In this document: in pieces, positions 1 through 64,000 of the stretch
How positions within the stretch are numbered: position 1 is the first letter of the stretch
Layout: every line of letters starts with the position of its first letter
Assembly (NCBI GenBank): GCA_916610825.1
Contig: OU744451.1
Coordinates: forward strand, 11,348,864 to 11,412,863
DNA: 64,000 nt
From: Haliclystus octoradiatus
Taxonomy: Eukaryota > Cnidaria > Staurozoa > Stauromedusae > Haliclystidae
Direction of reading: 5' to 3'
Notes under the pieces: model-generated
Databases searched by the model: none
Told to the model about the DNA's origin: nothing
What the model saw: the letters and a program-made list of their open reading frames with translations, nothing else
Position numbers and translations under genes: made by a program

Positions 1-2
1 CA

Positions 3-2264
3 AACGTTCAGAAGATTGTGGAGGACATCCTCATTTACAACGATAACTGGGAAGACCATGTCAAAAGAATGAAAGAAGTCATCCAGCGATGCTCTTAACA
101 CGGCATTACACTCAACTCAAGGAAGCTTCATTTTGGTAAACCATTTGCAAACTGGTGCGGCTATCTCATCACGAAAGATGGTTACACTGTCAATCCTGAC
201 CTTGTGAAAGCCTTGTCAGCATTTCCAGCCCCAAAGAACCGCTCAGACTTACGCTCATTCTGTGGACTTATTCAACAATTGGAGTCATTTACAGCTGACA
301 TAGCAACTCTTGCATAACCACTTTGAGCACTCTTATCACCATCTACAACATTCAATTGGGAAGGTCCACAGCAAGAGGCCTTCGAAAAGCTCATAAAGAC
401 ACTGACAAGTCCACATGTACTCACATTATTTGACCCAAAAGCACGTCTCCGTCTAGAAACTGATGCTGCGCAATTCAAGGGTCTCGGCTATGCTCTCTGG
501 AGTGAACAAGTTGACAAATCTTGGAAGTTACTCCAATGTGGATCATGCTTCGTAACAGACGCCGAATCCCATTACTCAGCCACAGAAATTGAGCTTACTG
601 CAGTTGTCTGGGCTACCAAAAAGTGTTGTCTATTTCTTCATGGCTCGCCATTCGAACTTATCGTTGACCACAAAGCCCTGGTGCCAATCCTCAACCACAA
701 GACGTTAGCAGACATCGATTCTCATTGCATCATAAGATTGAAAGAGAAGCTTACAAGCCATATCCTTACTGCAATCTGGCGTAAGGGCACAAGTCATACG
801 GTAGTCGACGCATTCTCCAGCTACCCTGTTGATCAGCCTGACGACGATGACTTGTCCTCTGACAAAGGTATCCAACAATTTCTCACCATTCACCACATCA
901 ACGCCATCAAAGAAATCAGTCTGAATAATCCTATCCTTTCTGACCCACTATTGAGAAAAATCAGCTCATCAAGCAAGGAAGACACCACTCACAAGATGCT
1001 GATTCCACTCATCAAGCATGGATTTCCTTTGTCAAAAGATGAGTTAGACCTCGCCTCTTCGCAATATTGGCCAATTCGAACGGACTTGTCTCTCCTAGAT
1101 GACGCTCTCATATTGTCCAAAGATCGAATTCTAAATTCGAATTCGTCATCTCAGCGCACAGCTATGCTTCAAGAGCTGCACCTGCCACATCTAGGCATCA
1201 CCCGTACCCTCGCACGGGCTCGTCAATGCATTTATTGGCCTCACATCACAAACGACATCACAAACTGTTTGAGGCAATGTACTGTCTGCGCCGAGCAGCA
1301 GTCAAGTAACATCAAAGAAGCTTTGATGGCTGCTATTCCTCCAACCCGCCCTGGTAAATCATTGGCAGCAGACTTATTTACTTACCACAATAATGAATTC
1401 TTGGTCATCATAGACAAATACAGTGGTTGGCCACTTGTCGTCAATTGTGGCCATAGTGTTGATACCGCCAATGTATTAGAGGTATTCCTTGGCTGGATAA
1501 GTCCATTCGGTGTTCCTGTGAGACTCACTACAGACGGTCCACAATTCAAAAACCATGAATTCGCTTCATTTTGTGAAGACTGGAGCATCAATCACGACCC
1601 GTCGTCTCCCTACCATCACGTCGCCAACGGTTATGCTGAAGCAGCAGTCAAATGTATGAAGGCGCTGGTATCGAAAGTCACCAAAAATGGAAAATTGAAA
1701 GATCCAGAATTTTACAAAGCTATCCTAGAATGCCGTAACACCCCACGCAATGATGATCTCCGCCCTGCACAAAGACTTTTTGGTAAACCTCTACGGACAA
1801 GAATCCCCGTCAACCCTTCCTTGTTCACCCAGGACATTCGTAAACTGATATCAGAAGCTGACAAAAAAGCATCAACTCTTCGAAGGAAAGCAAAGCTGTA
1901 TTACGACCAACATGCCCGCAAGCTAGAACCGTTAGCATCTGAGGACTTTGTCCGTGTCCAGCATCCCCTCACAAAGAGATGAGACCGAATTGCGGAGATA
2001 ACCTTGATGGACCCCAGAGGTCGAAGTTACAAACTCAGATCGGAAACCGGAGGTCTCTATTGGAGAAATCGCGTATATTTAAGACGGTACTATGGTCCGG
2101 CCCGGTCACTACCAAGGAAGAACAGCAGAACTCAACCAACACCAAAGACTCAACCAACATCAAAGACTGACTCAACCAATACCAACGAATCAGACAACAC
2201 CAAGCATACTGAACTACAACGCAGTCACAGACAGAGCAGCAAGCCTGCACGCCTCAACTTATAA
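3..2264 (+). pseudogene. gypsy pol remnant: RT end, RNase H, integrase, C-terminal tail
   Basis: One frame is coding-like throughout but is broken by stops at 96-98, 315-317, 324-326 and 1980-1982. The RNase H region follows the RT thumb (TDAAQF and DHKALVPILN blocks at about 460-700). The integrase has an HHCC zinc-binding region (H-x3-H, later CTVC) at about 1175-1290. It also has a DDE core: D in AADLF (about 1370), D in TDGPQF (about 1530) and E in NGYAEAAVK (about 1640). The tail after the last stop (RGRSYKLRSETGG) matches the usual C-terminus after integrase. The longest uninterrupted piece is 681-1982. The ATG at its head lies inside RNase H and is not a true start. Confidence 0.85.
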
Positions 2265-2325
2265 TTTCATTTCAATGACATCAACACCTGTATGACATTT
2301 AATCATAAGCCTCCCAGAGGGGACA

Positions 2326-2478
2326 TGTAGTATATTCCTAATGTGTCAACATTCTATCACGTCATTAGTATTGTGTAACTGTAAACTAGTTCCCATGTTG
2401 TAATTCTATCTATTCAGTGTCCCTTCACGTTTAATCGAATACACACGCAAACCCGAGCTTGTTGACTAAACTATTACA
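2326..2478 (+). repeat. probable 3' LTR of the first gypsy element
   Basis: A 153-bp stretch starts with TG (tgtagtatatt) right after a purine-rich tract and ends with CA (ctattaca). It lies about 60 bp past the end of the pol frame. The 5' LTR is outside the window, so neither the boundaries nor a target-site duplication can be confirmed. Confidence 0.45.
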
Positions 2479-2672
2479 GTAACCATGAGATATGAGAATA
2501 ATAAGCCATCGATATTGTAATCACATTTCTTGATTTTTATTCGTTTACGTTTTGTCCGGACAATTGCTAACCATTCTGCCCATTTCAAGTCACTGGTAGA
2601 AGAGAGTGGAATTTGAATGCATGTTTTCTGCATTATTTTTAACAAGATGCATGCTTAATTGATTTTATCCAG

Positions 2673-16275
<13,603 letters not shown>

Positions 16276-17433
16276 ACAGATTGTAAATCATTAACGGTGT
16301 TGTAACATCGGTTTAAAGAAGTGTTCTATAACTCATATTCTATTTTACTGTTTGTAATTTTAAAACTTGGATGTTAGACATCAATTGTCTGCAAAGAAAA
16401 AAGATGAGAGAAAGATATATTTATTCATATTATTCGCGTAACTTAATTAATTTGACATGGAACGCTTTCTATGGACAGCACTATACAGCAGAAAGTCTAT
16501 GCAATGCAACATTAAGCAATTGAACCAAATATCAATGGCTCATAGGAAACTGTGCGCTAATTGCTTATTGTATTATAACAAGCACAACTTACAGAAACAT
16601 CTATATGACTTTCTTGCTCATTAACTGTTTTTGAAAACTCTTGATCAAATTGGAAATTCTCATTCCTGACATCAAGTTCGAATTGTAAGATCGATTGTGT
16701 TTTCGAACTAAGTTTTGCTATATTGATTTGGCTTCAAACCCTAAACCAATCAGATTGATCGAATCATTTTCATTATAATACAAAGTCATATAGTATTCTG
16801 TTCCCATGGCAAATCGCTGTATTATCATTAATGATTTGCATCGTCTATGCTCGGATTCGTTAAATTGCATAGGACGATATCTGAAATCAAGATACTGTAC
16901 ATTTTGAAAGTATATTGCAAAAATTTATTATTCTTATTGTCGTGCTTAATCTTTCGAAGTCTTGATGTGCTATATACCGTTATCATATCATATCTGAAAT
17001 AGAAATCTAATGGTTCATCTGAAAAGACAGTTTGATTGTATTCCAACTCATAAAAAACCACTCAAGCAGTCTAAATTGTTATGCTTGATCTGAGCTCCAG
17101 GGGAATTGAAATCAGGGTCACTAAGGTCATTGAATATTCTACTCTTTAACCGCTGTGGAAGTCTTGATATCGAGCGAAGGCGCTCTGTGTATTCATGGTC
17201 GGTGGTTTCGGTTGATGGTCTGTATGGAGCAACCTGCTCTTTTGGCCGCTTCAGCGCCCCCAGAAAATTCGACGCCGGACGTTAGATATGTCCTGTGAGC
17301 ATGCAGTAGCTTTTCAAATGTTATAAATTTGAGATAATATATCATGTAAAAGCAAAATATTCAACATATCTTTGAATCGGCAATATATTTGTTAGAACAA
17401 CGACATTCTTTTCTGGCCGAATAATCGGAAGAT
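16276..17433. other. intergenic, CFAP47-like to convertase
   Basis: No coding stretch is recognised. The last 270 bp, upstream of the convertase ATG, include a locally GC-richer patch (17160-17290) that may hold the promoter or 5' untranslated region. No TATA box or initiator can be assigned with confidence. Confidence 0.4.
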
Positions 17434-20400
17434 ATGCGAATCGGTTGGATTATATGGCGGAGAGTCGGCATCAAGTCGGATCACTGGAGTTTATGTCGGT
17501 CATTGATCTTATTATTTATAACATTAGCTGAAATTACAAGTGGAAGCAATGCTCGTTCTCATAAACACCATAGTCATCACAATACTATTAGACAATTAAG
17601 ATCGCATTTACATAGAAAACATAAATATCATCAATCAAACAATGTGAAATTGGATCCTATGTATTCTAACAGCTGGGCTGTTCACATCGATCCCCCTCAC
17701 GGTCATGTGGCTAAAAGAATCGCCAAGAAACATGGATTTCATGTAGTAGGAAAGGTAAGCACTCACTAATTCACTATTGCAGCAGGAAGTGCAGATATTT
17801 GTATTTTTACTAGCACGTTAATAAAATGAGATAGATCTTCATTAAATGATTCAGTTGTATTTGCCCAATCAGTCCAACCAGAGGAATATGGGGTGACTAT
17901 TTCCTGCTTTCTACCAGGCTCACTGCATATTTCTTATGGTAGTACAGTATATATATATCGGTCAATACACGAATCGTACCGTTCGACTGTAATTCAATAG
18001 ATACTTCTGTTCTCTATCCACATGCCGTATGACGTCACAATATTTTCTACTATCTCGTATACCGAATAGTCCTGTTTGAAAACAGGAACTTTAGTTAGGG
18101 GAAGCAGCGTTAAATGGTCTATATATGTATATCTATGTATTTAGATAAATAATGCAAAGTTGTCCACACTTGTGTAGGTATAGTGCTGAATGATAAATTT
18201 AATCAAATGAATTGAATGAATGATTTATCAAATCAAAGATTTAATAAATAAATAAATAAAGTGAGTCAAAAAAGAGACATACCGTTCTTGCTACTCCCGA
18301 TGATCGCCGTATGGTGTGATCTAACTCGAAGTAGCGAGAACAGTATGTCTCCTTTTGACTCATTTTATTTATTTATTTATATACTAGCTCAGATGCTTAG
18401 CTCAGATGATTAGAGGATTAGCTCAGATGGCAGAGCAACCGAACTTCAGATCGAATCATATCTGATCGACTGTGGTTCAAATCCCCCTAAGGTCAACTCA
18501 GCCTTGACTTTATCTGAAACATCAAATGAGTACCATCTGAGGATGGCGGATGGAATGGTCCAGAGGGAATTGCATTGTGAGTAGCTGCGGCGCATCGTTG
18601 CGCATTGACAATTGAGACCTATCTGCCATGAAATCTGTTGAAATTGATCTGCAGTGTCGCGGCTGAGATCAACAAAGAGCGTTTAAAATCATTGCTCTCA
18701 GCGAAAAAAGCCACTCATCTAGAAATAGAGGAGTGGTACGGGTGCCTTCGGTAGGGCGACACCGTCTACATTACTTTTTTATATATATAAAATATGAGCT
18801 CTCAAAAAAACTAATAAACTAATAAACTCTGACAAAATAAACTAATTAATTAAAAAATAAACTAATCGGAATTAGTTTATTTGTCTGATGATTGCGTAAG
18901 CATGAAACTATTAGTAACAATTATGAATGTGTAGTCTTTGACTTCTTATATATATATATATAAAGTAATTGTGCGGGCAAAACATCAATTTGAGTGCTCA
19001 ATGCTAAAAGCAGAGCAATATAAATAGTAGATCAAAGATCACGAGTTTATTCCGTTACTCTGAGTTTCGCGTAAAGACGCTCTTCAGACGGTTTTATGTT
19101 TTGAATCAATAAAACCGTCTGAAGAGCGTCTTTACGCGAAACTCAGAGTAACGGAATAAACTCGTGATCTTTGATCTACTATTTACATATATATATATAT
19201 ATATATACTGAGAGTGATTGGTTAATCGCGTGCATGGGAGTGATGATGCATGCATGCATCCATGCAAGAAATGAATTTAAAAGTGACTTTCCTGCAATTT
19301 GATAACACTCTTTCATTGGTTAAGCCACATTGCAACACAGAGAGGGAGCTCAAATAGCATTATGGGAACTTTTAATTGTACAGTATTTAAATGTGTAGAA
19401 TTTAAGAATTTTTAATTGATATAGTAAACTCTAGTAGAATAATGATAAACAGCAATTGTAAATCTAAATACTTAGTCACACGCAGTTTAATAATTATATA
19501 TTTTATGGTTAAGCATTTAGGGGTATGGGTCGTTCAGTTTATGAACTATGACAGCTCGATCTGATCTCAACTCATTAGCGATCTGATGGCGTATATATAA
19601 CTCATGAATCTGTTTTATAAAAACCACTTAAAATATAGTTTTGATAGAAATTAAAGCGCTAGAAATGATAACGATGATAAAGAAATGATCCCGTTTGCGA
19701 AGGTATTTGAGTTCTTTTAATATGTCATGTTATTTTCACTCACTTGCAGATAGGAAACCTCCAAGGACATTTTCATTTCAAACATAACGATGTCCTTGGA
19801 ACTGGTAAAAATAAAGCCAAAGAAAAGACAGATCTATTGGTGCTCGAGAAAGAGGTTGGTACAACCGCCGCTTTCTTTTATTATCTTGCATCTCCTTCTG
19901 CTTTCCAGCTGTGATCTACTGACGAGGAGAAGGGAAACCGTTAGCTGAATAGCTGCACATAGATAATCTCTTTCAATGATCCGATATCAATAGAGTGTGT
20001 AATATATATTTGATCGAGCTATCCCTAAAGTTTAAAAAGTCTTATCTTTGCATTGCATTTCGTTGGAGCTGATAAATATTTTTCATATTTTATGTAATGT
20101 GAACTTGTGAAGCTCAGTGAATAAGTAGAGAGAGATTGATCGTGTGACAGTATTGACCATGTCAGTGTCATTAATTCTTTCCTCTTATCTACAAAAGGTC
20201 TGGGGGAATTTCCTCCTTATTAAAGAAAAAGAGTGCATTTATTAGCAAGCCTCTTTATTCTTTAGTGCACCATATATTTTTATGATAGAAAATAATGTCC
20301 AAAAATATGTAAATTAATGACTACATAAGGGACATCGCAACAAATTATATGGCTGGATATAAGTGAGACATGTTAGAGTTGCCTCTATAGTAACACTCAC

Positions 20401-23400
20401 TATTCTTACACCACTCTTCTACCGTTTTCTTATTTTAGGTACAATGGGCGCAACAACAAGAAATTCTTGATCGTACGAAACGTGATGGCGTACCAACAGA
20501 TCCACTATTTAATCAGATGTGGTATTTGGTAAGAGCATGATATCTGTGACAGTATTGTTGACTGAACACTTGCACATCAATCTTTATACATTCGTGCAAC
20601 TCTAGCTGATCTACTGATAAACCAAACATGGCCAGTAACAGAGATCAAGACGTGTTCTCATCATCGTCGGCCTCAATTATTTGGAAGACCTCGAATTTAC
20701 ATAAAACATGATTTAAAGGACTGATAACTGATAAGGATAAGGTAGAAGATATTGAAATAATGAGCACATTGTTCTGGAGTTGATAATAATTCTGAATTAT
20801 CTGAGATGAACCCATGAAATTATGAACAAGAGCTTCCGTATAGAGAGAATAATGGTTTCGTAGATGGCTGCAAGGGATGACTGTTTTAACTGTATTTGTT
20901 GATTTGATTTTGTTTATCAGTTGAATACTGGTCAAGCAACCGGACCTGCTGGAGTTGATATCAATGTTGCTCCTGTATGGAAAAGCAACATCACTGGAAA
21001 GGGCGTGGTCATCGCTGTCCTAGATGATGGCAAGTAATATGTTTAATTACGCAATTTTGTTGTAAGGATCATTCACCACAGTACGACCGTATATAGAATG
21101 GTAACCTTACCTTTGGAATGTAGCATTCACCTGCCTACGTGTGCCACTGTTAGACCCTGCAACGGTACAAAGACCTGATGTAGATAGATTTATATTGTCA
21201 TGTTTCATTTTGAATAATAATTGTTTGGTGTTTTCTGTTTCAGGTGTTGATAGGACGCATCCTGATCTGATCGGGAATTTTGTAAGTTGAAATTTAACAC
21301 TATATAACCTAGATACATATGAGCTATGTAGGTAGAGTGCATGATCATTGATTACATGGTGATGTATAAAATGATTAAATAATGTGAAAGATGACGTAAT
21401 CCATTTGCAAGGCACTGCTCAACAATTCATTATCAATTATCCATTCATTATGTCATATATTATTCAGTTACTCCTATAGCTTGACTCTTCATGCTTGTTT
21501 TAAACATTTCCAAAGTTCATTAAATTGTACTGGACCTGACGATTACTCATACCGTTATCCCATGAAATACGTCTGCAGTGTAGAATCTCCATTTAATAAC
21601 CTCTTGTCTTACCCAGTTCAATCAAGGGTGTTTTATTTTATTGCTAGGCTTAAGTCATCCAATTAATTACACATTTCCCTCTTAATGTGATGACCTTCAT
21701 GTTTGCACTAATATGAAATAGACCAACAGAAATTCACACCAATAATGATGAGTGTTTATTTTATACATATAGGATGCTAATGCCAGTTATGATTTCAATG
21801 ACAACGATGAAGACCCAATGCCAAGAGATTCTGATCCTGATAACTGGTAAGATATCCCTCAGCAGCATCACTCGCTACCGATGGAGTATCATCTGCCTAT
21901 GGGTGAATAGATTTGTGTTGCCCTAAACCCCTTCTAGGTTTTCATTGTCCGAGTGAGGTAAAGTTCAATAATCGATCAGTCGAGAGTTTCTCATTAAAAC
22001 AATCGTATAGAGACGTAACTAGAAAGCTCTGTCTGAAATTACTGTAACGCCGATCGCCTGGTGATATGAAACTGAGACTTATCTGAGACAGCCGTTGCCA
22101 TCATTAAACTGTAACACGTGGTTTGTGTCTATATATAGCCATGGCACACGGTGTGCTGGAGAAGCAGCAGCAACAGCAAATAATAATGAGTGTGGAGTTG
22201 GAGTGGCATACAATGCAAAGATTGGAGGTATGTTACCCTATCAATCTGTATTTACATATTATGAACATTCCGTGATCAATAGTGTTGACAGTGTTATCTT
22301 GTCGTCATTAATGATCAGGTGTTCGAATGCTAGATGGCCAAGCCACAGATATTTTAGAAGCCAATGCACTTGGTTTCAAATATGATTATATTGATATCTA
22401 CATTAACTGCTGGGGACCAAAAGATGATGGTAAAACATTTGGTAAACCAGGACCAGTTGCATCAAAGGCATTAATGGAAGGCGCACTCAAGGTAAGGCAC
22501 TGGGATGCTCTTTATATGATTAACATTGGAGCAGAAAATAAACGATAATAGCCGATGGGACCATCTTCTACTATGCAATGTAGTATAACAATAAATAATA
22601 ATAATATAGTATCCTCTCCTCGTCTCTACTTTACAGGGTCGCAATAGACTTGGTTCGATTTTCATCTGGGCAACTGGAAACGGTGGTCTTACAGATGACG
22701 ATTGTAATTGCGATGGTTACACTACAAGTATTTACACCATATCGATTGGGTGTATAGGAGATCATGGTTTATCCGCATATTACACTGAAAAGTGTTCATC
22801 GACACTTGCCGTGACTTTCAATGGAGCAGCGCACAAAGAAGGCAAAGAAAACAAAATGGTAAGTTGGCAACAGATTATCATGTGTCAACTGAGATATATA
22901 CCATCACCACCCAACTGAAAAGGCTGTTGAACATCAGATCAATCAACGTATTTCATATCTCCCAATAGCTAAATATACCTATCTCTTATATGTCACTTAG
23001 ATAACTACAGATTTATATCATCAATGCACGGAGGAATTCAAGGGAACATCAGCGTCCGCACCATTAGCTGCTGGCGTCGTGGCATTGACATTAGAAGCAA
23101 AGTGAGTCAATTGTATATTGTTTCTTATTTTACTTGATAAGTAGCATATGTTGCCAGCTTATAGAGTGTTTATAGATCAATATACAACTTATAGTTAATA
23201 ATCTCATCGTTATTGATTATAACTACGGATTGACTTCATTCGGTACCATTGGTATTTCTTGATAAGCGGCACTAGACCGGGATAGTTATGATATGCAATT
23301 TGCTTTCCCTGTATCTCCCTATATTCATACCATCACAATACAGCTTGATGTAAATCATAATTTTAATCATGTTGCTAAATCATGGATCCATAGCACAGGA

Positions 23401-26197
23401 TTGGAATAATGAACCTCGTTGTGAATAGCAGTATATGATTCCCTAACTGTCCGTGCACTTGTATTCTATTTCTTTGTACCTGCTCAGTTGTCTTGGTTAC
23501 AATGGTATTTGTAACATGTTTTTTCTTCGCACTACAGCCCCCGTTTATCGTGGAGAGACATCCAACATATTATTGTTAACACAGCTCAGATCACATCTCC
23601 TGTTGATGAAGGCTGGGTTAAAAATGGAGCTGGTTTCCATTTCAATCATAAGTTTGGTTTTGGCCGATTAGATGCTGAAGCGATGGTTAACACTGCTAAA
23701 GGATGGGTCACTGTACCTACTCAACGAAAGTGTACTGCTGCATCAAGTATAGAACCATTGTAAGTAACAGCAACATTGCTATTGGATTGGATCGCATATT
23801 AAGATACAATTGAATGTTTTGAGCGCAGAAATGCTAATTACTATTCTTCGCGTGATATCTTTATATTATACCGAATAGAAAACTAGTCTTTAACTTTAGC
23901 TTTTAGGTCTTAGCCTTATGCGTATGCGTTATTAATCAATTAATGCCCCATTAACGACACATCAATATGAAAATAAAAATAAAGCGACAGGATCGGTCGA
24001 GCTACTGTTGCTTCTGCCGCGATATTGATCTCATTAAAGTTTCAAATAAGGTCGCTAGATATGGAATAATTGCGTCCTCCGCTATAGCGCTATAAAATAT
24101 TGCTCACGTTCCAGTGATTAACTGTTCTGATACCATTTTAGGAAGATTAAACTTACTAAAACGGCGGTCATCTATTGAAAAATGTAATTTGTGCAATGTG
24201 TGTTACTCTACTCTAATAATTTTATTTGTGCTTTGTTGTAGGGATATCCCACGTAATGACAATTTACTAGTTGATGTCACTACGACTGCATGTGCCACTA
24301 ACGCTGCAGCAAGAATTACGAAGCTAGAGCATGTTGTCTTGACTATAAGTTTTGTCCATCGTCGACGTGGTGACGTCAGCATTGATTTATTTTCACCCGC
24401 TGGAACAAGAAGTCAAATGTTAAGCACAAGGAAATATGACGAATCAGATGAAGGACTAGATGAATGGAATTTCATGACAGTTCATAAATGGGGTGAGTAA
24501 AGCTAAAGAGTGAATACATATATAAAGTTGTCTGCATGTTTATATATACATTAAATCGCCATTTGATCTAAACGCATCATGGTCGCTTCGCTTAACTATC
24601 GAAGCTATTGACGCTGTATGCATTTAATGTAAGCAAAGCATGCTGGTATTGCATGTATCATATAACAATTCAGTACAACTATATATGCATAATCAATAGC
24701 TGTATAGCTTCTATTGCCTTCATCGCAACTTTAATGATAACAAATAAGTGCGTATATTTTCAGGTGAGAATCCGCATGGTGTTTGGAAATTGAAAGTAAC
24801 AGACAATGCAAATGTCGACCAAGGGGATTACTTAGGCCAGGCAGAGAATGATGTTGAAGACCTTGAAGAACAAGTGATTGATACACAAACAAAGTTACAA
24901 AAAGAGAAATGGGAAGCCCTCAAACAGAAGGTAAATCCCGACTTGATGATATTCGGTTGCATGGGTTCGGCGTATGATTGCCTGATATTATGTACAATCG
25001 TATAATATTCATCCCGCGGGAGTTGATCCCATATGACGGCTATACGGGTCGTGCCACCTTTTGAGGGTCCATATTCCATCTTAGCTGAGAAAAATTACTT
25101 CTTGGCTAGGGAATTTCAGATCTTGGAATTTTTTGGATTTGTCTCGTTCTCTGCCTTTCTGAAGAATCTGTTTTTTAATTTTATAGAGAATTTTGAATCA
25201 AAATGTTTGAACTTAAAGAAACTTAAAATTGAATAACATTTCGTAGACTTTTTCAACTCTTGGGTACTTCAAAAGGTCTTGGGAACTTTTTGCAACCCCC
25301 TCCCGTCCATGCAGAGCTAGAGTTACCCCTGGGGTATACATGCACAAGAAATCGCAGATCTCTGAAATATACCATGTAATTATTGAACCTATCCATAATA
25401 ACATTTCCTGTGATAAAATGAACTACGGAAAACGTTGATTTTGTGTTCTCTGCTCCAACTTGTATACATTTGTATGCAGTCATTCGCAACAAAAATATGT
25501 ATTTTGAAAGATATCTTACAAGATTCAAAAGTGTTTGGTCCTGAAAGACACCCGTGCTTCCTGATTATAAATACGCTGAACATATCACATGGCTCGAGTT
25601 GAGAGCCGTCACCGGCTCCCTATATAAACAGCAAAATATTATTGAATAGATAAAGAAGCATGTAGCTTCTTGTAGCGTATTGATGCTAGTCACGGAATAT
25701 AGAACGACCAACGCCCGGATCCGTATGTACGATTGATTATATAATTATTTATACGTTTTGTCTTGAAGGATCCAAACTTCGATGCTCCATATCCCCCTGG
25801 TGTCCGACGTGACAGTGTTGGTCTGAATGGAGAAGCTGCGGGAAGCCCCTATCCATCGTCTTACTATACTAGTCCGAATGCTGAATATGGTAGAAGTGAC
25901 ATTGAAGAACCAGAAGATGAAGACGCTTATGTTGAATCAGTTGGAGATGAAAATGAAAAGGTTGAAGCAAGAAGTCGTATTAGCCCTAAAGATCTCTACA
26001 CTGCTACTAAACAAACGGACACACCACGTCCATTTAACTTTAAAAAAGTTCAAGTAACTGAGGAAGAAACCGGAACACAACGGGTTCAAGTAAATGCTGG
26101 ATATGAGAACTCAAGAATAACTTGTGTCAGCGGCTATGATACATGCGCAGGCGTGTTATTGAAGTATGTGTTAACAATATATGGCACTGGTGATTAA
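17434..26197 (+). CDS. proprotein convertase, kexin/furin family, PC1/3-like
   Basis: Subtilisin-like endoprotease of the secretory pathway that cleaves precursors after basic residues. Exons: 17434-17754, 19750-19854, 20439-20528, 20921-21029, 21244-21281, 21773-21846, 22139-22227, 22319-22491, 22637-22858, 23001-23101, 23538-23759, 24242-24492, 24764-24930 and 25769-26197. They sum to 2,391 bp, or 796 residues, in continuous frame. Seen: a hydrophobic signal segment (about 25-45), a His-rich stretch, a propeptide ending in RTKR (154-157), catalytic D207, H247 and S424, oxyanion N348, and the substrate-pocket WGPKDDGK and CNCDGY. The P domain carries RRGD (556-559). The P domain is then interrupted: after KLKVTDN (613) come about 165 extra residues, coiled-coil-like then acidic, before its last strand [11 protein letters not shown]. 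There is no Cys-rich or membrane tail, so it is probably soluble in secretory granules or lumen. One intron uses a GC donor. The subtype is inferred; PC7 features are weaker. Confidence 0.93.
18243..18380. repeat. fold-back repeat in convertase intron 1
   Basis: Arms of about 52 bp (18243-18295 and 18330-18380) are near-perfect reverse complements. Each carries taaataaataaata, tgagtcaaaa, gagacata and gttct. The loop is about 34 bp. It looks like a small MITE or an inverted duplication. Confidence 0.8.
18416..18773 (+). repeat. tRNA-derived SINE, type 1
   Basis: Box A (tagctcagatgg, 18419-18430) and box B (ggttcaaatcc, 18474-18484) head a body of about 290 bp that ends in gtctacatta. A second copy of the body, inverted and 5'-truncated, lies at 50082-50262 and shows that this is a dispersed family. 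It has no acceptor-stem closure and is not a functional tRNA gene. Confidence 0.8.
18879..18922 (+). ncRNA. type I hammerhead ribozyme motif
   Basis: The core is canonical: CTGATGA (18885-18891), stem II TGC-GTAA-GCA with a GNRA loop, GAA at 18904-18906, stem III ACT-ATT-AGT, and cleavage triplet GTA with the cut after 18916. Stem I is AUUUGU with ACAAUU (five of six paired). The weak point is U-U at 10.1/11.1. It lies sense in intron 1 of the convertase gene. Short stem III of this kind is typical of hammerheads in Penelope-like elements and retrozymes. Confidence 0.65.
19052..19091 (-). ncRNA. type I hammerhead ribozyme motif, minus-strand copy
   Basis: Mirror image of the motif at 19115-19154, with identical sequence because the palindrome is perfect. 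It is antisense to the convertase gene. Confidence 0.72.
19115..19154 (+). ncRNA. type I hammerhead ribozyme motif, plus-strand copy
   Basis: All elements are present: stem I CCGU/ACGG (19115-19118 with 19151-19154), CUGAAGA (19119-19125), stem II GCGU-CUUU-ACGC with the proper G-C at 10.1/11.1, GAA, stem III ACU-CAG-AGU, and triplet GUA with the cut after 19150. This is the best-formed hammerhead in the window. In the transcript the perfect palindrome would compete with the ribozyme fold, as would pairing with the other arm. Confidence 0.75.
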
Positions 26198-28140
26198 TTA
26201 AGGATTGGTAATGGTTTGATATTGAGAACTAAACCATTTAGAGTTAATCTTACCAAATTTGAACCTGAGCCGATAGTGTTTATTATCTTCATTTGCATTT
26301 CAAAAATGTGCAAATTAAGTAAGTATAGTGTTGAGAAATTTTTTATAACTATTGTGAAGCAGTCGATTAAAGCCGAAACAAGATTTCAAAAACAGACGAC
26401 AATGCTACACTCATCCAAAGAAGCTAGTGATAAGATTATATAGATATATCAAAATAGATGCGGAAGAGTGTGCTCCTTGATTTAGTTTGGAGACTATAAC
26501 TATTGTAAATTTCTCATGATTATTGAAGTTTTGTTTTTTGAGATGACGATGATGATTACAGATAACATGTAATACCATGTTTTATACAATTAGCAAACAT
26601 TGATTATATTCAATAATGAATTATCGTATATATATATATACTAAAAAATGTAATAAATAATCTCGTTTTGGAACCGATATCTTCTTCAAATTTCGAGCAG
26701 TTTAACCATTCTCATTGACTCGGTATCAAACCAACTACCATTATGATCATGCCTCTATAGTGTTCTGGCTCATATGCGTGAATTAGGTTTATCTCAACAG
26801 AAGTAGGAAGGCTAGCTTTCCGATCGTATATACACCTTTAATAATCACTTGAAAAAAAACTCGAGTCATGATTGGTGGATTTGTACCACGTGTTTAGCGG
26901 TTATGTCAAGACAACCCACGATATTCCATGGCAACCACTAAAAGCGTGCGGTTATAGAGCTATACCTGCACGGCTTTAATCAAACAGCTAGAAAAAATGT
27001 TTCGAAAATGGCGATTAGCTGCGGGAGAATGAATATTTTTTCATAAAATCAAATCAAATGTATAATCTGTAATTGAAAATTCAATTGAAAAATTCAAAAA
27101 AGTAACAGCTTGGGATTTGCTATATTCAGATGTAACTTTTACTATATTTTTAATATTGCAAACATGTTGGAAAAACAATTATATTGAATTCTTCGCTTTA
27201 TATTTTGAAATGATATTCGTAAGAGTTTCATTCAAATTGTATTTAATGAAAAATCAATGAACCATTAAATTAGAAAACAATCATTGTTGTGTGGAATTGA
27301 TGAGAGATAATTGATGTTCCAGACAAAGGTTATGTTACATGATTATTAAAATGATTACATCACTCTTTGCTCGTGGGACATCCATATCGTAAACTCGGCG
27401 GCCTCGTTTACGATATGGATTTCTCGTTTGTTATTGAACTCGTAGATCTAAATTCCGATAACCCACTCACAAGAGTGATGTAATCCCTTAATAGTCTTCA
27501 ATGTTTCACCCCCGTGAATTGAAAAGACATACACTGCTTAACGGAACGTCAAGGGGAAATCTGCATTACGCCTGGTACGAATCAAAAAGGATAAGAAATC
27601 TATTATTATCTCTCGATTATTTAATAGCATTAATATATTTGACATAACCGGGAAGTCATAGGCAGGATGCCGTAAACTGAATTTGGAATGAAGCAATTTG
27701 AGAGTTAGCCTAAGTTACAAGGCAACAACAACTAAAATGTTTAATATATCTGGGTTAATATAATGACTACAATGTCTTTGATACATAATAATATATAAAG
27801 TCTATATGATAATACACTCTGTCTACCTATTTACTTATTAACATTAATACTGACAATAAAATATATAAGATCGAACAAATACAACAAATCAATGGAATAT
27901 TATATATGTGCCGTTTTGGCCTCGTTTATATAAACCTATAATTGATCGGTCTATATTTTGTACTCTCGTCTCTGTATGGGTGCACCCCATTATTGTTTAG
28001 TCAATTTCAATTCACTGTGACAAAATTCGTTAAAAGAAGGTTAAACATAACTGTGACGCCTCGACCAGGGTTATAGATTGTTTGCTTATACATTTCATAT
28101 AATTTTTAGATTTTTCATATCAGCAATTTAATTTTGTTTG
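26198..28140. other. intergenic, 3' flank of convertase and of zinc-finger gene
   Basis: The two genes converge here. An AATAAA at 26652-26657 could serve the convertase transcript. A palindromic element lies at 27353-27485. The rest is AT-rich with no recognisable gene. Confidence 0.5.
27353..27485. repeat. nested inverted repeat (cruciform / MITE-like)
   Basis: Outer arms gattacatcactctt (27353-27367) and its exact complement (27471-27485) enclose inner arms tccatatcgtaaac (27381-27394) and gtttacgatatgga (27406-27419). The inner loop is tcggcggcctc. A further gtggg/cccac pair lies between the two sets. Confidence 0.85.
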
Positions 28141-31100
28141 TTATTGCTCATTCAGCATAATCATCGATGGTCTCGCTTTATGTTCTTGCTGGTGTTCAAC
28201 AAATGCACTTTGAGAATGATATTGTTGACCACAAGTCTCGCATTCATGTATGACTTGATTAGCATGGAGACTTTCATGTTCCGTACAATCACTGGAGTCA
28301 TCAAAACCTTGTCCACATATTTGACATATATATGCTTTACTAACCCTGTGAATTAATTGATGTTTAACCAAATGTTCCCGCTGATAAAATGAATGATTGC
28401 AAACTTCACATATAAATGGTCTTTCTTTAACGTGAAATGCCTCGTGATTGCTCGAATGCAATTCAGTGTCAAATACTTTATCGCAGTGGCTGCATTTAAA
28501 CGCCCCATTTTCACATTCTCCTTCGTTAGCGTTTATCCCCTGTGCCATGTGATCATCTTGCGTTGTAATCGTTGTAGTATCTACATCTGAATTAGGTTCT
28601 TCCATTATGGTTGTTGTGGTGACCACTTCTGATGATGTTTCTTGCATTGCAGCGTCTTGTGAAATCGGAACTTTGAGATACTTTTGACGTACAGGACAAA
28701 CAGCCTCGTGATGGAATAGTTCGATTGCTGAGCAGAAAGCTCCTGGGCAAAAACTGCATTTGAAATCTAGAAAAACAGACATAATTCATGGAAATTTATG
28801 AATAAAGTGGAAATAATAATGAAAAACAATACAGAAATCCTTCAAAACATTAATATCTTGCATTTTGGAAATGGTTTCTCTACTAATAAGAATGAGTCAA
28901 GCTGGAGATAACAATTGAGGCTATCAGTATTGGTGAGGCTATTGGTTTCAAAGGCCAGATGAAACATGCTGCCGATTTGCTTTCTATTAGCATGGTGTTA
29001 AGTGTTAACAACAACAATGCAGTATGATACAGTGTTTTCACGTGACGTCACAGGCTTATTGGCGACCATGTTGGTGTACTTCTATTTTTGCAATAGCGCC
29101 TTGCTAAACGGCCAAGAATGATTTGTCAATTATTAATTATTATTTTGTCGAGTTTCCGCCACAGAAATTAATCTATATTATATTTGATGTATTCATTAAC
29201 TTGAGGAGAGAATAAGATTGATAAAATGGAGATAGTATATGTGATTTAAATCAGCATTTAGCTTTATTTTAACTTGGAAGCAGGAAGCGAATGGATTATG
29301 GCCTGGGCCTTGCCTGGGCCAAGCTTTAGACTTATCAACTGTCAAACTTACTTCTCTGGGATATATGCATTATGTTATACAAAATATCAAGATGCTACTG
29401 GTAAATATGCTTATAGAATTTAAATACTGAGTAGCAGAGCCTTCTTCTTTCTTCATTGGCACATCGACTGAAAGTCCATGAACACCAGTTGTATGTCATA
29501 TGCTGTATGTCATAATACACTGGTGAAAAACCTAAATGTCTATATCCATTTATAATATATATCGCTATTCTTGTATTTGTAAGGAATTTGGACGTAGCTC
29601 CCAAGATTTTAATTGAATACAGTAGAGCATTCTGAAGACTTCAATATTATAATGACAGTAGAATAGAAGTTTTCAAAATGATTTGAAATTATTATTTTAA
29701 CTACTACTAGAGTAGTGAGTATCATGTAATCCATTTTGTAATCACTCAAAACTTTCAATAAATTGTGCAGCAAATTCAAAAAGCTGTGATGATTTAATTT
29801 ACACTCAGAGGCAGATTGATAAGTTATACGATATCATAATATAACCATCAATCATCATTCACTGCACTTGCAAGCAGGGTGCCATATTTTCAACATATCA
29901 GATCAGAATATCAGATCAAATGTCCATGCAGTCTAGACTCATCATTTAGCGTGACGATAGGTGGCCCGAATACTGTGGCACGGCTTTAAACTCCTTTTTG
30001 GAATTCGGTAAAATGTGAAAATTTATATGAAAGTATGCAGGTGCACGCGTAAATACCTCTAACTTAATCTTAATCATACCTATTGTTTGTGTGATTGTAT
30101 GATGCATATATAGCAGTAAGATGATCAAGGTACAGTATTATGGAGGCTTATCAGTTAAGATACTTCACACGCCATGCAGTCTGCAGAATATCGAAAGTGT
30201 CACTGAAAAAGTTTTGACCAAAATAAGTAAATTTTTTGTTATTCACCCATTGTCCCATTTGATATTCAAATGTGTTCTAGTCGACACTGGGGCTGGGGGC
30301 AGCTTAGAGAGATCTTTGCTTTCTGGCAGGTCATGTGTACCAACCCATACACCTATTGTGAGTTATAACTCGCGATGTTTAGGTGAGTACAGTAGCTTTG
30401 ATGATGTGTGTAGTTCGTTGATTCAGTGTTATGGTATAGACCTAGTTTGACCATGGTTTTACAAACAAATATGTACAAACTGGTTTAAATAGTCTTCAGC
30501 ATTTATTCCCAATAAAAACCATGAACCGATGTAAACGATGATTTAGAAAACGATGTAAACAATAAATATATAATACTGTCTTGTCTGCCCTCAAACAAAT
30601 GATAAATTGTCGGTTTAAAAGATCTCACGGTCAAAGAACAACACAAATTATTTTCGAAGTTTCGCCTCCAATAGTGATGTTACGGAATGATTAAAACCTT
30701 TTATTAACCATCTCAAATAATGCAAAGCAGAAAACAATCATGTCTTCTAGCAATAAAAAAATAATCACGGTGTAAACTAATACAAGAGTATTGGAAAACA
30801 TTGCATTTAATAATGCAATTATATTCTCGCTAAGCTGCGAGTACACCAACATGACCGTCATAAGAAAAGATTAGTAAAAATGTCACGTGAGTGAAAACAA
30901 TGTACTTGTTAAGTACATGGATCCATTTATCCATATGTATTAATCTATAAGAAACATGTTTAATTCCTGCAAGAATATCTTGCTTGTTTCAAATCCGCTT
31001 CACTCGCTTTGAGCAACACATTTCTTGTCTTCAGCAGAAATCCTTGTTTTGAGCAAAAAAAAATGCTTTGCTGTTTCAAATTTTCAAGCGATTTAGACTT

Positions 31101-34100
31101 GCAGGACAAAACACTTGAATGCAGGTTTGTAAAATGGGGGTAAATAGCTGTATTCAAGTTTTTATAATCAGAAGAAACGTATTGTGCTTTATTTACTTTG
31201 GAAGATAAACAAAAAGGTGCAGTTTTTATCATATTTGTATGACATTATAACACCATTATAAAGCAAAATTTAGAATGCCGAAAGGAAAAACATTTTATCG
31301 GACATTAGACTACATATTTTGCAATAACTCAAATAATAATCTGGGTCCCCTCAATTTTTTTCCCCATCACTCTTGAAGTATACTTTTACATCAATGACAT
31401 AAATTTAAATAAAATTCAACAGAATGAGCTGTTTGAAAAATGATAATTAGTTGTAAAATACAGGGGAATTTTCCTTCCATGAATTTTCCAATTTATGTTT
31501 CATTTCACCACAATGTATAATATTGTTATCATACTTTTATCTTCAACAGTTAGGTATTGTTTGCATTGCTTCACTGAAATATGTGACGATTAATCTGCTT
31601 TTGTGTATTTCCTCTGAAAACTTATTGTTTTCATAACATGTATTATTATTGATGTGAAAAAAGGAGTGACATTTGGCTCTACTGTTCCAAACCTCCTTAA
31701 AGAAGCATTTTTGATACTTTAGTGAATGATACCGTTGTAGCTCCGATATAATTATGTTCTTGATAAACTTACTCATATATAGTTGAGATTGGAGAAAAGT
31801 CAAATTCTCTAAGATCGTTGAAATTTTGAACTAACCTGCTAACTGGTTGACATTGCAACTCTATTCAATTGGTGCCTCACTAAATTAGTATTGCGAAAAC
31901 CAGTCAGTGAACATTGAATGTTTGTTAACAGTTCATGAACTTTTCTTTTTCAGAAATGAAGTAAAGAATTTTTGCAGTTTCATTGGTTGAATGAGCGTTG
32001 ATGAAAACGTTCTTTTGTGCTTGACTCAGGAACAAAAATCAATATCTCACATATATCAATAGTTGGACACACTTTGGAAGTTTGTTCCGATTGAACTTGA
32101 AAGGCGATTTAGAACAAGGTTACAGGATACTCTATGGTAAACAACCATTGACATGTAGAATAAGCTAGGTGTTATTATACACATGTAAAACAACCCTCTG
32201 TGAGTTTGAACAATAGGTACATTTCTTATACTTATACAAATTCCTGAGAAGGGAAAGAGAAAGAATCACCTAAGAATGATATTTAAAGTAGTATGTGAAC
32301 ATTACATACCTAATTTAGAGTTTGGCAAGTTAGCTTCATCTTCATTGGCTGCAGTAGTGTCACCAGCATTTGGAACATTTGAGATGTTAGCAAGTGTAGC
32401 AGCAGTATCAGTTGTTAAAACCATTGATTTAGTTTGCATTGCAACATATTCACTGTGGAGTTCTTTACAACGATCGGCTTCTACGACAATCAAACAAAAT
32501 TTGAAATTAGAGTGGTCCTTGCTTCGTCAGGCTACATGAAGTCCAAATATCCAACAAATTATTCAGAAAGAGGCATATTAAGTTTATTGAGAATAATATT
32601 CGTTTCGGAAATGACAAGTAATCACCTATTTTGCAGAAACAAACAACAAATTTTAAGAATAAAGTAGGATGTTGCAACAATGCAACATTCACAGACAAAG
32701 AGCTGGGTCACTCCACACAACGCAGACACCTAACATGACACAACAGATCAACTTAAAAACAATTTAATGAAATTTTATGGCTTGCTATTATTAAAAGTAT
32801 TAAATCAACTGCATTACAAATCATTGCCAACAGTTGGATTAATTTTTGATACTGACAACACTTTATACAACAGAGTATAGGCCCACTGACCTGTAAGTAT
32901 TTCTAGCATCGTACCTTCTGGTTCTCTTTGCTGCCCTGGACTACCTGTGTGTATTGCTTTACAGTAGCTACGGCGATGGATACCAAGTTCAAAGTCATTG
33001 GTGAAGGCTTTGTGACAATCTGGACAGTACTTGAGTTTACCATAGGTACAACGATGATTATCCAAGTATGACATCAATGTGAAACATCGACCACATTCTG
33101 AGCAGAGGTATGGTTTTTCACCAGTATGGCTCTTCATATGACTGTTCAGATGTTCACGTCTGTAGAATCGCTGTTGGCATACTTCACAGGCATAGGGCCT
33201 TTCTCCAGTATGAAGCCTTTGGTGACGTTTTAAGTGGCTGCGTTTAACATAAAATTTACCACATTCATCACATTTGAATGATTCTTTACCGTCACGCATC
33301 ACCGGCTGCAAAGGTTTTGCTTCTTGAACAGACATGGTACGATGAACTGATTGCAAGGATTGTGCTGCTTCTACCATTTCAACGTCTGCAGTCGAAGTTG
33401 GTTGACTTTCAACCAACGTTTTCATCAATTGATTACCAATGATGGCTGCATCTACTGTTGATTCTTCAGTCACGTTGATATTATCCATTGCTTCGTCATC
33501 TAAAGAATATAAAAACACATGCAATTCAACGTTCCCTCCTAAGGAAAAGAAGTCGATTCAACATTAATCAATATTGAAGCTAGATTGCATGAGTTGTTTA
33601 CAAATCATTGTTCGCAATCTTTGTTTAACATGGGGCAAAGCATAACATTGATCTTGAGGTTTTCTAGCATAACGTTTGTTTGAAACTAATTTATGAATAT
33701 TAACAAGGAATATACTGTCCATCATATTTAAAACAGTAATATTTAAATGGTAATGTTTTGTCAAAAAGGGTTAACACCTAGTTAACATTTGGTCACACAA
33801 TTTTAGTAAATATCAATTGTAATTTCATCTCGTTGTTGGTCCGAAATAACACGTTCCTCGAATAGACAAGCATTTGTGCTCAAAAGGTGTACATCAGTCA
33901 TATAAATATGTAATAACATTCACGGTGATTGAAATAAACATTATAATTGCACCTTCCAAATAATCACCACTTTTCACTAAGATTCTTACGAAATATGGAT
34001 TTTCCTTAGAGGTTTTTATATGGAGTTTTAGAACAGTAGCGCCAAAATTTTCCTTGTTGAATTTATTTTAATTTTTAGAATAGAATTTAGTAGTGCAGAA

Positions 34101-37100
34101 CTTCATTTTTCCGGAAGAAAAAAGAGGGTGTCAAGCTTAATTTTTAGGCAGACGAAAAAACACGATTTTGGTTTATGGCACAGTTTTTATTTATTTTTAT
34201 TTTATTTATTAAAGTTCATTTTTATTAAGCCCGCACTGAAGCGCCGAGTACAAATGAGGGTCGGGGTTAAATTAGGTTAGTTTAGCATTATATGGCTGAA
34301 ATTGGCTGTTACAATATCAATCTAGAGAAAGTCAAATGTTAACTAACCATTGTGTGTCTTTGTATGCTCTTCAAACGACTTTTGGTCACTGAAATTTTCA
34401 TTGCAAACACGACAACAGAATGACATAAAAGCCCCAGGTTTGCATTTGTGAATGCGAATATATGATTGACTTGCAAATGATTTTCCACATTCATGACATA
34501 GAAATGGTCGTTTGCCTGTGTGCATTCTCATATGACATTTCAAATGCTCCTTGCGGTAAAATCGTCTCTCACATGTTTCACATTGAAATGGACGTTCACC
34601 AGTGTGAATTCTTTGATGTCTTTTCATGTGGTTTCGTTTTGTATAAAACTTTCCACAATCATCACATTGAAACATTTTGCGCTTAAGACTTGCGGTGCCA
34701 GCAATAGCTTGAATACCTGCTGTTGCTATATCGCTGTTTAAAGGAGTTGCACCTGATGAGTCAGAATTGGCTGGAATATTTAATACCACAACTACACCAC
34801 CTCCATTAGAAGTACCAGCATCAACAACCGTCCCAAATACTTGATTGTTCTCATTTTCTGATATAATTTGGACATTACTGCTGCTTTCTGAACTACCTTC
34901 ATTGTTTTTAAGCACATGACGATATTTACAAGTTTTCTCGTGTTCCTGTGCTAGTGATACTTCTTCGAATTTTAGACTACAAAAGCAGCAGTTAAAATCT
35001 GGAAAAAGAATTGAAAGTAAAAACTTTTATTCCAGCTACCTAAATACACTGGCTCAGGTAGAAAAGATGGAGGCCTACTAATAGATAGAAGAGTAAGCTA
35101 GCCGAAACTCTGTGATGAGGCAGTTTATTGTGCGACTGCTTTCTTTTATAATTTCAAGTGTCTCATAGATAGGACTACAGTAGAAACTGTTTATAATGGC
35201 ACCCCTGGGGAATCTAGAAAAAGTATGCTACAAATCTGACGGCGTACGAGTTCTGATGACACATGCCCAATCACACAACAAAATGCATGCATGCTATTTT
35301 ATCAACCATTTGGAAAGAAGTGAGATAGAAAAAACAACAAATTGTTTAAATTCAAACATGAACATCAGTCTTTGATATACTCTTGACTCAACAAGAGTTT
35401 ATGGCTATCATTATTATGACAGTGAATGATTGGTTTTGATTTGTTCTGTTGTTCACTACATATTGCTCTTATTTTACTATGGATTCCATGTTATACTGTA
35501 CAAACAGTGACACTAATGTTTCCCTTTCAATTGCTAAACAGCTTTGTTTTATTTTGATATTGCATTGTCAAATAGTTTGCAAAGAAAAGTGTAATTTGCA
35601 TACGTACCATCGCATCAAAAATACTTTCTCATTATTGAAAAATTACTATATTGTTCATATTTCGTAATGGAAACAAAAGATTGTTGTAAATGGGATGTTG
35701 ATAAACAACGTTCTACTTCACGAGAAGCAAAAAGCGGAATGTTATGAGGGATAATCCGTAATAAACAGTGACGCTATAACCAATAATTTTTAAAATAAAC
35801 GTAAAAGAGAAAACCTAAGAAAATATGCCGGGAACAATGAATTTGTACAATATAAACAACAACCTGTTAGAAAAGGTGACGTTATAAACAGGTTCTAATG
35901 TACTTTGATTAATGGAATTAACAAATAACATGTTTTTACAACAACCAGTAATTGATCGATTAATTAGTTTTATTGAAAAGATTATTTTCGAACATTTATC
36001 AAAAGCGGAGATTCTGATTATTACTGAATTATTTTTAAAATTAATCGTTCTTCACTTTTTTGTCATGCTCAAATGTAAATGGTACTACGTATTAGTGTTG
36101 ATGTGGAAACATGTGGCAGCTTCAGAATGAATACTTGAATCTATTTGACATAACCGACGCAACAAAGTTCAGATTTTTAGATGACTATAATATATATATA
36201 CAATGTCAATAATAATATTATGTTTAAGCGAAATCTTTTTCAACAATCAAAGAATTATCAACAATATTGTTGTAAAATATGCAAGTCCCTGGCTTGAATA
36301 TAATTTGTTTAGCGCTTCACGGTGCAACGCAATGAAATACTGAGTAGCAAAAACAACTGACGCTCTGCCAGCTATGCAGATTATGGATCAATAATCGCTA
36401 AAAATAATTGGCAATTCTATAATTGGAACATCAAGCATATTGATTCTATTCTAGTTTGCTCTCTCACACAGACACTCTCAAAGTCACAGAAGCAATGCAA
36501 TGTACTGGGGGTTTTAATCAAATTTACTGCGGCATTAATCATAATTAGGCTACACATCTTTTAGCCAAAATTCATGCAGGATGCCGACCTTGGACATTGA
36601 AAACTCATAAAGTTGCATGCAGTTGCTCTTTGTTTTAGATAACAGCAACAGAAAATTATCAGAAAGACTATTTAGGAATGACCACTTCAACTTCAGCATT
36701 TTTAATCCCCATCGACTACCGTATACAGAGAAAGCACATCGAGACTACCCACAGGGATAATCCCATTTAGGCTAAGCCGTAAAGAAGCATAGCCGCTTGA
36801 AAGAAAGTTCAAGTTTGCATATTTTTACTTTGAAGACTTGTATAATTGTATAGCAAAAACACAAGAACTATCCAAAGAAGCAAACTCCCAATATCCAGGA
36901 CATACACTTTGAAGTGTATAAATCGCCTTTGGGAACACAATGGATTTAGATAGACCTTTTTTGTATCCGTACATAATATTGTTGTGTTTTTGCACAGCAC
37001 AACTTTTCGCCCAAATTGGTCTTGAACATGGTATTTTGAAGATTTGTGTCTCCCTTTTTTGAAACCAACAAAGGAAGGTTATTATTTACCACAAGAGAGT

Positions 37101-38026
37101 TCCACTGTTATGTTTGGCCAACGTCACTTTACTTATATTTCTACACCCAAAACGAAAGGTGGAATCGTTTAACATTTTTTCACCAAACATTTAATTATTC
37201 ATTTGGATCCTACTACTGTAGCCACTTTTCTTATTGTATCATTTATTTCAAAAAGAGCCAAGTCAAAATATGTAAATCAGAAAATGGTTCTTATTATAAA
37301 ATAATGTGTTCACTAAGGAGGCAAATGTCTCTAGTAGAAATAGCTTAGGCCTAGTAATAAAATAACGTACTAGGAAACATTGATACGATTGCTGTAAGAC
37401 CTACCTGATCCATTACGTGTTTGTCCTGATGCCCCTTTGCTATGATTTGAAACGTGAGCTTCCAGTTCTCTTTCATATATAAATTTCTTTGGGCATACTT
37501 CACATTCATACAGTTTAGCTCCAGCATGACTAAGAATATGTGATTTCAAATGTTCCTTTCGAAAGAATCGTTTACCGCAATAATCACATTGAAACGGTCG
37601 CTCACCAGTGTGACAACTCATGTGCCGTTTGAGATGAGAACGAGTGAGAAATGCTTTGCCGCATTCTTGACAAACAAATGGTCTTGATTGAGCATTGGGT
37701 GTTGTTTTCACTACTGCTTGAACTTCGGGTCTAGTTGCAGCTATTTCAGATACAGTAGCTACAAGAGCTTGGACAACCGCATTGATTTGTTGTGGTACAT
37801 CAGCAGGGTTAACTTTCTGTACATCCACCGTAAAGTCTTCTGCTGGTGCTCCTTCTTTGCTTTGAGTACTAGCTTTATGTGTTTCTCGATGTTCTAATAA
37901 CATGGTTTCCGATGCAAATCCTTTGCCACAATCCGTGCAGAGGTACCATGTTGATGATTCAAGCGCAGCAGCATTGTATTCTTGGCCTAGTATTTCACCA
38001 TGACACGTTGAAATTGGTGTTTCCAT
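28141..38026 (-). CDS. multi-finger C2H2 zinc-finger protein
   Basis: Five coding exons, transcribed right to left: 37405-38026 (ATG at 38024-38026), 34348-34998, 32891-33499, 32310-32480 and 28141-28766 (stop TAA). All four introns are phase 1, and the frame is continuous for 892 residues. About 18 C2H2 or C2HC fingers are visible, in blocks of four to five per large exon separated by acidic or Ala/Thr-rich linkers. HTGERPF-type linkers suggest sequence-specific DNA binding, so a nuclear transcription factor is likely. Exon 4 has no fingers. Exons 2 and 5 both open with DF[N/K]C-x-FC, and exons 1-3 share a K-x2-H-[LM]-KRH finger followed by an R-x-EHL finger, which indicates exon duplication. 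A 5' untranslated exon probably lies upstream: an acceptor-like sequence precedes the ATG. No orthologue is assigned. Confidence 0.85.
29024..30905. repeat. inverted pair of a cacgtgac/catgttggtgtac repeat
   Basis: At 29024-29090 the plus strand reads gttttcacgtgacgtca, then catgttggtgtac. At about 30830-30905 the same two motifs appear in the same order on the minus strand. The pair could be the ends of a non-autonomous DNA transposon of about 1.9 kb in a zinc-finger gene intron, or two separate insertions. No coding sequence is recognised between them; an open frame at 30121-30450 resembles nothing known. Confidence 0.4.
35000..37404 (-). other. zinc-finger gene intron 1, nothing recognised
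   Basis: A 2.4-kb AT-rich intron. Open frames at 35449-35667, 35912-36130 and 37046-37348 show no domain, no splice support and biased low-complexity composition. Confidence 0.5.
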
Positions 38027-39700
38027 TGCAGCTCAACATCCAACCTTTAAAATCAAAATAATAATTTTAGGGGTGAGACGATTGTTCTGAAAACGGGAAA
38101 TGGGAACTGAATAACCTTGGTTTCTTCACCTTCAGATTTTCACTCTATCGCATCATCTTGTTTAGAATTAGCTAAAAAATGAGATAGCCTAGGCCTCAAA
38201 GGCCGTCAAGCGGTAGGCTGAGCAACGAATGAATATTGGATTTTAGCCTACTAAGTTCTAACTAGCATCGAAAGGTTTTTAAATCAGGGGCTTTCAAGCT
38301 AATAGATTCAATTCTTCTACACATTTCAAATACCAATCAGAGAAATATAACTGAAACTTTGCATAGTAGCCATTGAGAATAATACTACTCGGTACGCGAA
38401 TCTGTGCTCAGTAGGCTCGCACTCCCATGGTGAAATGAACCACCACATTTCAGGCTAAGCAAAACGACAGACAGTCGAAGCAAATTTTCACACAGAAATC
38501 TCCGAAATTCAACAGCGTAACAACTGCCCAAATATACATCTGTAACGTCAAACGTTTGATGAAGATTGAAACTGTAAATGTAATAGTCAATTGATCATAG
38601 ATCGACAATCAAAGTACAAGTAGAGTTTGTTGTTTGTGCGCCAATTTTGAAGGCGCGATATGCCCAAAGCCCCACAACTATCCCTTACGCCCTGAATACA
38701 ATTCAAAACGAAAACACAAGCTTCGAATTCACAAACTGAGATTGAAAACGTAAAATTTGAACTATATTTTGAAATCGAGCATCAATATTCGAATGAAACA
38801 TACTTACTTCAACAGTTGAAAATGGCGATTTGAAAACGAAGCTCGGCCATCAAGCGAAAAAATCCTCAAGGTGGAAGGCTTGTCGTTGGAAAAAACAATT
38901 CTGAAACAACTTGGCTGCTCGTGACATCACACAGTGCGAACAATCGAATCCATAGCGAGGCCTGATCAACAGAGCGCAAAGCAGATCGGATTCAAACTCC
39001 ATCGGATTACAGTGGGTCTGGGTCATTCCGAACTGCCACTTTGCCATGTCAGATGAGATACTAGCAAATCAAACTTGTATTTTGGAACAAACCAGGCCTG
39101 GCCCTTTAAATCTATAATGCAGGCATTGATGGGATCAAATACATCAATGCCTGCAGCCGCAACGATGATGAAGCCTTCCTTACATCATCGTTTCGAAACA
39201 TCTGCTGCACTGTTAGATAGATAGATATAGATATAATATATTTCAACCACATAGAAGATAATTGATACAGGTGATAATTTTAAGTAATTACAATTAGTTG
39301 TATTCTATGGTTGCTGTAACCCTGTAAGCACTAATGCTTGTTTATTTAGGGCACAGTCTAATATAGGTAATATAGGTAACATTGTTTATGGTTTGAAGTA
39401 AAAATGAGAGAAATCGATGTCAGCTGGAATTTTCAATCAGAGTCGCAGAAGCATAGAGTGGAAAGTGATAGGAGTGTGCTGTAGTTAGAAGCAGTTGACA
39501 TTATAATAAGCAGGATTTCCAAGCTTTGCAATGAATGATATTCATGGTACGAAATAAAATTAAAAATCTGATTAAAGTGATATGAGATTGAAAGAGTTGT
39601 TATAGGTGAGATAATTATGGGTGTTATTTTTGCGAAGGATATGCATTTGGAGGATGATAGGCTATTAATTTGTGTGTTTTATTGTAAATGAGAAAAATTG
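38027..39700. other. upstream region of the zinc-finger gene
   Basis: Probable promoter and 5' untranslated region of the minus-strand zinc-finger gene. An acceptor-like ttttaaag, read on the minus strand just before the ATG, suggests a non-coding first exon. A frame at 38850-39047 has no recognisable domain. Two adjacent hairpins lie at 39119-39192. Confidence 0.4.
39119..39192. repeat. two adjacent perfect hairpins
   Basis: Hairpin 1 is gcaggcattgatg (39119-39131) with its exact complement at 39142-39154 and a 10-base loop. Hairpin 2 is aacgatgatg (39161-39170) with its complement at 39183-39192 and a 12-base loop. They could be a small MITE or regulatory structures. Confidence 0.75.
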
Positions 39701-41770
39701 AGGGGGTTTATGATAAATTTTATTACTTGTTTTGCTATATATGATTGGTATTGTTATTATTATTACTATTATTATTATCATTATTATTATTTCTATTATT
39801 TCAATGTTTGACTATTTTTTTTCAATGAGCACTTTTGGCTGCTGATACGTTTGTTTACAGCATATGTAGCAACTTTTCAGTGTACATTCACTATAATATT
39901 TGGAAAGGATTTCAAATGATTCACGAATCGTGCTCTCGAAATTGGAATTTCTGGTATAGATTGACTACCTGATTCCAGATCGATGGAAATTTGTAAGCTG
40001 GTAAGTTTTGAAGGTAAGTAGAACGTGCAAAAGGTACTTCAAAAATATTACTTTGACGCTTTTGGTATGGTATAAAAAGTATAAAAAAGAAATTTTCTTG
40101 CATAAGTGCAGGGCCCTTTTCTAAAATAACTTTGTGTAAAAACGATGTAATACTGGTCAAATGTAGGTCTGATAATTTTAAAATCCCCAATTGCTTTAGC
40201 AAAGGTTCGGTGTGTGTGTTCCAGGGCATGTTTGTAACTATTCTTATACATTTTTTGAAAAGCTTGTTGAGGATGGTCATACTATTGCTGTGTCCCATAT
40301 GGGTATACAGTAATCAACATGTGGTTTAATTATTGCATTGTAAATTTTCAGTTTATATTTAGTCGATAGGAACTTTTTGAGTTTAATTAGTGTATATACA
40401 TGTCTCCTGACTTTCATACAAACGAAATTAATATGATCCTTTCACTTCAACTTCTCGTCTATTAGTAATCCAAGGAATTTTATATTCTTTGTTTGAAAGT
40501 CTGTGCCACATTGTTCCATCAAATGTCCATCTAGCTGTAATTTTAGAGGTGGTGATTTGGCATGACAAAATAACATATATTTACATTTTTGAGGATGGAT
40601 GGTAAGTTGATTATCAGAAAACCATTGCTGTACATTAATTAATTCTCTGTTGACGTTTGATTCGAGATCAGAAAGATTTGAACTTGAAAGCTGAAGGGTT
40701 GTATCATCAGCAAATAGACTGGTATTAAAGGTTGTTGACTGGGGAAGATCGTTGACAAAAATTAGAAATAATAATGGACCTAGGATGCTCCCTTGGGGGA
40801 CACCACAGGTAATAGTTTGTGGAGTTGACACATGTCCATCATGACAAACCATCTGTTTTCGATTAGATAGGTAATTAGTCATCCAATCAAGTTCTATACC
40901 TTGGAGACCGTAATGGGATAGTTTTGACAAAAGAATGGTATGACAAACTGAGTCAAACGCTTTTTTGAGGTCTAAAAAAATGGCAATATGATAATTATCA
41001 GTTGGGTTTTTGAATTTATTGTTGAGAAAGTTTACAATGCAATGAAGGGTTTCTGAGAAACTTCTAAAACCAAATTGAAAGGGAGCAAAAAAGTTTTGTT
41101 CAAAATAGTGGTAGAGCTGATTGTGAACCACTCTTTCTAGAATTTTAGAAAAGGTAGTGAGCAGTGAGATTGGCCTGTAATTGCCAAACTCATGACTGTC
41201 AGAGGTTTTGTAAATTGGTAGAACTTTGGAGCTTTTGTAAGAATCGGGGATGTAACCAGTGCTGATAGATAAATTTACGGCATAGGTTAAGGTGCCAAGT
41301 ATTACATCTTCTATGCTTTTTAGACAAATATGAGAAATAGAATCAAGGCCAGAGCTATGCTTTGGCTTCAGGCGGTTAATGATTTTGAGAATATTGTTTT
41401 GTGAGACATGGTTGAAAGTAAAAGTGTTCGTATTGTTGGAAGAAAGGTATTTTTTGAAATTGTCAGACTTTGAAATGACTTTGCTAGGTTTGAACCAACA
41501 TTTGAGAAGAATAAATTGAACTCTTCGGCAATTGTGTTTTTGTTTTTAGTGGGTTTACCATTGATGTTAAAATATAGTGGAAAACGATTTTTGTGTTTTG
41601 TTCGTCCAAGCAGGGTGTTTCTTGCTTTCTATAATGCTTTCGCATCATGTGAATATAATTTATAAATATGGTCCCAGTATAATGTTTTGGCTTTTCTAAT
41701 CAGTTTTACGTATAATTTGGAAAATTTCTCATATTTTATCTTTGTAATTGTGATCTCTGTTAGCATGGGA
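39700..41770 (-). mobile_element. LINE (Jockey/CR1-like) reverse transcriptase, 5'-truncated
   Basis: The longest frame (40442-41131) carries RT blocks in order: QFGFR, IFLDLKKAFDSV, GVPQGSILGPLLFLIFVNDL and the catalytic FADDT. Reading further 5' (41131-41770) gives YRPISLLTTFSKILE in another frame. Downstream, 39921-40298 encodes the C-terminal end (RSTYLQNLPAYKFPSIWN). Frameshifts between these pieces make it a dead copy. An (AAT)n-rich stretch at 39750-39800 is the 3' tail. Endonuclease and ORF1 are absent, as expected after 5' truncation. Confidence 0.85.
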
Positions 41771-41781
41771 TGTTAGAATCA

Positions 41782-42345
41782 AAATATGTCCTTCTTATAT
41801 ATACGATCTTTTATCACACGAAAAGGAAGAACACGAGCTAGTTAGGCGAACAGCACGCATATTAATCATTGTTCATCAAGCTATAACAACATCAACACCC
41901 AAGCTAATCAGCAATCTATTTAAGACAGTCAAAAGCAAGTATTCTCTTCGAGGGCCATTTAGAATTCAGACACAAAAATATAAGACCGAAGAAAAAAGAA
42001 AATCATTTGTTGCAACCGGAACAAGGTTATGGCGATCCACGCCAGATCCAATAAAAGAACTGAAAGAAAAAGGACTCAACAAATCAATCCTGGAAACCAC
42101 TAGAGCGATGGAGAGTAAAGGCATCCTATTAGAACGATGTTACCAGTAAATCACAGAAAATAAATGTAATGTTAAAAATTGTTCTGTAAATCGTAGTTTT
42201 GTACTCTGTATAAGCCTATTTGTTGTAACTTGTAACACTGTAATTATTATGTAATAACGGTATGATCTTTCGTTTCATTGTAAACGAGCATATTGCTCAT
42301 TTTGAATACGAAACAAAATAAAAGTTACACACACACACACGCCGG
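41782..42345 (+). mobile_element. 3' end of a second LINE family
   Basis: An open frame up to TAA at about 42149 ends with SKYSLRGPFRIQTQKY and KSFVATGTRLWRSTP. Such sequences typically close a LINE ORF2 (the 'F-x-G-x-RLWNSLP' block). A 180-bp 3' untranslated region with AATAAA-like aaaataaaa follows, then an (AC)n tail at 42328-42340. Its 5' end lies head to head with the minus-strand LINE. Confidence 0.65.
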
Positions 42346-42489
42346 CAAGTTCCCTCACAAATTTCAAAAAGTAAACAAGCGATTCGCAAATGTTTTTGAA
42401 TCAAAATTTCATACGAATTACGAAAGTAAATTATAATTTCCGTCCCCGAGAAAACAAAATAAGTAACAAAATATGAGATAAAGTTGGGT

Positions 42490-42690
42490 CCTACGAAAAC
42501 GGTGACCATGACGGTGACCGGTGACGGGGACCGGCTATGAAAACGGTGACCAAATTCGGTGACTGGCTACGAAAACGGAAAACGGTGACTAAATTCGGTG
42601 ACCGGCTACGAAAATGGTGACCATGACAAGTCAGCCATGACGGTGACTTCCTACGAAAACGGTGACCAGCTATCAGACTGTTTTTTAGTG
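42490..42690. repeat. degenerate minisatellite with ggtgac core
   Basis: About a dozen ggtgac cores are spaced irregularly with ctacgaaaac, ccggctac and aaattc segments in 200 bp. The period is roughly 30-60 bp and variable. It is more GC-rich than its surroundings. Confidence 0.7.
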
Positions 42691-43469
42691 ACCGACCGTA
42701 TTTATTCAAAATGAAATTTGAAAATAAGGTTTGAATTTGCCAAATTGTAAAGTTGTAAAGATATTCTTGATTTTGTTCAACAATATACCCGGGGGACACC
42801 ATCCCTGCATGGACGGGGAAGCCACTTTGGAAACAGCAAGTTCCTGCAAACTTTAAATATTACATCAAAAGTTACAAACATCTAAGAAAATCTCAACTGT
42901 AATATACTATCAATAAATATTGTTTGGTCTTGATTCATATAAATTAAGCGTCCCTAATATATTCCACATAGCTAAACTGTGAAATTTCAATTCTGCAACT
43001 GCGTAATGTAATGCCTTGTAGGAATGGTGTCCCTGGAGAAACTGTTAAATCAAATCAAAGTCATTATTAGCATTTAAATCTAACTTAAAACGGGTGGAGT
43101 TAATACCATTTTTTAAAAATTGTAAGCAGATTCAAATTATTTGATTTCCTTTCATCGATATTAATTGTATTATTAAGAAAGTAATATTATTATGGTAAAT
43201 AATGATAAAGTAGTTTCAAGAAGGTAAACGGATCCAATCAATAAGTCATTTTATACAAACTTGAATATATAATATAAATGATCAAATGGTCAAGGAGAGC
43301 ACTCAATCTAAAACAGCTACTCCAGACTATCATTAAACTCCAAACTGCCCTCATATCCGACCTCCTTTACATAAACATAAAATTATAGATGTAAAACATG
43401 AAAGTGAGGCTAATGGAGATATAGGGTTATTAATGTTTGCATAACAGTATCTATAATAAATGTTGACGG
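42691..43469. other. AT-rich gap, little recognised
   Basis: A short inverted pair (gggggacaccatccct near 42790 and its near-complement near 43022) may be ends of a small MITE of about 250 bp. Nothing else is recognised. Confidence 0.35.
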
Positions 43470-45763
43470 CAATACCAACGATGCCGACGACAGTGAGATT
43501 GACGTACTTGGGGTATCGGCCGTGCAACCTAAGCCAAAATCAAAGTCCCACAAGCGCCGCGCCCTGATACCAACAAGGGTAAGAACGACAAACGTTCAAA
43601 AAGGGTCGAAACAAATCACTCCAAAGGTGACAAAAAGACCAATATGGCTACTAGAGGGATAAGCTATAACAAAAAGAACAAGACACAACAATGGAACAAG
43701 AAGAGTCACGCAGATTGACGCGGAATTGGTGGCCACGAAAAGCTTAATTACTCATCATTTAATCATTTTTGTTACCAGCTAAACAAACATTAAAATATTC
43801 CCCATCAATTAGGGGATATTTTAAAACGTACCCATGTTCTGTTAAATTTAATTATTACATATAACAATTTAGTATTACGGAATTACATACCAATGCAATT
43901 CAACATGACTCTTTAATCTCTGATATGTATTCAATGAGTATGCTAGAGGCACGGTTATGAACTTATCTGACACACAGTTTTCAGAAGACCACTTGAAGGT
44001 GCTATCATATGGCCCCAAGTTTATCAGCTCTCAAAACACTGGGCCAGACATAGTAAAAATTAAGAGAGACCTGATAATGTTCAAAAACCGTATCAGAAGG
44101 CTGTACCGATTTTGGCCTCCATACCAACAGGAGCCCGACGATAATCAACAGTCAACGGTACATCGCCTATATCGATCTTTGCGACGAGGCATAATCGGGA
44201 ATTCCTATAGCGGGAGTAAGTCGTTGGAAGTAACACTATCCCAACTTGACGCTCACATTGATAGTCTCTTGTACAGGCACAAAATGAGACAAGGACCAAT
44301 GAGCCAAACTCATAAAATCCTTAAGGAGATCATTATGATGAAGGACAAGCACAGACTTGTTTTTAAAATGCGTATAAAGGAGGAGCCTTAGTGATAATGA
44401 CCGTTAAACAATTTAACGGTAAAGTCTTGAAACAGTTACAGGACCATACTACATATCACAACTCAGGTAAAACCGACCCCACAAAACGCATGTGCTCTAC
44501 GATAGCGGCATTTCTCAAAAGGTTAACGCGTGAAGGATCGATTGATACCAATGCACAATCGCTACTAATACCTATGACAAACAGAACACGGGAGGGTCTG
44601 TTCTACATCTTACCTAAGATCCATAAAACTGACATTCCACGAAGGCCCATAGTCTCTAACCTGTAACTCACATACTGAGAGATTGTCAGCATTTGTGGAT
44701 GATGCTTTGAAACCACTTAGAAAGCATATCAAATCCCACGTGAGGGACACGCAAGATTTTCTAGAACAGATCAAACACATTAATATCAATGAGAAATGGC
44801 TACTCGTTACTCTTGACGTAAGTGCTCTCTATACCAATATAGAAGAGAAGCGTGGAATAGAGGCTATCCGGTCATTTCTGATAAAACACAATCGGATTTA
44901 CAACTAAGGACCTCCGATTCTGGCATTGCTTGATACAGTAGTATTCATATGATCCTATCGACAAATTATTTTATGTTCGATAACCAATTCTACCTGCAAG
45001 TATCTGGCATCGCAATGGGTACCAGATTTGCACCAAGCTATGCTGACATTTACATGGCTGAGGTAGAGGAACATTATATATCAAGCCAAGAGTACAAGCC
45101 AGCGTTTTGGGTTCGCTATCTGGATGACATATTGTTAATATGGTAACACGATAGCGACTCACTTAAAGCTTTCATCGGTGGTCTCAACAATGTGCGTCCT
45201 CGCCTGAAATTCACAGCAACAGTTTCACCAATGAATGTTGCATTCTTAGATATTAATGTCTACCCGCATGAGGGAAGACTAAAATCAGATTTGTACACCG
45301 AACCAACAGATGTACATAGTATTTTGCCTTCAATTAACAACACAACCCTGCTACAAAATGGGGAATAGTTAAAGCGCAAAATATTCGCTATTTACGCAAT
45401 ATATCTGATCAAAATATCCTCATCTTGCGCTTGTACACGTTGTATTTGTTGTTCTGTACTAAAGGCTACCCACAGAGGAAAACCTTTAACATAATACGCA
45501 ATACATACATCACACATTCGAAAAGACACTCTAAGAAAACGGAGCAGAAATCAATCACGCATCAAGTGAGAATGATCACACCATATCATCATTGCATTAA
45601 ACCAGCTTTCAATCATCTATTTGAGACTGTGTTAAAGCCACACTTTAACATTCATATGCAGTTTCATACCAATGAACCTGCAACAATCTACAATAGAGAT
45701 ACGAACTTAGCTGATCATTTGATTCGCACACGGGATGGTGGCTCACATGACTCATCACGATGA
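43470..45763 (+). pseudogene. Penelope-like element reverse transcriptase, decayed
   Basis: Coding-like pieces in several frames: a basic N-terminal stretch (43470-43740), 43957-44391, 44391-44666, 44683-44907, 44949-45146 and 45425-45763. RT hallmarks of PLEs are clear: LPKIHKTDIPRRPIVS, LVTLDVSALYTNI, SGIAMGTRFAPSYADIYMAE and the catalytic YLDDIL. The last piece holds the thumb and connector (RGYP-like KGYPQRK, YNRDTNLADHLIR). No GIY-YIG nuclease follows, so the copy lacks its C-terminus. Several frameshifts and stops make it non-functional. Confidence 0.88.
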
Positions 45764-46127
45764 TCTCCTATGATTGATTAATCCTTACATGTGCATATTG
45801 ATTTTCCCAATCCTGAGATATGCCAAACAGCCTCTATATTAGTACAACACTAAAAGGGAATAAGCCTGAATTTACAATAAGTTGACAAATCGGTCAGATA
45901 AATACACTAAAGAGTGAACATTTCAAATTAGAGCTAAAACGTCGGATAATGTATAAATATAAATAATGCAATGCGATGAAATACTTTTTAAAGTTTCAAT
46001 TCAAACTAAAAATAACAGACAAAGACCAGGGTCTATGATTATGAATTTAATAATTATTTTGTATCGATGATAACTTATTTTCTTTCCATGCACATTTTAT
46101 TATCATTAACAAACTGATCAACATAAT
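45764..46127. other. gap between PLE remnant and Gal3ST-like gene
   Basis: AT-rich with no hammerhead core and no coding stretch. It probably includes the 3' untranslated region of the minus-strand sulfotransferase-like gene. Confidence 0.4.
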
Positions 46128-47322
46128 CTAATTAACACGTGATTTCAACCGTCTAAGAAACGATCGGATCCTTTTCCCTTTTCTTGAAATGTTTCTCTTG
46201 GACTTTCTGTTACGATGTGACAGATTCTCTGACGGTGGCCAGCAAAATTGTTTGTTTTCAAAATACTTCAGATATTCAATTTCACCCATGATCATCTTCT
46301 GGCATCTCTCTAGGTATTTTCCTCGCAAATTTTTAGTAAGCATGGGTAGTTTGATGCGTGCTTTCTTATCATATTCCCCTCTTTCGTACAAGAATATATT
46401 GTTTGTACACAAACGAGTAAAATTTTTATTTAATTCACGAAAGTATTTCAAATCTGATGCAAATGTTGGTCCATAACGTCTGATTTTTTTATGCAAAACT
46501 TTAAGGAAATATCTGTAAATCTTAAGATCAAAATAGGTACGAATCTTTAGCACGTCATATAATATACTGTTAGTATCTTTGCTGCTAGTTTCCAGTGGTA
46601 TTTTCCCACGATCAAGGAATCGAATATAAACCAAATCTTGAAATTCCCAACGAAACTATTTCTTCATTAATAACAGGCTCTCGTCAAAGTATTCCGTTAT
46701 CAGAACCATGTCAAAGTCAAATTCTAGTCTCTGTATTTCATTATCAAAAAGGGATAAGTTGCTGTAGAAGTCTGTGAGTCTATCAATACCGAGATCGAAG
46801 GATTGTGGATTGAAGAGTAGCTGGGTTATACCTGCTTCTCCAGAATTCTTTCCTAAGTACTGTTCTGGTGATGAAATGAAAGTCAAATATGGATTTGTAG
46901 CATTTGTCAATTTAGGATGATCGGAAAATCTCTCGTAATAAAATACTGAACGTAGTTGCTCGATAGGATTACGTAAAATTGTTATAAATTTCGTTTTTGA
47001 ATAAGGAAAACATACTTGTAGATTAATTCGATCATATCTTGCATGGTTCGTGAGAAACCTTGGTTTCGTTTTTGCTCCACTTGCATTGCATTGATCACTA
47101 ACATGCTTTTGATGAAAAAGACTCGGCCAAGCAAACCTATACATTTGATTTCCTGGAGTTGCCATTGTTATGTTTCTGGTATCTGCAAATCGATTTAGTA
47201 TATTCGTTACAGTACTACTTCCTGTTTTGTGTGTTTTGATGAAGATTACAGAGTCGACTGGAGAAATGCTCGCAGATATTAAGGGTAAATCGGGGGGTAG
47301 ATTACTGTTCACATGCCAGTTC
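46128..47322 (-). pseudogene. galactose-3-O-sulfotransferase-like gene with in-frame stop
   Basis: The family transfers sulfate from PAPS to galactose on glycans in the Golgi. One exon begins at an acceptor (ttatacag, exon base 47322) with NWHVNSNLPPDLPL. It carries the PAPS 5'-phosphosulfate loop FIKTHKTGSSTVTNIL and the 3'-phosphate motif ILRNPIEQLRSVFYYE, then YFDESLLLMKK. A TAG stop follows (plus-strand 46656-46658), after which the same frame continues with FRWEFQDLVYIR to a normal C-terminus at 46128. The reading before the first ATG-like codon shows that the cytosolic tail and membrane anchor come from an upstream exon that was not found. Everything except the one stop looks intact, so it may be a recent pseudogene, a polymorphic null allele or a sequencing error. 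Confidence 0.75.
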
Positions 47323-49589
47323 CTGTATAAGAGATAGGATGAGGATAATTGAGAAATATTTTAAAAGCAGGAAATTACATGACATGCTATATATCTATCA
47401 ATTTCCGATCGGGAATGTTACTATCAGTATCAAATCTAGTCCAGATGATGGTACCTGTCCAGTCCAGGAAACTATCAAGTCAACTGAGGGTTTGTCATTA
47501 TTTATGGTCACAATATATCCATTGACGGAGAACAGTTTCCAGATACGAGGGCACATGGTGATTATAGTATAGGATGATCTTAAGGGGGATGTCCAGCTTG
47601 TATTAATTGTCAAATCAAGGCTTAAGCTAGAAAGTAACGCTGCAACTTGATTGTTTACTTGAATCATGAGGATACATCGATACTGTTTGCTGTTATGCCA
47701 TTTTGAGAATCTTTAGCACCCCGAATTGCAGGTTTTGCTGGAAATGATACCCAAACATGCAATAAACTGAATTGTTGAACAGTTTATATGCCCAATTGGG
47801 CATGTCACAACCGGAAATATCCTGGATTCAGTGCAGGAAACCGGAAGTTCGCACCAGGTAGCCAGCCAGCATAGTAATGTCAAATTATACCCATAAAAAT
47901 AGCACATCTCGTATAGCGCCTATATGGAAATACTTCATATATTGGGACATATATAAAGATAATAAAGAGGACGTTTGGAAGCATTCAGGTCAGCGTTAAT
48001 CAGTAACAGACAGTTAAACTCCAATATAATGTACTTATAGAAATTGGTTATGATGCCTTCGAAGTGGAACAGTCGAATATCATTGAAAGTATAATCGATG
48101 GTATAATCTTCCGTGAAAACATGTGATGAAAAGTACATCACATCCGATGAAAAGTACATCACATCCTTGTATACCTTTTGTAAATTGTGATTCCACTGTC
48201 TACAATCCCAATGTAGTGGCTGAAATCAATAAATGCCATATGCATAAATACAACAAGACCAAAGATAACTGTAAAGATAAAACAAGACAAATCAGAGACA
48301 GTAACCACCGATTCCATGTGTAAATATTAAAATAAGGTTACTGCAACTTACGAAGTACAAAAAGTTTCAAACGACGCAAATTTATCATTCTTAAAAGAAC
48401 ATGACAGCTGAGCTTTAACCACTCCATCAATTCATATCAAGATAATCCATCATTTCCTTTGAATTTCTATATGGAAAAACAGAACTATTTATGGTTGGAG
48501 TTATACTAAATAGTACAAACATACGGGATAGTTGCATATCTGTGGTCCCGGATGGAGTAGTTTGGTACTATGCGTGCGTGGGCGTGTCATAGTTTTAAAA
48601 GGGTATATCCCTGTACAGCACATGTGGCAGTGGAAGGTACCTTCACATGTGGAAGGCATGTTGTATTTTCACAATCTAATTTTATTTGATATAGTTTTGA
48701 TTGAACAATCTGTGAGCAGCAGCTAAAGCTAGCTTGTTAATACTGTTATATGATGAAAGGCAATGTATTACTAAAGTAGTTTCTTTTCTGTTTCGATAAC
48801 AAATTATTTGTCTAATCTATTATGATATTTTTGGATGAAATCAGACAAATTTCAATTTTGTTAAATACTTGAAAAAGAAATACATATGCCTTTCAACTTC
48901 CGTCTTTCGCATTCACACGTACACACACATAGCATTCACTATGGCCATTTCCAATGTCAATTTGGTTCAGAAAGCTTTTGATCTGCTACCATGCATGAAG
49001 AACCAATCCGTAGGTGACATAACGATCCCAATAGACAATCACCTACTTCCTGATCTGGGATTCTGATCCAACAACCGTGACTAACATATTGATTGACTTC
49101 TTCTCTCATCCATGTCAATTCCATTTCCGCTCACAATCTCCTATAAAGAACATCCATCTAGCCTTCTCATCCAGCAACACTTGCTGAAAGACATATATGA
49201 ACAATTGAATTCAAAGATTTTACACCTTCAAAAGTTTTCTCTTTCCTTCAAACCTGAAGGATAATAAATTTTCCAGTAAGGATTGACTGCAAAACTGCCG
49301 GGTTACTGAAGACATGTAAGAAAGTATATCATCACTATCGCATACTGTTCAACACATTAGGAAAGCTAGAAATATTCCAAATCATTTGAAAGATGGTGTG
49401 AAGATCTGGACACTAGTCACTAGTCCATTTCCCATTACTATATAAACTCATGTATAACTTTATAATTTTTGTGTGGAAACTGACGTCCTATGAATTACAT
49501 TGTTACTAAAGCTGATTGTCTAGTTATTGTCTTAAACCTAATTGGGAAGATCATATGGCGCAGTTGATCTGAAACTTTATAAAAGATAA
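47323..49589. other. intergenic, little recognised
   Basis: AT-rich. A 21-bp tandem duplication containing gaaaagtacatcacatcc lies at 48124-48165. Open frames at 47339, 48532 and 48869 show no domain or splice support. The missing 5' exon of the Gal3ST-like gene should lie here or farther right, but it was not identified. Confidence 0.45.
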
Positions 49590-50075
49590 TTATTATAATA
49601 CAAAAAAACTACCCCCTGATGAGCAAGTCTGCGTGCTGCATTTACGCCTAGCTGATGAGACGCTAAAGAGTTTAATTAACACACCGATAGAGGAAGGAAA
49701 AGAAAATGATGTCAAAACCTTGGTCGACGCCCTAGAGAAATACCTAGGTCGACGCCCGACGCCGCTGGCATTCTCAATGAAGTTGTAGAATCGCATCGCT
49801 TCCACACCCGTGATCAGCAAAATAACGAGACATTTGATGAATGGCTCACTGATCTTCGTGAACATCGTAAGTCCTGTAGCTACTCAGAATGTTACAGAGA
49901 GAGAATTTTGCGTGATAGAACTGTCCTTGGTTGATAAGCGATCAAAGTACGAAAGAAGAAATATTAGAGAAAAATGACTGGACATTAATGAAAGCAAAGA
50001 AATATGTCAAGCACAGGAAACCAATAAAGAACACTTCACAAATCTATCAAAAGATGAAGATATCAACGCTGTATA
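49590..50075 (+). pseudogene. Ty3/gypsy gag (capsid) remnant
   Basis: Pieces in two frames read LPPDEQVCVLHLRLADE, DVKTLVDALEKYLG, then NNETFDEWLTDLREHRKSC. This matches the capsid helices of gypsy Gag, in which a 'F-x-x-R-x-Q-x-x-E-S-x-x-x-F' block follows the ALE-x-YF block. A frameshift with a local duplication (ctaggtcgacgcc) lies near 49735-49760. No pol adjoins it. Confidence 0.65.
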
Positions 50076-50081
50076 GTAAAG

Positions 50082-50262
50082 TAATGTAGACAGTGTCGCC
50101 ATACCAATGGCACCCGTACTACTTCTCTATTTCTAGAGGAGTGGCTCTTTTCGCTAAGAGCAATGATTTTAAACGCTCTTTACTGATCTCAGCCGTGACA
50201 CTTCAGATCAATTTCAACAGGTTTCATGGCAGATAGATCTCGATTGTCATGCGCAGCGATGC
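50082..50262 (-). repeat. SINE type 1, 5'-truncated copy
   Basis: The reverse complement aligns at high identity with 18595-18773, including gagcgtttaaaatcattgct and the gtctacatt end. The tRNA-like head is missing. Confidence 0.85.
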
Positions 50263-51229
50263 TGAAATTTTCAAATTTTAAACTTGTAATGCTGTGGATC
50301 AAGTTACCTATTAATAAGATCACGAAGTGAGTACTTATTGAGTTTTGTTATTGGCCATTTATTACTTAGAAAAATTTTGCCTTGTTTGTTTGTTGTCTTT
50401 GGACGTTGATTTTATGTGATACAGCCAAAACATAAAACCCAAGGCAACGTTTATTATACAGAATATCGTATCAAGTTCGTCCTCCATCAACGTATCAGTA
50501 TTTCAATTTAAGTCTTTCTAAATTTGTTGGCTCGATACAGCCTATTTTCTCTACGTAAACATATCGAGAACACTATCGTGTTTTGAATTTATTCGAGAAA
50601 CTATCAAGTTTGTGTTTTGTTTATATTATAGGCTGCGTTTGTTTTTCATCAAATATCTGTAGAAAATGTGGTTATATTCCATTAATGTTGACAATGGTAG
50701 CATGAATTTCCAAACTTCTGACCAGGCTACACAACAGTAGCTTCATTAATCCTCAAATTTGATCTGTTTTTAAAGCGTTTTCGCTGTGATTGTGTCTGTA
50801 CCTACATGAACATTAGTATAATGTTGACAGTGCAGATTAAGATATCGCAGTAAGTATTATAAAAAGAAGACACGGGAACAAATTATGTTATTCCTTTTTT
50901 TCTGTATAAGTGTAAATATAATATCTCAGCAAGTAACACTAAGTAAAAGATCTAAAAGTCTAAAGATTAAATATATATTTACTTTAACTTAATAACTTGA
51001 AATCAAGTTACATATTACCTTGACTGATCCAAGTCAAGTTTTATCATACCTGGAATTTTATTATCCTCGTATCATAACAATTTGAATCTTATATGGCATT
51101 ATTACTTTAAATCTAATAATTTATTAAAAAAATCCCAACAAAACCATGTTACAAATCATTCCATAGGCCTACTGATTTTTGAAAAGAACTAATTTGTTCA
51201 GACTTTTCCGAACAAGATTTCCATTTGCT
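50263..51229. other. AT-rich gap, nothing recognised
   Basis: No coding frame, RNA motif or repeat family was recognised. Confidence 0.5.
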
Positions 51230-54200
51230 TTTAATTTTGCCTCTTTTGCCAAATGATACATTCGCACTTTGCAATTGCAAGCAGCAATAATTTTATTAGA
51301 GAAAATACATGGCTGTTACCAACTGCAGTGTCAAGCATGTGCTCTTTTAGAGATGTAAACGTTTTCGACATGTCAATGTCTTGTAACAAGGACACATCAA
51401 TAGCCATACAAATTACTTTTGCCGTGGTAACTTTCCCTTTGATGTAGCCAGCATTCTCTCAAAACGTTTCTCTGTTTCTTGACATATCAAAGTAACACTG
51501 GATGATGGCTTCCACAGTCCCCCTCTGTCCTTAATTCTCATGAAATTAGTTGGCTCCTTATAGGCCTCCTCTGATGACAGAGCTATACAGCATTTCTCGC
51601 AAAAAATTTCTTTGCAGCCATTCTGGCAACATACCCACCAATATAAGAGATTGCAGCTTTCTTGAATTCAGAAATATTAGTTATTTTTGGGGAATCAGCA
51701 TGTAGTCATGGTCAGATGGAGGGGTGATCTGTCCCCTAAATCATACTTTTTTATCAATGATACAGTTGATATGATATTTCTTTGTCATTGATGTTGCAGG
51801 TGTCACCAACAATGTGCAAGATATTGGTAAAGTCTTGCTTCTGGCAATTTCCTACTCTACCTTGGATGCTGCTAGAAGGAGGCGTTTATATGCAACTGTG
51901 AACTGCTGCGCTGTTGGGTTATTGTTAAAACCACCAGCAGAACGAACTGCACCAAAGAACAATGCCAGATGATTTTGGTTGAATTTATACATCAATAGAT
52001 ATTTCATTAGGGCAGCATTCTGCTCAACCAATTCTTGAAAAAGTACTTGTGTGGTCCTAATAGCCACAAAGAAGCCTACAAAACCTGTTTTTCTGCGGGT
52101 CTGATGCATGGCAGTGCCAACTGTATTTTCAATCCAGAAATATAAATAAACGCGGATTCAAGAAAGGAATTCCATGTTTCTTTGTTGCCCGTTCTGAGTG
52201 GGGATTTGTAACTCTTAGCAAAGGGGATTCTGGAATTCAAAATGTCAAACAAACGATCAAATATTTTTTATAAATTTTACCTTCGCAGCTGATCCTTGAA
52301 ACTTATTCAATTCAACTCATCAGTGCAACATTCGATAGCATCTGCAACACTTGCACTAAAAGTCTGGGCTGCCAGGTTGACCTTCATTTTCTGCTGCCTC
52401 CACACTATGCGAATTTGCTTTAAGTTATTTCAAAGTCTTAAGCCTTGCAAATCTTGAATTTTGTACAAATGTTCAATGTATTGCCAAAGAATGTTATTGC
52501 CATCCTTGTCAACCATAATACCATCATCAGCCAATGTATTTCTCACAAGCTTCAACATATGACAAATATCCAGCAAAATATGGACATTTTTCTATTGGAT
52601 GTGGGAAGTTTGGCTTCATATCTTTCAGCTTTAATATACCACCAAGCTCAGTAGCCATTTTGAAATGACACGGAGGACCATCGAAAGTAATAGAAACTAT
52701 TTGGGTACCGGTGTCCCATAATCTCTGTAAGCAAATATTGACTAGATTGGCTCTCTCAGCTCCACTAAGTCCATCAAGAAAGAAGTAACCGCATGGGACT
52801 TTCCAACTACTATTGACACCAAACACCATGAAAACCAACGCTTCTTTGGCAAGAGGAGCATCATCATCGTCATCAGCATCATCGATATCCGCACCATTAC
52901 CGAGGTCAACATATCCTGTAAATTTTATTTGTTTGCGTCCCAAGCAACATGCTTGCGAATGGCCATTTCATCAAGCATAAGGGTAGCCTGCGTACCAGCC
53001 CCGAGGTTTATTTCTAAAACCATAGGGTCTGTGAACTAATGTGTGATTCTCAGCCCATTGAAAATAGCACCAATATAAAGTTAGTAAATTATTCACACTC
53101 CAATTCACACACTGTCACAAAACATCAATTGTCATAAAATCACAACTCTCTGTCAAACACGTCATAGTTATCAGCCTCGACAATGATCTCAACGTAATGC
53201 ATAAATTATATCTCAAATTCATGAGAACTTGTTGGGATGAAAATCACACATTAGTTCACAGACCCTATGGTTTCAGAAAAAATCTAGGGGCTGGTACGCA
53301 GGCTAACATAAGGGTACATACCACCTTCTTGCCACCCGAAGTTGCTGCTTGAACCTTGGCTTTAATGGCATTAAATGATGGTTGTGTGAACCAAGTTCAG
53401 CAGGTATCTTGCTATACCACCTCCTTATTTGTGCTTGATGTGGAAGAGCTAGGTTGAATGTTGTGCGCACAAATTCATAAGTATTTGCTGAATAAAATTG
53501 CAATGTCAGGGCGAATGTTCTAAGCTGTTCTGGATATTTACAGCCCCTCCCATTTTTTCCAGTAGCTATTCTGCTTATAATTTGTTTAGGGACACCACAA
53601 AGTGACTGATCTAGTTGTCTCTGGCATTTTTCAGTGATTAAATTTTTTTTCTTACATCAGATATTATAGTAATCAGGGATTTTACTTTAATCTTTAGACG
53701 TCGTGTTGACTGTTGTTTTACTTTCAATTTAATTTTAAGTTTATCAATTCTATCATTACTTTGATTAAGTTCACTTTCTAATGTTCTGTACGCAGTATGT
53801 ATGATCCATAGCTATAGCGCATTGTTCCTTAAGCGGCGAGCAAGGTGGGGTGTTATTGTTAATAAAATTATCATCAGCATTTAGAACTTTGTTTTTCTCT
53901 ATTGGCTGGCGCTTTCCTTGTCTTTGTATTCTAAAAATGGAATTATTTTTGATAATCATATCCACTGAAAGGTATATATACTAATAGTACTGGGGGTCAA
54001 GGGCAACTAGGACATGAACAGAGCATAAATAGCACAGGCATTAGTAAATTGAAATTCCCTACACGTGGACCACCTTCCACAAATTTGATACAATGAGCAT
54101 CAGCATCCCTTACAATTTTATACAATTGCAATTTTGTGGTACAGTATCGCCATCCCTGACATAAGGTACTGGAAGATAAATTAGGCTATATATAAATTAA

Positions 54201-54599
54201 ATTAAATGTATTCTAACTTTACCTTTATCAGACGTTTTGGAAATTTTATCTGTGTTCTTTCAATCAACTTTTCTGTGAAATGGTCAGAACAAATTCTAGA
54301 GTGGGTTGATGGGATCCAACCTTCACGATGTATGTTGACTAACCACGAATCTTTTCCGTCATTATCTGAAGGAAAACTAAATTCAAACAACTAAATCAGA
54401 TGAAAAGCACATCCCAATATTAATTTAATTCGATTTGGAGTTATCCTTATGCATGAAAAGATCGCGGGTGTTTTCTTTTCACAGAACTTTCTTCATCTTC
54501 ACCCCCTTCGCTTTCACTTCTGAGAACTAAACAGTACCGCTTTCTTTTACGTCGCTTATTACAACCGAATGCACAACACTGCTTTCCTCTCGTAGACAT
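51230..54599 (-). pseudogene. P-element-like (THAP9-type) transposase, decayed
   Basis: Pieces run right to left in the order of a P-element transposase. The THAP zinc domain is split by an intron: CCAFGCNK near 54570, then SFPSDNDG, W, and CSDHF at 54202-54390. A linker with PPCSPLKEQ and DHTYC lies at 53771-53965, and YSANTYEFVRTTFNLALPHQ at 53318-53530. The catalytic region VFGVNSSWKVPCGYFFLDGL, with SITFDGPPCHFKMA, lies at 52527-52983. WRQQKMKVNLAAQT lies at about 52390, and TGFVGFFVAI with LALFFGAVRSAGGFNNNPT at 51852-52109. A zinc-binding C-terminal piece (YIGGYVARM) lies near 51640. Frameshifts, stops and an inserted transposon break it. Confidence 0.88.
52984..53306. mobile_element. 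non-autonomous DNA transposon nested in the P-like transposase
   Basis: The ends tagcctgcgtaccagcccc and, at the right, its reverse complement begin long subterminal inverted repeats. Each arm is about 70 bp and includes accatagggtctgtgaac. Both sides are flanked by cataaggg (52976-52983 and 53307-53314), an 8-bp target-site duplication as made by hAT or P elements. The element carries no coding capacity. Confidence 0.88.
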
Positions 54600-54879
54600 T
54601 GATAAGGAAACAATAATGACAGTATAAATCTTGATATGAAACAGTATAACACAATCTCAATCGTATCGTTAACTGCATTTATTACGTCATTTGTTCGTCA
54701 TGTTTGTACACGAGCGCCATTTGGTATTAGCAGTATAAGTGAACACTACAATAAGATAATGAAGTGTTATGTGTGGACCGTGTGATTGAAGGTCTTGAAG
54801 GTGTTTGTTAAATCGTAGATGTTGAAATTATATATGGTAAATCTCCCGAAGAGCATAATAATCGCCTGCGTAAATTTTA

Positions 54880-55890
54880 GTCAAATTGTAATACACACGA
54901 TGTAACTTTAAAACGTTCTAAGTGCATATTCGGTATAGAAGAAGTTTCCTTTTGTGGATACGTCATTGATCGTCATGGTTACCGTGTCAACCCACAGATG
55001 ACGTCAGCAATTACCGAAATTCCGACTCCATCTAATATCACTGAAAAAATTTTCAAGGCTTGGTTAATCAATTTTCTGCTTCTTCGTCTGAGATTGCCAC
55101 CCGCATGGAAATTTTACGTGATCTTTTGAAAAAGCAAAATGAATTTGTTTGGCTCCCTGATCATGCGCGTGCATTTGAAGCTGTTAAAATTTCCCTGGCC
55201 TCTACTCCCGTCTTAGCATATTATAATCCTCTTAGACCTCCACTCGTCTCTCATCTGACGCTAGCCGCTTAGATGGCTTAGGTTTTACACTCAAAAGCAA
55301 AACGATAATTCTTGGCATTTCATTCAGGCTCGTTCTCGATTATTATCATCTGCTGAAAACTCAAGCTAAAAAAACGTTACACTACTATAGAAGAAGCAGT
55401 CCAATGGCCTCATAAAAAATGTTATTTATTTTTAGTAGATTTACCTCATTTTGACATTTTGATTGACCATAAACCGCTTGTCCCAGTTTTTAACTCGTAT
55501 TGTTTAGATGAAATTACCAATCATCGTCTTTAACGTATTCGTCTAAAAACTGTTGAATTTAATTTTACTATGTCCTGGATAAAGGTTCTGAACATTGTGC
55601 ACCCGATGTCGAAAAATGCCGTATTGGTTTATTAACAGTTAGAAATTCTCCCCTCGAAGGTGGATATCCCTTTCTGAGATATTATTCTGTAGAAAACTCC
55701 GTGACACGTTACCTGTTCATCTTCAAGCATATACAGCTGCTAAAGGTAAAATTGAAATTGAAGTTTTAACAGATTCTGAAATTGACAAAACTGAGCGCAA
55801 GGCGTACTATTATAATCGTAATTCTAAATCCCTACCCTCTTTCGTGTTGGTACGTCTCACAAAAATTCTTAGTACTGTAACATATCATTG
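54880..55890 (+). pseudogene. Ty3/gypsy pol remnant lacking integrase
   Basis: The RT thumb (SKCIFGIEEVSFCGYVID) passes into RNase H (FVWLPDHARAFEAVK, later ILIDHKPLVPVF) in several frames with stops. By about 55790 the sequence reads AYYYNRNSKSLPSF, the tail that normally follows integrase. No HHCC or DDE region lies between, so integrase has been deleted. Confidence 0.75.
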
Positions 55891-57589
55891 TTGGCGATGT
55901 AATGAATGAATTAGCTAAGAATAAGCAGAAATATTACAATGTTATTACATACGTGTTGATGCTTTATTATCTTACATGACTTATGTGCTGCGTTCTAGTA
56001 TCATGCACATTTCCATCATCAACAGATATTACCTCGATATAGATAAAACCAACGATGATGCGATCAAAGGTTGATGCAGTGTTTGCAAGCTGAATATGCG
56101 GTTTCCATCGCAGCAGAAAGTAAAATGTTTTTAATTTCGTTCTGCATTTATTCGTTTCGCTACGGTAAGCACCTGGCGTAATAACTTCTTTCTTTTGTTT
56201 GTATGAATTGAACAAAGGCATGCAGCGTAAACAAACAAGAAATCAATATCAATTATCAATCATAATCATTGTTTTTGAATTTATCAATTATACATTTCTT
56301 TTAAATAAATTAAATAAATAAACATTGCAGTTATGTCGGCCATTCAGGTCGGCAATTTTTTCGTTATCAACGCCCTGCTGAAATGCAAAGAAATTTCAAA
56401 TGATCAAGATAGCCGTGGTAAATATGTCCTCTGTTTAAATCTGGATTGTCCGTTGTCAACTTTAATCAATGTTTCATTAGTATTTGTAATTATGTTTTGT
56501 ATTGTATCAATGGAATATATTATTGGAAATTGGAAAGAGAATGTGGATGAATTTAAAATATCTATGAATGACCATTCTGATAGAACATTTTACTTTCTAT
56601 TCTTTGTTTCATTGTTTTCTTTGTATAACAGTAATTATTATTTCATATTTATTTTGTACTGTATCTGTAATTAGTACCGCTTCAGACCATCCCTTCCGTC
56701 ATAATGTTTCATGTATTGTTTAGTGTGTTATAGTCGTATATAGAGCCCCAAATTTCAATAAATCATGTAAATAATTTCTAACTATAAATGCGATGTGAAA
56801 CCTGTTCTCTCTCTCTTTCACTTGCCTGACGATGATTTAGGAATAAATCGAAACCGTTGCAGATTATCGTGTGTTTTATTTGTCGCTACTAAGTATAATG
56901 AAGTCGAAATTAAGAACCTCTCAATTTATACAATAATCATTGTTGGAAGTTAAAAACATTGTAAATGGCAATCTTTCTCAAGATAAACATCTAATAAAAC
57001 TGAAGCAGTTTGAAAACATATATTCCAAGGAGATTAATTCACATGAGTTCAAGGTGTCATTTTATTTGAACGATGTAGAAGTTTGTGAATTTTCAGAGCT
57101 GCAGTTTGCATAGTCAGAGAACAAACTCATAAACTCATAAGGTCATCTCAAATTTCATGGAAACTTATCTTGGTATCATGATTCATAAGGCATCCTTGTC
57201 CATATTCCTGGAAATACTAAACAAGACAAAAGTTCTTCTCTCTCCAGGGTACATTGTTTAAATTTAAATTTACTACTTTCCTACAAATGCTGATATACTT
57301 AACTTGAATCTATCCTTGTTTTTCTTGGTTACAGCATTTTTTGTCGCTGTACTAGAAATTTTGAATAACTAGGAGATAGACCATACTTTTGTAGCTACTT
57401 GAAAGTCCGATTTGGATATGCAAAAACGATGCTAAGATGCTACGATGCATCCTTAGAGGTTTTAAATTTTAAAAATTTTCCGGGGGGTATGCCTCCGGAC
57501 CCCCTAGAGGTACGGGGCTTCGCCCCTCTACCCTAGGATTCTTGCACCCCTCAGATTTTTGGTTGGATCCGCCCCTGGAGGTTCTTTTT
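55891..57589. other. mixed repeat debris, no gene
   Basis: It includes a hairpin-bearing stretch at 56826-56870 (gacgatgattt / aaatcgaaac), perhaps an LTR or PLE end. A GC-rich patch at 57481-57585 (ccggaccccctagaggtac) stands out from its AT-rich surroundings and looks like a dispersed-repeat tail. A frame at 56333-56674 is AT-driven and lacks a domain. Confidence 0.4.
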
Positions 57590-58160
57590 AAATATTGCTT
57601 CCAGTTGTCGATGATCAGTTGTTACTTGAACAGTTCTTCCATATAAATATGTGTCAAATTTAGTAGCTCCAAATACTATCACCAACAGCTCACGTTTAAT
57701 GTTGGCATATCGTTGTTCACAAGATGTTAATTATCTAGAGGCATATGCCATTGGACATCCCTCTTGCATCAAAACAGCACGAAGGCCAGTACCACTTGCA
57801 TCTACGCTTAACTCTGTTGGTTTATCGTTTGCAAAACATGCCAATGTAAGTGACTTTGTTAATCGATCATTTAATTGTTCAAATGTCTGCTTTTGCTGAG
57901 GCTCCCAAACAAAGGACGAGTCTTGTCTTGTGAGGTGGCTTATTGGAGCTTGTATGCCTGCTTATTTTCAACAAACTTATCCAGGTAATTTACTGTTCCT
58001 AGTGGTCTTCTAATAATCTTTCTTTATCGGTAGGTGGTGGCTTATTCTTAATTGCTTCAATTTTACCCGGTTCAGCAGTTATTCCACATCTGGTAAATAT
58101 ATGTCCAACATATGATATTTCTTTCAAATCATTTTAAATCAACTCTGGCCCAGTGAGGCG
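57590..58160 (-). pseudogene. Ty3/gypsy RT-RNase H remnant
   Basis: Minus-strand pieces read EISYVGHIFTRCGITAEPGK (RT thumb region), then FVWEPQQKQTFEQLNDRLT, then ELSVDASGTGLRAVLMQEG and YGRTVQVTTDH. These are the connection and RNase H blocks of gypsy pol. At least one frameshift and an in-frame stop separate them. Confidence 0.8.
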
Positions 58161-58423
58161 CTTATCACTCATATTAGAAATAATGTCCACTATCATAAAT
58201 GTCAACACCTCCAATTCTGAACAAGAGAACACCCAAGCAGCGGTGTGAAATTTCCTTCTACAACAAGAAATTTAATTGCGTTTATTGTATGTTGTCACCA
58301 TAGTGATGTAACCTTTTGGGTAAACTGGTTTTTCAGATAACTACCCTCTTAGAGGTTGTTTGGAAAGTTTTAGAGGTTTGTTTGTTAATGATTTATATAT
58401 ATATATCATAAGGAATAATTGTC

Positions 58424-59890
58424 GCCTCCGCTCCAGTGTCCGATGCGAAAACATTTCCGGGGGTCAGATTAGCAAACAAACAAACTGAGTTTCTTGTGAA
58501 AAGTAGAATATTTATTAAACGTTGCTGATATTCAATATTTTTGAAATGTCGAGCGTGCCAAAAAATCAAACAGAATCGGGTTTCATGATTTCATCTGAAC
58601 AGCACGAATAATCTTTTACTTTTCACAAGAAACCCAGTTTGTTTGTTTGATAATCTGACCCCCGGAAATGTTTTCGCATCAGAACGAGATGATCTTAAAA
58701 TAGCTTTTGAGGCTAATTCTCAGTGATTTTGCCTTGGCTGTAGCGATCAAAATGTTTGGAAATGATCAATATTGGGTCAACAAAGATAAACTTTTGAGAA
58801 TGTTAGTGATGTCGGGCGAAGATGTTGTTTTTAAATTTGAATTATTCAACACTCGAGGATGTTAAATACATTTTACTTGGTTAATTTTCGCAAAGGTAAG
58901 ATAATATGATGGCCTGTTTAAAACTCTTTAAAGTGTATATCCTGGATATTGGGATATTTCTTCTTTAGATAGAGACAAACTTTCTATCAGTACATGTTCT
59001 TCTTGTGTTTTTACTTAGCGCAAGCATTTCCCCTTCAAAAATGCAGTCAAAGTTACAATTTTGTGTCTCACTCTTTTTCTTCGAACAGGAACCCATTTAT
59101 TATCCACAAGAGGGTTTACACCGAAAAAAACACTAAACTTTTCACTTATTTTGTCTCTAAATAGAAAACCGCTAAACCAAATGACAATCTGCTTTCAGAA
59201 TGAAATTTTCAACGTTCAGCTGAAGATGTAGAGCTATATTTGATCAATATTCAAGATCCAGGTAAAGAGATATAAGCCTCTAAAGTCAAAAAGTTTTTAG
59301 TTTTGCATTTTTCTCACTCAAGTGCTCTCGCGATTAGCACCTCTTTACGACTTCGTCTAAGAAGGTTATCGCTGCTGGTTATTGAAGGTGTGTGACTATT
59401 TTTAATACACATCAGCTATGCCGACTATGCTTAGACGCAGTCGCAAAGAGGTGTTAATCGTGTGAGCACTTGAGTGAGAAAAATCCAAAACTAAAAACTT
59501 TTGACTTTAGAGGCTTATATCTCTTTACCTGGATCTTGAATATTGATCAAAGATAGCTCTAAATCTTCAGTTGAACGTTGAAAATTTCATTCCGAAAGCA
59601 GATTGTCATTTGGTTTAGCGGTTTTTGATTTAGAGACAAATAAATAAAATGTTTAGTGTTTTTTTCGGTGTAAACTCTCTTGTTGAAAATAAACGGGTTC
59701 CTGTTCGAGGAAAAAGAGTGAGACACAAAATTAACCCAAAATCGTCACTTTGACTGCATTTTTGAAGGAGAAATGATCGCCTAAAGTAAAAACACAAGAC
59801 GATCATGTACGAGTAGAAAATGTATCTCTAATTAAAGAAGAATCTCCCAATTTCCGGGATATACACTTTTGAATGACAGGAGCGGAGTTC
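58424..59890. mobile_element. fold-back element with two nested palindromes
   Basis: The first palindrome has 64-bp arms at 58442-58505 and 58617-58680 with two mismatches. The second has arms of about 430 bp at 58930-59361 and 59430-59870 with many small differences. Weak outer ends (cctccgctcc at 58424 and its complement at about 59880) suggest one composite unit. No coding sequence is visible. Confidence 0.75.
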
Positions 59891-60526
59891 CCGGCTGCTG
59901 TGCTGAAAATCATTTGCATTATATAAATCAAATCACACAACACAAACCTGAGTTAGACTATCTTGGTTCTTCTACTATAATATATTGGTAATATTTATTG
60001 TGATGCTAATTAATTACAAAACTTATAACATATGGCGCATAGAGGGCACCATTTCTTTATAAGGTCGACTCCCTATCGAGACATGGAAACAATGGTAATA
60101 CCAATAACATTATATAACATTCTTTATATAAAAGCAAGTCTCGTATCTATAAGAAAGTTAATCTTTCATCTATAAACATTTTCAGATTACTGTCGTGGAG
60201 GAGTAGGTCAGAGGAGATGCCTCCTTCGCTGAATACATGAATACTTGTAGAAAATTGAACATTGAATATGTGTAGACAATTCTGACGCACTCGGTGTACG
60301 GTGAGTTATACACGAAGATAAAGGTAAAAGATAAATACTTTTACCGCAGAAATGACATAAGGGGAAATATCTATTATATTTTTAGATCTATTACTGTACA
60401 TAAACTGTACTGGAAATTTTTTCAGCATTGTAATATAGTGACTTTACATAATAAGTTCAGATAATAGGTGGATCAAATTAAATTTAAGGGTTGGGCAATA
60501 AGCATCTAGCAGGTCTATTGTGCTAG
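59891..60526. other. AT-rich gap, nothing recognised
   Basis: If the exon at 60527-60600 is real, the right part would be its 3' untranslated region. Confidence 0.4.
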
Positions 60527-60600
60527 TTATTGTACTAGCATATCTTCCATCTCATTCATGACAGAATCAGAATAATCATGCTCATCCATGTCATCATTAA
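60527..60600 (-). CDS. possible last exon of an unidentified gene
   Basis: On the minus strand a strong acceptor (ctctgttttttttatgtag) is followed by 24 acidic codons (NDDMDEHDYSDSVMNEMEDM, then LVQ) and TAA. Acidic composition and the polypyrimidine tract support an exon, but no upstream exon is seen. The next sequence to the right is the ATT repeat and a gypsy element. No family is recognised. Confidence 0.35.
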
Positions 60601-60749
60601 CTACATAAAAAAAACAGAGAAAGTATTTACACATAAAAATGGCAAGCACATTCTGGGTGGTGCCATGAAAGATGAGACATGAAAGAGGCTTAATTGAAAT
60701 CGCTGTATTAGAATATTAATAATAAATGAAACTTTAAGTTACAAAATGT

Positions 60750-61978
<1,229 letters not shown>

Positions 61979-62045
61979 TTGGCACAGTGGATAGATTTAT
62001 ATATTTTTTTTTTCATGCATATATAATCAACCATATTTTTACGTT

Positions 62046-64000
62046 ATGGCAACTTTTCGTGGGCGTCTTCCGCCTGAATTCAATCCTGGTCAACGTGATG
62101 CATATGACCGATTTACGAAGTGGAAATTCGGTTTCCAAACCTATATGACTGCCACCGACTTAGCACTGCAATCAGAAGCAAAGAAGCTTGCTATTCTCTA
62201 CAACATTGCAGGCGAAGAGTTCCGGCAATTTACCAAGAAAAATTGTACGTTTAATTTGGCCGACAACACGGAAACTGTCACTAATGTCCTCAAAGGAATA
62301 ACTAAGATCCTGAAACCACAGAGACGACATTTGGATTACCGTTGTAAGTTATTTGATTGTCGTCAAAGTGAAGACGAGCCAATACATGAATACTTACAAC
62401 AATTGAGAAATTTATATGATGAGACTGGTTACACTGACCGCACCCTAACCGGAGATATGTTAATGCGGGATTTGTTGGTTCGTGGTGTCCGAAACGAAGA
62501 CGCAAAACGATTATTATTGCAACAGGATTTTGACTCTTTAACTATTGACGAATGTACAAAATTAGTCTCAAGTTATGAAACTGTTAATAGATCAGATGCT
62601 GTTAAAACAGAGAGTATCGCCGCTACAACTGCAAATAATACAAAGATTATCGATTCATGCAAATATTGTGGACGATCGCACGCTGTTGGACGCTGTCCTG
62701 CATATGGGAAATCATGTTCATCATGTGGACTTCGTAATCATTTTCACAGCGTTTGTCAGCGTAGTAAATATGCGAATGACAGTGTTAACAAGACAAGGAC
62801 GCCATCACAGCATAAAGTATCTGTCAGGCGTAAATCACATCGCTCTGATAAAAGCGCTGCTCTTGACAATGAGGATAACACCTCATCATCGAATGAGTCG
62901 GAAATTTCTTTTGCATTAACTTCCGCTCAGCCAGGTGAGCGTGCTTATGTACATTTATTTGTAAACGGAGACCCTTTGAAATTTTTAATCGATCCTGGAA
63001 GTACGGCAACGATGTTACCTGTAGAATATTTAAAGAAAGGTCAAGAATTTAAAATGCTTACTGACACTTTTGTGAAACCATGGAATAGTAAAAAGATACC
63101 TATTATTGCTGAAGGAAAAATCAAAGTGTCGGCCTCATCAAGCGACAAGGCAATTTTGATCAAGGCTAAATGTATAAAGAAATTAAAATGTCCTCTGTTG
63201 AGTTATTCCGACTATTTATTATTAGGAGGACAGCCGTTACAATTACCTGAAGCATACGATGTCAGCGTAAGTGCTGTCGATGAAACGCTAGGAAATATTG
63301 GTGTTGCAACAATTAATGTTAAATCTAATGTTACACCTATTGTTCAAGGTGCACGAAAGCTTGCTTTCAGATTACATAAACCAGTTGAAAAAGAAATAGA
63401 AAAGATGGTTAAAGCTGATATATTGGAGAGAGTGACTGGCCCTAGTAAATGGTTATCGCCGATTGTTGTCGCTTGGCGAAAAAATGGAAATGTACGTCTT
63501 TGCGGCGATTTTAGACGTTTAAACGAAGCTGTTCAACGAGAACGTTATGCCATTCCAAACGCTGATTCATTTTTCGCTAAGATGTCTGGTTCCAAATTTT
63601 TTTCCTGTTTGGATTTAGAGTCCGGGTTTCATCAAATCAAACTCGATGCGGATTCTTCGGAATTAACTACAATCTCAACTCATATTGGAAATTATAAATT
63701 TAAACGTTTACCTTTTGGTGTGAGCTCTGCTCCTGAATTGTTTCAAAGAGTTATGTCAGATCATTTAGTTGATCTTCCTGGATGTCTAGTTTATATCGAC
63801 GATATAATTATATTTGGCAAAGACCGTACTGAACATGACGCTCGTCTAAATGCTGTTTTACGACGTTTAAAATCCATTGGGGCAAAATTAAATAAAAAGA
63901 AATGTAAATTTGCGCAAGAACAGTTGCTTTATCTTGGTCATACAATTTCTGCTGCTGGTCTGGCTCCAGATCTTACAAAAATTACTGAAGCTTTGGCATT
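62046..64000 (+). CDS. Ty3/gypsy gag-pol polyprotein, open, runs off window
   Basis: One uninterrupted frame of at least 651 codons from ATG 62046 to the window end. Gag capsid region: residues about 1-170, beginning FRGRLPPEFNPGQRDAY. Two zinc knuckles follow: CKYCGRSHAVGRC (CX2CX3HX4C) and CSSCGLRNHFHSVC (CX2CX4HX4C). Aspartic protease: FLIDPGSTATMLP, with DPG where D[S/T]G is usual. Reverse transcriptase: LDLESGFHQI, FKRLPFGVSSAPELF and the catalytic YIDDI, then LGHTISAAGL. Gag and pol share one frame, as in mag-lineage elements. RNase H and integrase lie beyond the window. The absence of stops suggests a young, possibly active copy. Confidence 0.9.
   Translation, partial: MATFRGRLPPEFNPGQRDAYDRFTKWKFGFQTYMTATDLALQSEAKKLAILYNIAGEEFRQFTKKNCTFNLADNTETVTNVLKGITKILKPQRRHLDYRCKLFDCRQSEDEPIHEYLQQLRNLYDETGYTDRTLTGDMLMRDLLVRGVRNEDAKRLLLQQDFDSLTIDECTKLVSSYETVNRSDAVKTESIAATTANNTKIIDSCKYCGRSHAVGRCPAYGKSCSSCGLRNHFHSVCQRSKYANDSVNKTRTPSQHKVSVRRKSHRSDKSAALDNEDNTSSSNESEISFALTSAQPGERAYVHLFVNGDPLKFLIDPGSTATMLPVEYLKKGQEFKMLTDTFVKPWNSKKIPIIAEGKIKVSASSSDKAILIKAKCIKKLKCPLLSYSDYLLLGGQPLQLPEAYDVSVSAVDETLGNIGVATINVKSNVTPIVQGARKLAFRLHKPVEKEIEKMVKADILERVTGPSKWLSPIVVAWRKNGNVRLCGDFRRLNEAVQRERYAIPNADSFFAKMSGSKFFSCLDLESGFHQIKLDADSSELTTISTHIGNYKFKRLPFGVSSAPELFQRVMSDHLVDLPGCLVYIDDIIIFGKDRTEHDARLNAVLRRLKSIGAKLNKKKCKFAQEQLLYLGHTISAAGLAPDLTKITEALA

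What the first reader, a model, noticed from the sequence alone, without database searches (positions are those of the whole stretch)
19021..19185. Perfect palindrome putting a hammerhead ribozyme on each strand of a convertase intron
Seen: exact 77-bp arms with an 11-base loop. Each arm contains CUGAAGA, a G-C closed stem II, GAA, a 3-bp stem III, a GUA cleavage triplet and a fully paired stem I. Known: short-stem-III type I hammerheads occur in Penelope-like elements and retrozymes. Inference: either transcript strand could self-cleave, and in the sense strand this would cut the convertase pre-mRNA inside intron 1. Zero mismatches implies recent formation or gene conversion.
Basis: partly seen in the sequence, partly recalled or inferred. 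Interest (0 to 1): 0.82.

Follow-up and report, generated by a model that had tools for sequence, protein, structure and literature searches.

The report
Palindromic scar of a ribozyme-carrying retroelement
The perfect palindrome is most likely a short two-sided insertion of a Penelope-type retroelement leader that carries a hammerhead ribozyme, one of dozens of such insertions in this genome, and as a group they record how the element copies itself into DNA.

Summary
The palindrome is real: exact 77-nt arms (19021-19097, 19109-19185) with a short-stem-III type I hammerhead on each strand. It is one of many: the core occurs 590 times in the genome with up to 3 mismatches (control 0), and 52 tight head-to-head pairs match one exact pattern (control 0). 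The arms are the leader of a Penelope-type retroelement (L042, L043), identified by architecture; protein libraries do not confirm it. Of 64 pairs, 63 carry a 61-nt tail on one arm only (57 by pattern, 6 by eye), and 52 of 63 sit beside (TA)n. This is known Penelope anatomy (PMC3846280, PMC11167929). Independent truncation of arms in longer pairs, no mixed subfamilies (0 of 56), and one locus with 5 and 7 laps of a 352-nt unit whose junction is found nowhere else favour two separately started cDNAs over hairpin self-copying. Covariation supports the hammerhead. Cleavage of the convertase pre-mRNA is not supported: predicted folding favours the hairpin at all nine lengths tested. Known kind; the mechanistic record is the interest.

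The parts
19021..19097 (-). Tailed arm: Penelope-type leader (pLTR) copy on the minus strand, 77 nt
19052..19091 (-). Type I short-stem-III hammerhead, predicted cut after 19056
   Evidence: covariation of the family
18960..19020 (-). Tail, 61 nt, 3' extension present on this arm only
19098..19108 (.). Centre of 11 nt, read as the joint of two cDNAs; differs between most copies
19109..19185 (+). Tail-less arm: leader copy on the plus strand, 77 nt
19115..19154 (+). Type I short-stem-III hammerhead, predicted cut after 19150
18948..18961 (.). (TA)n at the tailed end, presumed target site (overlaps the tail end by 2 bases)
   Evidence: (TA)5 lies just outside 52 of 63 related insertions
19187..19207 (.). 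(TA)n at the tail-less end, presumed target site

Best explanation
The palindrome is a very short insertion of a hammerhead-carrying Penelope-type retroelement. Proposed steps: (1) the element's RNA carries a hammerhead at the 5' border of its leader, followed by a tail bounded by two reverse-transcription start sites; (2) the element's endonuclease makes a staggered double cut in AT-rich DNA, here (TA)n; (3) both cut strands prime cDNA, one from the inner start site (tail-less arm) and one from the outer start site (tailed arm), on uncleaved leader RNA of the same species; (4) both cDNAs run to the RNA's 5' end, just beyond the hammerhead, and their ends are joined head to head with a little microhomology or filler; (5) filling in leaves a target duplication of roughly 10-18 bp. 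Shown by sequence: the head-to-head order, the one-sided tail, variable centres, target type, target duplications at several sites, arm lengths that differ either way, and the same subfamily in both arms. Inferred: that the two start sites and the double cut act as in the published Anolis element, that the recurrent arm end is the RNA 5' end, and the joining step. In the host gene the insert is most likely a passive intronic repeat.
For: Copies: 590 cores (300+290) with up to 3 mismatches, control 0; 52 pairs for one exact tight pattern, control 0. Coding parents: L042 and L043 carry long frames flanked by the same arms and tails, with a 2788-nt direct spacing in L043. Orientation: of the 95 exact cores listed on contigs C1 and C2, neighbours within 4 kb are -+ 18, -- 9, ++ 7, +- 1; in the first 100 listed places of a general short-hammerhead pattern, with families assigned by eye, same-family neighbours within 250 bp are -+ 12, -- 5, ++ 1, +- 0, and different-family neighbours +- 3, ++ 1, -- 1. 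Tail on exactly one arm: 57 of 64 by pattern, 6 of the other 7 by eye, 1 none (its arm is cut short), 0 both. Target: (TA)5 just outside 52 of 63 insertions against 0.6% of random 60-mers of the window; duplications readable where the site is not pure (TA)n, for example L015, L032, L035, L074, L080, L087, L088. Independent truncation: of 12 longer pairs, the tail-less arm reaches further 5' in unit coordinates by 98 nt or more in 4 (L042, L043, L048, L060), the tailed arm in 6, and 2 are about equal. Same template: 42 AA, 14 BB, 0 mixed among 56 typed pairs; within-pair distance at or below the observed mean in 0 of 2000 permutations for A and 2 of 2000 for B. Shared arm end: 17 of 32 B arms end at one nucleotide, 40 of 82 A arms at one of two adjacent ones. 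Literature: both strands cut and extended, two internal start sites bounding the tail, AT-rich targets, uncleaved RNA the dominant substrate in vitro (PMC11167929, main text read).
Against: The protein is not recognised: no Pfam hit to RT or GIY-YIG even at E 10, nothing relevant in NCBIfam or PHROGs, no PDB match at E 1, no significant similarity to an element of the same genome that Pfam recognises as GIY-YIG (L099), and an unusable predicted structure (pLDDT 36). The RT and GIY-YIG motifs are named from memory. In vitro the Anolis enzyme showed no difference in start site between strands (PMC11167929), so that paper does not explain the strict one-sidedness here. Lack of A/B mixing could also reflect activity at different times. 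Later deletions could mimic unequal arms, and arm ends in the family A loci are approximate because they were mapped with a family B unit at about 70% identity; in L043 the tailed side is longer in total, as it passes a whole unit. In 6 of 50 rows with both ends found, no target duplication was found (L033, L034, L037, L039, L077, L086), and in most others it is plain (TA)n and says little. The window copy's own duplication cannot be read and its arms do not reach the recurrent end.
Confidence: 0.72

Rival explanations
1. Self-priming: one cDNA or an antisense RNA folds back at its end and is copied on itself, giving a perfect palindrome, as proposed for Adineta vaga Penelope elements.
For: Arms of a pair are closer than chance and share variants; many centres are themselves palindromic AT-rich stretches; proposed in PMC3846280 (Discussion read).
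Against: A copy should not outreach its template or carry a tail that the template lacks, yet in L042, L043, L048 and L060 the tail-less arm reaches further 5' than the tailed arm. The tail-less arm generally ends at the same boundary.
Confidence: 0.18
2. A foldback DNA transposon (MITE-like) whose terminal inverted repeats happen to contain a hammerhead.
For: Inverted repeats, small size, TA-rich targets, high copy number.
Against: The unit is asymmetric, with a one-sided tail; centres differ in 58 of 64; direct tandem units exist (L043, L044); the same leader flanks long RT-like frames; readable duplications are longer than TA.
Confidence: 0.03
3. The insert acts on the host gene, either by ribozyme cleavage of the convertase pre-mRNA or as a long hairpin giving small RNAs.
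For: It lies between convertase-like coding pieces; the whole folds as one 77-bp hairpin.
Against: The hairpin is favoured over the ribozyme fold at every prefix tested. No transcript or small-RNA data. The same insert occurs at many other loci.
Confidence: 0.07

Closest known systems
PAc, a Poseidon-type Penelope-like element of Anolis carolinensis (PMC11167929; main text read, methods not)
   Same: Hammerhead in the pLTR, tail between two reverse-transcription start sites, AT-rich target, tandem arrangement, uncleaved RNA the dominant template in vitro.
   Different: There the start site did not appear to differ between strands in vitro; here one arm has the tail and the other does not in 63 of 64 pairs. 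Protein similarity was not tested against PAc.
Penelope families of the rotifer Adineta vaga (PMC3846280; passages and Discussion read)
   Same: Inverted pLTRs, most often head to head, a tail optionally on one of them, palindromes at the inverted junction, target duplications of 8-10 bp in the cases seen.
   Different: Low copy number there; self-priming was the preferred reading; the word hammerhead does not occur in its main text.
Metazoan non-LTR retrozymes (PMC7229834; passages read)
   Same: Short tandem units with a type I hammerhead; the 352-nt units of L044 lie within the sizes reported there.
   Different: L044 looks like an internal deletion of the coding element and is arranged head to head; no circular RNA was observed here.
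Small hammerhead variants of Penelope-like elements that cleave as dimers (Luense, Weinberg and Breaker 2017; title seen in a reference list; paper not held)
   Same: Small hammerheads of Penelope-like elements, by title.
   Different: Dimer cleavage not tested here.

Membership tests
Type I hammerhead ribozyme | Conserved core CUGANGA...GAA...UH with three helices, open at stem I | tested here: met
   both strands
Type I hammerhead ribozyme | Helices supported by compensatory change across families | tested here: met
   8 of 11 pairs change on both sides in 8 sequences; 97.7% of cells paired; partners slid by 1-3 columns give at most 44.4%; four of five measures exceed all 500 shuffles, the fifth (further pair types) is reached by 28 of 500. 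I chose the 8 rows; one (L062) is a different, canonical type; the rows were found partly by requiring pairing
Type I hammerhead ribozyme | Rfam model match | tested here: not met
   no match at gathering score in the window; 8 matches in the genome, best 30.9 bits against 34 for RF00163, none at the window
Type I hammerhead ribozyme | Self-cleavage | not testable with these tools
   Indirect only and mixed: of 37 arms starting at arm positions 30-52 in 22 shorter palindromes, 9 start exactly at the predicted cut, 7 one base on and 8 at position 47; in another sample 6 of 80 listed matches start there, against 3 and 4 at the neighbouring positions and 10 at position 47
Penelope-like element | Frame with reverse transcriptase and GIY-YIG endonuclease | tested here: inconclusive
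   Long frames in L042 and L043 with motifs recognised from memory; no Pfam, NCBIfam, PHROGs or PDB support; weak alignment of one GIY-YIG-like core to L099 (E 0.15, reversed control E 0.53)
Penelope-like element | pLTRs in tandem or inverted order with a tail on one | tested here: met
Penelope-like element | Hammerhead in the pLTR | tested here: met
Penelope-like element | AT-rich target and target duplication | tested here: met
   for the family, with exceptions; not readable for the window copy itself
Retrozyme | Circular RNA intermediate | not testable with these tools
   Only the tandem arrays of L044 (352 nt), which DNA-level expansion could also give

The most novel reading that the evidence does not exclude
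Each insertion is made from one RNA copied twice: the two cut strands each take one of the two start sites on the same RNA, so an insertion has exactly one tailed and one tail-less arm. When the hammerhead has first made a circle, both cDNAs run round it many times, as in L044, where 5 and 7 laps of a 352-nt unit with a junction found nowhere else in the genome meet head to head. The palindromes would then be a fossil record of two-sided copying of a single RNA, and their two kinds of arm end (hammerhead border, hammerhead cut) a record of how often the ribozyme had fired.
Probability: 0.33. Interest if true: 0.7.

Novelty: new member of a known kind. Interest (0 to 1): 0.47.

Why it matters
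How Penelope-like elements complete both sides of an insertion is open: the biochemical study read here (PMC11167929) leaves the later steps to be validated, and the genome study (PMC3846280) preferred self-priming. This genome holds dozens of short insertions with readable ends. They argue for two separately started cDNAs per insertion and give a simple rule (one tail per insertion) that an assay can test. They may also offer a way to estimate, from DNA alone, how often templates had been cut by the hammerhead.

Tried and rejected
Tried without result: Rfam at gathering and lax thresholds; RF00163 over the genome, which gave 8 matches below the cut-off at other loci and also rang in 11 of 14 control genomes, none over the cut-off; Pfam, NCBIfam, PHROGs and PDB for the element's frames; AlphaFold2 without an alignment (pLDDT 36, not used further); comparison with the frame at window 43924-44391 (best E 0.31) and with L099. 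Failed or faulty scripts were redone: by 24, by 41, the family A part (yardstick one base too long) by 47.

Considered and rejected: foldback DNA transposon; gene conversion; assembly artefact; a microRNA gene (the miRNA-like Rfam matches are all below gathering and reflect the palindrome).

Results against my reading. A peak of arm starts at the predicted cut is seen in the 22 palindromes (9 of 37 arms at position 43; 2e-5 if starts were uniform over 23 positions), but 44 (7) and 47 (8) are nearly as high, some of these are ambiguous through microhomology or point changes, and the separate sample does not show it clearly (6 at 43, 10 at 47; that pattern's reversed control gave 17 matches against 80, so part of the sample is chance). 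A direct pattern for starts at the cut gave 8 matches and one for a base later 4, controls 0; a few of these look like point changes. I do not count use of cut RNA as shown. In family A the outer stem I helix that I draw costs energy (-1.4 against -4.2 kcal/mol without it); in family B RNAfold draws it, in a fold that is not the hammerhead core. Seventeen of 82 family A arms share no upstream base with the yardstick; 12 of them belong to a subfamily whose upstream sequence differs. Exact-match arm ends can be overextended by chance in AT-rich centres. Within-pair similarity excludes neither two RNAs from one locus nor self-priming in the shortest palindromes.

Rows dropped: L055 from the arm-length comparison (unrelated filler in its centre); L028, L029 and L033 (copies of one duplicated segment with L025); L040, L041 and L089 overlap other loci and were not counted again; 8 of 64 pairs from the A/B typing because one or both arms could not be typed, and one A pair (L016) without a pattern-assigned tail from the distance test; 7 of 57 rows without both ends found. 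The 64 pairs include a few duplicated segments, so independent events are fewer. Genome counts are lower bounds where the tool says so; lists were cut by the tool (100 of 590, 50 of 52 pairs, 100 of 1516).

Full report
What is there. The window holds an exact palindrome, 19021-19097 with 19109-19185 around an 11-base centre. A structural scan finds two hammerheads in the window, one on each strand of this palindrome, and none in 100 simulated windows. Stem I is 4 bp, not long. The helices are supported by change on both sides across eight hammerheads that I chose from this genome (8 of 11 pairs), although Rfam does not match it at its cut-off.

It is a repeat. The first genome search scored 40 of 786 candidates and gave 96 matches on the two strands. 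The 36-nt core is present 590 times with up to 3 mismatches and its reversed control 0 times. An exact pattern for tight head-to-head pairs is found 52 times, control 0. A general pattern for short-stem hammerheads is found 1516 times, control 0.

Its anatomy is asymmetric. Copies show (TA)n, an inverted leader, a variable centre, a direct leader, a 61-nt tail, and (TA)n again. In the window the element lies on the minus strand, with its tail at 18960-19020. Of 64 pairs in fetched loci, 57 have the tail on exactly one side by pattern and 6 more by eye; one has none and a shortened arm; none has two. (TA)5 lies just outside 52 of 63, against 0.6% of random 60-mers of the window. Where the site is not pure (TA)n, target duplications can be read at several loci (11 to 18 bases as printed, of which some may belong to the tail's own end), while 6 of 50 rows show none. 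Centres differ in 58 of 64, so most palindromes were made one by one and are not copies of one master palindrome.

Its parent. Twenty regions, chosen mostly because two exact cores lay close together, show the same arms and tails, in L042 and L043 around long frames. L043 has two units 2788 nt apart in the same direction and a head-to-head joint; L042 is a long head-to-head pair. The frames carry RT-like and GIY-YIG-like motifs by my recall, but no library supports this. The genome also holds elements that Pfam recognises as GIY-YIG; one of them, L099, has a 792-aa frame that looks like a classical Penelope protein, with a hammerhead-like core repeated 2608 bp apart. Membership of the window's element in Penelope-like elements therefore rests on architecture: pLTRs in tandem and inverted order, one-sided tail, hammerhead in the leader, AT-rich target.

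How it forms. Published work gives two ideas. PMC3846280 (passages and Discussion read) preferred self-priming for head-to-head palindromes. PMC11167929 (main text read) showed in vitro that an Anolis element cuts and extends both strands and starts reverse transcription at two internal sites that bound the tail. Orientation here is biased as expected for either: of 95 exact cores listed on C1 and C2, neighbours within 4 kb are -+ 18 against +- 1. Three observations bear on the choice. First, arms differ in length either way: among 12 longer pairs the tail-less arm reaches further 5' by 98 nt or more in 4 (L042, L043, L048, L060), the tailed arm in 6 (L045, L046, L047, L049, L050, L052), and 2 are about equal (L051, L056). 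A self-copied arm should not outreach its template; later deletion is the escape. Second, both arms belong to one subfamily: 42 AA, 14 BB, 0 mixed of 56 typed, and within a subfamily the arms of a pair are closer than permuted pairs. DNA-level expansion of an inserted dimer could also give such arrays. The simplest account is two cDNAs, one from each start site, made on the same RNA species and perhaps on one molecule, then joined.

Where the arms end. In family B 17 of 32 arms end at the same nucleotide; in family A 40 of 82 end at one of two adjacent nucleotides. This lies at or next to the first base of the outer stem I helix, which RNAfold draws in family B but which in family A I drew by hand and which costs energy there. 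I read the shared end as the 5' end of uncut template RNA. A smaller set of 22 palindromes lacks the front of the hammerhead. Of 37 arms starting at positions 30-52, 9 start exactly at the predicted cut, 7 one base later and 8 at position 47; C1:4616279-4616322 is a gapless palindrome of two arms that both start at the cut. A differently drawn sample does not show the peak clearly. Use of cut RNA as template is therefore possible, not shown.

Effect on the host. The insert lies between a pro-domain piece and a catalytic piece of a proprotein convertase. The transcript of the palindrome folds as one hairpin at -135.9 kcal/mol, and in predicted folds of the growing transcript the second arm is paired to the first at each of 9 lengths tested. 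The isolated hammerhead prefers a different fold (-9.8 against -4.2 kcal/mol); the Anolis hammerhead showed no cleavage without protein (PMC11167929). I see no support for cutting of the convertase pre-mRNA, but no assay was possible.

Verdict. A real and well-formed feature, of a known kind: a head-to-head Penelope-type leader insertion. The genome-wide set is more interesting than the single palindrome, because it lets published ideas on the insertion mechanism be tested by counting. Searches for print on this point: in an open-licence library only; the 2014 and 2017 papers on Penelope hammerheads are not held, so I cannot say that the counts or the one-tail rule are unpublished.

Noticed in passing
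window 18881-18920 (+): A second hammerhead of another family (CTGATGATTGCGTAAGCATGAAACTATTAGTA) with a U-U mismatch at the base of stem II; missed by the strict scan, but the same core recurs many times in the first 100 listed places.
   Followed up: partly
window 18244-18380: Imperfect inverted repeats (28-nt and 27-nt arms) that may be a decayed hammerhead-element palindrome upstream in the same presumed intron; by eye only.
   Followed up: no
L044 567-4689 (C2:13912466-13916588): Tandem 352-nt units, each with a hammerhead and the start of the element's frame fused to its 3' region, 5 junctions on one strand and 7 on the other, head to head; junction found nowhere else in the genome.
   Followed up: yes
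L098 179-690 (C1:11374778-11375289): A 59-bp tandem array of hammerheads (6 copies on minus, 2 on plus), far shorter than the retrozyme units in PMC7229834; perhaps local DNA expansion.
   Followed up: partly
L062, L063, L065 near 1500: A different, canonical-looking type I hammerhead (CTGATGAGTCC...) in the same genome, best Rfam score 30.9 bits.
   Followed up: no
L099 361-2739 (C2:28185260-28187638): An open 792-aa frame, GIY-YIG by Pfam and RT-like by eye, of a classical-looking Penelope element with a hammerhead-like core repeated 2608 bp apart.
   Followed up: partly
L055 566-766: About 200 nt of sequence unrelated to the element between two head-to-head leader arms.
   Followed up: no
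window 18390-18500 (-): A tRNA-like stretch, perhaps a SINE head; seen by eye only, no tRNA scan was run.
   Followed up: no
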